From: Verrucomicrobiota bacterium | GTDB lineage: Bacteria; Verrucomicrobiota; Verrucomicrobiia; Verrucomicrobiales; Akkermansiaceae | Reading direction: 5' to 3' | Assembly (NCBI GenBank): GCA_026397725.1 | Contig: JAPLUI010000487.1 | Span: 1-64,000 of the forward strand | Length of the DNA stretch: 64,000 nucleotides | Shown here: positions 1-64,000 of the stretch, piece after piece | How positions within the stretch are numbered: the stretch's first letter is position 1 | Layout of the letters: each line of letters begins with the position of its first letter | Notes under the pieces: model-generated | What the model saw: the letters and a program-made list of their open reading frames with translations, nothing else | Told to the model about the DNA's origin: nothing | The model's database searches: none | Made by a program: the position numbers and the translations under genes

Positions 1-192
1 CATACCCCAACGCTTGTCGGAAGGAAGAGTGCCATGTCATTTTCCGGCATTGTCGGTCAATTCCGCGTCAATTCAAAGCTGAGGTCAGGAAGTCTGCAAT
101 TCTGAAATGATTCTGCCATAAATGATTCTGCCATACCTGAGTAGTAATGGAAGATGAAGAATTCGCCTTTCAGTCACTTCTGAAATCAAAAT

Positions 193-366
193 TCAACAAT
201 CATCACTCATCAATCCATTTGGCGGGTTGATCCAAGCCTCGGCCCAGCGGATGTAGTAGTCGCGGGCGGCGGGGCGGATGGCGTGGGATTCGAGGCGGTG
301 GAGGAAGTTCAACCGGGCCGGAGTCGCGGCGGAACCGTCGGGTGGGGGTCGTGCGGGCTTGAACAT
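193..366 (-). pseudogene. Possible N-terminal fragment of a tyrosine recombinase / integron-type integrase
   Basis: Frame reads MFKPARPPPDGSAATPARLNFLHRLESHAIRPAARDYYIRWAEAWINPPNG then stop; the FLxRLxxxxIxxxxxxYYIRWAEAW pattern resembles SAM-like N-terminal domains of integrases; no catalytic domain follows. Confidence 0.25.
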
Positions 367-955
367 GAGGACACGATAGCAGTTCAGAGGAACAGCGCAA
401 GAGGAAAAGTTTGATAATTTTGGAGGTGTGGCAGCGGGAGACGCCAGCCATGGCAGTTGTTCCGGTGGGGTGAGGCGATGAGTGGGGTGTTCAAAACTCC
501 GGAACAACCGGGACCATATCTCCCTCGGAAGCCAAGGTGCAATTTCAATGCCAATGCGAATGTATTTGCAGTGCGGATTGATGGTTTGAGAATCGGATGG
601 ACCATTTCCGGTCCTGGTTCCTCCGGTGGTTGAAGCCCTGTGCTCCTTCATCATCGGTTATTCCCTGTTGGATCGTGTGCCGAGATTCCGCAGGAACCAA
701 CACTCCTCTTTTGAACACCCCAGTTCCGGACTGACGGGCGCGGGCCACGCCACTTTTCCCATTCAAGGGGTGACCTGTGGGAAGCGCGACGGCACCGGCC
801 ACGGGCCGAGCCATGGCATGGATCGAAGGACGCCCTGGCATGAGGCAGACCTGCTGCCATCCGGAGGCCGCTGAATTTGCCGGATTCCCAAAATGCCGAC
901 TTCATGTTAGTGCCGATGGCCCCCCTCCGGCGCGGCGACGGGCGGACTATTCCGC

Positions 956-2035
956 TCATCCATTCGGTGCCGGACCGAGGGTGCCGCCGGGGCCGAATTC
1001 CGCCGGATAGAGGGTCTGCTTGAGGTCCCTGCGTCCCTGGCCGACCGCAGTGGCCCAGCGCACGACGCGGCGGATGTGCGGTGCGTTGTCGAAGCGCAAG
1101 TGGGCCATGCTCGGCTGGCACCAAGTGAACGCGGGGTCGAAATCGCAAGCCACCAACGAGACCTCTCCGGGGACCTGGATTCCGCGGCGGGCCAAAAACT
1201 GCAAGACGCCCGGGATGAATGGCACTTCATCGATGATCAGCGCGGTGGGAGGCGTGTGGCGAAACAGCGAGTCCAGCGCCGCATGCAAACCCTCGGCGGT
1301 TTCTTCCCAATCCGGCAGGTTATAGGCGCCCGTCGGGATGCCATGGGCGGCCAGTTCTGCTAGAAACGCCCGTTCGACGCGGGCCGGCGCGGGCAAGCGG
1401 CGCATTCTTGCGCACAGCACCACGATCCGCCGATGCCCCAGCGCGATGAGTCGGCGCGTGGCCTCCAGATAGGGAACCACCTTGTCCGGACCCACGCTGG
1501 CCAGCGGCAGGCCGGTCCAGCGTCCGGCGAAAGCGATGCAGGGCACCGCTTCCCCGGCGAACCACTCGAGCAGTTCGCGTGACCCGGCCATCACGAGCCA
1601 GCCATCCGTCCGCAATTTGAGCAGGTGGCGGCAAAGCTGTGGCAGATCGTACCGTCGCCCGCGCCGGTGTTGCGCCACCAGAAAGGGGCTAAACCCGGCA
1701 CTCTCAAGCCGCTCCTTGAGGTCGCCGATGAATTGCTGGATCTGGGCATTTTCGTCCTCCAGTGAATCGGACAGCAGGATCCCGATCCGCAGCGCGTGCC
1801 GATACCCCGCAGCCTGCCCGGTGACATGGCGGCTGTGGCCATTTCCGCTCAGGGCCACCACCCCATCGCCCTCCAGCAAACGCAACGCGGCCCGCAACGT
1901 CGTCTTGGAAACCCCCAACTCCGCCGCCATGCGCAGCACCCCAGGCAGTTTTCCGCCCGGGCGGATGTCGCGCAGCATCACGCGCAAATGCCCGGCGGTT
2001 TGTTCAGTGAGGTTGTTGCGGCGCAGCGGTTTCAT
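956..2035 (-). CDS. Transcriptional regulator with GntR-type wHTH N-terminus and LacI/periplasmic-binding-like C-terminal domain
   Basis: ORF 956..2083; RNNLTEQTAGHLRVMLRDIRPGGKLPGVLRMAAELGVSKTTLRAALRLLEGDGVVALSGNGH is a GntR-type HTH; later IGILLSDSLED...GHRRIVVLCARMRRLPAPARVERAFLAEL is LacI-like. Start moved to ATG at 2035 (MKPLRRNN) because the upstream ATG lies inside a palindrome. Confidence 0.85.
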   Translation of the reverse strand: MKPLRRNNLTEQTAGHLRVMLRDIRPGGKLPGVLRMAAELGVSKTTLRAALRLLEGDGVVALSGNGHSRHVTGQAAGYRHALRIGILLSDSLEDENAQIQQFIGDLKERLESAGFSPFLVAQHRRGRRYDLPQLCRHLLKLRTDGWLVMAGSRELLEWFAGEAVPCIAFAGRWTGLPLASVGPDKVVPYLEATRRLIALGHRRIVVLCARMRRLPAPARVERAFLAELAAHGIPTGAYNLPDWEETAEGLHAALDSLFRHTPPTALIIDEVPFIPGVLQFLARRGIQVPGEVSLVACDFDPAFTWCQPSMAHLRFDNAPHIRRVVRWATAVGQGRRDLKQTLYPAEFGPGGTLGPAPNG

Positions 2036-2060
2036 TGGCAATGGTGCACGGTGGCAATTG

Positions 2061-2085
2061 AAATGGGCCAACTTTTGGCCCATTT
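2061..2085. promoter_or_regulatory. Candidate operator: perfect 11-bp inverted repeat AAATGGGCCAA-CTT-TTGGCCCATTT
   Basis: Read directly; between divergent regulator (956-2035) and secreted protein gene (2184-4571). Confidence 0.65.
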
Positions 2086-2183
2086 GGCAAGAAGAATTGA
2101 TTTGCGGGGGAGCCGGTTGGCGTCTTCAATTCTCACGTTAACCCTAGCTCGCAGGGTTGCCACCTTCTAACCGAAAACCGACC

Positions 2184-4571
2184 ATGAAAACCACCCCTCG
2201 CTCGTTCGTTGCCAATTCTTCGCTTGTCGCTGCCTTAGCCATGCTCGTCCTGATTGGCGGGGCGGCCCGGGCAGACGTCATCAAGCCGGTCGCGGCCACC
2301 GGCAACCCGCAAGGATATCCCGGGCGTTATGATGTCAGAACGGTTGATGGCAGTGGCTTGAGCAGTACGACCATGCCTACCGATCCCGACGCCGGACCGT
2401 GGCCGACGCATACATCTACTCCTGACAGCAACATGTGGCTTGCTTATCCGAAGAGCACCTATCCCAATCCGACGATCAGCTTCGATTTGGGCGATCCCTA
2501 CATCTTGTCAGGCGTCCATGTCTGGAATTACAACGAAAACCTCAGCAACCGGGGATGCCGGAATGTCGATGTCTATGTTTCGAATGACAATGCAACCTGG
2601 GGCTCGGCGGTTGCCACTTGGGAACTCGGCCAGGCGAGCGGCGACGGTAGCTACACCGGCGAGAACAAGAGTTTTCCGACCCCCACGCAACCGGTACGCT
2701 ACGTGAAGTTCGTGCCGACCAGCGATTGGGGCGGCGACAGCCGCGGCCTCTCCGAAGTGCGCTTCATCACTCCGCCGCCCGTTTTTGGGGTGGTCCTCAC
2801 CGGCCCGACCAATAACCAGGCATTGTCGACGAGCACACCGGTCACCGCCAGCGCCACCGTGGTGGAATACGGTACCCCGCCGTACACCGTGCGGTTCTTC
2901 CTGAAGCAAGGCGAGGGCAGCTTCGTCCAGACTGGCGGCGACGTGACGGCCAATCCCTATCTGGCCGACCTCGGCCCCCTGGCCGCCGCAACCTATCAGA
3001 TATACGCCACGGTCACCGACAGCGCCACACCGACGGCCAACAACGCGACTTCCGCCACCCACACCTTCACCGTCGGCGATTTGCCGCCCACGGTGGCGAT
3101 CACCAGCCCGGCAGCTAACAGCAACTTACCACCCGGCACGGCCATCGTGATCGACGCCACGGCCACCGACGATTACTCGGTCACACAGGTGGATTTCTAT
3201 GCCGACGGCTCATTGATCGGCACCGACTCCTCGGCCCCCTACGGCTGTTCGTGGAGCGGGGCTGCGGTGGGCGTCCATTCGCTCACCGCGGTGGCCACCG
3301 ACAACAACAGCCAGACGACGACATCGGCGGCCGTTTCTGTTAGAGTGGCGGTTGCCCCGTTGACGATCAACCTTGCGCCGTCGGGCACGGCGAGCGACAA
3401 CCTCCAGACGCACAACCGCTACAACGACCTGACCAACACCGTCGGCAACGACCCGCGGCTGTGGTTTGGCATCAAGTGGACGTCGGAGCAGTTGGTCAAT
3501 GCCCTCTATCTGCAGGCCAAGCCGGACGATTACCCGACGGACTTCGTCTTTCAGGTGGCGAACCCTGGCGTGACGAACCCGGACCTGAGCACCGACACGG
3601 ACTGGTGGACACCGGACGGTTGGGCGTTCGCCGGCAATACCAACGATCACCCGTCCGTGACGTCGGCCACCCCGCTCGCGACCTATGCGGTGCGGGTCAA
3701 GGCGACCAGCGCGGACCAGTTCGCGTCGAGCGAGTTGTTAGTGCTGAAGGGCGTGTCAACCAACGTGGCGCCGGACGCCACCAGGGGCGGCCTGAGCGGG
3801 TGGGCCGGCACCGCTTCGAGGATTGTCGACGGCGTGATCATGTATGACCAGCAAGTGACGATCCAACAGGTGGCGCCGCCGCCGTTGACCTTCGACTGGG
3901 CTACCCCGCAGACCCTCGGCGGCATCATGATTTCGAGTGGCGCGGGCAGTTATCCGACGTCCTACGATGTCGAGTACCAGGATGGTTCGGGCACTTGGCA
4001 GACGGCGGTCAACGTGTGGGGCAACACCAAGCAAATCTCGGTGGCCGGTTTCACGCCCGCGACAAGCGAGCATTTCCGGGTGAAGCTGACCGGCACGTCC
4101 GACAACACCTATCAGCGACTGTCCGAAATCATGCTGTTCACCTCGGTGATTCCGCCGACCCCAGGCAGCGGTTTCGCGGGATGGATCGGCACGGGCGGAT
4201 ACGATCTAACAGGCGCGGCGGCGGCCGTTGACTTCGACTACGACGGCGATGGTTTCGAGAACGGCGCCGAGTATGTGTTAGGGACGGATCCCACCTTGCC
4301 GAACGGCGGCGGGCCGGTGGCTGCGGCGGATGGCGGCGATTTCGTGTTCACTTTCCAACGGGCGCTCGCGTCGAAGACGCCGGACACCACGGTGGTGATC
4401 GATGTCGGCGCCGACTTGGTCAACTGGCCCGGTGTCTATCCGGTTGACACTGCCCCCGAAGTCACCATCACTTCCGGCGCGCCAGGGTACGAGACGGTGA
4501 CCTTGCGGGTGCCCCGCGCGCCGGACGCCAGGAAGTTCGCGCGGATGCGCGTCACTGTCACCTCGCCATGA
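2184..4571 (+). CDS. Secreted protein with F5/8 type C (discoidin-like) and bacterial Ig-like domains
   Basis: Signal peptide MKTTPRSFVANSSLVAALAMLVLIGGAARA; ISFDLGDPYILSGVHVWNYNEN...RYVKFVPTSDWGGDSRGLSEVRF discoidin-like; PPTVAITSPAANSNLPPGTAIVIDATATDDYSVTQVDFYADGSLIGTD Ig-like. Confidence 0.8.
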   Translation: MKTTPRSFVANSSLVAALAMLVLIGGAARADVIKPVAATGNPQGYPGRYDVRTVDGSGLSSTTMPTDPDAGPWPTHTSTPDSNMWLAYPKSTYPNPTISFDLGDPYILSGVHVWNYNENLSNRGCRNVDVYVSNDNATWGSAVATWELGQASGDGSYTGENKSFPTPTQPVRYVKFVPTSDWGGDSRGLSEVRFITPPPVFGVVLTGPTNNQALSTSTPVTASATVVEYGTPPYTVRFFLKQGEGSFVQTGGDVTANPYLADLGPLAAATYQIYATVTDSATPTANNATSATHTFTVGDLPPTVAITSPAANSNLPPGTAIVIDATATDDYSVTQVDFYADGSLIGTDSSAPYGCSWSGAAVGVHSLTAVATDNNSQTTTSAAVSVRVAVAPLTINLAPSGTASDNLQTHNRYNDLTNTVGNDPRLWFGIKWTSEQLVNALYLQAKPDDYPTDFVFQVANPGVTNPDLSTDTDWWTPDGWAFAGNTNDHPSVTSATPLATYAVRVKATSADQFASSELLVLKGVSTNVAPDATRGGLSGWAGTASRIVDGVIMYDQQVTIQQVAPPPLTFDWATPQTLGGIMISSGAGSYPTSYDVEYQDGSGTWQTAVNVWGNTKQISVAGFTPATSEHFRVKLTGTSDNTYQRLSEIMLFTSVIPPTPGSGFAGWIGTGGYDLTGAAAAVDFDYDGDGFENGAEYVLGTDPTLPNGGGPVAAADGGDFVFTFQRALASKTPDTTVVIDVGADLVNWPGVYPVDTAPEVTITSGAPGYETVTLRVPRAPDARKFARMRVTVTSP

Positions 4572-4746
4572 TGATGTGCCCGCCGCCGGATTCCAGCCAA
4601 TGTGTGGCCCGTGGGAAATGCCGAAGCCATTCCCACGGGCATCGCTATGGCCTGGATCCAAGCGCTCGATTCCGGAATCCCATCCACGAATTGTCTGTGA
4701 AGTGACACTTGATCCCATACTTGTTGCCAACACCTTGTCGGGTACA

Positions 4747-4787
4747 CTTAGTCGAGCTTCTTCGTCGGGGCTAGCGGCCCGACTAAG
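4747..4787. other. Inverted repeats CTTAGTCG...CGACTAAG with nested GTCGGG...CCCGAC just before the tandem repeat
   Basis: CTTAGTCG 4747-4754 and CGACTAAG 4780-4787 are exact reverse complements. Confidence 0.6.
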
Positions 4788-4794
4788 CGGGTCA

Positions 4795-4930
4795 ACTAAG
4801 CGTAGAGGACTAAGCGTAGAGGACTAAGTGTAGAGGACTAAGTGTAGAGGACTAAGTGTAGAGGACTAAGTGTAGAGGACTAAGTGTAGAGGACTAAGTG
4901 TAGAGGACTAAGTGTAGAGGACTAAGCGTA
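4795..4930. repeat. 14-bp tandem repeat ACTAAG(C/T)GTAGAGG, 9 full units plus a partial tenth
   Basis: Counted directly: units start at 4795, 4809, 4823, 4837, 4851, 4865, 4879, 4893, 4907; partial at 4921. Confidence 0.95.
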
Positions 4931-5037
4931 TGCGACCAAGAGCCAGCCATCCGCCACTGGAATGACCGTCTGAAATATGCGCCCGTTATCCACCCCCCTT
5001 CATCTAACAATCAAAGTTTTTTCCCAACAATAACACT

Positions 5038-6594
5038 ATGAAACACACACCCGGCAAACTACCCGCCGTTTTCCGTTCCTTGCGCTCGGCAATCCCCGTC
5101 TTTCTTTCTCTCGGCATGCTTTCGGTCAGCATCGCCGCCGACAATGAACCGCCGAAACTCCTGCCCATCACTCCGGTCGAACCGGGGTTGCGGTTCGCCC
5201 GTTTGTTCAACGACCACATGGTGCTGCAGCGCGAGATGCCGGTGAAGGTGTGGGGTTGGGCGAAGGCGGGCGAGACAGTCACAGTCGGGTTCGCGGGTCA
5301 GACGGCACCTGCCACCGCCGGTGGCGACGGGCGGTGGGTGGCGACACTCAAGCCGTTGGAGGCGAGCAGCGAGGGGAGGGAACTGACCGCGAGCAGCGGT
5401 GCCGCCAAGGTGACCATCAAGGATGTGCTGGTGGGCGAGGTTTGGCTGTTAGGTGGGCAAAGCAACATGTCGTTCCCGTTGTGGGTGCGCAACGACGGCT
5501 TCACGGCGAAGGACGCGGAGGCGCATCCGGAATATGGTGTGATCCGTTGCGTCGCCACGCTGCATGGTGAATTCGCCGATCCGCCTTATGACAAACTTGA
5601 CTGGATCCATAAGGAACCGCAAAAGGAATTGCCATTCAAGCGCGAGTGGGTGGTGTTCGGCCCGCACTGCATCCAACTCCACGCGCCGCCGGTCAGCGCG
5701 TTCGGGTTTTTCTTCGCCAAAAATCTCTTCGATCAACTCAAGGTGCCGGTCGGGCTGATCGACACCTCGGTCGGTGGCACGCTCGCGCATTACTGGGCAC
5801 CGGCCGCGGCACAGCAGAACATCCCGGATTTGGCGCCGTTCTTCAACTCACCGATTTGGTTTCCAGGATGCCTGTACAACAGCACCATCTGGCCGATCCG
5901 CGATCTGACGTTGCGCGGCACATGGTTCTATCTCGGCGAGAACAACTCGATGACCAAGCCCATATCGATCTTCGAGCCCACGTACCGGGCGGTGATCGCC
6001 TCGTGGCGCCAGACGTTCGACATGCCGGAGATGCCCTTTGGCATTGTCCAGACCGCGAGCTGTGGCAGCGGCAAGAGCGTGTATGGGCCGTCGCCGAACA
6101 ACATTGTGCAGGAGGCACAGTTGCGGATCCAGCGCACGACGCCGCACACCGGCATCGTGGTGACCACCGACGAGGTGCATGGCGATCTGCACATCATCCG
6201 GAAGCAGTCGCATGGCGAACGGGCTATTCGTTGGGCGATGGCGGAAGTTTACACGAAGAGCCTGCCGGAAGGGCAGCAACCGAAGACCTGGGGCACTCCG
6301 GTGTTCAAGTCGGCGGAGACTAAGGAAAACAAGCTGATTGTTAAAATGGAAACCATGGACGGTGAAGCGCTGGTGCTGAAAGGCGAGCCGGCCGGTTTCG
6401 TGGTGGCGGGTGACGACAAACAGTTCTACGAAGCGAAGGCCGAAGTTGTGGACAAGATCACGGTTGTTCTTTCGAGCGACAAGGTGGCTAAACCGGTGGC
6501 GGCGCGCTTCGGCTGGTCCGGTACGCCATATATCAATCTCTGGACTGAAAGCGGCCTGCCTGTGAGCCCGTTCAGGACGGATGACTGGGAGTGA
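5038..6594 (+). CDS. Sialate O-acetylesterase-like (SASA/SGNH) secreted esterase
   Basis: FNDHMVLQREMPVKVWGWAKAGETVTV..., VLVGEVWLLGGQSNMSFPL (SGNH block I), TVGGTLAHYW, C-terminal LWTESGLPVSPFRTDDW. Confidence 0.9.
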   Translation: MKHTPGKLPAVFRSLRSAIPVFLSLGMLSVSIAADNEPPKLLPITPVEPGLRFARLFNDHMVLQREMPVKVWGWAKAGETVTVGFAGQTAPATAGGDGRWVATLKPLEASSEGRELTASSGAAKVTIKDVLVGEVWLLGGQSNMSFPLWVRNDGFTAKDAEAHPEYGVIRCVATLHGEFADPPYDKLDWIHKEPQKELPFKREWVVFGPHCIQLHAPPVSAFGFFFAKNLFDQLKVPVGLIDTSVGGTLAHYWAPAAAQQNIPDLAPFFNSPIWFPGCLYNSTIWPIRDLTLRGTWFYLGENNSMTKPISIFEPTYRAVIASWRQTFDMPEMPFGIVQTASCGSGKSVYGPSPNNIVQEAQLRIQRTTPHTGIVVTTDEVHGDLHIIRKQSHGERAIRWAMAEVYTKSLPEGQQPKTWGTPVFKSAETKENKLIVKMETMDGEALVLKGEPAGFVVAGDDKQFYEAKAEVVDKITVVLSSDKVAKPVAARFGWSGTPYINLWTESGLPVSPFRTDDWE

Positions 6595-6647
6595 GGGTGA
6601 AGGGATAGATCAACCATGTCGGGACTGACTATCTGCCGGCTGCACTG

Positions 6648-6965
6648 GTGTTCATGGCGGATGATTCCGGAACCGAGTACCGTGCCGCCGACGGCAAGCA
6701 AGTCGTCATCAGCGGCGGTCTCAAGCTGAACCTCAAGTGGGAGTTATTTCGCGACGGCATCATGCAGGCCTTCGCATACGGACAGAACGAGGTATATGAG
6801 AAACTCGACCAGACACCCGGATCGAAGACCGACGATTACCCGGCTGATTGTGTGGTGGAGGACTGCTTGCTCCGTGGCATCGGCATGGTGGAGAAGCAGG
6901 CGGCTGGCGTTCAAGTATCGATGGCATCCGGAATCATGGTCCGGCACTGCTCGATCGATGAAGCC
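6648..6965 (+). pseudogene. Right-handed beta-helix protein remnant
   Basis: DDYPADCVVEDCLLRGIGMVEKQAAGVQVSMASGIMVRHCSID resembles parallel beta-helix rungs; truncated both ends. Confidence 0.45.
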
Positions 6966-6991
6966 AAGAGCGACGGCAAGACCTCCCGCGA

Positions 6992-7048
6992 ATCCCCACC
7001 CGCGTGCTTCGTGAAGCCGTGGTGAACGCCGTGATGCACCGCTCCTGG
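6992..7048 (+). pseudogene. Short remnant of an AlbA_2/RecG-like ATP-binding regulator
   Basis: IPTRVLREAVVNAVMHRSW resembles the LREAxVNAxxHRDY signature of that family. Confidence 0.4.
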
Positions 7049-7182
7049 CAAGCCAGAGCCGGGAGTTTCTGGCAAACGGCGGCTTCACGGAAAACCTGCA
7101 CACCGCCCGCGTGAAAATGAGACAGTCGGACAGGTCGGACATGTCTGACCCGTCTGACCCTCCGAATCCCTCACCACCATGA
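7045..7182 (+). pseudogene. C-terminal remnant of a four-helix-bundle 'suffix' protein
   Basis: LASQSREFLANGGFTENLHTARVKMRQSDRSDMSDPSDPPNPSPP*; REFLxxGGFTExLxxAR plus SD-rich tail. Confidence 0.35.
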
Positions 7183-7471
7183 ATGCCCGCCCGCCAACTC
7201 CATGACTCTTTCCAATCTCTGTCGGTTGGTTCAAACGCTGGTCCGAACAGTCACTCCAACATGCAATGAAACCACCACCCCGAGGCACCGGATGCGTTCA
7301 TTGCGCTGGTCCGGATCGGTGGGGGGCGTCGTCGGCCTTGGGCCGGGTGGTCTGATCCCGGAAACAATTGCAGCGGATACCCATAATTTCCATTGCCTGG
7401 GTGGGAGAGGCGGGCTAGACTCGTTGGCAAGGATGGCGGCATGAAGTGGCTATCCGAGAAGAAACCGACCG

Positions 7472-10015
7472 ATGTCCGTGCTCCTCTATTTGCTGCCACT
7501 CGGGTTGATATTCGACTTGGTCGGGTATATGCCACCGGCGCTACGTTTGTTCCTGTTGTACGGATTGCTGGCGCTGCCGCTGTGCCTGAAGCCGTCGAAG
7601 CCGGCGGGGTGGCTGGCGTTGGGACTGGGGCTGGCGATGGTACTGCGTGCGGCATTGCCGATGCCGGTGGTGGCGGAGACGGTGTTGTTGCTGCTGGTCT
7701 ATCTGGCGATTTGGACGGTCATGGCGCCGGTTCCCCGGGCGCTGCGCCTGGGGGTGGTGGCGTATGCGTTCGTGCATCTGTATTTGTTCCTGTCGCCGGT
7801 GGGGCATCCCGCCCTCGAAATGATGGCGGTGGCGGGCAACCGGGTCTCGCATTGGCTGCTGGGGATGGTGGCGAATACGGTGGTGCATCTGCTCCTGTTC
7901 CTGTTGCCGGTGGGGCATCCCGCGTTCGAAATGATGACGTCGGCGGAAACCAGCATCTCGCTATGGATCGCCGGCGAGCCCTTCCATCTGGGTCCGACCT
8001 ATCAGAATATCGGTGGCTTCCTGCTGTTTCTGGTGCTGTCGATCTTCAGTTGGGATGGCACGAAGGTGGCAGCGCTGCGCACCGCGAGTTTCGTGCTGGT
8101 CGCCGTCCTGCTCAATGCGCTCGGGGCAGCGGTGTTGATCTACCGCGTGGATTTCGCCGCCGATTTTGCCTGGACCCTCAAGTTCCGGGATGCCTTGGGG
8201 TTCGCGGAGTTGTGGCAACGCTTGCAGGGATTGGCGGTGCTGGTGTTTCCGGCATTCCTGTTCCTGGCCTATCTGATCGCTTACCTGGTGCTCCATTACG
8301 CCAAGGCGCCGCTGCCCGCCGCGGCGGAGTCCGCCCCGATGCCGGGCTGGGCCGCGCTGCGGGATGAAGTGGTGAGCGGCAAGCGGCAGCTTGCGGTGGC
8401 CGCAGTGGCGGCCTTGGCGGTACTTGCCGTGGTGCCCCCGACGGCTTGGCGGCGTCCCGCGCCCTGTGATCTCATCTTTGTGGAGCGGGGAGTGGTGAGT
8501 TTCACCAAGCCTGACTACACGCGCTACGGTGAGGCCGCCGGCGGGATGTTCGGGATGTTTCCCGAATACGCCCGCTTGTTCGGCTGCAAGGCGGAGGTGG
8601 TCAAGGATGTCCCGGCCACCCTGGACCCGGGAAAAACCCTGGTTCTAACCAATCTCGATCTGGATTTCGGCAAGGAGACGCGGGCTCGGATCTGGGACTT
8701 CGTTGACCGGGGTGGCAAGCTGTGGGTGTTGGGAGATCACACCTTCATCAAGGAAGAGAAACTTCCCGACGGTCGGCTCGCCAAAGGGATCAATCATCTC
8801 AACGAGATGCTCGCCCCGACCCATATCTCTTTCAACAACGACTCGGCGCAGTTTTTCCCGCAAGGTTGGTTCCATTCGTATCGGTTTCCGCAAGGGACGC
8901 CCTTTGCCACGCTGCGGGACGACGCCGAGAACCGGCCGGGCATTCTGGTGGGCGCGTCCCTCAAGCTGGGGGTGCCCGCGCAACCGTTGGTGGTTGGCCG
9001 CTTCGGATACTCCGATTGGGGACTGGATGCTCCCGTGGGGGATCGCGGGTATCTTGGCGATTTCAAGTATCAGCCAAGCGAGCGGCTCGGCGACTTGGTG
9101 CTGGTGGCGGGAGAAGTCCACGGTCAGGGCAAGGTCCTGGTGTTTGGCGACACCTCCAGCTTCTTCAACAACAACTTGTCGCGGTCCTTCGAGTTGCTCC
9201 GCGCCAGCCTCGGGTGGCTCGGCGAGTCTAACGGGTGGGAGTTCCCGGCCTCCGTCGCAGGGCGTTGGTTGGCGGCCGTGCTGGTGTTGGGTTTTGTCGG
9301 GTTGGCGTGCTGGTGGCGGGCGGCCCCGGTCGGCGCGGCGGCCTTGTGCGCCGCCGGCTTGGTTTCCGCCGTCTCGCACGGGACCCGGGGACTGCCACCA
9401 TTCGACCAAGGATTTGCCCGCGAGCATCTGGCGGTGCTCGATTTTTCACACCAGCCGAATGCCTCGAAGCATTCGGCCATGGAGACCGGTTTGCACGGGG
9501 TGGCCATCAACCTCCTGCGCCATGAGCTGCTGCCCATCGTCGCCAATGAGTGGGACCCGGCAACCCTCGACTTGGCCCGTTACGTGGTCATGAACGCGCC
9601 GCGGCGGCCGATTACGTCCGGCGAACGGCGCGACCTGAAGCGCTTCATGAGACGCGGGGGAACCGTGATTCTTGGTTGCGGCTTCCTGGATTCCGAGGGG
9701 TGCCACGAGTTTCTCGAACGGTTTGGCTGCCAGATCGGCAACGTGCCGCTCGGGCGCTTCTTTGATCGGTCGGCCTTGGGGCAACCGGTCTCGTTCATGA
9801 GCGCGTGGCCGATCGAAAAGGTCCCGGACGACGCCAAGGTGCTGTGCGCCTATGACCCATGGGCGCTGATGGTTTCGGTGCCGTTGGGCAAGGGCGAACT
9901 CGTGCTGATCGGCGACTCGGAATTTCTGCACAACCGGAACGTGGAGGGGCACAAGAACCACGATCCGGCAAACACCGCATTCCTCAAAACCCTCCTGGAT
10001 TCAAGCACCCGATGA
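7472..10015 (+). CDS. Polytopic membrane protein with C-terminal GATase1-like/DUF4350-like domains
   Basis: Multiple hydrophobic helices in the N-terminal third, then ...IWDFVDRGGKLWVLGDHTF...HLNEMLAPTHI... and ...GKVLVFGDTSSFFNN...; second similar segment DLKRFMRRGGTVILGCGFLDSEG...GKGELVLIGDSEFL. Confidence 0.7.
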   Translation: MSVLLYLLPLGLIFDLVGYMPPALRLFLLYGLLALPLCLKPSKPAGWLALGLGLAMVLRAALPMPVVAETVLLLLVYLAIWTVMAPVPRALRLGVVAYAFVHLYLFLSPVGHPALEMMAVAGNRVSHWLLGMVANTVVHLLLFLLPVGHPAFEMMTSAETSISLWIAGEPFHLGPTYQNIGGFLLFLVLSIFSWDGTKVAALRTASFVLVAVLLNALGAAVLIYRVDFAADFAWTLKFRDALGFAELWQRLQGLAVLVFPAFLFLAYLIAYLVLHYAKAPLPAAAESAPMPGWAALRDEVVSGKRQLAVAAVAALAVLAVVPPTAWRRPAPCDLIFVERGVVSFTKPDYTRYGEAAGGMFGMFPEYARLFGCKAEVVKDVPATLDPGKTLVLTNLDLDFGKETRARIWDFVDRGGKLWVLGDHTFIKEEKLPDGRLAKGINHLNEMLAPTHISFNNDSAQFFPQGWFHSYRFPQGTPFATLRDDAENRPGILVGASLKLGVPAQPLVVGRFGYSDWGLDAPVGDRGYLGDFKYQPSERLGDLVLVAGEVHGQGKVLVFGDTSSFFNNNLSRSFELLRASLGWLGESNGWEFPASVAGRWLAAVLVLGFVGLACWWRAAPVGAAALCAAGLVSAVSHGTRGLPPFDQGFAREHLAVLDFSHQPNASKHSAMETGLHGVAINLLRHELLPIVANEWDPATLDLARYVVMNAPRRPITSGERRDLKRFMRRGGTVILGCGFLDSEGCHEFLERFGCQIGNVPLGRFFDRSALGQPVSFMSAWPIEKVPDDAKVLCAYDPWALMVSVPLGKGELVLIGDSEFLHNRNVEGHKNHDPANTAFLKTLLDSSTR
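7741..7965 (+). repeat. Imperfect in-frame tandem duplication, 111 bp (37 aa) period
   Basis: LGVVAYAFVHLYLFLSPVGHPALEMM / LGMVANTVVHLLLFLLPVGHPAFEMM; GCCGGTGGGGCATCCCGC at 7795 and 7906. Confidence 0.85.
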
Positions 10016-12438
10016 TTTTTCTCTCGATTCTGGCCAAGACCTTCGCGCTGGCACTGGTGCCGCTCCACCCGTGGCTCGCGGTGCTGTGTTGGGTGGGCGG
10101 CGCGCTGGCCGACTGGTGGGTGGCACAGCAGACCGCAGAGGGTACGGCCTGCGCCAAGGTGCTGGGAAACGTGGCCTTGCTCAACCTCGCGGCCGTGGTG
10201 CTCGGGTGGGCGGCAATGGAGGGCTGCGATTATGCGGCGATGCGCTGGAAGGATGGCATCCCGGTTCTCGCCAGTCTGGTGGGCGGCCTGCTCAGCCTCA
10301 CCGGGCTTTCGGTGGGGACCCACGGGGGGCTGGTCTATCTAACCACGATGGCCGGACCGCTGGAGTTCGCGGCGTCGATCGACCGCATGGGCTTGAAAGT
10401 GCCCTTGCTGTTGCTGGTGTTCAGCGGGGTGTGGCTGGGTTGGGCGGAAACCACGCTCCGGGACGTGCTGCGCAAGCTCGGGGTCATCGCGGGGATGCTG
10501 CTGGTGGTTACGGTCATTTGCGCGGCTTGCCAGATACTGCTTGCGGTGGGCTTGTTCGATTTCGTCGGCTACGAGAGTGAGGAGCTTCCCTTCCGTCCGT
10601 TCATGGGCGATGCGGCAGGGGCCTGGCCGGTCATGAACAAGACGGTGGGGCTCAGGGTGGCTCTGGCAGGCCTGCTGGCGGACTATGCGAAACGGGTGTT
10701 CTTATTGCTATTGTTCGATGGAGTATGGAGGTACCTCCCATTCCTGCTGGCGACCGGGGTGCTGTTCGGGCGCTTGCTGGCGCCGCCAGCCGTGCCGGTC
10801 AGTCCGCCATTCGCGTTGCCGCGAGCGCTGCGCTGGGGTGCCGCCCCACTCCTGCTGCTGCTTGCCACCATCGCCTGCTGGGAACCGCTTGGCACCCCCA
10901 AGGACGGCAAGGTCGTCATCAGCACCTATCACTCCCAGTGGTCACGCACCGACCGACCCTACGACCGCGATTGGTATGGTGCCGATTCAGGATACAACTA
11001 TGCCTGCATGAAACGGTTTTTTGAGGTCTTCTATCCGGTGGTCGAGGCGGGTGGTCCGTTGCTTGACAAGGATCTGGAAGGGGCGAGCACGCTGGTGATC
11101 TATGATCCCGACCGGCGTTTCAGCCAGGAGGAGATCAAGCTGGTCCGGAAGTTCGTCAGTGGCGGTGGCGGCCTGTTCGTGATCGGCGACCACACCAACG
11201 TGTTCGGTTCTACCTCGCACTTGAACGAGTTGTGCGAGCCGTTCGGCTTCCAATACCGGGACGACGTGCTGTTTGACCTGGACGAGGATTTTCATCAGAT
11301 GATGGATGCGCCGTGGTGGCCATCCCGGTTCTGGCACGGGATGTCGATGTTCAAGCTGCGCGGGCCCACCTCGCTCCGGCCAACCTCCGGCTGGACCCGC
11401 AGCGTCTGTCAGGTGGGGCATTCCAAAGGGGTGCGGGCGATCTACTCGGTGAACAATTTCTATCCGCCGCCACACGACGATCCCAAGATGAAGACGGGAA
11501 CTTTCTGTGTGAGTGCCGCCTCGCGTTATGGGCAGGGGCGGGTGATGGCCTGGGGCGACAGCACGGTTTTTTCCAACTTCGAGATTTTCTATCCGGGCAA
11601 ATACGAGTACTTGCTGAACTCGCTGGACTGGCTCAACCATCGGGACGGCATGCTGCCGGCCCTAGGTCGGAGGATCGCGGCCCTGGTCCTGGTGGCCGGA
11701 GTTGCGGGGTTTCTCCTGCGTCGGCGCGAGCCGCGGGTCTGGCTGGTCACGGCGGTGCTGCTGGTCGCGGTGCTGGGCGTGGCACGGCTGGCAAGCTCGT
11801 TAGCGGAACAAGAGCAGGCCGCATTTCCCAAGCCGATGCGGCCGAGCGAGTGGGTCGTGTTTGCCGCGCACGCCCCGGATCCGGGGCACAACCTGCGGGG
11901 CTTCGTCAGCAACGAACCCTACGACCAGCGCTACGAGGTGTTCATCCAGTGGGTCTTGCGCACCGGGGCATATCCCGGATTCCAATTGTTAGATAAGGGG
12001 CTCCGCAACGGCCTGTATGACCACCTGCGTGAGGCGGATTCGAGCACCACCGCCCTGGCCCTGATCGTCCGCAAGACGGACGACCTCCCGCAGTTGGACG
12101 AATTGAGGGCGATTCCCCTGCGGGCGAAGGATCCGCTGCTCCTCATGTTCGCCTCGACGATTCCCGCAGCGCAAGCCGAGGCAAGCATCAAACGCTCCGG
12201 GCTCGTGAAAAACGCCGAAGCCTTGGCGCAGATCGCCGGCGCATGGCCGAACGGAGAGGTGGTGATCCGCGATGGCGAACGGCGCGTGATGGTGCTTGCC
12301 GGTGCCGAGCGCTTCAGCGATCAGGCGATGGGGATTTCCGAAAAGGTGGTGCCCGACGCGGGACAGCGGGTTCTTTTCAACCAAGCCTTCGGCCTCATCG
12401 ACCGCTTGTTCGGACGGGTTGCCAGCGGGGGAAAATGA
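10012..12438 (+). CDS. Paralogous polytopic membrane protein with GATase1-like domain
   Basis: ATGA overlap with upstream gene; LVRKFVSGGGGLFVIGDHTNVFGSTSHLNELCEPFGFQYRDD and GRVMAWGDSTVFSNFEIFYPGKYEYLLNSLDWL parallel the upstream protein. Confidence 0.7.
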   Translation: MIFLSILAKTFALALVPLHPWLAVLCWVGGALADWWVAQQTAEGTACAKVLGNVALLNLAAVVLGWAAMEGCDYAAMRWKDGIPVLASLVGGLLSLTGLSVGTHGGLVYLTTMAGPLEFAASIDRMGLKVPLLLLVFSGVWLGWAETTLRDVLRKLGVIAGMLLVVTVICAACQILLAVGLFDFVGYESEELPFRPFMGDAAGAWPVMNKTVGLRVALAGLLADYAKRVFLLLLFDGVWRYLPFLLATGVLFGRLLAPPAVPVSPPFALPRALRWGAAPLLLLLATIACWEPLGTPKDGKVVISTYHSQWSRTDRPYDRDWYGADSGYNYACMKRFFEVFYPVVEAGGPLLDKDLEGASTLVIYDPDRRFSQEEIKLVRKFVSGGGGLFVIGDHTNVFGSTSHLNELCEPFGFQYRDDVLFDLDEDFHQMMDAPWWPSRFWHGMSMFKLRGPTSLRPTSGWTRSVCQVGHSKGVRAIYSVNNFYPPPHDDPKMKTGTFCVSAASRYGQGRVMAWGDSTVFSNFEIFYPGKYEYLLNSLDWLNHRDGMLPALGRRIAALVLVAGVAGFLLRRREPRVWLVTAVLLVAVLGVARLASSLAEQEQAAFPKPMRPSEWVVFAAHAPDPGHNLRGFVSNEPYDQRYEVFIQWVLRTGAYPGFQLLDKGLRNGLYDHLREADSSTTALALIVRKTDDLPQLDELRAIPLRAKDPLLLMFASTIPAAQAEASIKRSGLVKNAEALAQIAGAWPNGEVVIRDGERRVMVLAGAERFSDQAMGISEKVVPDAGQRVLFNQAFGLIDRLFGRVASGGK

Positions 12439-12473
12439 GCTAAATTGAATCCAAACCACGTAGATTCAAATCG

Positions 12474-13505
12474 ATGTCAATGAAAACCAAAGGAATGCAG
12501 GCGCTCGCTCCCGCCATGGTATGGCTGGTGCCGGCGGCAGTGGCCGGGGTGGCGATGGTGGCGGTGATCAGCTACATCCGCTCCGAGGAAACGCATGCCG
12601 CAAGCGGCTCGCCGCTCTACGGCCAGGCAGTGCGGGAGGCCATTGATGGGCTCAAGAATCCCGGCGCAAAGCCGGTCGCCGCCAGGCCGCCCCTGCCGGC
12701 AGGGCTCTCGGCAGCCGAGGTCTATTGGTGCGAGCAATGCAAAGCCTACCACAAAGGTCAGCCCGGCCAGGCCCAGCCTGCGGCTGCGACTCCGGCACCG
12801 GTCGCGGGAGCTGCGGCGACGCCGATAGCGCAGCCGGACAGCCCGATCCCGCCACTCCCGGCAGGTCTTGCTGCGGCTGACTACTACTGGTGCGCAAACT
12901 GCAAGACCTATCACAAACGCCAAGCTGCCGAGGGCCAGCCTGCTGACGCGGCACCTCCTCCGCTCGCAGGGCACTCCGCGCCGCCCGCGGCGGTGACCCA
13001 GCCGGCCGCCACCATCCCGCCACTCCCGGCAGGTTTTGCGGCGGACGATTACTACTGGTGCCCGAGCTGCAAGGCCTATCACCAGCGCCAACCCGCGGCA
13101 CCGGTCCCCGCAAGCGGGACGGCACCCGTTGTCCCGGCACCCGTTGCACCCGTTGTCCCGGCACCCGTTGCCCCGGCACCCGTTGCCCCGACGCCCGTTG
13201 TCCCGGCACCCGTTGTCCCGACGCCCGTTGCGCCGGCGCCCGTTGCGCCCGTACCTGCCGCGCCGGCAGCAGAGGCTGCTCCGCTTGTACCTGCCACTCC
13301 CGCTGCGCCTGTTGCACCTGTTGCGCAGCCACCCGCAGCGCCCGTTACACCTGCGCCACCCGGCACGCCCGTTACACCTGTTGCGCAGCCACCCGCAGCG
13401 CCCGTTACACCTGCGCCACCCGGCACGCCACCCGTTGCGCAGCCACCCGGCACGCCCGTTACACCCGCGCCCGCGCCACCCGCCGCGCCCGTTCAGAATT
13501 CCTGA
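12474..13505 (+). CDS. Membrane-anchored protein with three YYWCxxCKxYH motifs and a long Pro/Ala/Val tail
   Basis: N-terminal hydrophobic helix; PPLPAGLSAAEVYWCEQCKAYHKGQ, PPLPAGLAAADYYWCANCKTYHKRQ, PPLPAGFAADDYYWCPSCKAYHQRQ; then VAPAP/VVPAP-type tail. Confidence 0.75.
   Translation: MSMKTKGMQALAPAMVWLVPAAVAGVAMVAVISYIRSEETHAASGSPLYGQAVREAIDGLKNPGAKPVAARPPLPAGLSAAEVYWCEQCKAYHKGQPGQAQPAAATPAPVAGAAATPIAQPDSPIPPLPAGLAAADYYWCANCKTYHKRQAAEGQPADAAPPPLAGHSAPPAAVTQPAATIPPLPAGFAADDYYWCPSCKAYHQRQPAAPVPASGTAPVVPAPVAPVVPAPVAPAPVAPTPVVPAPVVPTPVAPAPVAPVPAAPAAEAAPLVPATPAAPVAPVAQPPAAPVTPAPPGTPVTPVAQPPAAPVTPAPPGTPPVAQPPGTPVTPAPAPPAAPVQNS
13320..13440 (+). repeat. Approximately 60-bp direct repeat within the Pro-rich tail coding sequence
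   Basis: TTGCGCAGCCACCCGCAGCGCCCGTTACACCTGCGCCACCCGGCACGCC occurs twice at 60-bp spacing, then a partial third. Confidence 0.85.
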
Positions 13506-13563
13506 ACTCGGCCTTGAATTGGCGGAGCATAGGCCACTCCGATATCATCGAAATGTGCCCTGT

Positions 13564-13583
13564 CATTTTCCACCGGGAAAATG
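13564..13583. terminator. Hairpin CATTTTCC-ACCG-GGAAAATG between convergent genes
   Basis: Perfect 8-bp inverted repeat, 4-nt loop, between the + strand operon end (13505) and - strand regulator end (13701); no T-run. Confidence 0.45.
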
Positions 13584-13700
13584 GCGCCGTGAGGTTGAAT
13601 GTTCAGTCCGCCCTGATTTTTGGCCATTGGACATTCAGTCCGCAGATTTCAACATCCAACATCCGATATCCAATGCTCGGGACGCCATGGGCTGCTGACC

Positions 13701-14336
13701 TCACTCGACGAGTTTGTTGTTGATGGCGTAGCGCGTCAGATCGGCATTGGTGCGCATATTCATCTTCTCGAGGATGCGCGTGCGGTAGGTAGAGACGGTG
13801 TTGACGCTGAGGCACAGTTCGCCCGCACTCTCTTTGACCGTTTTGCCAGCACCGATGAGCCGGAGAAGCTCAAACTCCCGATTGGACAATCGCTCGTGCA
13901 ACTGGTGGCCCTCGGCGTCGCCCAGCACGGCCGCCAACTGTTCCGCCAGCACGCTGCTGACGTAACGGCCGCCCGCGAGAATGCGCCCGATGGCTCGGAT
14001 CAGTTCGGCACCCGCACTGGCCTTGGTCAGGTAGCCGCTCGCGCCGGCCCGAAACGCTCGCACGGCGAACTGCGGTTCCTCGAACATGCTCAAGATCAAC
14101 ACCGGAATCATGGGGAGTTGCGCCCGGATCTCCTTGAGCACGTCCAAGCCGCCGCGGCCAGGCATGGAAATGTCGAGAATGACGATGTCCCATGGGTGGC
14201 TGAGTGCTCTCTCAAGGGCCTGCTGGCAGGTCTCGGCCTCGCCGAACTCTGTCTCCGGGTATGCCTGCGCCAGCAGTAGCTTGAGCCCGCTGCGCAATAT
14301 CGCGTGATCGTCTGCCAGTAGTATTCTCATGAGCAA
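13701..14336 (-). CDS. NarL/FixJ-family response regulator
   Basis: MRILLADDHAILRSGLKLLL...DIVILDISMPGRGGLDVL...LSNREFELLRLIGAGKTVKESAGELCLSVNTVSTYRTRILEKM (LuxR HTH). Confidence 0.95.
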   Translation of the reverse strand: MLMRILLADDHAILRSGLKLLLAQAYPETEFGEAETCQQALERALSHPWDIVILDISMPGRGGLDVLKEIRAQLPMIPVLILSMFEEPQFAVRAFRAGASGYLTKASAGAELIRAIGRILAGGRYVSSVLAEQLAAVLGDAEGHQLHERLSNREFELLRLIGAGKTVKESAGELCLSVNTVSTYRTRILEKMNMRTNADLTRYAINNKLVE

Positions 14337-16415
14337 TCTCCGGGTTCTGCACTCCGTGTGGTACTGGGAATCCGTACCCGCACCTTCACGGCGGCTCCCT
14401 TGCCAGGTGCGTTGAGAAATTCCACCGTGCCGCCAAACGCGCCGATGCGCTCGCGCATGCCGAGCAGCCCGAGCGACTGCGGCCCGGAGTGGACCTGCGG
14501 GGCGAACCCCCGTCCGTTATCCTGAATGTCCAGTTCCACCTCACTGCCGACGATGGCCAGCCTGACCTCCACCTGCGTCGCCTGCGCGTGCCGGATCACG
14601 TTGGTCAGCGCCTCCTGCACAATCCGAAACAGAGTCAACGCGAAGTCCTGATCCAGCTCAACATCACCCTCAGGCAACACCAGCGTCCCAAGCATGCCCG
14701 TGCGTTTTGCGGTATCCTCCACCTGCCACTCGATGGCCGCCACCAAGCCCAGATTGTACAAGACACTCGGCCGCAACGCGGCACAAATCGTCTGCGTCTG
14801 TTCGGTCAGGCGTTCGACCAGCGGCACCATGGCCACGATCCGGTCGGTCAACCGTGCAAGATCGGGTGCCTTGGCGGACTGCAGATGGCGGTCCATCCAC
14901 ATCAAATCGATTTGCAGGGCGGTCAAATGCTGCCCGAAATAGTCGTGCAGTTCGCGGGAGAGGATTGCCCGCTCTTCTTCGCGCACGGCTTGCAGGCGAG
15001 CCATCAGGACGCGCAGGTCGGCGGCGGACTGGCGCAAGGCCTCCTCCGCCAGCTTGCGCATCAGGGCCTCACCGAGGTGTGCGGCGACACCTTCCAGGTG
15101 TTCAACCGTTTCGAGGGTGAAACGTCCTTTGCGCCGGTCGTTGAGCTGAATCAGGCCGCCCACATTGTCGATGTTTCGAATCGGCACCAAGGCCACCGAG
15201 GCATAGCCGTGATTGATGCACTGGGTGCGTGGCCTCAACCCGGGATTCTGCGCGGGCGGAAGGTCGAGCAGCGCAAAGGAATCGTTGGTCCAGTGGCTGC
15301 CCCCCCCGCGTGGATGGCGGGTTGGAGGAGTCGGACTGTCCGGAGATGACCAGCCCACAGGTACATTCCAGACAAGGCTTGCCGTCTTGGTCCCCGCACA
15401 GTCCCCGCTCCGCACCGCTCCCGAGCAGGGTGTTTTCCGTCAGCAGGAAATCCTTGGAGAAGCCTTCCTGGGCGAAATACGGGAAGTCCTCCCCGTCCTG
15501 CAGGCGAATGCCCACGGCATCGACCCCGGTTCGCGCCTTCAAGGTGCTGACAACGCGCTGAATCAAATCCTGCAGAGGTTCCGGCTTCTGGAGGAGTTGT
15601 AGAATTTCGCTCTCCATGTTGCGATAGACCTCCAGCCACTTGCGCTTGGTGATGTCGCGCAGGAAAGTCACCACGCGCCCGCCCTCGATGGGCCGGTACT
15701 TGATGCTGACTTCGACGTCAAAATGGCTGCCATCCTTGCGGCAGTGCGTGGATTCAAAACGATCTTCGCCCTGCTCGATGAGCTGCTGGATCCGGGCGAC
15801 GACGTTAGCAGCCGTCTCGTCGGCTTCGAGGTCGCTGACGCGCATGCTCAGCAATTCCGCCACGCTGTAGCCGCTCATCTGACAATAGGCCGCATTGACT
15901 TCCAGCAGCCGTCCCTGCACGTCCACCAGCCAGAAGCCGTCCATGGCCGTCTCGATGATGGTCCGGTGCCGCTCCTCGCTTTCCCGGATGCTACGCTCAG
16001 CCTGATGCTTGTAGAGCGCAATCTCGATGACGATTCTGAGTTCGCGATCCTCGAAGGGTTTGAGGATATAGCCATAAGGCTCGGCCTCCTTGGCACGCTG
16101 GAACGTTATCCCCTCACCATAGGCGGTCAGAAACACGACCGGCAGCCGCAGGGCGCTGCGCAGCTCCTGGGCCGCCGTGATGCCGTCCGTCGCGCCTTGC
16201 AGGTGAATGTCCATCAACACCAGATCCGGCAGGATCTCGGCGGCCAGGGCGAGGGCTTGTTCGCCATTGGGGACGGCGCCGAGCACGTGGTATCCCAAAT
16301 GAGTTAGGCGGACGGCGAGATCTGCTGCCACGATGGCTTCGTCTTCGACAATCAGAATGCGTGACTGGTTCATCGGGTGAAAGGTGGTTCTGGGTGCGGA
16401 AAGCAATGGGTTCAT
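14327..16415 (-). CDS. Hybrid sensor histidine kinase (REC-PAS-GAF-HisKA_3-HATPase), split by an apparent frameshift at 15300-15307
   Basis: ORF 15102..16415 gives REC (ILIVEDEAIVAADLAVRL...DLVLMDIHL), PAS and the start of GAF; ORF 14327..15415 gives the GAF end, RLQAVREEERAILSRELHDYFGQHLTALQIDL (HisKA_3) and HATPase (NVIRHAQATQ...DNGRGFA). Confidence 0.85.
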
Positions 16416-16671
16416 GCGCTGTTGCCGCGGAATATGGGGCTTCGAAGATTGACGGGGGATGACGAATCAAGCGGCAGCAGTGCCACCTTCACACCGCCCC
16501 TCGCCGTGAGTTTAGTCCGTCCCTTGCCGAATTCAACCGAAAAATTTCGGTCCGGAAAATGTCGGTTGGTTGCGGCCTCGACACCGGTAAAAGCCGGCCG
16601 CCCGCATCCCGCGAATGACCTGGTCCGGCGGGCGGACAAGCCGGAGTGCCGTGACCCGGGCCGCGGCGCAC

Positions 16672-17382
16672 TTACAACAGTTGCTGCAGGCTGCTCCAGT
16701 TCTGGCCGGGGCGCTTCAAGTAGCGGATGTTGCCGCCTTCGATGAGCAGGGTGCTGGGCATTTCCATGGCATCGTAGTCCGGATGGCAGCTTACGAGGCG
16801 GAGCACATTGGCGGCGGATTCTTGCCAGATTTCCTCGAAGGTCTGGCGGGCGAAGACGTCCAGGCCGCTGAAGGGTTCATCGAGGAGCAGGATGTTGCCG
16901 CCGGTCGGGCGCACGGAAAACTCGGCGAGGATCAGGCTGGTCTTGCGGCGATTGCCGGTGGAGAGGCGGCCATAGGGTTTTCGCACATCCAACTCGATCC
17001 GCTCGGCGAGGGCGAGGGCCGCCGCACGCTGGGCTCTGGGCACGAGCATCCGGAACAAGGTCTTGGCCGGAACTTCCGGGTCGAAACGCAGATCTTCAGG
17101 GAGGTATTGGGTGTAGCCCGCGGTGCGGAAATTGCCCGCGACTTGCTTGAGGGTGCGGGCGAGGGTGCGCAGCAACGTGGTTTTGCCCCGGCCATTGCGG
17201 GCCAGCAGGAAATGCGTGCCGCCACCGAGGACGACTTCGTCCTCAAGTCTGGCGAGCGGAGTGCCATAGCCAACTTCAAAACCGGGGCTCATGAGGATGC
17301 TTGGGCTTGGTAAAGTCATCGTGCGTGCGGAGCGGTTACAGGGGTTTTGAGTTAATGGGAGTTGCGAGTCAAGGGCCATCAT
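16672..17382 (-). CDS. ABC transporter ATP-binding protein
   Basis: Walker A LARNGRGKTTLLRT, signature LSTGNRRK, Walker B ILLLDEPFSGLD, H-loop SCHPD. Confidence 0.9.
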   Translation of the reverse strand: MMALDSQLPLTQNPCNRSARTMTLPSPSILMSPGFEVGYGTPLARLEDEVVLGGGTHFLLARNGRGKTTLLRTLARTLKQVAGNFRTAGYTQYLPEDLRFDPEVPAKTLFRMLVPRAQRAAALALAERIELDVRKPYGRLSTGNRRKTSLILAEFSVRPTGGNILLLDEPFSGLDVFARQTFEEIWQESAANVLRLVSCHPDYDAMEMPSTLLIEGGNIRYLKRPGQNWSSLQQLL

Positions 17383-17574
17383 TCAGGGCCATCATTCGGG
17401 TCAGGTTCTCAGCGTCGGCGGTCTCACCGCAGCGAGCCCCAGCACCGGCGAGAAGATCCGCATCCGCCGCATCCGCGCCATCAGCAGTTCCTTTCCCATG
17501 CGTGCCACCTCCTTCATTTCCCAGAGGATTCCTGCTTTCATCTCAGCTCCCCGGAATGGGAGCAGCGGAACCGG

Positions 17575-18951
17575 TCACAAGACCGGCTTGGCCGGGTAAT
17601 CGTCGCCGCGCCGGCTCTTCCTGACTGACGCCAGCCAGCTCTCCAACTCGGCCTGCATGCGCTTGACGATCTCCGGATGCGCGGCGGCCACGTCGGTTTT
17701 TTCGGACGGATCCGTCGTCATGTCATACAACTCATACTTGTCGTCCTTGTCGCCCTTGTCGCCTGGGCGTTGGTGGAGTTTGTAGCGGTTGTCATTCCAG
17801 GCGGCGGGTCCGTCTTCCGGGCCGGTTTCACCCGCGTGCCAGAACCCGATCGGGGTCGGCCGTGCTTTCATCCGGCCATCCAGCAGCGGCACCAGACTGA
17901 TGCCGTCGAGCGGTTTGACCTGCTTGGGCACCTCGAGATTGAGGAGGTCCACGATGGTTGGATAGATGTCGCTGGTCACGGCGGGCACGCTGGTGACGGC
18001 TGGCTGCTTGATGCGGGCCGGCCACTCGATGATCCCGGGCACCCGGATGCCGCCCTCCCACAGTTCGCCCTTCTTGCCGCGCAGCACGCCATTGGAGCCA
18101 TGGGCCTCCGGGGCGTTTTCATCCAGCCACGAGCCGTTGTCGCTGCAGAACATGAGCAGGGTGTTCTCAGCGATGCCGAGTTTGCGCAGGCCGCTGCGCA
18201 GGGTGCCCATGCTGCGGTCCACGCCGACGATTTCGCCATAGTAAGCCGAGCCGCCGGCCGCCTTGAGATCCTCGGGCAGCGGTTGGTGGGGGACGTGCGG
18301 GCTGCCGAACCAGACCACCGCCAGGAAGGGCTGGTGCTGCTTCACGTTGGTTTCGATGAACTTGAGCGCCCGGTCCACAATGACGTCAGAGCCGTCGCCG
18401 CTGGCCTTTTCCGGTACCCCGTTGTGGCCGAAAGTCCAGTCGGTCTCAAAATAGTTGGAAACGGAAAACGACTCGTCGAAGCCGACATTGAGTGGCGAGA
18501 ACGGATCGGTATTGGCGATCACCTTGCCGGGCCCGGCCACCCCGTTGAGGTGCCACTTGCCAAAATGGCCGCTGCGGTAGCCGGCGGTCTTCACCGCCTG
18601 GGCGATGGTGATTTCCCCTTTGCGCAAAGGCATTCCCGGCCACAGACAGTCCATGCGATAGGGATGGCGGCCGGTCATCACGCTGGCCCGCGTCGGCGAG
18701 CAACTCGGATGCGCGGAGTAGAACCGGTCGAAACGCAGGCCCGCCGCCGCCATGGCGTCCAGGTTCGGCGTCTGGATTTTCTTGAGGCCGTTGTAACTGA
18801 CGTCGCCCCAGCCCTGGTCATCCGTCATGCAGAGGACGAGGTTGGGTTTGTCGGTTTGAGCGGGTGCCGGTGCGGCGGTCTCCGCCCGGAGCAAGGGCAG
18901 CAGCGAGAGGACCGACACGGCCCAGATCGAATGGGAATGGAGGTGCTTCAT
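17575..18951 (-). CDS. Arylsulfatase-family sulfatase (secreted)
   Basis: PNLVLCMTDDQGWGDVSYNG; PSCSPTRASVMTGRHPYR (C-x-P-T-R formylglycine motif); GKWHLNG; start placed at ATG 18951 after 5 nt from upstream stop. Confidence 0.92.
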   Translation of the reverse strand: MKHLHSHSIWAVSVLSLLPLLRAETAAPAPAQTDKPNLVLCMTDDQGWGDVSYNGLKKIQTPNLDAMAAAGLRFDRFYSAHPSCSPTRASVMTGRHPYRMDCLWPGMPLRKGEITIAQAVKTAGYRSGHFGKWHLNGVAGPGKVIANTDPFSPLNVGFDESFSVSNYFETDWTFGHNGVPEKASGDGSDVIVDRALKFIETNVKQHQPFLAVVWFGSPHVPHQPLPEDLKAAGGSAYYGEIVGVDRSMGTLRSGLRKLGIAENTLLMFCSDNGSWLDENAPEAHGSNGVLRGKKGELWEGGIRVPGIIEWPARIKQPAVTSVPAVTSDIYPTIVDLLNLEVPKQVKPLDGISLVPLLDGRMKARPTPIGFWHAGETGPEDGPAAWNDNRYKLHQRPGDKGDKDDKYELYDMTTDPSEKTDVAAAHPEIVKRMQAELESWLASVRKSRRGDDYPAKPVL

Positions 18952-18956
18952 GTTGG

Positions 18957-19310
18957 TTAGTTCCGTGATTTCAGTGCAAGGTATTGCACCGCGACTCCGC
19001 GCTGGAACGGTGCGGAAATCCGCAAGGTTTGCGGGCCGGCTGCCAGCTTGATTTCCGCGGCCGGGGTGGTGCCCCACAGCCCGCTCGTGTTAGGAACCTG
19101 GACGGTTACCGGTTCGTTGGCACCGGCCTTGACATTCAGGACCTGCTCGACGTTCGCGGCGGCAGCCCTGATCCCCAGGGTGTAGCCGCTCTGAATCGCG
19201 GTGTCCAAATCCCTGGCATTCGGTGCCCATGCCTGGAGCCGCATGGCAGTCGCGCCCAGCATGGCACCGGCGACGAGGGCTATGATGGTGAAGGTGTCGA
19301 TTGCTTTCAT
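18957..19310 (-). CDS. Small protein with hydrophobic N-terminus and CBM6-like C-terminal strand; possibly a remnant
   Basis: MKAIDTFTIIALVAGAMLGATAMRLQA...EIKLAAGPQTLRISAPFQRGVAVQYLALKSRN. Confidence 0.35.
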   Translation of the reverse strand: MKAIDTFTIIALVAGAMLGATAMRLQAWAPNARDLDTAIQSGYTLGIRAAAANVEQVLNVKAGANEPVTVQVPNTSGLWGTTPAAEIKLAAGPQTLRISAPFQRGVAVQYLALKSRN

Positions 19311-19551
19311 CTGTCGCTTGCTGCTTTCCGGGGCTGGGGGTCGATGGGGTCTGCGGAGTTCTCAGGGACGGCAAGTGCTGGCATGCCACCGCCGCCGCGA
19401 TTCACTCTGGAGGCACGACAGCACCGCCACTACGGCGGCTCCCGGGCGATCCTTTCAAAGCCGGTGCGCAACACTCCGGGAACCCTGACCACAGGCAGCC
19501 ATCATCCTGCGTTGGGTACCACGAATCCGGTACAGCGCTTCAATCGCCGCA

Positions 19552-19925
19552 GCATGCACAGTTCGTTGACCCATGTCACCCCGCCCGTTTACAAGAAACA
19601 GGATGGCAGCCGGCCCTATCAGGAGCGACTCATCCTTGAGGGAATGAGCAAGAAAACGCCTGCGGAACTGGCCACGCTCGCACGTTCCTGGCTGCATGCA
19701 CCGCCGATCAAGGCGCTCTGGGGATGCAAGGCGATGGATTACAACCAAGCCAAGCGCGAATACCCGCTGGTGGCCGCAGCGCCGGCCATGTCGGTTGCCA
19801 TCGCCGCGTCGCAGGAACAGCCCCTCGTGAACGTCTGTTTCACCGTCAAGAACTGGGGATCCGGCGGCGCGGCCAGCGTGCTCATGAATGGCAAGAAGCC
19901 CGCCGCAGTGCGCCAAGACAGCACG
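19552..19925 (+). pseudogene. C-terminal fragment of a secreted protein, broken at a junction with an oppositely oriented remnant
   Basis: Plus frame SKKTPAELATLARSWLHAPPIKALWGCKAMDYNQAKREYPLVAAAPAMSVAIAASQEQPLVNVCFTVKNWGSGGAASVLMNGKKPAAVRQ ends by running into antisense FGE-like sequence. Confidence 0.4.
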
Positions 19926-20104
19926 GCATGCCAGCTCACCGAGTGCACCGGATGGGCCGCGCCCTTGCCGACACCCGCCGGCAGGTCGGGGTAGCCATTG
20001 GCCAGTCCCCAAGCCCGGACCACGTCCCACTGGGCTTGGGTCACCTCCCAACGTGCCAAGTAGAACGCGCCGACTGAAACGGAATGCGTCGGGAGTTCGT
20101 AGTC
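19925..20104 (-). pseudogene. Formylglycine-generating-enzyme (FGE)-like C-terminal module, separated by an in-frame TAA and then truncated
   Basis: Minus frame GEFLMGDSIGDG*DYELPTHSVSVGAFYLARWEVTQAQWDVVRAWGLANGYPDLPAGVGKGAAHPVHSVSW. Confidence 0.65.
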
Positions 20105-23100
20105 TTAGCCATCGCCAATGGAGTCCCCCATCAGGAACTCGCCCGCCGGAATCTCCGCGAAGCCAGGCGGCACCCCGCTGTCCAAGCGCACCGCGAGGCG
20201 ATAGAAACGCTTGGGCGCACCGCCGTCGGGGCGGCTGAGCACGACGCGCTCCATGCCGGGGGCGGTGGGCACCAGATTCAGGGGGAATGCGCTCGACCAC
20301 GGGCCGCCTGCGGTGCGGGTGGCCAGCACCGTCCAAACCATCAGGTCGGTGCTCGCTTCGATCATCAGCCCAAGGTCCGGGGCGGAGGCGGCGGGCATCT
20401 CGAAGAAGAAGGAATCGACGGCCCCGGCCTTGGTGAAACGCGGCACGCCAGGGCTGCCGGAGTCGGCGAGGTTCGGGTTGAGCGCGAGGGCGTATTCGAC
20501 CACGTTCGGGTAGCCGTCGTGGTCCTGGTCGCCGCCGGCCGGGGTGGTCAGGCCGTAGTAGGCGGCGAAGGCGGCATAGCTTTGGGGCAGGAGGGTGACC
20601 GGCAGTTCGTAGGCCCCGCGATCAACGGCCGCGCCGATGATCCGCGGGTTGCCGAGCAGGTCGGTGGGCGTGCCGGCCGGCACCAGGGCGTTGCTGCCGG
20701 TATCGATGCCCGGGCTGCCGGGTTGCAGGCGCAGGCCGTCGTCGGCGGTGCGCCACCGGCCGTCGGCACCGGCGGGGGTGGCCAAGGAGACGAACTGGGG
20801 ATTCGCACTCGTGTGATTTCCGCCCGCGCCGGACCAACCGCCTTCGATGATGCAGTAGTTGAGGGTGGAGGCAGACCCGGCGCCATCCACCACGGGATTC
20901 GTCCCGTTGCCCCAGAGGATGGAATTGGCGAGGGTCGGGGAGGAAGCGGATTCGTTGCCAACGGCCCCACCAGACAAGGCCGAGTTGTTCGCCAATACGC
21001 AGTTGCCGAGGGACGGGCTGGAAAAGGAGTTGAAGATGCCCCCGCCGGAGGTTCCCGCCGAATTGTTCGCTAGCAGGCAGTTGACGAGGCTTGGTTGGAA
21101 ATAATAGCTGTAGATGCCTCCGCCACAGACGCCTGCCGAGTTGTTAGTCAGCACGCAGTTCACAAGGGTCGGAAAGGAGTGGAGGAAGTAGATGCCCCCG
21201 CCGTTGCCGTCGGTTGAGTTGTTTGCCACAACGCAGTTGGTAAGCGAGGGCGTGCCGGAAGAGAACATGACGCCGCCGCCGTATATCGCCGCCGCATTGA
21301 GCTTGAAAACGCAGTTTGCGATCATCGCGGAGCCCGCATACAACATGCCGCCTCCAGTGTTAGAACCCGCGTCCGGCCCCGCGTAGCCGCCGCGGATGGT
21401 GAAGCCGTCGAGCACAGTGGATTGGAGCGCCAGGGGGGCCGGGTGATAGAGAACGTGGTAGCAATTCTCGGCCATCGTCGCGATATCCGGCCGCCCGTTC
21501 GGGAGCACGGCGTCGTTGCCTGACAAATCACCGCTGAGGGTTGTTTCGTGGACGGCGGGGTTGCGTTCGGGCAGGCCGGGGTCGCCGGTGGCCGGGAAGC
21601 CGCCATAGACTTTCACCCCGTTGCGCAGCGAGAAATGCAGCCGGCGGGCGGCGAGTCCTGCGGCCTCCGGATTTGGCTCCGAGGTCGGCTTGTAAGTTCC
21701 CGCCGCCACCCAGACCTGGCCGCCGCCGAGCTGGCCGAGGATGTCGATCGCACCCTGGAGATCGGGCGTGGCGGTGGCCCAGGTCTTGCCGTCGGCGCCC
21801 GGCGTGCCGTCGGTCCGCACGTGGACGGTGTCGCCGACATCGAAGGCCGGGCTGTAAGTGGCGACGAAGGACCCGTCGCCGGTGACCGGAGCCAGTGCCG
21901 GGTTCCAGTCGAAGTCCCAGCCGAAATCAACCTGGAGTGTCGGCGCGACGGGTGCTGAACCGTGCTCGACCTTTTGTTCGAGCGTGCCGCCGCCGGTGCG
22001 TACCGCGTGCTCGGCCAGGTCGAAGATAACGAAGTGATAGACGATCTCGTAGGCACCGATGTCGAGTTGGCCGCCGGCCACCCGCGGGCCGCCGCGGAGG
22101 TCGAACGGCAGTGCTTCGAGGGTGTTGCCGTCGCCGTCGAGGTCGGCGGGGTCGTGGAGGGCGGCCAGCGGGGCATAATCCGCCGCGTCGAGGGCCGGAC
22201 TGGCCAGCGCGACGGACGGTCGCAGCCCATCGTCGTCGGTGAACCACCGGTTGTCCGGGCCGTCGGGGTCGGCAAGGTTGACCAATTGCGGATCGGCACT
22301 CAGGTTGCCCGTGCCCGCACCGCGCCAGCCACCTTCGATAATGCAGTAGTTGAGGGTCGCAGCCGCCCCGGAATCATCCACCACGGGATTCGGCCCGTTG
22401 GCCCAGAGGATGGAATTGGCGAGGGTTGGGGAAGAAGCCGGGGTGCTGCGAACGGCCCCGCCACCGGGCAGATTGTTGGCCAGGACGCAGTTCACGAGGG
22501 TTGGCGATGAGGCCTGGTTGAAGATGGCGGCGCCGTCGGGTGCGAAGTTGCGGGCCAACACGCAGTTGGCGAGGGTCGGAGAGGAGGCTGCGCTGTGGAT
22601 CGCGCCACCGTAGGGTGCCAGATTGTCGGTCATCACACAGTTTGTTAGGGAGGGCGTGCCATAATAGAACTGGATTCCTCCGCCCTTGCCTGCCGCCGCA
22701 TTGAGCTTGAAGACGCAGCGGGCGATGGTGGGTGAGGCCGCGTTGCTCAGCATGCCGCCGCCTTCGATCAGATACCAACTCGCACCCGTCCCCGCGTAGC
22801 CGCCGCGGATGGTGAAGCCGTCGAGCACGGCGGTGGCGTCGAGCGCCAGGGTGGCCGGATGATAGAAGACGTGGTAGCAATTCTCGGTCATCGTCGCGGT
22901 GTCCGGCAACCCGTTGCGCATCACGGTGTCATCGCCTGACAGGTCGCCGCTGAGGGTCGTTTCGTGGAGGGAGGGGTCACGTTCGGGCAGGCCGGGGTCG
23001 CCGGTGGCCGTGAAGCCGCCATAGACCTTTACGCCGTTGCGCAGCGAGAAATGCCGCCGTCGGGCGGCGATGCCTGCGGTCTCCGGATTTGGCTCCGAGG

Positions 23101-25039
23101 TCGGCTTATAGGTGCCCGCCGCCACCCAGACCTGGCCGCCGCCGGCTGCGGCGCAGGCCTCGATGGCCTGTTGGACATCGCCCAGCGCGTTGGCCCACGA
23201 GCTGCCGTCGCCCGCGCCGCCCTGGCGGACGTGCCGCACGAAGGTCCGCCAGTAATTCAGCGCCAAGGTATGGTCACCCAAGTAGCCAGTCGTGCCCGAG
23301 TCCACCTTCCACTGCATCCGCACTTCATGCGTTCCGGCGGAGAGGGCTGCCTTGGTGAAGGTGAACGAGCGGGTGCCCCAGCTTTCGCCCACCACGAAAA
23401 CCACATCGGTCGGTTGTGCCGGTTGGCCGTCCACGAGGGCACGCACGAACACCCTCCCGTTGCCGCTACCGTTCAATTCGGCGCTGAAGGTGGCCTCCAG
23501 GCTGCTGTCCGCCGCCGTGGTGATGAAAGCCGGCGCGTCCGGCATGTCGGTCCAGGTCGCGGAGGTCGTGGTCTGGTCGGGTCCGCTTGGCGCGGCCTGC
23601 GCGGTCAGCCCGCCGTATGAAGTCAGTTGCGGCGCGGCGACGACACTCAACGTGCGGTCGCTGAGATACGAGGTCAGCCCGCCGCTCGCGTGCCATTGGA
23701 TCGCGATCACATGCAAGCCGGCCGGGACGTTTTGTTTGACAAACGTGAAGGAGCGCGTGCCAGCGAAGTCCTCGGCCACGAACTCGACGTCTGAGGGCGA
23801 TGCGGCCTGCCCATCCACCAGGGCTCGCACAAACATCGAACTGCCGCCACCGGTGAACGCCTCCGCCGTGAAGGTGATCGCAATGTTGCCTGCGGTCGGG
23901 GTCACCAGGGAGCCGGTCGTGTCCGGCACCTCGGTCCAATAGGTGGCCGCCGTGCTGAGCCACCCGCCGCTCGGTGGCGTGGTGAGCAGGACTTGGGCGG
24001 CCGGGTTCGCCGCCGAGGACGCGAAAAGCGTTAGGCTCGCGTCTCCGAGTTGGGCGGTGATGCCGGAGTCGGTACACCATTGGATTTCAACCCAGTGCCA
24101 GCCCGCCGGCAGATTCGTCTTGGTGAATGCAAACGAGCGTACCCCGGTCGGCTTGCCGATCGCCGCCACGATGTCCGCCGGCGACGCCGCCTCGCCATCC
24201 ACGAGCGCACGCAAAAACACCCGTCCACCCGCCATGGTAGCGTCGATCTCGCCACTGAAGGTGATTTTCAGATCGGCGTGGTCTTCCGTGAAGATGGCAC
24301 CGGTCAAAGAACTGTTAGGCGTGCGCACTGGCGGGTCGCTGTCTCTGATCGTGGTGAAGGTGGTCGAGGTCGTGGTCCAATCCGGTCCACTCGGCAGCGG
24401 ACGCACGGCGAGCGCGGGTTGGTCCGGCGGGGAGGGGTTGGCCGCAAACGGCAACCGGTGCCCGGCGGCGTCGAGCATCTGGAAATCATCGCAGTTGACG
24501 TGACCCCACCAGCCGGAATTTTCGTCGATGATCTTGATGACGGCGGTCATGCCTTTGGACAGGCCCACGGCCAACTGGACCCGAGTCATGGTTTCGGAAT
24601 TGGCACCGGTGAAAGTCCAGGTGCGGACACCTTGCACCTCGATCACGACCATGGTGGCACCAGCGGGATCATTCTCATTGTGGTTGCCACCGCCGATGAG
24701 AAAGGTGATCACCTCGCCGGTGATGAGAAACGGCGGCGAGGTCAGCGAGCCGGTGGGCGTGTCGCCTTGAATATCGCCGGGGGTCTGACCGGGGCCGCCC
24801 TGGTAGTTCTCGTGGGTGCCGATCCACCAGTTGCCCTGGTGATTGGATGGCTGGCCGCGGCCACGCGCGGTCGGATTGTCACCCAAGGTGGGCTGGGTGT
24901 CGAAGGCCGTGCCGGTCTTGGTCCAGCCGCGCAGGTAACCGTCTTCGAAATCGGCGGTGAAATCGTCGGCGAGGGCCGTGGACACGAATGTCCCCAAAGT
25001 CAGGCCGGCAAGGGTTGCGGGAAGCAGGCGGGTGTTCAT
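20105..25039 (-). CDS. Large secreted protein: N-terminal region, three ~130-aa repeats, two choice-of-anchor Q/parallel beta-helix modules, truncated FGE-like C-terminus
   Basis: Signal peptide MNTRLLPATLAGLTLGTFVSTALA; repeats around GGRVFLRALVDGEAASPADI...RSFAFTKTNLPAGWHWVEIQW; VRHVRQGGAGDGSSWANALGDVQQAIEACAAAGGGQVWVAAGTYKP. Confidence 0.8.
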   Translation of the reverse strand: MNTRLLPATLAGLTLGTFVSTALADDFTADFEDGYLRGWTKTGTAFDTQPTLGDNPTARGRGQPSNHQGNWWIGTHENYQGGPGQTPGDIQGDTPTGSLTSPPFLITGEVITFLIGGGNHNENDPAGATMVVIEVQGVRTWTFTGANSETMTRVQLAVGLSKGMTAVIKIIDENSGWWGHVNCDDFQMLDAAGHRLPFAANPSPPDQPALAVRPLPSGPDWTTTSTTFTTIRDSDPPVRTPNSSLTGAIFTEDHADLKITFSGEIDATMAGGRVFLRALVDGEAASPADIVAAIGKPTGVRSFAFTKTNLPAGWHWVEIQWCTDSGITAQLGDASLTLFASSAANPAAQVLLTTPPSGGWLSTAATYWTEVPDTTGSLVTPTAGNIAITFTAEAFTGGGSSMFVRALVDGQAASPSDVEFVAEDFAGTRSFTFVKQNVPAGLHVIAIQWHASGGLTSYLSDRTLSVVAAPQLTSYGGLTAQAAPSGPDQTTTSATWTDMPDAPAFITTAADSSLEATFSAELNGSGNGRVFVRALVDGQPAQPTDVVFVVGESWGTRSFTFTKAALSAGTHEVRMQWKVDSGTTGYLGDHTLALNYWRTFVRHVRQGGAGDGSSWANALGDVQQAIEACAAAGGGQVWVAAGTYKPTSEPNPETAGIAARRRHFSLRNGVKVYGGFTATGDPGLPERDPSLHETTLSGDLSGDDTVMRNGLPDTATMTENCYHVFYHPATLALDATAVLDGFTIRGGYAGTGASWYLIEGGGMLSNAASPTIARCVFKLNAAAGKGGGIQFYYGTPSLTNCVMTDNLAPYGGAIHSAASSPTLANCVLARNFAPDGAAIFNQASSPTLVNCVLANNLPGGGAVRSTPASSPTLANSILWANGPNPVVDDSGAAATLNYCIIEGGWRGAGTGNLSADPQLVNLADPDGPDNRWFTDDDGLRPSVALASPALDAADYAPLAALHDPADLDGDGNTLEALPFDLRGGPRVAGGQLDIGAYEIVYHFVIFDLAEHAVRTGGGTLEQKVEHGSAPVAPTLQVDFGWDFDWNPALAPVTGDGSFVATYSPAFDVGDTVHVRTDGTPGADGKTWATATPDLQGAIDILGQLGGGQVWVAAGTYKPTSEPNPEAAGLAARRLHFSLRNGVKVYGGFPATGDPGLPERNPAVHETTLSGDLSGNDAVLPNGRPDIATMAENCYHVLYHPAPLALQSTVLDGFTIRGGYAGPDAGSNTGGGMLYAGSAMIANCVFKLNAAAIYGGGVMFSSGTPSLTNCVVANNSTDGNGGGIYFLHSFPTLVNCVLTNNSAGVCGGGIYSYYFQPSLVNCLLANNSAGTSGGGIFNSFSSPSLGNCVLANNSALSGGAVGNESASSPTLANSILWGNGTNPVVDGAGSASTLNYCIIEGGWSGAGGNHTSANPQFVSLATPAGADGRWRTADDGLRLQPGSPGIDTGSNALVPAGTPTDLLGNPRIIGAAVDRGAYELPVTLLPQSYAAFAAYYGLTTPAGGDQDHDGYPNVVEYALALNPNLADSGSPGVPRFTKAGAVDSFFFEMPAASAPDLGLMIEASTDLMVWTVLATRTAGGPWSSAFPLNLVPTAPGMERVVLSRPDGGAPKRFYRLAVRLDSGVPPGFAEIPAGEFLMGDSIGDG

Positions 25040-25070
25040 GGTGTGTTCGTTGATGGGGTTGATGAGTTGC

Positions 25071-25141
25071 TCAGGGTTTGGTGATCTCGAGGCGGTAGAA
25101 TTTCCGGGCGGTGGTGGCGGTGGGATCGGTGACGGTGCGTT
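25071..25141 (-). pseudogene. Orphan 3' gene end nearly identical to the end of the 32743-33234 ORF
   Basis: TCAGGGTTTGGTGATCTCGAGGCGGTAGAATTTCCGGGCGGTGGTGGCGG(T/C)GGGATCGGTGACGGTGCGTT present here and at 32743-32813. Confidence 0.8.
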
Positions 25142-25145
25142 GGCT

Positions 25146-27968
25146 TCATGGCTTTTGGTAAAGGAACATCACTTGGCCGGGGGTGTAGGACCAGGTGTCG
25201 TTGAGGTAGCCACCGTTCCCGAGGTATCCACCCCAGACGAGCATCTCGCTGCCGGTCCACAATGCGGTGTGGCCGGAACGGGCGAAGGGCACGTCAGTGG
25301 TACTCATCGCCGTCCAACTGTCGGTCGTTGGACTATAGCGCCCGCCGTCGTTGAACAAGCCGCTGCCCCATCCGCCATATCCGCCCCAGACGATCATTTC
25401 GCTGCCCGTCCACACCGCCGTGTGCGCGGTGCGTGCGGCGGGTGTGTTCGCCAGAGTGTTCGGAATCGCGGACCAGGTCCCGGCACCTGTCGGGTTGTAG
25501 CGGCCGCCGTCGTCGAACACGCTCAAGTTACTCCCTCCGCCCCAGACGATCATCTCGCTGCCCGTCCACACCGCCACGGGATTCTCGCGCATGGCGGGTG
25601 CGCCGGTGGTGGTGACCTCGGCCCAACGGTTGGCCGCCGGATTGTAGCGCCCGGCGTTGGGCGGATAGCTGCCGCCGTCGCCGTAGCCGCCCCAGACGAT
25701 CATCTCGCTGCCGGTCCACACCGCCGTGTGGGAGCCGCGCGGGGCTGGAGTGTCGGCAAGAGTGTTTGGAATTGCGGTCCAAGCCCCGGACCCCGCCGGA
25801 TTGTAACATCCGCCGTCGTTCAAACTGCCGCCGTTGTTCCACCCACCCCAGACAATCATCTCGTCGCCCGTCCACACCGCCGTGTGCCATTGGCGGGGGG
25901 CGGGCGCGCCGGTGGCGGTGACAACGGTCCAACTGTCGGTCGCCGGGGAATAACAGCCCCCGTCGTTCAAATAGCCGCTCGCGCCAGCGCCGCCCCAGAC
26001 GATCATCCCGGTGCCGGCCCACACCGCCGTGTGAAGGAAGCGCGCACCGGGTGCGTCGGCAGTGGCGACTGCCGTCCAGGTATTGGTCGCCGGATTGTAG
26101 CGGCCGCCATCGTTCAAATAGCTGCCGCCGCTGCCGTAGCCGCCCCAGACGATCATTTCGCTGCCGGTCCAGACTGCCGTATGCGTACTCCGCTTGGTGG
26201 GTGCGCGGCTGACCTCGATCACTGTCCAAGTGTTGGCCGCCGGGTCATAACGACCGCCGTCATTGAGGTAATTGCTGCCTCCGCCATTTTTCCATCCACC
26301 CCAGACGATCATCTCGCTGCCGGTCCAGACCGCCGTGTGAAGGTTGCGTGCGGCCGGCCCACCGGCGGCGGTGACCGCCGCCCAGGTGTTGGACGTCGGA
26401 TTGTAGCGCCCGCCGCTACTGCTGCCCCACACGATCATCGCGCCACCGGTCCACACCGCCGTGTGATACTCGCCCGCAAAGGGTGCGCCTGGGGTAGCGA
26501 CCGCCGTCCACGAATCAGTCGCAGGATTGTAGCGACCGCCATCGAAGAACAAGGTGCCCATCGAGCCGCCCCAGACTATCATCTCGCTGCCTGTCCAAAC
26601 CGCCGTGTGATGTTCGCGGGCGGAGGGCGCTCCGGTGGTGGTGACTGCCGCCCAACTGTTGGATACCGGATTATAGCGCCCGCCGTCGTTCAAACCCGCG
26701 CTGCCGTTCCAGCCACCCCAGACGATCATCTCGCTGCCGGTCCAGACCGCCGCGTGATCCGAGCGAACGCCGGGGGCGCCAGCAGTCGTCATCGTTGCCC
26801 AAGTGTCGGTCGCAGGATCGTAACGCCCGCCGTCGGCGAGATAGCCGGCGCCACCGAATCCCCCCCAGACGACCATTTCGCTACCAGTCCACACTGCGGT
26901 ATGATGGAAGCGTCCCGCAGGAGCCCCGTTGGTCGCCACCCTCGTCCAATTGTTGGACGCCGGGTGGTAGCGGGCGCCCGCGTTGGAAACGCCGACTTGG
27001 ACTTGCCCGCCCCAGACGATCATCTCGGAACCGGTCCACACCGCCGTGTGAATGTAACGCGCGGCGGGGGCGTCGGTAGTGGGCAACCCCGTCCAACTGT
27101 TGGCTGCCGGGTTGTAGCGACCGCCGTCGCCAAGGACGCCACCGCCGCCGTAGCCGCCCCAGACGATCATCTCGGAACCCGTCCACACCGCCGTGTGATA
27201 GAAGCGCACAGCGGGAGGCGTGCCATTGAAGCGCTCCTGCCAGTGGTCACTCAGGACGGTGGTCCCGATCTTCACATAGCCGGCGTTGACCAAGTCCGCG
27301 TTGTCGCTCGCGGAGAGGATGATTCCGCCTGCGGCCACGCCGGCCTGGCCGTCGGCGTTGAGGTTGGCGGTCGCCGCACCGGCGGCGAGCTGGGTGCTCG
27401 TGACTGCGGCGGGGCTGAGGTGGGTGGTTTGGACCGCGTTGGCAGCCAAGTGCGTGCCGGCCACCGCACCGGCGGCGAGCTGGGTCGCGCCCACCGCACC
27501 ATTGGCGAACTTGGCGCTGGTGATCGCGCCGTCGCGAACTTCCTCGGCCGTCATCGCGTAGCCCGCCGCCGCGATGCGTTGGTCCGGCGTGAGCTGTTGC
27601 CAGCCATGGCTGCCGTCGTTGAACCAGACGCTCAGACGCAGGTCGGGGTGGCTGAACACGCTTGGCGGAATGGCGGTCATGTTGGTGAGGGTGGGGTCGC
27701 CTAACAACACCGAGTAGAGGCCGTTGGTTACCGTGAGCCTAACGGCGCTGGCGGGCGGGCTGCCGCCGCTGCTGGTGCCGTCGTTGCTCCAATAGCTCAC
27801 GGTGCCGGCTTCGCCGACCAGCGCGAACTTGAACTGGCCGAGGCCGTTGAAATTCGTACCGCCGACGGCGATGCGGCCCTGGTAGTTGATGAGCTGCGGC
27901 ACCTGCGCGGGCAGGCTGCCGGCGAGCAAGGCGATGCCCGCGAAGGTGGCGAGGATGAAGGTTTTCAT
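25146..27968 (-). CDS. Kelch-type repeat secreted protein, 14 repeats, with N-terminal QLAAGAV-type repeat region
   Basis: 14 units of HTAVWTGSEMIVWGG...GGRYNPAANSWTAV...GAPAAR counted by eye; N-terminus VPQLINYQGRIAVGGTNFNGLGQFKFALVGE. Confidence 0.9.
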   Translation of the reverse strand: MKTFILATFAGIALLAGSLPAQVPQLINYQGRIAVGGTNFNGLGQFKFALVGEAGTVSYWSNDGTSSGGSPPASAVRLTVTNGLYSVLLGDPTLTNMTAIPPSVFSHPDLRLSVWFNDGSHGWQQLTPDQRIAAAGYAMTAEEVRDGAITSAKFANGAVGATQLAAGAVAGTHLAANAVQTTHLSPAAVTSTQLAAGAATANLNADGQAGVAAGGIILSASDNADLVNAGYVKIGTTVLSDHWQERFNGTPPAVRFYHTAVWTGSEMIVWGGYGGGGVLGDGGRYNPAANSWTGLPTTDAPAARYIHTAVWTGSEMIVWGGQVQVGVSNAGARYHPASNNWTRVATNGAPAGRFHHTAVWTGSEMVVWGGFGGAGYLADGGRYDPATDTWATMTTAGAPGVRSDHAAVWTGSEMIVWGGWNGSAGLNDGGRYNPVSNSWAAVTTTGAPSAREHHTAVWTGSEMIVWGGSMGTLFFDGGRYNPATDSWTAVATPGAPFAGEYHTAVWTGGAMIVWGSSSGGRYNPTSNTWAAVTAAGGPAARNLHTAVWTGSEMIVWGGWKNGGGSNYLNDGGRYDPAANTWTVIEVSRAPTKRSTHTAVWTGSEMIVWGGYGSGGSYLNDGGRYNPATNTWTAVATADAPGARFLHTAVWAGTGMIVWGGAGASGYLNDGGCYSPATDSWTVVTATGAPAPRQWHTAVWTGDEMIVWGGWNNGGSLNDGGCYNPAGSGAWTAIPNTLADTPAPRGSHTAVWTGSEMIVWGGYGDGGSYPPNAGRYNPAANRWAEVTTTGAPAMRENPVAVWTGSEMIVWGGGSNLSVFDDGGRYNPTGAGTWSAIPNTLANTPAARTAHTAVWTGSEMIVWGGYGGWGSGLFNDGGRYSPTTDSWTAMSTTDVPFARSGHTALWTGSEMLVWGGYLGNGGYLNDTWSYTPGQVMFLYQKP

Positions 27969-27977
27969 GGCATGATA

Positions 27978-27994
27978 GTGCCGCTTTCGCGGCG
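27978..27994 (-). other. Intergenic hairpin, coding-strand GCCGC-GAAA-GCGGC
   Basis: 27-nt spacer 27969-27995; GAAA (GNRA-type) loop. Confidence 0.6.
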
Positions 27995-27995
27995 G

Positions 27996-29795
27996 TCAGG
28001 GCTTCTGATAGAGAACCATCACTTTGCCGGGGGTGTAGGACCAGGTGTCGTTGAGGTAGCCGGCGTCGCCTCGTCCGCCCCAGACGATCATCTCGCTGCC
28101 GGCCCACACCGCCGTGTGATCGGTTCGTGCGGCGGGGGCTCCGGAAGTGGTCACCGCCGTCCACCTGTCGGATGACGGATCGAAGCCGCCGCCGTCGTTA
28201 AGGAGGCCGCCTTGGACCGCGCCCCCCCAGACGATCATCTCGCTGCCGGTCCACACCGCCGTGTGATCAGCACGCGCGGCCGGTGCTCCGGTGGTGTTGA
28301 CCGCAGCCCAAGTTCCGGCGCCCGCCGGATTGTAGCGGCCGCCGTCGTCAAGGATGCCGGGGCTGGTGCCTACGCCACCCCAGACGATCATTTCGCTGCC
28401 GGTCCATACCGCAGTGTGATGGCTGCGTCCGCCGGGAGTATTCGCCAGCGTGTTCGGAATCGCTGTCCAGGCTCCCGCACCCGCCGGATCGTAACGGCCG
28501 CCGTCATTGAAACTGCTGCTGCCATCCCGGCCACCCCAGACGATCATTTCACTGCCGGTCCATACCGCCGTGTGTCCCGTCCGTACGGACGGTGAGCCGG
28601 TGGTGGCGACCGCCGACCAACGGTTGGCGGTCGGATCGTAACGCCCACCGTCGTTCAAATAGTTCAAATAACCGCTGTTGCCCACTCCGCCCCAGACGAT
28701 CATTTCGCGACCCGTCCACACCGCCGTGTGGTATTGGCGTTCGGCGGGCGTACCGGTGGTGGCGACCGCCGTCCAACAGTTGGCCGCAGGATCGTAACGA
28801 GCACCATCGTTCAAACAACCGCTGCCGCTCCAACCGCCCCAGACGATCATCTCGCTGCCGGTCCATACCGCCGTGTGCCAAGCACGCACGGTCGGCGCGT
28901 CCCTGGCGGCGAGGGCCGTCCAGGTGTTGGACGCCGGATTGTACCGCTTGCCGCCGTTCAAATAACCGCTGCCGTTCCAACCACCCCAGACGATCATTTC
29001 GCTGCCCGTCCACACCGCCGTGTGAAGATTGCGCGGGGCGGGAGGTGTGGCGTTGAGTTGCTCCTGCCAGTGGTCGCCCAGGACGGTGGTGCCGATCTTC
29101 ACATAGCCGGCGTTGACCAAGGTGGCGTTGTCGCTTGCCGAGAGGATCACTCCGCCGGCGGCCACGCCGGCCTGGCCGCTGGCGTTGAGGTTGGCGGTCG
29201 CCGCACCGGCGGCGAGCTGGGTACCGGCGACCGCACCGGGGCTGAAGTGGGTGGTCTGGACCGCGTCGGCACCCAACTGCAAGCTGCCCACTGCGCCGGC
29301 GGCGAGCTGGGCCGCGCCCACCGCGCCATTGGCGAACTTGGCGCTGGTGATCGCACCGTCGCGGACTTCCCCGGCCATCATCGCGTAACCCGCCGCCGCG
29401 ATCCGTTGGTCGGGCGTGAGTTGTTGCCAGCCGTGGCTGCCATCGTTGAACCAGACGCTCAGGCGCACGTCGGGGTGGCCGAACACGCTCGGCGGAATGG
29501 CGGTCATGTTGGTGAGGGCGGGGTCGCCTAACAACACCGAGTAGAGGCCGTTGGTAACCGTGAGCCTGACGGCGCTGGCAGGCGGGCCGCCGCCGGTAGC
29601 GGTGCCGTCGTTGCTCCAGTAGGTCGCGGTGCCGGCCCCGCCGACCAGCGCGAACTTGAACTGGCCCAGGCCGTGGAAATTCGTGCTGCCAACCGCGATG
29701 CGGCCCTGGTAGTTGATGAGTTGCGGCACCTGCGCGGGCAGGCTGCCGGCGAGCAGGGCGATGCCCGCTACCGTGGTGAGGATGAAGGTTTTCAT
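27996..29795 (-). CDS. Kelch-type repeat secreted protein, 7 repeats
   Basis: 7 HTAVWTGSEMIVWGG units; same N-terminal domain as neighbours. Confidence 0.9.
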   Translation of the reverse strand: MKTFILTTVAGIALLAGSLPAQVPQLINYQGRIAVGSTNFHGLGQFKFALVGGAGTATYWSNDGTATGGGPPASAVRLTVTNGLYSVLLGDPALTNMTAIPPSVFGHPDVRLSVWFNDGSHGWQQLTPDQRIAAAGYAMMAGEVRDGAITSAKFANGAVGAAQLAAGAVGSLQLGADAVQTTHFSPGAVAGTQLAAGAATANLNASGQAGVAAGGVILSASDNATLVNAGYVKIGTTVLGDHWQEQLNATPPAPRNLHTAVWTGSEMIVWGGWNGSGYLNGGKRYNPASNTWTALAARDAPTVRAWHTAVWTGSEMIVWGGWSGSGCLNDGARYDPAANCWTAVATTGTPAERQYHTAVWTGREMIVWGGVGNSGYLNYLNDGGRYDPTANRWSAVATTGSPSVRTGHTAVWTGSEMIVWGGRDGSSSFNDGGRYDPAGAGAWTAIPNTLANTPGGRSHHTAVWTGSEMIVWGGVGTSPGILDDGGRYNPAGAGTWAAVNTTGAPAARADHTAVWTGSEMIVWGGAVQGGLLNDGGGFDPSSDRWTAVTTSGAPAARTDHTAVWAGSEMIVWGGRGDAGYLNDTWSYTPGKVMVLYQKP

Positions 29796-29804
29796 GGCAT
29801 GACG

Positions 29805-29821
29805 GTGCTGCTTCCGCAGCG
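29805..29821 (-). other. Intergenic hairpin, coding-strand GCTGC-GGAA-GCAGC
   Basis: 27-nt spacer 29796-29822, paralogous to 27969-27995 with a compensatory pair change. Confidence 0.6.
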
Positions 29822-29822
29822 G

Positions 29823-32703
29823 TCAGGGTTTCTGATAGAGGAACATCACTTTGCCGGGAGTGTAGGACCAGGTGTCGTCGAGGCAGCCGGCGTCGCCTTG
29901 TCCGCCCCAAACGAGCATCTCGGTGCTGGTCCACACCGCCGTGTGCCCGTAACGTGCGGCGGGGGCGGCGGCAATGGTGACCGCCGCCCAGGTGTTGGAC
30001 GATGGACTGTAACGGCCGCCGTCGTTCAACCAGCCGCTGCCCACTCCGCCCCACACGAGCATCTCGGAACCGGTCCACACTGCGGTGTGAAGATAACGCG
30101 CGGCGGGTGCGCCGGCGGTGGGCAGCGTTGTCCAAGTGTCGGTTGCCGGATTGTAGCGCCCGCTGTCTTGAGAAGTAACGCCGTAGTCGCTTACTCCGCC
30201 CCAAACAATCATATCGCTGCCGGTCCATACCGCAGTGTGAGTGGTGCGTGGGCTGGGAGTGTTCGCCAGCGTGTTTGGAATTGCCGTCCAACTCCCGGTG
30301 CCGGACGGGTTGTAACGCCCGCCGTCGTTCAACCCCCCGCCGCCCATTCCGCCCCAGACGATCATCTCGCTCCCGGTCCACACCGCCGTGTGGTCAAAGC
30401 GCGCGGCGGGAGTGTTCGCCAGCGTGTCCGGGATCGCGATCCAAGTCCCGGCACCCGCCGGATTGTAGCGCCCGCCGCCGTCAGCAGGAGTGCCGACGTC
30501 ACCGCCGCCGCCCCAGACGATCATCTCGCTGCCGGTCCACACCGCGGTGTGAAGACGGCGTGCTGCGGGCGCACCGGCCGTGGCGACCGCCGTCCAACTA
30601 TTGGCCGCCGGATTGTAACCCGCGCCATCGTTGAAATATACGCTGCCATCCCAGCCGCCCCAGACGATCATCTCGCTGCCCGTCCAAACCGCCGTGTACT
30701 CTCTGCGCACGGCGGGGGCACCGTTGTCCGGCAGTGCCGTCCAACGGTTAGACGCCGGATGGTACCGCTTGCCGTCGTTCAACCAAGTGCCGATGCTATC
30801 GGCCCCCCCCCCAGACAATCATTTCGCTGCCCGTCCACACCGCCGTGTGGTGAATACGCTTGGTGGGTGCGCGGCTGGCTTCGATCGCCGTCCAGGTGTT
30901 GGCCGCAGGGTTGTAGCGGCTGGCGGTGTAAAGGGCGGCCGTGCCGTCGTAGCCGCCGCAGACGATCATCTCGCCGCCGGTCCACACCGCCGAGTGGTAC
31001 ACGCGTGCGTCCGGCGCACCAGTGGTGGCAAGCGCCGACCAGGTGTTGGCCGTCGGATTGTAGCGGCCGCCGTCGTTGAAATAGCCGCCGTCGCCGAAGC
31101 CGCCCCAGACGAGCATCTCGGAACCGGTCCACACCGCCGTGTGTTTCTCGCGCCCGCGGGGCACGCCGGTGGTGGTGACCGCCGTCCAACTGTTGGAGGC
31201 GGGATGGTAGCGGCTCCCGTCGTTCAGATAGCCGCTCTCGCCGTTGCCGCCCCAGACTACCATCTCGGTGCCGGTCCACACTGCCGTGTGATGATCGCGG
31301 GCGGCGGGCGCGCCGGTGGTGGCCAGCGCCGTCCAGGTGCTGGTCGTCGGGTGGTAGCGACCGCCGTCGTTCCAATCGGTGCTGCCATCCCAGCCGCCCC
31401 AGACGATCATCTCGCTGCCAGTCCAAACCGCCGTGTGGAAGAACCGGCCGCCGGGCGCGTCGGTCGTGGTCACCCTCGCCCAGGTGTTGGAGGTCGGATT
31501 ATAGCGGCCGCCGTCGTCAAGCACGCCGACGCTGCCCCAGCCGCCCCAGACGACCATTTCGGAGCCGGTCCACACCGCGGTGTGATAGAAACGGGCGGCG
31601 GGTGCGGCGGCGGCCGGTAGCGCCGTCCAAGTGTTGGACGCCGGGTCGTAACGGCCGCCATCGTCTGAGATGCCGCCTTGGATCTGGCCACCCCAGACGA
31701 TCATCTCGGTGCCGGTCCAAACCGCGGTGTGAACATATCGCGCGGCGGGTGCCCCGGCGGTGGGCAGCGCCGTCCAACGGTTGGCTGCCGGATCGTAGCG
31801 ACCGTCGTCGTTGAGGTAGTCGGTGCCGTCAAAGCCGCCCCAAATGATCATTTCGCTGCCCGTCCACACCGCCGAGTGGTAGTAGCGTGCGGTGGGTCCG
31901 GAACTGCTGACGCGTGGTTGCCAGTTGTCGCTCAGGACGGTCGTGCCGATCTTCACATAGCCGGCGTTGAGCAAGGCCGAGTTCTCGGTGGCGGACAGGA
32001 TCACGCCGCCGGCGGCCACGCCGGCCTGGCCGCCGGCGTTGAGGTTGGCGACCGCCGCGCCGGCGGCGAGTTGGGTGCCCGTGACCGCACCGGCGCTGAT
32101 GTTGGCGGTCTGGACCGCGTTGGCAGCCAACTGCGTGCTGCCCACCGCGCCGGCGGCGAGCTGCGTAGCGCCCACCGCGCCGTTGGCGATCTTGGCGCTG
32201 GTGATGGCACCGTCGCGGACGCCCTCGGCCAGCATTGCGTAGCCCACCGCCGCGATCCGCTGGTCGGGCGAGAGGAGCTGCCAGCCGTGGCTGCTGTCGT
32301 TGAACCAGACGCGCAAGCGCACGTCGGAGTGCTCGAACACGCTCGGCGGGAGCGGGGTCATGTTGGTGAGCGTGGGGTCGCCTAACAAAACCGAGTAGAG
32401 GCCGTTGGTCACCGTGAGCCTGACGGCGCTGGCGGGTTGGCTGCCGCCGCTGCTGGTGCCGTCGTTGCTCCAGTAGGTGACGGTGCCGGCCTCGCCGACC
32501 AGCGCGAACTTGAACTGGCCGAGGCCATTGAAGTTGACGCCGCCGACGACGACGCGGCCTTGGTAATTGACGAGCCGGGGCACCTGGGCATGGCTGCCGA
32601 GGGCAGTGGCGAGGAGGATCGCGATGGTCAGGATGGCAGACCATGCGGGGCGGATGGATGCGCCCGAGGTGGCGCACGGAACTTGCGGAGTGTGCGTGTT
32701 CAT
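29823..32703 (-). CDS. Kelch-type repeat secreted protein, 14 repeats when read across an apparent frameshift at 30803-30812
   Basis: ORF 30796..32703 (8 repeat starts) plus ORF 29823..30818 (6 repeats); shared N-terminal domain. Confidence 0.85.
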
Positions 32704-32742
32704 GGTGTCTTCGTGGTTGCGGCGATGCGGTTGAAGAGGTTC

Positions 32743-33234
32743 TCAGGGTTTGGTGATCTCGAGGCGGTAGAATTTCCGGGCGGTGGTGGCGGCGGGATCG
32801 GTGACGGTGCGTTCGCTGCCGTTGTCCTGGACGATGCCACCGGCCAGCGGCTGCCAGATGATGCCGGTGCCGAGGCTCGGGGCGGACAGAACGGTGTAGG
32901 TGCGGGTGACAAAACGCGGGCCGAAGACCAGGTTTCTCTTGTTAGGGAAACCGGGCACCGGCTCGATGCGGAACAGGAAGCGCGACAGCGGGTTGTTAGG
33001 AAGCAGTCCGGCGGTGAACTCGAATTGGTTATTCTGGCCGTCGCCGTCGGGATCCTTGGCGGGTGCCGCGTCTGGGTTGTTCAGCCCGAAATACTGCACC
33101 TGCCAACTGTCGTCGATTCCGTCGCCGGCATAACTGCCGAAGTTGTCGGAGATGGTTTTCATGTTAGTTTTCCGGTTGTTGGTTGAGCCATTCATCGTAA
33201 TTGCGTTTGGGCAGGGAAAGGGAGACCACGGCAA
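32743..33234 (-). CDS. Secreted/anchored fragment with thrombospondin-type-3-like segment
   Basis: DSWQVQYFGLNNPDAAPAKDPDGDGQNNQFEFTAGLLPNNPLSRF...ARKFYRLEITKP; true start may be at MKTISDN (~33162). Confidence 0.6.
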   Translation of the reverse strand: MPWSPFPCPNAITMNGSTNNRKTNMKTISDNFGSYAGDGIDDSWQVQYFGLNNPDAAPAKDPDGDGQNNQFEFTAGLLPNNPLSRFLFRIEPVPGFPNKRNLVFGPRFVTRTYTVLSAPSLGTGIIWQPLAGGIVQDNGSERTVTDPAATTARKFYRLEITKP

Positions 33235-34120
33235 GCGTTTCGGGCGTGACAGCAGTGGCGGCGAAGACGACGAAACCGGCGGGCATCTCGATTACCGCGC
33301 TGACGTCGCCCGCCTGCTTGAGTTGGGCCGCCAACACCTTGCGCAATTCCGGGTCGAGGTCATCGAAATACAGATCCCGTCCGTCGGCTTCCGTGGCTGC
33401 GGGTGAGGCCAGGGGGTGGGCCACCTGGGCGGTGGCCTCCACCGAGTAGATGCCGCCGGTGGCGGTGGCCTTGGTGGGCGGTGGCGGACTCGCCGGCGCG
33501 GGCGGCGCGGCGGCGGTCGGGCGCGGACCGAGCTTCCAGGTGGTGGCATGGACCTCGCCGAAGGGCTTGAGGGCCTCCTGTTGCGCGGCGGTGCCCTGCG
33601 GTTTTGCCGCCAGGACGGCGCGGCGGGCGGCGTCCGCTTGGCGGCGCTGCGGGGCGTGCAAGGTGTCGTCGTTGTCAAACCGCACGCGCAGGGTGCGTTC
33701 GACCACGATGGGTCGGGCCATCGCCCGGGCGAAGCGGGCCGGGTCGTTGCCGAGCGCGGCTTTGATCTCGGCGAGCATTTCCGGGGCGCGGGTGGTCGCG
33801 TCGATCCGGGCGACCTCCGCGGCCACCATCGCGGGCGTGATCTCGACCTGATAGACCGCTTTGAGCACGGCTTCCTTGTGGGCATCGAGTTTCACCGCTT
33901 GCTCGATGAGTGTGGGCGGCATGGTTTCCGCAAACGGTTTTTTCGTGCCGCTGCGGTGTTCGTGATAGACGCGCTCGATGGCGGTGCGGTCGGCGGCGAG
34001 CAATGCCAAGTCCGCCGCCCCGGCGACGAGTGGCAGCATCAGCAGGGTGGTGCTGGCGGGCGCGGAGGCTGTGTTCCACAGGCCGCAAACCAGCGCGAGA
34101 CGAAGGATGGAACGGTTCAT
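33164..34120 (-). CDS. Secreted protein, possibly peptidyl-prolyl isomerase (SurA/parvulin)-like
   Basis: Signal MNRSILRLALVCGLWNTASAPAS; helical N-terminal region and C-terminal DDLDPELRKVLAAQLKQAGDVSAVIEMPAGFVVFAATAVTPE. Confidence 0.45.
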   Translation of the reverse strand: MNRSILRLALVCGLWNTASAPASTTLLMLPLVAGAADLALLAADRTAIERVYHEHRSGTKKPFAETMPPTLIEQAVKLDAHKEAVLKAVYQVEITPAMVAAEVARIDATTRAPEMLAEIKAALGNDPARFARAMARPIVVERTLRVRFDNDDTLHAPQRRQADAARRAVLAAKPQGTAAQQEALKPFGEVHATTWKLGPRPTAAAPPAPASPPPPTKATATGGIYSVEATAQVAHPLASPAATEADGRDLYFDDLDPELRKVLAAQLKQAGDVSAVIEMPAGFVVFAATAVTPETLAVVSLSLPKRNYDEWLNQQPEN

Positions 34121-34221
34121 GTGATTGTTAGGTTGGGGCGAGGAAGGTCATTCCCGGGGTGGTGCGCATGAGGGGAGGGGGCTGGGGTGAATGTTGAATG
34201 CTGGATGTTGGAAGGTCGGCT

Positions 34222-37038
34222 TCACGGTTGGTGCAGACGGAAGAACTGGTTCTTCAGTGCTGGGGTGATCGTGACGGGCACGGAGATTACGCCGCTGGTG
34301 GTTGGGTAGGGCGGAGGCATCGGCGTCCACGGCCCTGTTAGATCGTCGGCACGCTCAAGCAGCCAACCCTCGGCGGACGCGGGCCAGCACAGCACCACCG
34401 CATCGTTGGCGTGCCAGATCGTCAGGTGCGGCGCCTCGGGTGTTTGCGCCGGGACGATGTCGGCCAGGCTGCGGGGGACCAGACGATACCCGCTGGTCTC
34501 CGTCCCGCCGTCGTCGTAGTGCAGCACGATGCCCGTGATGTCCATCGGCCCGCTTGGGATGGTCGCGCCGGTGAGTTCAAAGTCTGCGGTGACAATGCGC
34601 ACGATCGCCGGTCCACCCATCAGGGCATAATCCCGACCCAGGATAAATGGGCCCGTGTCGGCGAAGCGCACCCCGCGCAGGCAGACGAGCTGGCTTTCGA
34701 GGGTTTCCGCCGCCGTTCCCGTCAGATCGGAAGCCGTGACTAAGATCGGGCCGCTGATGATGGGGTGGAGGGTCGTGCGCCCGGTGACGGCAAAGCCGCC
34801 CACCGTGCCACCCAGAATCAGCGTGCCGCCCCGCTGGCCGGTCACGCCGCTGATCTGGATCTCATCGCCGACCCCGCGGCCGGCCAGCACCGCCTCCACC
34901 TGAGCCGTTGTGCCAAAGACCGTAATCGCGCGAGTGGCATCGCGCAGTTGGAAGCTCCGGTAGAGCGGGTCCGGCTCCAGATCGGTGGTGGACAGGATGA
35001 CGGCCTGATCAATGGTCACCGGCGTATTCGGGGGCAGGAGGGCGAGTTCGGTGATCGTGACCCCGGGTGTCTGGATGTCGTCCGGGCCACGAAGCACCAG
35101 GCGGTAGCCGCTGGTGCCGCCCTCGGTCCCGTCGTATTGCAGAAGGATTCCCGTGAGGTTCACGGGGCCGGTGGGAATCGGCAGGCCCACCAGGCCCAGA
35201 TTCGTCGAGGCCACGCGCACCACGCCGGAACCGCCCGCCAGCGGGTAGTCGCCGAGGGCAAACACGCCCGTGTGGGTGAACTGGACTCGATGCAGACAAA
35301 CAAGCTGGCTTTCGAGCGTTTCGGCCGTGGCTCCGGCCAAGTCGAGAACGAGAGCGGAAACAGAGACAGTGGGAAAAGGATGGCTCGAAGTGCGCCCGCT
35401 GATGGCGAAGCCGCCCACTGAGCCGGCCAGGATTAGGGTTCCTCCCCGCTGGCCGGTCACTCCGCTGATCTGGATCTCGTCGCCGACCGCGCGGCCCGCC
35501 AGCACCGGGTCCACCTGAGCCGTTGTGCCAAAGACCGTAATCGCGCGGGTGGCATCGCGCAGCTGGAAGCTCCGGTAGAGCAAGTCCGGCTCCAGATCGG
35601 TGGTGGACAGGATGACGGCCTGGTCAATGGTCACCGGCGTATTCGGGGGCAGGAGCGCGAGTTCGGTGATCGTGACGCCGGGCGTCTGGATGTCGTCCGG
35701 TCCGCGAAGCACCAGGCGGTAGCCGCTGGTGCCGCCCCCGCCTTCGTCGTATTGCAGAAGAATGCCGGTGATGTTCACCAGTCCCGCAGGGATGGGCTGG
35801 CCCACGAGGCCCAGATTCGCGGAGGCGATGCGCACCACGGTGGAACCGCCCGCCAGCGGATAGTCGCCGACGGCGAACACGCCCGGGTGGGTGAACTGCA
35901 CGCGGCGCAGGCAGACGAGCTGGCTTTCGAAGGTTTCCGCCGCCGTTCCCGTCAAGTCCAGTTCGAGCGCGGCTACGGGGAAGATGGGAAAGGGATGGTT
36001 CGAGGTGCGCCCGGTGACGGCAAAGCCGGCCACTGAACCGCCCAAGACCAGCGTGCCGCCCCGCTGGCCGGGCACTCCGCCGATCTGGATCTCATCGCCG
36101 ACCGCGCGGCCCTCCAGCACCGCCTCCACCTGGGCCACCGTGCCGAAGACGGTGATCGCACGGGTGGCATCGCGCAGTTGGAAGCTCCGGTAGAGCGGGT
36201 CCGCCTCGAGATTCGTGGCGGACAGAATCACCGCCTGGTCAATCGTCGCGGGGGTATCCGGCGGCAGTTGTGCCAGTTCGGCGATGGTGAAACCGGGGGC
36301 CTGGAGATCGGCGGGGCTGCGGGGCACCAGCCGGTAGCCGCCGGGGCCTCCCCCGCCTTCGTCGTATTGCAGAAGAATGCCGGTGATGTTCACCGGTCCC
36401 GTGGGGATGGGCTGGCCCACGAGGCCCAGATTCGCCGAGGCGATGCGCACCACGGCGGCACCGCCCGCCAGCGGATAGTCGCCGACGGCGAACACGCCCG
36501 TATCGGCAAACTGCACCCGGTGCAGGACGACAAGCTGGCTTTCCAGCGTTTCGGCCGCCGTTCCCGTCACATCCATTTCGAGCGCTGCCACGGGGAAGAT
36601 GGGCAACGGATGAGTCGAAGTGCGCCCGGTGACAGCGAAGCCGCCTACGGTTCCTCCGAGGATAGTCGTGCCGCCCCGCTGGCCGGTCATCCCGCTGATC
36701 TCCACCTCATCGCCGACCGTGCGGCCCGCCAACACCGCCTCCACCTGGTCCACCGTGCCGAAGACGGTGATCGCGCGGGTGGCATCGCGCAGTTGAAAAC
36801 TCCGATAAAGCGGGTCCGCCTCGAGATTCGTGGCGGACAGAATCACCGCCTGGTCAATCGTCGCGGGAGTATCCGGCGGCAGTTGTGCCAGTTCGGCGAT
36901 GGTCCCGGCCGACGCGGACTGGCCGGCCCAGAATGCGAACGCGAGCAGCAGCGCCGCGCAGGCGAGACCGGTGCGGCGAATGAACGGAGTGGCGGGTGCC
37001 GCCAAGGCGGTCTGCCGGATGAACGGATTGGTTTTCAT
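34222..37038 (-). CDS. Secreted protein with four tandem ~203-aa OB-fold-like modules
   Basis: Four copies of TIAELAQLPPDTPATIDQAVILSATNLEADPLYRSFQLRDATRAITVFGT...GYRLVPRSPADL. Confidence 0.8.
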   Translation of the reverse strand: MKTNPFIRQTALAAPATPFIRRTGLACAALLLAFAFWAGQSASAGTIAELAQLPPDTPATIDQAVILSATNLEADPLYRSFQLRDATRAITVFGTVDQVEAVLAGRTVGDEVEISGMTGQRGGTTILGGTVGGFAVTGRTSTHPLPIFPVAALEMDVTGTAAETLESQLVVLHRVQFADTGVFAVGDYPLAGGAAVVRIASANLGLVGQPIPTGPVNITGILLQYDEGGGGPGGYRLVPRSPADLQAPGFTIAELAQLPPDTPATIDQAVILSATNLEADPLYRSFQLRDATRAITVFGTVAQVEAVLEGRAVGDEIQIGGVPGQRGGTLVLGGSVAGFAVTGRTSNHPFPIFPVAALELDLTGTAAETFESQLVCLRRVQFTHPGVFAVGDYPLAGGSTVVRIASANLGLVGQPIPAGLVNITGILLQYDEGGGGTSGYRLVLRGPDDIQTPGVTITELALLPPNTPVTIDQAVILSTTDLEPDLLYRSFQLRDATRAITVFGTTAQVDPVLAGRAVGDEIQISGVTGQRGGTLILAGSVGGFAISGRTSSHPFPTVSVSALVLDLAGATAETLESQLVCLHRVQFTHTGVFALGDYPLAGGSGVVRVASTNLGLVGLPIPTGPVNLTGILLQYDGTEGGTSGYRLVLRGPDDIQTPGVTITELALLPPNTPVTIDQAVILSTTDLEPDPLYRSFQLRDATRAITVFGTTAQVEAVLAGRGVGDEIQISGVTGQRGGTLILGGTVGGFAVTGRTTLHPIISGPILVTASDLTGTAAETLESQLVCLRGVRFADTGPFILGRDYALMGGPAIVRIVTADFELTGATIPSGPMDITGIVLHYDDGGTETSGYRLVPRSLADIVPAQTPEAPHLTIWHANDAVVLCWPASAEGWLLERADDLTGPWTPMPPPYPTTSGVISVPVTITPALKNQFFRLHQP

Positions 37039-37083
37039 GATGGTGGTTGATGGTTGGTTTGGAATGGCGGGCGGAGTTGGCGC

Positions 37084-40000
37084 TCAGCGCCTGAGGCGGA
37101 AGAAGCGGCGGGGCTCGACTGGCGGGATGGGGATGCGGTATTCGAACATGCTGGCGGTCTCGACGATGCCGAGGGTCACCGGGGTCCAGGGGGCGGCGAG
37201 GTCGGGGGAGCTTTCGACGGTGGCGTCGGTCGGGGCGGCGGACCAGAAGAGGACGAGCGCCGGCGCCGGCTGGTCTTCGCGGCGGATTGAGAGGCGCAGT
37301 TCGGGGGGCTCGCCGCCGACGCGGATGGTGAAGGTCTGCGCCGCGCTGGTCAGCGTCCTGTCGTCGATGCTGGCGTCGTCGGTGAGGGTGATGCTCACCG
37401 TGGCGGTGCCGTTGTTACCGGTTAGGTCGTAATAAAGGTCGCCGCCAAACGAATCGAGGTTCGGCGGCCCGTTGAGCACGCCGTCCGGGTCGGCGATGAT
37501 CGTCGCCTGGAAGTCGAGGATCTGCGTGACGGTCGAGTCGCCGTCGTCGATGGCCCCGGCCCAGGCGGGGGCCGACTGGATGCCAATGGTGCCGGCGGGA
37601 TCCCAGCGGTTCGGGCCGGCGGTGAACGACGGCAGTTCGTTGACATTGGCGGCCTGGAAGAAAAGCGCCTGGTCGTAGAACGCCCCGCCGGTGTCGGTGG
37701 CCCGCACGCGCACCGAGAAGTTCGGCGGAGCGGTTTCGTAATCGACCGGGTTGGCGAGCCGGAGCTGGTTGCCGACGATGCGGAAGAGTGCGTTGTGGGT
37801 GGCGCCGGTGCCGGTGACCAGGGTGAAGACGGCGGAGTCGCCGAGGTCGGGGTCGTCGGCGGTGAGGGTGGCCACCAGGTGATTGGGCGGGGTGTTTTCC
37901 GGGAACCCGGCGCTGAAGGGCTGGATGCCGAAGGGCGGCTGGTTGGTGCCGGGGTCGGTGATCTGGAGCTGGAGAATGCGGGTGGCGGGGTTGCCGGCGT
38001 GATCGCGGGCGGTGAGGGTGACGGTGAGCGGGCCGAGCACCGTCTGGGTGCCCTCGGGAGGATCCTGGATGAACTCGAATACGCCGCTGCCGCTGTCGCT
38101 GACCGGGGCCTGGCCGAGGTAGTCGGGCAACAGGCAGCCGGCCGGGAAACTCAAGGGGGCGAAGGTGCCGCCGATGAGCGGCGCAACGGTGTCGAGGGTG
38201 ACATTGGCGTGGGTGTCGCTGGCCGGCGGGTTGTTGGCGGCGTCGCGGCAGCTCAGGGTGATCGTGTAGATTCCGTCGGGCAGCGCGTTGGCACCGGTGA
38301 CGGCGGCCACTCCGGGGCTGGCACCGAGGTTGCCGGCGGTGAGCGAGAGTTGGTGGAACCCTTCCGTTTCCAGCGAACCGGCGAGCGTGAGGGTGCTGGA
38401 CACCGGCCCTGCGAAGGCGAGACGCACGCTGCCGGGCGCGGCGGCTTCGCGCAGGGTGAACCCGACCTCGACCGGCGAACGGGTGGCACCGCCCTCTTCC
38501 GGTTGGCGGAGGATGGGCGGCAGGGTCTCGGTTTCCGCGAGGCCGGTGCCCCGGATGGCGAAGTCGAACGGGTTGTCGGCGGCGTCGTTGGGCAGGCTAA
38601 CGGTGGCGTTGAATTGCCCCACGGCGTTCGGTTCGAAGGCGAGCTGGAAGGTGGTGGAACCGCCGGGTGCCACCGGCGTGACCGGCTGCCGGGCGACTGC
38701 AAACCGGTCCGCGCCCGCGCCGCCGAGCGTCACCGCGCCCAGGTTCAGCGCCACAGTGCCGGGGTTGGTCACGGTGAAGGTCCGCACCGCCAGTCCGCCG
38801 ACCGCCAGTCCGCCGAAGTCGGTGCCGTCGGCGGGATCCGGCGTGGTGTCGCCGTCGCTGACGAGCAACCCGTTGCCGCGGACTTCGATGGCGGGGGACA
38901 GGCTGAATTCGTAGGCTCCGCGATCCACGATCACGCCAAGCGCCCACACGGCAATGAACCGCGGGTTGCCGAGCAGATCGGTGGTCACCCCGGCCGGCAC
39001 CAGGGCGTTGCTACCGGTATCGATGGCCGGGCTGCCGGATTGCAGGCGCAGGCCGTCATCGGCGGTGCGCCACCGGTTGTCCGGGCCGTCGGGGTCGGCC
39101 AGGGAAACGAACTGCGGATCCGCGGTCGAGTTGTGCCCGCCCGCGCCAAACCAGGCCCACTCGGTGATGCAGTAGTTGAGGGTCGAGGCGGATGAGGATT
39201 CGTCCACCACGGGTGTCGTCCCGTTGGCCCAGAGGATGGTATTGGCGAGAATCGGGGAGGAAGAGTTGCTGTTGCCGATGCCTCCGCCCGTGTTGCCCGC
39301 CGAGTTGTTGGCCAGCACACAGTCGGCGAGGGTCGGGGAAGAAGAGGTATTGGAGATGCCTCCACCATCCCACCTCGCCGAGTTCTCGGCTAGCACGCAG
39401 TTGACGAGGGTCGGAGAGGAATAGGTGTTGAAGAGGCCCCCGCCATATTGCGCCGAGTTGTCGGCCATAACACAGTTGGCGAGGGGCGGGTCGGAAGAGT
39501 CGTTGAAGAGACCCCCGCCGCGGAAGCTTGCCGAGTTGAGTTTGAAAACACAGTTGGCGATGGCGGGCGAGGCCGCGTCGCAGAACATGCCGCCGCCTGA
39601 GCTAAGATAGACGGAAGTCTTGTCCGGCCCCGCGTAGCCGCCGCAGATGGTGAAGCCGTCGAGCACGGCGGCTGCATTGAGCGCCAGGGTGCTCGGGTGA
39701 TAGAAGACATGATAGCAGTTGTCGCCCATCGTCGCGGTATCCGGCAGCCCGTTAGGGAGCACGGTGTCGTTGCCTGACAGGTCACCGCTGAGGGTTGTTT
39801 CGTGGAGCGCGGGGTTGCGTTCGGGCAGTCCGGGATTGCCGGTGGCCGGGAAGCCGCCATAGACTTTCACGCCGTTGCGCAGCGAGAAATGCAGCCGGCG
39901 GGCGGGGTCGCCTTCGGTCACCGGATTCGGTATCGAGGTCGGCTTGTAGATGCCCGCCGCCACCCAGACCCGGCCGCCGCCGACCGTGGCGCAGGCATCG

Positions 40001-41385
40001 ATGGCCTGCTGGACATCGCCCATCGCGTTGGCCCACGAGCTGCCGTCACCCGTGCCGCCCGGGCGGACATGGAACGGCACTGGCGGGTCGCCCTGATAGC
40101 GGACCAAGGCGGATTGGAGGGAGCCGGGGCCGGTGACCAGAATCATCCCGTCGCTTTGCAGCGCCATGGCAGGCCCGAAATCGGGAGCACCGCAGTTGAT
40201 GTCGGTGATCACTTTGCCGTCGCCGGAGAACGACGGGTCAAGCGTGCCGTCCGGGAGGTAGCGCGCGAGCGCGAAATCCCAGGTGGCGCCACTCCATGCC
40301 TGCCCCGCGACGAGGATCCTGCCATTGGTTTGGACCACCACGCTGCGGGCGTAATCGTTCGTCCCGCCGAAGTCGGTGGCCACCTTGCCATCCTGCGAGA
40401 AGCTCGTGTCCAGGGTGCCGTCGGCATGCAAGCGCACCAGCGCGAAATCCCACTCGCTGCCAGTGGAGAAATAGCCCGCCACCAGGATCTTGCCGTCGCT
40501 TTGCAGTGCCACGGAGCGGCCGACATCGTCCGCTGTGCCGAGCTGGGTGGTGACCATGCCATCGCCCGAGAAGCCGGGGTCCAGAAAGCCGGTGGGGAAG
40601 TAGCGCAGCACGGCGATATCGTCGCTTCCGGCGTGATACGATCCCGCCACCAGGATCCGGCCATCCAGTTGCACGGTCACGCCCCAACCGCGGTCGTGCG
40701 AGTTGCCGACGGGCGTGATGACGATGCCATTGTTGGCGAAGACGGGGTCGAGACTGCCGTCGGCGTTGAAGCGCAACAGGATCACATCATCATCGGCACC
40801 GTTCGACGCGAAGCCCGTGACCAGAATCTTGCCGTCACTTTGCACCGCCAGCCCGCACCCGCAGTCGTCATAGCCGCCGATGTCCTGGACCACGATTCCA
40901 AAGATGCTGAAGGCTTGATCCAGGTCGCCATTGGCCAGATAGCGGACCAGCGCCACATCGAAATTGAGGCCGTTGTGTGTCTGGCCAGCGACGAGGATCC
41001 TGCCATCGCCTTGCACGGCCACGGCCAGGGCTTGGTCGGAGCCGATGCCCAAAAACGTGGTGACTTTGCCATCCTGCGAAAAGCTCGTGTCCGGGGTGCC
41101 GTCGGCATTGAAGCGCAACACGGCAAAATCCCAGTCGTTGCCATTCCACTCCTTCCCCGCCACCAGGATCTTGCCGTCGGATTGGACCGCGACACTCGTG
41201 GCGACGGGGAGGTTGCAAACGACAATTCCCCCGGTGCCAAAGGTGGGATCGACATCCCCCGGCGCGGCGCGGACGGCCTGGCCGAGCGTGAGGAGCAGTG
41301 CCGCGCAGGCGAGGCCGGTGCGGCGCATGAACGAAGCGGTGAGTGCCGCCAACGCGGCCTGCCGGATGAACGGGTTGGTTTTCAT
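37084..41385 (-). CDS. Large secreted protein: delta-60 repeats, beta-helix (choice-of-anchor Q), HYDIN-like, cadherin-like domains
   Basis: SVAVQSDGKILVAGKEWNGNDWDFAVLRFNADGTPDTSFSQDGKV repeats; HVRPGGTGDGSSWANAMGDVQQAIDAC; DFGGLAVGGLAVRTFTVTNPGTVALNLGAVTLGGAGADRFAV; PPFGIQPFSAGFPENTPPNHLVATLTADDPDLGDSAVFTL. Confidence 0.85.
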   Translation of the reverse strand: MKTNPFIRQAALAALTASFMRRTGLACAALLLTLGQAVRAAPGDVDPTFGTGGIVVCNLPVATSVAVQSDGKILVAGKEWNGNDWDFAVLRFNADGTPDTSFSQDGKVTTFLGIGSDQALAVAVQGDGRILVAGQTHNGLNFDVALVRYLANGDLDQAFSIFGIVVQDIGGYDDCGCGLAVQSDGKILVTGFASNGADDDVILLRFNADGSLDPVFANNGIVITPVGNSHDRGWGVTVQLDGRILVAGSYHAGSDDIAVLRYFPTGFLDPGFSGDGMVTTQLGTADDVGRSVALQSDGKILVAGYFSTGSEWDFALVRLHADGTLDTSFSQDGKVATDFGGTNDYARSVVVQTNGRILVAGQAWSGATWDFALARYLPDGTLDPSFSGDGKVITDINCGAPDFGPAMALQSDGMILVTGPGSLQSALVRYQGDPPVPFHVRPGGTGDGSSWANAMGDVQQAIDACATVGGGRVWVAAGIYKPTSIPNPVTEGDPARRLHFSLRNGVKVYGGFPATGNPGLPERNPALHETTLSGDLSGNDTVLPNGLPDTATMGDNCYHVFYHPSTLALNAAAVLDGFTICGGYAGPDKTSVYLSSGGGMFCDAASPAIANCVFKLNSASFRGGGLFNDSSDPPLANCVMADNSAQYGGGLFNTYSSPTLVNCVLAENSARWDGGGISNTSSSPTLADCVLANNSAGNTGGGIGNSNSSSPILANTILWANGTTPVVDESSSASTLNYCITEWAWFGAGGHNSTADPQFVSLADPDGPDNRWRTADDGLRLQSGSPAIDTGSNALVPAGVTTDLLGNPRFIAVWALGVIVDRGAYEFSLSPAIEVRGNGLLVSDGDTTPDPADGTDFGGLAVGGLAVRTFTVTNPGTVALNLGAVTLGGAGADRFAVARQPVTPVAPGGSTTFQLAFEPNAVGQFNATVSLPNDAADNPFDFAIRGTGLAETETLPPILRQPEEGGATRSPVEVGFTLREAAAPGSVRLAFAGPVSSTLTLAGSLETEGFHQLSLTAGNLGASPGVAAVTGANALPDGIYTITLSCRDAANNPPASDTHANVTLDTVAPLIGGTFAPLSFPAGCLLPDYLGQAPVSDSGSGVFEFIQDPPEGTQTVLGPLTVTLTARDHAGNPATRILQLQITDPGTNQPPFGIQPFSAGFPENTPPNHLVATLTADDPDLGDSAVFTLVTGTGATHNALFRIVGNQLRLANPVDYETAPPNFSVRVRATDTGGAFYDQALFFQAANVNELPSFTAGPNRWDPAGTIGIQSAPAWAGAIDDGDSTVTQILDFQATIIADPDGVLNGPPNLDSFGGDLYYDLTGNNGTATVSITLTDDASIDDRTLTSAAQTFTIRVGGEPPELRLSIRREDQPAPALVLFWSAAPTDATVESSPDLAAPWTPVTLGIVETASMFEYRIPIPPVEPRRFFRLRR

Positions 41386-41470
41386 GGTGGTTTTGGGGGT
41401 TGGTTGAATGATGGTTGGTTAGGTCCGGAGTGCGGGGACAACTCCGGGGGGGGCGGTTTGCTTGGGAGGG

Positions 41471-44400
41471 TCACGGCACCGTTACCACGACGCGGCCGAA
41501 CATCACCGGCACGCCAGCGGCCGGAATCCTAACCTCGACTTGCTCGGTCTCCGGATCAATCGGTGACCGGGTGATGGTCACGCCCCCCACCCCGGGCTCC
41601 GCAGTGGGCCAAGCCGCGGCATTTGCAAGGTCCGTGCCGTAGGTCACGCGATCCAAGAAACCTTCCCGGATGGCCTCGACCTTGCATTGATAGGAAAGCA
41701 CGAACCCGGTGCCGTCGTTGACGCCCCTGAGCGATCCGCGCTCGGATCCGCTCACCGGACTCGCCCCGAACAGATATTCGAGCGCGTTGACGATGCCGTC
41801 CAGGTCAGGATCCTGGTCGGGCGCGCCGTTTCCTTCCGGGTCGAGCCCGAACGACCTCGCCCAGAGATGGTAAGGGCGCGTTTCGACATACTGCGGCCTG
41901 CCGTTGATGATGGAACCCGAGCCATGCACCACCAGGGTACCGTCGTAATAGACATTGAGACCGTTCAGATCGAGGACGGCGCCGTCGTGGACCTCGAGGT
42001 CGTGGACATACAGCGCCTCTGGATCCGGTCCCTGGTTGGGAATCCCGTTGATCAGCCGCAGGTGCTGGAACGATCCCGGCTCCGGGCTGCCGACCACCAG
42101 TTGGTGCAATGCGAAGTTGTCAACAAACCCATCCGGTATCGCGCCAAGGTCGCGCCCGCACAGCTCCAGATGGTTGATGAAAGCCTGGCCCGGCGGAGGC
42201 TGGAATGCCAACAGGACCTGGCCGAGCCCGGCCATCGCCGCCGGGTCGTCGCCGTGAATCGACACATCGGCGCCGGTCAGCGTGATCCGGCTGCCGGGAG
42301 CCGCGTCAAGCGTCGCGCGGCGCCCGAAGACCAGCGTTTGGTTCACGCTCAGCAAGCCGGCCGGATCGAGAACCATCGTGCCGGGACCGGCATCGCCCAC
42401 GACGACCGACGCGGCGGCCAGCATGTCACTCAGCAGTCGCAAGGTGCCGACGCCAGCCAGACCGCCAATCTCCATGCGGCCGCACTTGGCTGCGGAGCCG
42501 GCCTGCGTGGCGGTGGCGCCGCCACTGATCTCAATCGTCCCGGCACCAGCGCCGATCAACACGCCGCCAAACAATGATCCGTCCAGCAGGCGGGCCACCT
42601 CAAAGTCAAACCCCAGAGCCAGGGTTCCCCAAGGGGTGAGCGCGAGTTCCGGCGTGGCCAGGCCGGCTCCGTGCAGCCATTCGAAGCGTCCGGCCTGGCC
42701 GACGGCGCCGAGGTTGAGGCTGCCGCCGATCACGAGTTGGGCATCGTTCTGGATCCGGAAGGTGCCGCCGCCGTCGGCGCCGCCGAGTTGCAGGCGCCTT
42801 GCGGCGAGCAAGCCGGTGTTCTGGATGCCACTCGCGCCCCGGGTCACCTCAAGCGTTCCGTTAGCCAGCCCGGTGACCATGCCCGCCAGCGCCGTCGCGT
42901 CGAAATCATGGCCGAGCGCGAGTGTGCCGCCGGGGCCGACCACGACCATGCCGCCGACCGTGAGCCCGCCCGCACGATACCACTCAAAGCGCCCGGTGGC
43001 GCCGCCCGTGCCGATCTCGAGGTTGTTGCCGATCGCCAGTTCCGCGGTGCCGTCGAAGCGGTAGGTGCCCCGGCCCGTGCCGCTGCCCACGCTGAGGTCG
43101 CTGGTGATCCCGAAACGGCGGTCCGGCTGGGCAAAGGACGCGGTGGCGTTGGAACCGACCAGCAGGCGGGTCAGCGCCACATCGCCGCCAAGTGCCAGGG
43201 TGCCGCCGTTGAGCACCAGTGTTCCGGAGCCGGAGCCGGTGGCGATGCCGCCCGCCGTCAGGCTGCCTCCCGCCAGCATGAGCATTCCATTTCCGCCCGG
43301 CCGCACGCCGAAGGTGACCGTGCCGGCCTGCACGGTGCCGCCAGCCATCTTATATGACGCGGAGGCGTCCACGCCGAGCTGCAAATGGTCCACATCCACC
43401 GCTCCGCCCGCGCTCAGGATGCCGCCGTCCAGCGCCAGCGTGCCGGTTCCGCCGCTGTTGATCACATCGCCGGCCACTTGCAGGGTGCCGCCGGACAAGG
43501 TGTAGGAGCCGGCGCCGAGCGTGAGGGTGCCGACTTGATAGAAATGCGCCCGCTGGGCGTGGCTCGCCGGAGCGAGCAGCCCGATTCCGAGTTGGTCCAC
43601 GTCCACCGCTCCGGCCGGTACGAACGCGCCGCCATCGATGTTGAGCGCGCCGGTGCCGGTGGTGTTCGCCACCCCACCTGCGGCGAGCGTGCCGCCGCTC
43701 AGCCGGTAGGTGGCGTCTCCAAGCGTGAGCGTGCCGACTTCATAAGCCTGTCCGGTTTGCTGATGGCTGGCCGGTGCGCCAATGCCCACCTTGAGGTGGT
43801 CCACGGCTACGCCGCCCGCTGGCAGAAACGCCCCGCCGTCTAGCTGCAGCACGCCGGTGCCAGCGCCGTCCAGCACCCGGTCGGAGACAACGAGCACGCC
43901 GTCTCTCAGAAGATATGTCCCCGCTCCGCCCGCCTCGGTGCCGAAGTGCAGACGGGTCAGGTTGGCGGTGCCGCCTCTTTGGGTGAAACTGCCCGTACCA
44001 ACCATCCCCAGCCGGAGGTTGGCGGCGGTGAGCGTCTGGCCGACTCCCAGGGTGTGGGCACCGGTCCGTCCCATCCGCTCGCCGAGGTTGAGGTCGGTGA
44101 CGCCGATGGTGTTGCCGGTGAGGTTGAGCGTGCCGCCGTCCACGGTGATGGTGCCGGTGCCGGTGCCGCCGCTGTTTGGGAAAAGGATATTCCGGACCTT
44201 CACCGTCCCGCCATCCGCTGTCAGCCTGCCCGTGCTGCCATCCCCCACTATCAGATCCGATTCCACCGTGAGCGTCCCGGAGCTGATGGTGTAGGCGCCG
44301 TTGCCTCCATTGAGGCCAAGATGCAGGTGCGCCGCGGTCTGGAACGAACCGCCCGACTGCGTGCCCGTCCCGCTCCCGGCATCGCCGAACCACGCCGTGG

Positions 44401-47002
44401 TTCCCACCTGGACCACGCCGCTGCCGCTGGTTTCGATCTGGCCGTTGTTGACCAGCGTGCTCGGCAGCGCCAACGTGCCACCGGTTCCCACCTGCATCGA
44501 GTTCAGGTTGGTGATGTTTCCCATGGCAGTGAGCGTGCCGCTTTCCGCCCGCACCGTGCCTTGGTTCACCAGGTTGCGGCCGGATCCTAACAACTGCCCC
44601 CAGCCGGCGATGGTCTTGCCGGCTCCATGAGTAAGGGTGGTGCCGTTGGGGATGGTCAGGGTGCCGCCGCGCGGACGCAGGGCGTCGCTGGCAAACAGAT
44701 TGGCCGTGGACAAGCCGCCGGGCAGCGTGATGGTGCCGCCGGAATTGGCGGTGAAGGTGTTGTCCGCGCCGTTCTCGATCGAGCCGAGCACATTGAGCGC
44801 GGCGGTGGTGGCGCGGAACTCGCCGGCATAACCGTCTTTGATCGTGCCGCTGATATTCACCGTGCCACCGTTGGCGTGGACGAGATTGCCGTTGTTGACA
44901 TCGCCGTTCAGCGCGACGGTGGCACCGGCGGCGGCGGAAAGGGTGCCGGTGTTGGTGACGGCGGCCACACAGGTCAGCGTGCTGCCGGCACCCGTGGCAT
45001 AAAGACTGCCGCTGTTATTTGCCATGCCGTCCACCTGAAGCCCGGAACCGCCGGTGGCATAAGCCGACTGCGAGCCGTTGACGGTCAAGGTACGCGACAG
45101 GCGCAGCGTGGTGGCCGCCGAATCGGCATAGAGCGACCCCTGCGCGACGGTCACGTCGGGATCTATCACTCCCCGGCCGCGCGCCAATGCGCCCGAGCCG
45201 TCCACGCGGAACGCGCCGCTCGCCCCGCCCATGGAAATCGTGGCATTGCTCAGCACCCCCTGGCCCGTGATCTTCAAGGTGGCGCCATTTTCGACGCGAT
45301 GGGTGCGGGCGTAGTTGAAGGTGACATTCTGGATCGTGCCCGTGCCGGTGACCGACAGCGTGCCGTCCTGCGTCAACATCGCGCCGGTGATCGTGCCGCC
45401 GCTGAGGTTGAGGGTATTGTTGTTCTCCCATGCGAAGTTCGGCACATGGAGCGTGGCGCCGGACTGCACATTGACGGTGCTGGTGTAATCGGCGACATAG
45501 AGCTGCTGATCGATCTGAAGCAGCCCCCCGCTGGCCGTGAGCGTGCCCGCCCCGACATAGACATTGAAGTTCTCGATGCGGCCGTAACCGCTGATCACAT
45601 CGCCGGCGGCGTAGTTCTTGAGCATCATGCTGGTGGAGGAACCCTTCAGCGTGCCGCCGGTGAGGGTGATCTGGTCCTTGTTCCACAGCTCGTTATCGGC
45701 GGGAGCGTTCCGGAGGTAGAGGATGCCGCCGCCGGCCGCGCCGAGCGTGCCGGCGTTGTGGGTGGCGCTGGCCAGATCGATGGAAAGCTGGTTGTTCTCG
45801 GCGCGGATGACGCCATTGTTGTTGCTCAGCGCGCTGTTGATGGTGCCGTAGCCCTTGATCACGGAAGTGGCGGAAGTGTTCACCGCCCCACCGATGATGC
45901 CGTTGTCCAGCTCAAGCACGCCGTCGAGGGCCAGGGACGAGTTCGGCGTGTAGATGGCGTTCTTCACGATCATCGTGCCGCCGGCCAGCACCTCGCCGCC
46001 ATCTTCCGCAATGAGGCTGTAGCCGTCGAACTTGACCGTGGCGTGGTTGCGGACTTCCAGATCGAGGATTTCGCCGCCGCCCAGCGCGTTCACCGTGACG
46101 GTATAGGGATTGCCCGCGCCGTAGTCGGGCAACACGCAGATGGAACTGTAGCTAGGCACTTTGGCGATGGTCCACTTGGTCGGGTCATTGCCGAAGCCGC
46201 TGCCGCCGTTCCAAGTCTGCGTGACGGTCGCCAGGTTGCGGATGGCGGCGTCGGTCAGCTCGGTGTCGTGGATGAACGCCTGATCCATCTTGCCGTTGAG
46301 TTCCCGCTCGTAGGTGCCCAGCCAGCCGTCGCCATCGTAGTTGGTGCCCGCCATCAGGTAGGGCGTGTTGTTATAGACGATGTTGCCGGTTTTGGTTTCC
46401 ACTACCACCAACTTGCCATCGACATAGAGTTCCAGCTCCGCGTTGGCGCCCGTGTCGTCGTAGGTGCCCGCCACATGATACCAGGTGTTGGCCTGCCAGT
46501 TCATCGAGCTGAGGGACTTGGTGACATACTGGTCTGCGTATGATGCGTTCCGGTACATCATGTGCAGGTTGGGGGTGGCGCCACCGGCGAAGAAGAGCTG
46601 GTAGCCGCCGCTGATCCCGCCCGCTCCAATATTGGCGATCATGATATCCTGATCGCCGAGAGAGAGGCTGTTGAGTTTCACCCAGCAGGAAAGCGTGAAC
46701 GCCGAGGTGGGCTGGAACTCGGCGTCATTGGCACGCCGGGCGAAGTCGTTGCTGCCATCGAACACGCCCGAGAAATTGCCGCTGGCCGGCTGCGGGGTGT
46801 CGCTCGACCAGGTCGCGCCGTTGAAAAGGCTCAGGTTGTTGCCGTAGCCCGACGAGTCGTTGTAGCTGCCGCCGCCGTTCTCGTTGAACTGCCATTGGCC
46901 GACATCGGCGGCCGCGCAGAAGGTCGGGGTGATCGTTACCGCAATGACACCAACGAGTGGCAGTCTGCGGACGGCACGGAACATGGTGGTTTTCGTTTTC
47001 AT
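41471..47002 (-). CDS. 1843-aa secreted protein: LamG domain plus autotransporter-type Gly-rich beta repeats
   Basis: GQWQFNENGGGSYNDSSGYGNNLSLFNGATWSSD (LamG), long G-rich repeats such as YTLSGGTLQVAGDVINSGGTGTLALDGGILSAGGAV. Confidence 0.85.
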   Translation of the reverse strand: MKTKTTMFRAVRRLPLVGVIAVTITPTFCAAADVGQWQFNENGGGSYNDSSGYGNNLSLFNGATWSSDTPQPASGNFSGVFDGSNDFARRANDAEFQPTSAFTLSCWVKLNSLSLGDQDIMIANIGAGGISGGYQLFFAGGATPNLHMMYRNASYADQYVTKSLSSMNWQANTWYHVAGTYDDTGANAELELYVDGKLVVVETKTGNIVYNNTPYLMAGTNYDGDGWLGTYERELNGKMDQAFIHDTELTDAAIRNLATVTQTWNGGSGFGNDPTKWTIAKVPSYSSICVLPDYGAGNPYTVTVNALGGGEILDLEVRNHATVKFDGYSLIAEDGGEVLAGGTMIVKNAIYTPNSSLALDGVLELDNGIIGGAVNTSATSVIKGYGTINSALSNNNGVIRAENNQLSIDLASATHNAGTLGAAGGGILYLRNAPADNELWNKDQITLTGGTLKGSSTSMMLKNYAAGDVISGYGRIENFNVYVGAGTLTASGGLLQIDQQLYVADYTSTVNVQSGATLHVPNFAWENNNTLNLSGGTITGAMLTQDGTLSVTGTGTIQNVTFNYARTHRVENGATLKITGQGVLSNATISMGGASGAFRVDGSGALARGRGVIDPDVTVAQGSLYADSAATTLRLSRTLTVNGSQSAYATGGSGLQVDGMANNSGSLYATGAGSTLTCVAAVTNTGTLSAAAGATVALNGDVNNGNLVHANGGTVNISGTIKDGYAGEFRATTAALNVLGSIENGADNTFTANSGGTITLPGGLSTANLFASDALRPRGGTLTIPNGTTLTHGAGKTIAGWGQLLGSGRNLVNQGTVRAESGTLTAMGNITNLNSMQVGTGGTLALPSTLVNNGQIETSGSGVVQVGTTAWFGDAGSGTGTQSGGSFQTAAHLHLGLNGGNGAYTISSGTLTVESDLIVGDGSTGRLTADGGTVKVRNILFPNSGGTGTGTITVDGGTLNLTGNTIGVTDLNLGERMGRTGAHTLGVGQTLTAANLRLGMVGTGSFTQRGGTANLTRLHFGTEAGGAGTYLLRDGVLVVSDRVLDGAGTGVLQLDGGAFLPAGGVAVDHLKVGIGAPASHQQTGQAYEVGTLTLGDATYRLSGGTLAAGGVANTTGTGALNIDGGAFVPAGAVDVDQLGIGLLAPASHAQRAHFYQVGTLTLGAGSYTLSGGTLQVAGDVINSGGTGTLALDGGILSAGGAVDVDHLQLGVDASASYKMAGGTVQAGTVTFGVRPGGNGMLMLAGGSLTAGGIATGSGSGTLVLNGGTLALGGDVALTRLLVGSNATASFAQPDRRFGITSDLSVGSGTGRGTYRFDGTAELAIGNNLEIGTGGATGRFEWYRAGGLTVGGMVVVGPGGTLALGHDFDATALAGMVTGLANGTLEVTRGASGIQNTGLLAARRLQLGGADGGGTFRIQNDAQLVIGGSLNLGAVGQAGRFEWLHGAGLATPELALTPWGTLALGFDFEVARLLDGSLFGGVLIGAGAGTIEISGGATATQAGSAAKCGRMEIGGLAGVGTLRLLSDMLAAASVVVGDAGPGTMVLDPAGLLSVNQTLVFGRRATLDAAPGSRITLTGADVSIHGDDPAAMAGLGQVLLAFQPPPGQAFINHLELCGRDLGAIPDGFVDNFALHQLVVGSPEPGSFQHLRLINGIPNQGPDPEALYVHDLEVHDGAVLDLNGLNVYYDGTLVVHGSGSIINGRPQYVETRPYHLWARSFGLDPEGNGAPDQDPDLDGIVNALEYLFGASPVSGSERGSLRGVNDGTGFVLSYQCKVEAIREGFLDRVTYGTDLANAAAWPTAEPGVGGVTITRSPIDPETEQVEVRIPAAGVPVMFGRVVVTVP

Positions 47003-47026
47003 GGTAGGCTGGGGGTTGATGGTTGG

Positions 47027-47953
47027 TTAGATCAGGAGAGCGGGGGGAAAGGCGTTGGTCGTTCTCAGCGGCTGACCACCAGCCGCAGGAACCGCCGCGG
47101 GCCGGTCATGACCACGGATGCCGTGCGGAACCCCGCCGGGTCGGGATCGGAAAGGGTCACGCCGGCGGGGTTCCAAGCGACCAGATTCGTGCTGGCCTCG
47201 ACGACATAAGCGACATCGGGGTTCGCGGCGTAGTAGGTTAGGGCGAGCCGGTTGCCGTTGACGGTTGCCGGCGAGGTTGAGGCTCGGGTCGAGGGCGAGG
47301 GCATAGGCCATGAGCAGGGACACTCCGTCGTGGTTGGGGTCGTCCAGCACATTCGCGTTGTATGGGAAACCATGGGCAAGCAGCCACGGGGGCCACGGGG
47401 AAGGCGCTCCCATGTTGACGGAGGGGCAGCCCTTCCAAGTGGGAGCAGTGAAGCCTGCCATGCCGTTGAAATAATACAAACTTGTCAGCTTGGAGCCGAG
47501 CGTGACGCTGGTCAGTCCCGAGCAGCCGTAAAACGCCCAGTTTCCGATGCTGAGCACATTATCCGGGATGGCGACGCTGGTCAGGCTGGCGCACCCGTAA
47601 AATGCATTGAAGCCGATCATAGTGACGCCGTTGCCGATCACCACGGTGGTCAGCGTGCCGCATTCGGCGAATGCTCCGCCGCCGATGCTGGTGACGTTGT
47701 CCGGGATGGTGACGACGGTCAGGCCGGCGCACCTGAAAAATGCGTCGTCGCCGATACCGGTCACCGGCTTGCCGACGATTTCACTCGGGATCGCCACCGG
47801 CCCGGTGGCGGTGGTCGGGTAGTCGGTGATCTCGATGTGGGTTCCGTGGTCTTCGTAGGTGAAATCGCCATACTGGTCTGCGGTTAGAGACAGCGTGGAG
47901 CCGCACCACAAGACAGCCACCAGCCAGCCGACTGCAAGGAAATTGGTTCTCAT
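47027..47953 (-). CDS. BspA-type (LRR_5) leucine-rich repeat secreted protein with a 3' frameshift near 47263
   Basis: LTVVTIPDNVTSIGGGAFAECGTLTTVVIGNGVTMIGFNAFYGCASLTSVAIPDNVLSIGNWAFYGC; the C-terminus continues in the frame of ORF 47065..47379. Confidence 0.8.
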   Translation of the reverse strand: MRTNFLAVGWLVAVLWCGSTLSLTADQYGDFTYEDHGTHIEITDYPTTATGPVAIPSEIVGKPVTGIGDDAFFRCAGLTVVTIPDNVTSIGGGAFAECGTLTTVVIGNGVTMIGFNAFYGCASLTSVAIPDNVLSIGNWAFYGCSGLTSVTLGSKLTSLYYFNGMAGFTAPTWKGCPSVNMGAPSPWPPWLLAHGFPYNANVLDDPNHDGVSLLMAYALALDPSLNLAGNRQRQPARPNLLRREPRCRLCRRGQHESGRLEPRRRDPFRSRPGGVPHGIRGHDRPAAVPAAGGQPLRTTNAFPPALLI

Positions 47954-48360
47954 GGTTGGTGCGCGTGAGGGGCTAACGAGGGGTCCGGAGACCGGAAGAA
48001 TATGGGACGCTCCCCATATTGGGTACTTGCCGTGCGGGCCGCTTGGCCCGCCCGTTTGCGCCAGGCGAGCGCCATTGCGAGTGTGAGGCCCAGAATCCCG
48101 GGCCGGCCCGGTTCCGGCACGGAGACGATGTCACCAGGGCTGCGGGGGGCCAGGCGGTAGCCATCGCCGGCCGGATTCGGAATGACGATGCCGGTGATGT
48201 CGAGCAGGCCGGTGGGGACGGGCTGGCCGGCCAAACCGAGGTCGGCGGTGGCGCGGCCGCCCTCAGGCATGGCGGCGATTTCGGCGATGGTGCTGGCGGG
48301 CGCCGGGGATGCGGCCCACAGGCCGCAAACCAAGGCGAGAAACGTGAGTGAACGGTTCAT
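47950..48360 (-). CDS. Small PEP-CTERM-type sorted protein
   Basis: Signal MNRSLTFLALVCGLWAASPAPAS; C-terminal SVPEPGRPGILGLTLAMALAWRKRAGQ (PEP, hydrophobic helix, basic end). Confidence 0.75.
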   Translation of the reverse strand: MNRSLTFLALVCGLWAASPAPASTIAEIAAMPEGGRATADLGLAGQPVPTGLLDITGIVIPNPAGDGYRLAPRSPGDIVSVPEPGRPGILGLTLAMALAWRKRAGQAARTASTQYGERPIFFRSPDPSLAPHAHQP

Positions 48361-48857
48361 AGGGTTGAGGATGGGTGTGCGGCCCGGTTGGAGGTGAATC
48401 CGGCATGGATCCCGCCATTCCAACGCCCCACGCAAGCACCTTACCCGCCTGGCCGGTTGGAATGGCTGAATTCTGCGGAGTGGCGATTTCGCGCTCACCT
48501 TTTCTCTAAGGCAAATTTTCCGCTCGCAGGCAAGAAAATTCGTCGGAAATTTCGAGGAAAATCCGGCAGTCAACCCATCTCCGGGAATGGCAGCCACGGA
48601 TTTGACCGCAGACAGCGGGTGGCGCGGTCTGTCTCCTTGCGATCGGTTCACGGATTTCACGGATTATGAAGGACATTGGAGGCATTTCCAACTCACTCCA
48701 CAGGTTGCGCACATGGATCGTTGTAACCAACACTGCCGACCTTCCAAACAACCGCCCGCACTGGATCATCTGACGAGGCGGGTGGCAGCGGCCGTATCGC
48801 ATGATCGGGTGATGCGAAACAGGTTGACGCGAAGGCGGGAACGGATTGCATTGGGGC

Positions 48858-50618
48858 ATGAAGACAATTGGTTTGCTCCAAATCTTGTGGGTGCTCGTGC
48901 CTTGCACGGTCGCGGCGAAGGTCGAGTTGCCCCGCGTGTTTGGCGAGGGCATGGTCATGCAGCGCGAGAAACCGTCACGCGTCTGGGGGTGGGGTGACCA
49001 GGCGGATGCGATCACGGTCACGTTCAACGGACAGACCAAGACGACCACCGTTGGCGACGACGGGAAATGGCTGCTGGCGCTCGACCCGATGCCGGCCAAT
49101 GCCAAGCCCCAGACAATGACAGTCAAGGGCGGGAAAGATGTCGTGACATTCCAGAACGTGCTGATCGGGGACGTGTGGCTGTGCAGCGGGCAGAGCAACA
49201 TGGAGGCGGCCGCCAAAGACATTATCAACGCGGATCTGGATATGCCCCAGGCCGGCATCCCCACCATCCGCTGCCTCACCATCCCCCTGAGTTCAAGCCC
49301 CACCGCGCTCGACAATTTCCCGGTCGAGGAGCGCAATCCGTATTATGTGGAACTCAAGGGCGTGTGGCGGGTCAGTTCACCAGAGACGGCGAGGGATTTC
49401 CCCGCCGTGGGCTATCACTTTGCACGCCTGGTAACGGCCATCACCGGAGTGCCCATCGGCCTGATCGACAACTCGTGGGGCGGCAGCGTCGTGGAAACCT
49501 GGGTGTCCCGGGCCTCACTGGAGCAGATTCCCGAGGTGATGCCGTTGTTCAAGGAATATGACGCGGAGGCGGCCGCCTATGACCATGAAGCCGCACTCGC
49601 CCGCAAAATGGCCGGCTGGAAACTGCAGGCCGAAAAGGCCGCAGCCGCCGAACAAAAGCCCCCCCCGAAACCGGAGGTGCCCAAGACCTATATCTATGAT
49701 CAAGGCTATCCGGGCGGATGCTTCAACGCACTGATCGCGCCGATCCGGAAATTCGCGATCAAGGGCGCCATCTTCTATCAGGGCGAAAACAACTGCGTCG
49801 CCGGCCAGGGCCGGCCCAACCTCTATCAGAAAACCTTTCCCGCGCTGATCACGGATTGGCGCCAGGCCTTCGATGACCCGGAGCTGCCGTTCTGCATCGT
49901 CGAGTTGTCTTCCTTCGGCGGGCCGGACGACCCGAACGAACCGGAAACCAGCATCCTCCACAAGGCGTCCGGCGTGCGCGAGGCACAACTCAATGCCCAT
50001 CTCAAATACAAGAACACGGGGATCGTGACCACCTTTGATCTCGGCCACGTCCAGATGCACTCGCCCTTCAAGCGGCCGATCGCCGAGCGCGCGGCACGGT
50101 GGGCCCTGGCCACGGTCTATCAGGTCAAGGGCATCACCTATAACATCCCGATCATGGAATCCTGGAAAAAAGACGGCAAGCGCATCCTGCTGACCTTCAC
50201 CAAAGGGAGCTATCCGAGTTCACCCTTCGGCATGGCGGTGCCGCCCAAGGGCTTCGTGATCGCGGGCAAGGACCGCCATTTCTATCCGGCCCAAGTGACT
50301 GACAACGACGATGGAACCTTTGCCGTCTCCAGTGAGTGGGTACCCGTACCGGAGGCGGTGCGCTACGCCTGGGGCGTCCATCCGGTCGGCAACTTCGGCA
50401 ACCGCGCCGGCCCGACCCCGCCGTTCCGCACCGACGAGTGGCCGGCATGGAATGATGCCCCGATCGGCCCCAGGGGCACTCCGGAGCAACGGAATCCGGA
50501 GGTGCCGACCAGGGAGACCGCCGAAGCCCAGGCCTGGGAGCGCAAGGCTGCCGCCGCCAGGAAGGTGTTGGAGGATTACGACGCGTGGCAGAAGAAACGC
50601 AAGCCGGCCAGGAACTGA
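48858..50618 (+). CDS. Sialate O-acetylesterase-like (SASA) esterase
   Basis: VFGEGMVMQREKPSRVWGWGDQADAITV, VLIGDVWLCSGQSNMEAA, IKGAIFYQGENN. Confidence 0.9.
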   Translation: MKTIGLLQILWVLVPCTVAAKVELPRVFGEGMVMQREKPSRVWGWGDQADAITVTFNGQTKTTTVGDDGKWLLALDPMPANAKPQTMTVKGGKDVVTFQNVLIGDVWLCSGQSNMEAAAKDIINADLDMPQAGIPTIRCLTIPLSSSPTALDNFPVEERNPYYVELKGVWRVSSPETARDFPAVGYHFARLVTAITGVPIGLIDNSWGGSVVETWVSRASLEQIPEVMPLFKEYDAEAAAYDHEAALARKMAGWKLQAEKAAAAEQKPPPKPEVPKTYIYDQGYPGGCFNALIAPIRKFAIKGAIFYQGENNCVAGQGRPNLYQKTFPALITDWRQAFDDPELPFCIVELSSFGGPDDPNEPETSILHKASGVREAQLNAHLKYKNTGIVTTFDLGHVQMHSPFKRPIAERAARWALATVYQVKGITYNIPIMESWKKDGKRILLTFTKGSYPSSPFGMAVPPKGFVIAGKDRHFYPAQVTDNDDGTFAVSSEWVPVPEAVRYAWGVHPVGNFGNRAGPTPPFRTDEWPAWNDAPIGPRGTPEQRNPEVPTRETAEAQAWERKAAAARKVLEDYDAWQKKRKPARN

Positions 50619-50652
50619 TAACAAAGAACAAACAACCAGGAACCCCCATCAC

Positions 50653-53157
50653 ATGACCAACAGAACCATCAGCAAAACAGGATCTCTGCATCTTGCCGCC
50701 ATCTTCGTCACCATTGCCAGCATGACCGGCACTTCGCTCGTCGCGGCCGTGCCTCCGCCGCCACCGCCAGATCTCACCCAGGACAACACGGTCGATCGCA
50801 AGTTGACATACAACCTTGGTGCCACGGGACTGCGCGGATGGATTTACTCCAAGCCGGCAAATCACTTCGAGGGCCTCCAGGGTCGGACCACGGCGGCCAG
50901 CCGGCAGATTCTGGTGACCCACGTCGGGGCCAAGTCGCCGGCGGATGGCGTGATCAAAGTGGACGATGTGATCCTCGGCACCGGCGGCAAGCTGTTCACC
51001 GACGATGCCCGCAAGAGCATCGCCGTGGCGATTCAGGAGGCCGAGAAGGAAACCAATGGAGGCCTCCTGAAGCTCACTATCTGGCGTGCCGGCAAGACCG
51101 GAGAGGTACCACTCAAGCTGAGGGTCATGGGGACCTACAGCGACACCGCTCCCTACGCTTGCCCCAAGTCAAAACGCATCCTTGAGGAAGCCTGCAAGGT
51201 TCTCGCGAAAGAGCCGTTGAACGCAGGCTGGTGTGGAGCGGTCAACGGCCTGGCGCTGATGGCGACCGGCAATCCCGAGTATCTGCCCCGCGTGAGGGAG
51301 TTCGCCCATAAGGTCGGGCCGACCACGCTGAAGCTGGAATTGAAAGACGGGATGGTGATCTGGGACTGGGGCTACCGGAACATCTTCCTCTGCGAGTATT
51401 TCCTCCTCACCGGCGACCAGGAAGTGTTACCTGCCATCAATGAATATACCATCACCCTCGCCAAGGCACAAAGCATGTATGGCACCTTCGGGCACGGCAT
51501 TTCCCGCCTTACCGCCGATGGCAAGCTCCACGGCTCGTTCCCGCCCTACGGACCGGTGAACATGGCGGGACTGCCTGGCAATCTAGCGATCATCATGGGC
51601 GGCAAATGTGGCGTGAAGGATCCCGAAGTCGGCCCGGCGATTGAGCGGGCGTCCGGTTTTTTCGGCTACTTCGTGGACAAGGGTGCCATCCCCTACGGCG
51701 AGCATGAGCCCTGGCCATTCCACGAGAACAATGGCAAGAACTCCCTCTCCGCCCTGTTGTTCGGCGTCCAGGGAAACCGAATCAGCGAAACACAATTCTT
51801 CGCGAAAATGGCGGTCGCCGGCTACCGGAGCCGGGAATGTGGGCACACCGGGCAAGGATTCAGTTATTTGTGGAGCGCCCTGGGGGCCAATGTCGGCGGC
51901 CCGTCCGCAGCGGCGGCCTTTTTCAAGGAAGCCTCATGGCACCTCGACCTGGTGCGGCGCTGCGATGGATCGTTCACCTATGACGGCGGCGAGCAATACG
52001 GTCCCGGCAGGACGGATGACGACACCTACTACGGCAACAGTAGTTACAACGGCCTGAGTCCGACCGCTTCGTATGTCCTAACATATTCGCTGCCGCTGAA
52101 GAAGCTTGTCATCACCGGCAAGGGCGCGAATGAAGCAAACTGGCTGACCAAGCAGGAGACGGCGGACGCCATCGCCTCCGGCCGATTCGATACGGACCGC
52201 AAGCAGATGACCGCGAAGGAACTCGTGGCGGCGTTCAGCGACTGGTCGCCAATCGTTCGCGGCTGGGCGGCGGAGGAGCTGGCCAATCGCCCCGAGGCAA
52301 AGGCGATGGTGCCCCAACTCATCGCCATGGCGGAAGGCAACGATGCCCATGTCAGCCAGGGGGCCTGCGAGGCGCTCGGCTACCTCAAGAGTCCCGCAGC
52401 GCTGCCGGTGTTGGTTCGTCTGCTGGAAACCCGGGACCGCTGGGTACGGGTCAAGGCCGCCAATGCCTTGAAGATGATGGGAGACGCCGCCAAGCCGGCC
52501 GTTCCCGAAATGCTCAAGGCGGTCACCCAAACGGCGGAGCCCCCCCAGCCGATCACCTGGGCCGATCCCATTCAGATCAGCCAGGGCCAACTGGCCGCAG
52601 CCTTGTTCCAAGGACCGTTGCGAACGTCGATCAAGGAAATCGACCCCAACATGCTCCACACGGCTATCAGAGCCGGTTTGAATAATTCGGATAGCAGGGC
52701 CAGGGGCCAGTTGAGCGACACGATCAAGCTGCTGAGCCTGGAGGACGTTCGCGCGCTGGGGCCTGACATCCTCGCCGCCATCAAGGAGTCGGCCCCTGCG
52801 AACACGATGTTCGCGGATGGCATCCGTGATGCGGGATTGAATGTATTGGCGAAGTATCGCTTCCGCGAGGCCATGGCGCTGTGCCTTGAAACGATGGAAA
52901 TCGAAACCTGGGGAAAGTCACGCCGGATCACAAGTCATCTGAAGATACTTCAGTCTTACGGAGGCGCGGCCAAGGAGGTGCTGCCGTTGCTGGACCAGCT
53001 CGATAAGGACCTGCAGCAGCACCGCGAGGCAAAAATGCTCGCCCCTCAGCTCGAACTCCTCCACGAGGTGCGGTCCGCCATCGTGGCCGCTACCGAGCAA
53101 CCCGAGCTGCGGACCCTTGCGTCAGTGCAGCCCAAGGGCGAGCCGGTAAACAGGTGA
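50653..53157 (+). CDS. Secreted protein with PDZ-like region and C-terminal HEAT repeats (DUF6288-like)
   Basis: LVTHVGAKSPADGVIKVDDVILGTGGKLFTDDAR (PDZ-like), AKAMVPQLIAMAEGNDAHVSQGACEALGYLKSPAALPVLVRLLETRDRWVRVKAANALKMMGDAAKPAVPEM (HEAT). Confidence 0.65.
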   Translation: MTNRTISKTGSLHLAAIFVTIASMTGTSLVAAVPPPPPPDLTQDNTVDRKLTYNLGATGLRGWIYSKPANHFEGLQGRTTAASRQILVTHVGAKSPADGVIKVDDVILGTGGKLFTDDARKSIAVAIQEAEKETNGGLLKLTIWRAGKTGEVPLKLRVMGTYSDTAPYACPKSKRILEEACKVLAKEPLNAGWCGAVNGLALMATGNPEYLPRVREFAHKVGPTTLKLELKDGMVIWDWGYRNIFLCEYFLLTGDQEVLPAINEYTITLAKAQSMYGTFGHGISRLTADGKLHGSFPPYGPVNMAGLPGNLAIIMGGKCGVKDPEVGPAIERASGFFGYFVDKGAIPYGEHEPWPFHENNGKNSLSALLFGVQGNRISETQFFAKMAVAGYRSRECGHTGQGFSYLWSALGANVGGPSAAAAFFKEASWHLDLVRRCDGSFTYDGGEQYGPGRTDDDTYYGNSSYNGLSPTASYVLTYSLPLKKLVITGKGANEANWLTKQETADAIASGRFDTDRKQMTAKELVAAFSDWSPIVRGWAAEELANRPEAKAMVPQLIAMAEGNDAHVSQGACEALGYLKSPAALPVLVRLLETRDRWVRVKAANALKMMGDAAKPAVPEMLKAVTQTAEPPQPITWADPIQISQGQLAAALFQGPLRTSIKEIDPNMLHTAIRAGLNNSDSRARGQLSDTIKLLSLEDVRALGPDILAAIKESAPANTMFADGIRDAGLNVLAKYRFREAMALCLETMEIETWGKSRRITSHLKILQSYGGAAKEVLPLLDQLDKDLQQHREAKMLAPQLELLHEVRSAIVAATEQPELRTLASVQPKGEPVNR

Positions 53158-53217
53158 CGTTCCCATTGAGGCGATTGACAGTGCATTCATATCCAAACTG
53201 CAAACGAACGGAACATC

Positions 53218-54738
53218 ATGAATAAACTGATAACGCCATTCATCCTCTTCCCCCTCGCCATCACGCTGGTGGCAACTCCCATACTCCGAGCTGAGGATAT
53301 CCCTGCTGCGCGGCGGGCTGGCGACCTGAAACCGGCAGAGAATGTCAAGAAGACCATGGTCTCCTATCCGGCGGACCAGAAGTTCTTGATTCCTCAAAAA
53401 CACCAGTACCACCAAACCCTGACCATGAAGCTCTTCTTGTCGGAGGCCAAGTTCGACGGGAAACTCAAGCACAAGGACAACGGAAAATCGGAAGTCTTCC
53501 TGAATTACGAGCAGACGCTCGAGATGATCCGCCGAATGGATAACCTGACCCTGGGAATCCCGAAAATCATCTATATCGTCGGCTGGCAATACAACGGGCA
53601 CGATTCCAAATACCCCGCATGGTTCGAAGGAAATCCCAGGCTGAAACGCCCGCAAGATGCCAATTCGCTGGATAGCCTCAAATGGCTGATGAAAGAGGCT
53701 GAAGCCTATCATACCACGGTCAGTCTTCACATCAACATGTTCGATGCTTACGAAGACAGTCCGCTCTGGGATGAATATGTCAAAAAGGACATCATTGCGA
53801 AAAATGCCGACGGCTCCTTGCGGCCGTGCGAATGGGGTTACCCGATCAGCTACGCCCGGGAATGGGAAACGGGATGTGTCCAAAAGCGGATCGATGCACT
53901 GTGCGCCTTGCTTCCCATCCAACATGCCGGAACCATCCACATCGATGCGTTCCATACCTGGCCACCCGTCCCGACTCCCGCCCCGGACGGAAAAACCTAT
54001 GTGGAAAAAGACAAGGGAGTCATCAGTCCATACCTGAAATTCACGGTGGCCGATGAAACCGAGGCCCAACGCAATATCTTCCGGTATTGGGCCCAAAAGG
54101 GCATCGATGTCACCAGCGAATCGGTCGCCTTCCTGCGCGAAACCGCCTTTGAAGGGTATCAGCCGATGGCCTGGTGGTTCAATGGCGGACTGAATGCCTA
54201 TTTGAAATGGCCCGCTGCCTTCTATTGTGGGGGCCGTGATAATACGGAATGGGGCATGCTTTTCGGGTCCAGCATGCATGGCGAGGACATTGTGAGAAAG
54301 GAACCCGAGTCCCTGGCCGGCTTCAAGGAACAATTCTGCCTGAAAACCGCGGTTTGGTATTACCTGAACAGGCTCCAACGCCTTTATCTCCTGAATGGCC
54401 AGGAATACCAGTCCGTCCAGTTCTCTGACAATGTCAGGACATACCTGTCAAAAGATGATCAGTACAGGGTCACCCAGGGCGAGGTGACCCTGGTTGAAGA
54501 CACCGATGTGCTGATACCGGCACTTTGGATGGGAACCGGTTCCATGCTGGCCTACAGCAAAAAGGGGTATGCAAACAGATCGTGGACTCTCCCGGCGAAT
54601 TGGCAGGATGCGAAGGAAGTGCAGCTTACCCGCATCACTGATGAAGGGAGCACAAAACCTGAATTGATAAAACCAGTGGCCGGAAAACTCGACCTCACCC
54701 TGGCCAAGGATACCATGATCCTCATCGAAAAATTGTAA
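53218..54738 (+). CDS. Secreted glycosidase-like protein, possibly GH101 (endo-alpha-N-acetylgalactosaminidase)-related
   Basis: Signal peptide; IPKIIYIVGWQYNGHDSKYPAWF...TTVSLHINMFDAY...AGTIHIDAFHTWPP...DVTSESVAF barrel-like pattern. Confidence 0.5.
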   Translation: MNKLITPFILFPLAITLVATPILRAEDIPAARRAGDLKPAENVKKTMVSYPADQKFLIPQKHQYHQTLTMKLFLSEAKFDGKLKHKDNGKSEVFLNYEQTLEMIRRMDNLTLGIPKIIYIVGWQYNGHDSKYPAWFEGNPRLKRPQDANSLDSLKWLMKEAEAYHTTVSLHINMFDAYEDSPLWDEYVKKDIIAKNADGSLRPCEWGYPISYAREWETGCVQKRIDALCALLPIQHAGTIHIDAFHTWPPVPTPAPDGKTYVEKDKGVISPYLKFTVADETEAQRNIFRYWAQKGIDVTSESVAFLRETAFEGYQPMAWWFNGGLNAYLKWPAAFYCGGRDNTEWGMLFGSSMHGEDIVRKEPESLAGFKEQFCLKTAVWYYLNRLQRLYLLNGQEYQSVQFSDNVRTYLSKDDQYRVTQGEVTLVEDTDVLIPALWMGTGSMLAYSKKGYANRSWTLPANWQDAKEVQLTRITDEGSTKPELIKPVAGKLDLTLAKDTMILIEKL

Positions 54739-54758
54739 CCAACAGCTCAATCTTCCCC

Positions 54759-54884
54759 ATGCACGCCACCCCGAAAAGCAAATCCAAAGCAGTTGTTGCA
54801 TCGGCTGCGCTGTGGTGTCTGGCGGCCAACGCCGCCGGGTTTGAAGCGTATTACACCCGCCTGAATCAGTCACTCAAGGCATGA
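54759..54884 (+). pseudogene. 41-aa remnant: signal peptide plus FEAYYTRLN stub
   Basis: MHATPKSKSKAVVASAALWCLAANAAGFEAYYTRLNQSLKA*; FEAYYTRL matches FGAYYTRL in the gene at 63645. Confidence 0.4.
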
Positions 54885-54929
54885 ACAACTAGGACCGATT
54901 CCAAGCCGCTGGAATAATTATAACTCCCC

Positions 54930-57900
54930 ATGAATACCAAATTCTTATCAATCACTTTGTTGCCCCTGTTTCTAACCGCCTTGTCCGCGAACGCGCAAAT
55001 GCCTGGCTGGCGGCATTCCGGCCGCATATATATTCTGACGACGCCGGAGGGTGCGAATCTTCCCGCGTCGGCGTCGGAGGACAACTTCCCGCTGCTGGTC
55101 CGCCTCCACCAGGATTTTTTCGATTTCAGCCAGGCCGGGGCGCATGGTGAAGACCTCCGCTTCACCTCCGCGGCCGGCAACGCATTGGCATTCGAGATCG
55201 AGGACTGGAAGCCTGCTGATGGGACGGCCAGCATCTGGGTGCGCATCCACCACATCAAAGGGAATGCCCGGCAGGCCATCACGATGTACTGGGGCAACAG
55301 CAGCGCCCCCGCCGCGGGCAACGGCGAAAGGGTTTTCGGCACGGATGCCGGGTTTTGCGGCGTATGGCATCTGGGGGATGATTGCAAGGATTCCACCCCG
55401 AACCATCTGAATGGAACCAGCAAGGACACCAGCCACGTTGCCGGGATCATCGGGAATGCCGAAGAGTTCCGCTTTGGCAGCTATATTGGCTCCGAGGAAG
55501 AGCAAAGTTGTCTGCCGAAAGACAACGAGGAGAGGTCCATGTCGATGTGGATGAGTCCAACCAGTTACGAAGGCAATCCCACCATGGGGGGATGGGGAAA
55601 GCAGGGCTCCAAACATCTCTCCTACCTCACATTGGGAGATGGCGTGACCCGATTCCATGGTCATTCGGCTGACCCCAGAGGAAAATCCAGGATTCCGCTG
55701 GGGGAATGGCATCATGTCGCGGTTTCCCTTTCCGGAGGCGAGATCCGGTTCTATTTGGACGGGGTGCAGGAATGTCGCAGAAACATGGTGAGCTTGGAAA
55801 CAACCTCACCATCCGGATGGAATATCGGCAAGCACACTCCAGGGCCCGGCAATTGGGCGCAACATTACCGTGGCGCCCTCGACGAAGTGCGCTTTGAGGC
55901 TGTGGCACGTTCGGCCGACTGGGTGAAACTTTGTTACGAAAACCAGAAGCCGCTCCAGACTCTGGCCGGGACCTTGGTTCAGGACGGCAACGAGTTTTCA
56001 GTCTCACCCTCCGCCCTGACGATTCAAGAGGGGAAATCGGCATCCCTTTCAGGAAAGGCCGGTGGGGCCTGCAAGGTGTACTGGGTATTGAAAGATGGCG
56101 GCAAAGAGCAACTGCTCGCGGTCGATCGTTTCAACTGCACGTTTGATGCTGGCAGGCTTGCCGCTGATAAGAACGTCACTGTGCAGTTCAAGGCTGTTTA
56201 TGCCGATGTGGTGAAAACCAAGGATATAGCCATCACGATTCGGGAGTATGTTCCGAATCCCGTATATACCCTCGCGACCCCGGCCACCTGGAATGGCAGG
56301 GACGTGCTGGAAATTGCTCCAGTGATCTCCAACCTCGCAGCAATGAGGGCCACAGGCGCCGGCGACATGCATTACGCTTGGAAGGTCTCGGGAATGGCCA
56401 CCATCCACGAGACCGGGCCGGGCAAACTGATCCTGAAGAGAGCCCAGAACAGCGGTGAGTTGCTCGTCACCCTCGCGCTCGATAATGGCGATGTGGCTTC
56501 CTCCAAGACGATTGCGATCAAGGTGCGTGAGCCGGAGCGGGACGCCTGGGTCCAGCGTATTCCCGCCAAGGATGAGAAGCCTGCGAACAACCAGTTCTAC
56601 CCCCGCGATGATGATAACGTGGGAACGCTCTACTATAACGGAACTCTGGATGGCGCCGCTGACTCGGTTTTCCTGAAGTTATATGCCGGGGACAAGCTGA
56701 TGGGTAAAATCGAGCAGCAATTGCCGGCTGATAGAACTTATGCCCTTGCCACCAAACTAAACGCCGGACTGGTCAAATATCGGACAGAGTTCGGCACCAA
56801 CAACGGTAATCGCGAGAAAGTGCTGGATACGGCGGAAAACCTGGTCTGCGGCGATGCCTACATCATTCAGGGCCAGTCCAATGCGGAAGCCTGGGCAGAC
56901 CAGGTCGTCCATCCATTCCAGAGCGAGTGGCTCCGCAGTTTCGGCACGCCGATTACCGATCCGGTGACGGCCAGGACCGCGATTTGGGGCAATGCCATTT
57001 CCTTCAAAGGCGGCGAGAACCGTCACAAGCTCCAGATCGGTTACTGGGGCGTCGAGCTGGGCAAGCAACTCATCGAGCAACATCAGGTTCCGGTTTTCAT
57101 CATCAATGGCGCCCAGGGCGGAACCCGTATTGACCAGCACCAGCGCAATGATGCCGATCCCACCGATGTGAACACCATCTATGGCAGGTTGCTATGGCGA
57201 TTGCAGCAGGCGAAGCTCACGCATGGAATTCGCGCCGTGTTGTGGCACCAGGGAGAAAACGACCAGGGCGCCGGCGGGCCGAGCGGAACGTTCGGCTGGG
57301 AAGAATACCAGGATTACTTCGTCAGCTTGGCAGCCGCCTGGAAAGAGGATTACCCCAATATCAAGCACTACTATGTTTACCAGATTTGGCCGGGTGCGTG
57401 CGGCACGGAGCCCGATGCGAACGACCGCCTGCGTGACGCCCAGCGGACCCTGCCCTATCAGTTCTCCAACATGAGCGTCATGTCAACCCTGGGCATCCGT
57501 CCGGGTTCCGGCTGCCATTATTCCCCCGAGGGCTATGCCGTGATGGCTTGCTTAATGTATCCCCTGTTGAACCAATACAACTACGGAGTCGTTCCCAAGC
57601 AGTCGATCACTCCGCCGAACATCAGGGAAGTCTGCTACACCAGCGGCAAGCAGGATGAAATCGCCCTGCGGTTCGACCAAAGCGTGAAATTCGACGTCGC
57701 CGCACTCGGCAGATTCTATCTCGACGGCGAGGCCGGAAAAGTCGCTTCCGGCAACGGCTCCGGCAACCTCATCACGCTGCAACTGGCCGCTCCCTCGGGC
57801 GCAAGGAACATCACCTACGTCAAAGGTGGCGTCTGGAAGCAGGAACAAGCGATTATCCGGGGCACCAACGACATCGCAGCGCTGACCTTTTGCGAAGTCC

Positions 57901-57932
57901 CGATCCTGCCCGCCCCCACCGCCAGTCGATAA
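54930..57932 (+). CDS. Secreted protein with DUF2341, LamG-like and C-terminal SGNH/sialate O-acetylesterase domains
   Basis: NFPLLVRLHQDFFDFSQAGAHGEDLRFTSAAGNALAFEIEDW (DUF2341), GEWHHVAVSLSGGEIRFYLDG (LamG), GDAYIIQGQSNAEAW and AVLWHQGENDQG (SGNH). Confidence 0.88.
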   Translation: MNTKFLSITLLPLFLTALSANAQMPGWRHSGRIYILTTPEGANLPASASEDNFPLLVRLHQDFFDFSQAGAHGEDLRFTSAAGNALAFEIEDWKPADGTASIWVRIHHIKGNARQAITMYWGNSSAPAAGNGERVFGTDAGFCGVWHLGDDCKDSTPNHLNGTSKDTSHVAGIIGNAEEFRFGSYIGSEEEQSCLPKDNEERSMSMWMSPTSYEGNPTMGGWGKQGSKHLSYLTLGDGVTRFHGHSADPRGKSRIPLGEWHHVAVSLSGGEIRFYLDGVQECRRNMVSLETTSPSGWNIGKHTPGPGNWAQHYRGALDEVRFEAVARSADWVKLCYENQKPLQTLAGTLVQDGNEFSVSPSALTIQEGKSASLSGKAGGACKVYWVLKDGGKEQLLAVDRFNCTFDAGRLAADKNVTVQFKAVYADVVKTKDIAITIREYVPNPVYTLATPATWNGRDVLEIAPVISNLAAMRATGAGDMHYAWKVSGMATIHETGPGKLILKRAQNSGELLVTLALDNGDVASSKTIAIKVREPERDAWVQRIPAKDEKPANNQFYPRDDDNVGTLYYNGTLDGAADSVFLKLYAGDKLMGKIEQQLPADRTYALATKLNAGLVKYRTEFGTNNGNREKVLDTAENLVCGDAYIIQGQSNAEAWADQVVHPFQSEWLRSFGTPITDPVTARTAIWGNAISFKGGENRHKLQIGYWGVELGKQLIEQHQVPVFIINGAQGGTRIDQHQRNDADPTDVNTIYGRLLWRLQQAKLTHGIRAVLWHQGENDQGAGGPSGTFGWEEYQDYFVSLAAAWKEDYPNIKHYYVYQIWPGACGTEPDANDRLRDAQRTLPYQFSNMSVMSTLGIRPGSGCHYSPEGYAVMACLMYPLLNQYNYGVVPKQSITPPNIREVCYTSGKQDEIALRFDQSVKFDVAALGRFYLDGEAGKVASGNGSGNLITLQLAAPSGARNITYVKGGVWKQEQAIIRGTNDIAALTFCEVPILPAPTASR

Positions 57933-58089
57933 TTTCCCGGTGATGCATTACTCCACCCTTGCCGGACAATCGGACACGTAATGATCCTGATCGAAACAAC
58001 CAAACTCTCAAACCACACCACCACGCCTACCACACCATGCACCCAACCCTCCTGACAAGGTCCGCCCTGCCGCGGCTCATCCCCGCCGG

Positions 58090-58195
58090 TCGTCAACCGC
58101 AGGCCCTCGATACCATCTCCGTCAAGACGGAAGGCGGCAGCACCACCGTCGAGTCGCTCGAAGTCTTCACTATGAAGTCGATCTGGAAGAAGTAG
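58090..58195 (+). pseudogene. C-terminal remnant of a GH32-like glycosidase
   Basis: LDTISVKTEGGSTTVESLEVFTMKSIWKK* resembles GH32 C-terminal GGxxxVxSLxVxxLKSxW. Confidence 0.4.
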
Positions 58196-58254
58196 GACTG
58201 CAATTCACCAAGAACCGTGAATTATTCCCATCCGGGGCGCGTAGGGCTTGAACC

Positions 58255-58732
58255 ATGAACATGAATGCCCCTTGTCTTGCTGCCATAGCCTTGGCCATGC
58301 CGTTGCATGCCGGGCTTGAACTGCCGAAGGTTTTCACCCCGCACATGGTGCTGCAACGCGGCATGGCCGTGCCGGTATATGCCGCCGCCGCTCCGGGCGA
58401 GACGGTGGCCGTGAAGTCCCGTGACCTGACGAAGTCCGCCACCTCCGGCCAGGTTGGCAAGTGGTGCGTGAAACTCGACGCCTTGGCGGCCGGCGGCCCC
58501 GATGTGCTGACAATCGGTGACAAGATAATCGAAGACGTGCTGGTGGGCGATGTGTGGATCGGTTCCGGCCAATCGAACACGGACATGCCGGTGTCCGCCT
58601 ATGCCGGTGACGACCCTGCGCCCGCGGCGGCAGCCAAAGAGCATTATCCCAAGATCCGCCTGATGAGTCGGTTATGGCGTCAAGGGTGTGCTGTGGGACC
58701 AGGGCGAGAGCCTCTATGGGCAATCATCATGA
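58255..58732 (+). pseudogene. Internally deleted, frameshifted sialate O-acetylesterase remnant
   Basis: ELPKVFTPHMVLQRGMAVPVYAAAAPGETV...VLVGDVWIGSGQSNTDMPVS in one frame; YGVKGVLWDQGESLYGQSS* in the +1 frame at 58673-58732. Confidence 0.7.
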
Positions 58733-60045
58733 TGCCGGCCACCGGTCGCGGCGCAGTCGGTCCATCGCCCGTGCCAGGCAACGAAGCACGGTGGTTCAAA
58801 GGCAACCTGCACACGCATTCACTCTGGAGCGACGGCGACGATTATCCGGAAATGATTGCCGATTGGTACAAGCGCAACGGCTATCAGTTCCTGGGAATTT
58901 CGGATCACAACGTGCTTCAGCAGGGCCAACGTTGGTTGGAACTCAAGCCACCGGCGGAGGGGAAAAGCGCGACCCCGCAAAACGGCGGCGGTGTGGCGCT
59001 GGAGCAATACCTCGGCCGCTTCGGTCCGGATTGGGTGGAACAGCGTGAGTCGAGCGGGAAGACGGCAATCCGCCTGAAACCGCTCGCCGAATACCGCTCG
59101 CTGTTAGAAGAGCCGGGGCGGTTCCTGATGATCTCCAGCGAGGAAATCACCTCGTCGTGGAAGCGCCCAAAGACCGAAACTGCGCCCGCGGCGGGCGGGC
59201 CGGTACACATGAACGTCACCAACCCGCGCGATTTCATCCCACCGGTGGGTGGCGACAGCGCGCTATCGGTCATGCAGCGGACGATTGACGCCGTGCTCGC
59301 GCAGCGGGCGAAAACCGGCCAGCCCATGTTTCCGCACCTGAATCACCCGAATTTCGGTTGGGGTGTCACCGCCGAAGAGTTGATGCAATTGCGAGGCGAG
59401 CAGTTCTTTGAAATCTACAATGGCCATCCGGGAGTGCATAACGATGGCGATGCCACCCACCTCGGCACCGATGAGATGTGGGACGCGATCCTCACCCGCC
59501 GGATCGCCGAACTCCATTTGCCGCTGATGTTTTGCATGGCCGTTGATGATGCCCACGCCTATCACGGGATGAAACTCGGCCAGAGCAACCCGGGCCGCGG
59601 CTGGGTCATGGTTCGGGCGAAAAACCTAACAGCCGAATCCATCATCACCGCGATGGAGGCCGGAGACTTTTACGCGTCCTCCGGCGTAACGCTCGCCGAC
59701 GTGAAACGCGGCGGCAATCAACTCGAAGTGGAAATCCATGCGGAACCCGGGGTGACATACCTCACGAAATTCATCGGCACGCGCATCGGCTACGACGCGG
59801 CCAGCCAGCTATTGCTCCGGCCAGAGGGTGAAGCTGCGGGAGCAACCGTTCCCCACCGGCGCTACAGCAAGGAGGTTGGTGCCGTTCTCGCCGAGGTTCC
59901 CGGCTCGCACGCGTCCTATACCATGCACGGAGACGAACTCTACGTGCGTGCGAAAATCATTTCCTCGAAGCCCAAGCCCAACGCCAGCGTGGCCAAGGAG
60001 GTCGAATGCGCATGGACCCAACCGCTGGCGGGCACCGCGAAGTGA
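58729..60045 (+). CDS. PHP-domain metal-dependent hydrolase-like protein
   Basis: FKGNLHTHSLWSDGDDYPEMIADWYKRNGYQFLGISDHN (PHP H-x-H and SDHN); start proposed at ATG 58729/58732. Confidence 0.75.
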   Translation: MMPATGRGAVGPSPVPGNEARWFKGNLHTHSLWSDGDDYPEMIADWYKRNGYQFLGISDHNVLQQGQRWLELKPPAEGKSATPQNGGGVALEQYLGRFGPDWVEQRESSGKTAIRLKPLAEYRSLLEEPGRFLMISSEEITSSWKRPKTETAPAAGGPVHMNVTNPRDFIPPVGGDSALSVMQRTIDAVLAQRAKTGQPMFPHLNHPNFGWGVTAEELMQLRGEQFFEIYNGHPGVHNDGDATHLGTDEMWDAILTRRIAELHLPLMFCMAVDDAHAYHGMKLGQSNPGRGWVMVRAKNLTAESIITAMEAGDFYASSGVTLADVKRGGNQLEVEIHAEPGVTYLTKFIGTRIGYDAASQLLLRPEGEAAGATVPHRRYSKEVGAVLAEVPGSHASYTMHGDELYVRAKIISSKPKPNASVAKEVECAWTQPLAGTAK

Positions 60046-60343
60046 TGCGGCGTGGCTTCCTCACCTGCCACGCTTGAGTTCGAATTCCGATGTTGGATCC
60101 TGATCAGCGTACGAACCTTCTGCTGGAATTCTCGTAGGACAAATTCCAGGGCTGTATCATGAACGAACGACGTTGAATTTGGCGGGGTCGCCGCAATGAG
60201 AAGCGATCGGAATGCGGTGGTTTGTTTCATGGCCATATTGGTTGTTCGGCAAACCGACCCAATGAGGTGCCCCCTCACCCCGCCGACCTTTGAATGAAAA
60301 TCTCTCAATAGCAGGAAGGCAACGGTTTGCCGCAGTAACATGA

Positions 60344-63601
<3,258 letters not shown>

Positions 63602-63644
63602 TGACAGAAATATGATTGATTGAAATGTCAGCATGAGAAGTCAC

Positions 63645-64000
63645 ATGAAAAAGCTATCAACACTGATCCTTTCCGCCCTTGCCATTATCCTGGTGGCATC
63701 TCCTGGTCGTGCCGAACAGGCAACCTCGGGTAGGGCAGTCGCTCTAACGGTCAATGAGAGCCTTGCGGAGGCCGGGCCCCGCGGGAAATGTGATTTTGGC
63801 GCATACTACACCCGCCTGCCTGTTGCAGGTAATGACATGGAAAAAGTTGGCGATTACGCGGATATCGTGGTGCAGGTGGGAACAAACAAGAAATTCATCT
63901 TTGCTCGCGACTCCAGTTACCTCCCTTGTCTCGTGGTCGGCAGCCAGCAGACCTATGTCAAGGAGCTTGTTGAACGAAAGGGGGACGGAACGGCCGCGCG
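63645..64000 (+). CDS. Secreted protein of unknown function, truncated by the window end
   Basis: MKKLSTLILSALAIILVASPGRAEQATSGRAVALTVNESLAEAGPRGKCDFGAYYTRLPVAGNDMEKVGDYADIVVQVG, open to the window edge. Confidence 0.6.
   Translation, partial: MKKLSTLILSALAIILVASPGRAEQATSGRAVALTVNESLAEAGPRGKCDFGAYYTRLPVAGNDMEKVGDYADIVVQVGTNKKFIFARDSSYLPCLVVGSQQTYVKELVERKGDGTAA

Follow-up and report, generated by a model that had tools for sequence, protein, structure and literature searches.

Two adjacent paralogous genes for polytopic membrane proteins, referred to here as A and B, are strongly linked to secreted proteins that carry a short N-terminal motif (the SP motif), a periodic array of cysteines, or both, and, together with the gene C that follows them, they apparently belong to an undescribed system found in Bacteria and Archaea. 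The three genes lie in the window, that is, the whole stretch of 64,000 nucleotides analysed, where the following features were delimited:

7472..10015, + strand: gene A, 847 aa; polytopic membrane protein with two GIFT/GATase-like domains
7472..8437, + strand: gene A, membrane domain at the N-terminus, with some 9-11 helices
8444..9253, + strand: gene A, GIFT-like domain 1, containing GDHT
9377..10012, + strand: gene A, GIFT-like domain 2, preceded by a helix pair
10012..12438, + strand: gene B, 808 aa; paralogue of gene A
10888..11649, + strand: gene B, GIFT-like domain 1, with invariant GGGL...GDHTNVF
11818..12435, + strand: gene B, GIFT-like domain 2, from the AF2 model and profile comparison
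12474..13505, + strand: gene C, 343 aa; signal-anchor-like helix, SP motif, three CxxCxxxH units and Pro/Ala-rich tail
12495..12584, + strand: gene C, hydrophobic segment, aa 8-37
12603..12665, + strand: gene C, N-terminal partner motif SGSPLYGQAVREAIDGLKNPG (motif search, E 1.7e-5; the only match in this genome)
12687..12770, + strand: gene C, repeat unit 1, VYWCEQCKAYH
12849..12932, + strand: gene C, repeat unit 2, YYWCANCKTYH
13017..13100, + strand: gene C, repeat unit 3, YYWCPSCKAYH
13101..13502, + strand: gene C, Pro/Ala/Val-rich low-complexity tail, with tandem repeats in the DNA

The coordinates, order and strand given for the three genes in a preliminary description of this DNA are correct, as are the ATGA overlap of genes A and B, in which the ATG at 10012 lies inside the gene A stop codon, and the gap before gene C, which begins 35 nt past the end of gene B. 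The longest open reading frame available for gene B begins upstream, at 9859; the start was set at 10012 because it is common to the orthologues ('M(I/S)FLSxLxKT'). Among 99 relatives, four congeners (G036, G057, G026 and G018) carry A-B at 60-81% identity to the window proteins, each with a YWCxxC gene C directly after the pair and with unrelated flanks; together with the present genome (G000) they form one clade and are counted once. Conserved in these four congeners and in further MAGs, the operon is no chance arrangement.

The surroundings of the operon in the window include, on the minus strand at 14327-16415, a sensor kinase apparently split by a frameshift, with overlapping reading frames in different frames at 15102-16415 (receiver/PAS start) and 14327-15415 (GAF, HisKA_3 and HATPase), and next after it a LuxR-type response regulator (13701-14336). 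A run of large repeat proteins at 20105-47002 includes Chlamydia-PMP, DUF5122, cadherin, HYDIN-type and laminin-G domains, as well as two minus-strand Kelch-repeat proteins (25146-27968 and 30796-32703) with very high KLHDC2/attractin beta-propeller scores, and a DUF6288 protein with HEAT repeats (PF19805, 5.7e-138) lies at 50311-53157 on the plus strand. In two congeners (L083, 13739-14197; L087, 13728-14186), a secreted thioredoxin-like protein is encoded about 1.3 kb downstream of gene B on the same strand; it was not seen in the others and was not retained as a member of the system.

Genes A and B encode chains of the same order, in which the polytopic domain at the N-terminus is followed by two GATase-like domains with a helix pair between them, and the soluble domains of A and B, as well as the first and second domains, are homologous in profile comparisons, in line with the paralogous proteins with polytopic N-termini initially proposed; the GDHT...HLNE(M/L) pattern attributed to both is indeed present in both. 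AF2 models were obtained with pLDDT 83.5 and pTM 0.87 for gene A, and pLDDT 87.7 and pTM 0.89 for gene B. When their soluble parts were compared with the PDB by Foldseek, the matches were the GIFT domains of IFT52, OST48 and site-1 protease (S1P, 8uw8), the best structures being 5fmr/5fms with a TM score, normalised by target, of about 0.60-0.78. These domains are confidently predicted to be GIFT-like (IFT52/OST48 type). The earlier label 'GATase1-like' holds for the fold and fails as a placement with the glutaminases: neither family alignment contains an invariant or nearly invariant cysteine, which makes glutaminase activity unlikely. At the family level, DUF4350 (PF14258) matches the C-terminal domain of gene A with 46.6 bits (6e-12; Pfam gathering cut-off 30.4) and gene B with 27.6 bits, under that cut-off, and a search of the operon proteins against NCBIfam returned no match.

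A profile scan of GTDB genomes with gene B recovered 79 loci spread over many phyla, the archaeal Thermoplasmatota among them, and most of these loci are on MAG contigs. Among named relatives, Akkermansiaceae MAGs come closest to gene B, which makes that family the most likely one for the host. The A/B families occur in Verrucomicrobiota, Planctomycetota, Firmicutes, Thermodesulfobacteriota, Latescibacterota, Bacteroidota and Thermoplasmatota. An A/B-family gene lies immediately upstream of gene B in 65 of the 75 usable loci, in Bacteria and Archaea alike, and no second neighbour family is nearly as constant across these 75. Carriage of gene B on plasmids was also considered, and no match was found. 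In a genome from another family of the same order (G078), the membrane part and the GIFT part are encoded by different genes; a 524-aa protein of TxCPxxx heptads is encoded upstream of them, at a distance of a single gene of 198 aa, and downstream comes a gene-C-like protein that has two WCxxCxxxH units.

What accompanies the pair in more distant genomes is a class of secreted protein. A periodic-cysteine protein is encoded within 3.5 kb of A-B in 22 of 64 distant loci, in which 23 cysteine-periodic reading frames fall within that distance, as against one in the 390 kb farther out (p 8e-7), and control DNA yielded none in 196 kb. The repeats themselves vary (TCxxx hexads and heptads, TTCAPx, CxxxC, DPxxC with a spacing of 10-14), and the domains found in these partners, such as SLH, T9SS-tail, FlgD-Ig, beta-propeller, and RHS or LTD, are typical of surface proteins. 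Cysteine periodicity is not universal, since the partners in Thermoplasmata carry the SP motif and hold only 2-3 cysteines. In six archaeal loci (L106, 12447-13508, and other Thermoplasmata), this cysteine-poor partner is followed by another conserved gene, which encodes about 347 aa.

The SP motif, SP[LIF][FY]x3[LV]xx[AST][ILV], is located past the hydrophobic segment in many partners. It was matched 33 times near A-B versus three times far from it, a comparison biased toward near matches by seeds drawn largely from A-B neighbours; none of 2476 shuffles scored above 14 bits, and the motif recovered three loci outside the seed set (L115, L125 and L109), adjacent to A-B and cysteine-rich. A second round of the seeded model drew in the thioredoxin-like protein as a false positive. 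Searched genome-wide, the motif gave one strong match in each of seven A-B-positive genomes and no match below E 0.1 in A-B-negative genomes, where, as in the other genome searches, a limited number of candidates was scored per genome and negatives are not absolute. Homologues of gene C were likewise met only alongside A-B in the genomes examined, as expected if the three genes belong together.

A further association concerns giant proteins of TxCPxxx heptads, about 1,390-1,800 aa long with 110-176 CP dipeptides, which a heptad profile detected in all five congeners with the operon, counting the present genome, on other contigs or near the operon (contig C140 in the present genome); the profile also picked up the 524-aa protein of G078, and there are no heptads within the 64,000-nt window. 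Heptad arrays are present in six of six A-B genomes, versus two weak single matches in eight operon-free genomes. In a sample of 390 genomes of the phylum, strong arrays were found only in G000, G496 and G577, and these three are all among the eight genomes positive for the A/B families (Fisher 6e-6). In G496, A-B is immediately preceded by the heptad gene, and heptads also adjoin A-B in two further loci (L088 and L090). The assembly of the present genome amounts to 12.56 Mb with 5.5% contamination, about twice the congener size, and may hold more than one organism; despite this possible mixture, the pairing of operon and heptads is reproduced independently by the congeners. In this genus the motif is found on gene C and the heptads on the giants. 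A diverged SP motif was sought in the giants, and the position-specific scoring matrix was unsupportive for seven of the eight scored, the eighth matching at another place. In G577, a single protein on another contig joins the SP motif to CP heptads and has an LTD-like domain as well, which argues that gene C and the giants work together.

How might a membrane pair act on such partners? We lean slightly towards a view of A-B as a membrane platform dedicated to capturing the SP motif and to assembling a cysteine-rich protein on the cell surface or anchoring it there. A and B would form a two-subunit platform for one class of secreted protein, with GIFT domains placed outside the membrane because the partner is secreted and the loop between the last two helices of gene B is positive (RRE), the charges of the other loops being weak evidence of topology. 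The external GIFT domains would recognise the SP motif of the partner on its exit from Sec, and A-B would build the cysteine-repeat protein into a layer or fibre at the surface, whether by holding, assembling or anchoring it. The motif-bearing partner in this genome would be gene C, and the heptad giants on another contig the likely structural polymer. The envelope assembly or export suggested at the outset is borne out as regards the linkage to surface proteins; recognition, assembly, anchoring or export by A-B are what we infer from it. Three genomes with A-B relatives in which heptads were not detected (G295, G588 and G108) count against the platform, as do the cysteine-poor partners of Thermoplasmata and the lack of the SP motif in the heptad giants of this genus. 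A more specific version, possible and in our view doubtful, would make A-B the core of an unrecognised surface-protein maturation machine that Archaea share with Bacteria. Its exosortase-like pair, catalytically altered and equipped with GIFT domains, would recognise the SP motif at the N-terminus and process cysteine-periodic proteins, covalently or structurally, into a layer outside the cell.

The same structural evidence can be read in terms of chemistry. A-B could be a modification system whose exosortase-like core and GIFT domains decorate the partners' Thr/Ser-Cys-rich repeats with a glycan or lipid, an explanation we consider unlikely. OST48 of oligosaccharyltransferase is among the best Foldseek matches (6s7t_G, for gene B, and 8b6l_N), Thr and Ser are abundant beside Cys in the repeats, and sugar binding has been proposed for GIFT domains (PMC7226087); those of A and B could be catalytic or sugar-binding, which is a point against the platform. 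The membrane profile of gene A scored 31.1 against exosortases, with the alignment falling on the active-site region, whereas the highest of 120 block-permuted nulls reached 22.2. TIGR04178 (exo_archaeo) was matched with E 0.005 by one of 54 members. However, the exosortase catalytic cysteine (ACSG) is missing in both A and B, the aligned place being occupied by TY[QS][NG] in the gene A family (LGPTYQN in the window) and by EKLG in the gene B family (IDRMG in the window), and profiles built from distant members only gave scores within the null for both proteins. The gene B profile (23.8) falls inside its own null, PF09721 is absent among the 25 families listed, and of the catalytic Cys, Arg and His looked for, an arginine is kept in most gene B members. 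Exosortase membership of A and B was thus rejected on the missing cysteine and the fragile profile signal; that the gene A membrane domain may be an exosortase relative lacking the catalytic cysteine is suggestive only. A recurrent glycosyltransferase or lipid enzyme beside A-B, which modification would lead one to look for, was not found.

The cysteines could alternatively point to redox or metal (zinc, copper) handling by A-B and C, with the periodic cysteines as ligands and gene C as a metal-loading adaptor, which we judge improbable as an account of the whole. All six cysteines of gene C fall inside its three repeat units, the partners are very dense in cysteine, and in two gene C orthologues the second cysteine of unit 1 is exchanged for histidine, which favours metal ligation over redox for these units; of the two roles initially offered for them, metal binding is on this exchange the more likely. 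The units are probably zinc-knuckle-like (CxxCxxxH), and no zinc-finger or other Pfam family reached its cut-off for gene C. The membrane helix, the PPLPAG units and the Pro/Ala-rich stretch of the preliminary description were all found in gene C, and its YYWCxxCKxYH triple repeat stands in number, with the correction that unit 1 reads VYWC. Against a metal function for the system as a whole, the recurrent neighbours of A-B include no standout metal transporter, metal regulator or conserved thiol oxidoreductase, and the repeat periods (4, 6, 7 and 10-14) differ too widely to suggest one metal site. It is more improbable still that A-B serves an ABC transporter as a GldG-like accessory and has cysteine-rich neighbours by accident. 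In favour of this are sub-threshold matches to ABC_transp_aux (PF09822, GldG; 15.9 bits for gene A and 31.5 for gene B; cut-off 34.7); against it, a recurrent ABC ATPase or permease family beside A-B was not found, and the associations with cysteine-periodic and SP-motif proteins are far over background.

The A-B linkage ties two poorly annotated membrane families to otherwise unexplained giant cysteine-periodic secreted proteins, and offers a testable entry to the role and surface delivery of these giants. It also adds a prokaryotic setting for GIFT domains, the eukaryotic ones sitting in intraflagellar transport and N-glycosylation complexes. No single characterised system in Pfam, NCBIfam, the PDB or the open literature matches all three genes, and the open literature yielded no Cys-Pro heptads, DUF4350 operons or similar system; novelty is argued on this basis, in support of the undescribed system first suspected. 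One comparison for the partners is with the YTV proteins, cysteine-rich cell-wall proteins of planctomycetes whose genes are stated to be confined to Planctomycetales (PMC8567305); as cysteine-rich wall proteins from a related superphylum they resemble the A-B partners, with no A-B link described. The DUF4350 (PF14258) and ABC_transp_aux (PF09822) models span part of one domain, with no described function of the A-B kind. The GIFT proteins (GldG, IFT52, OST48/Wbp1 and the GATase-like domain of site-1 protease) share the fold of the A and B soluble domains, and OST48 and GldG are, like these domains, membrane-tethered; A and B differ in carrying two GIFT-like domains per chain on a polytopic domain, in forming a paralogous pair, and in coming with a cysteine-repeat partner instead of an ABC transporter or oligosaccharyltransferase. 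The exosortases and archaeosortases (PF09721, TIGR04178) are likewise polytopic platforms for secreted surface proteins with a short sorting motif, but they rely on a catalytic cysteine that A-B lacks, and their motif is a C-terminal tail, in contrast to the N-terminal SP[LIF][FY] of the A-B partners.
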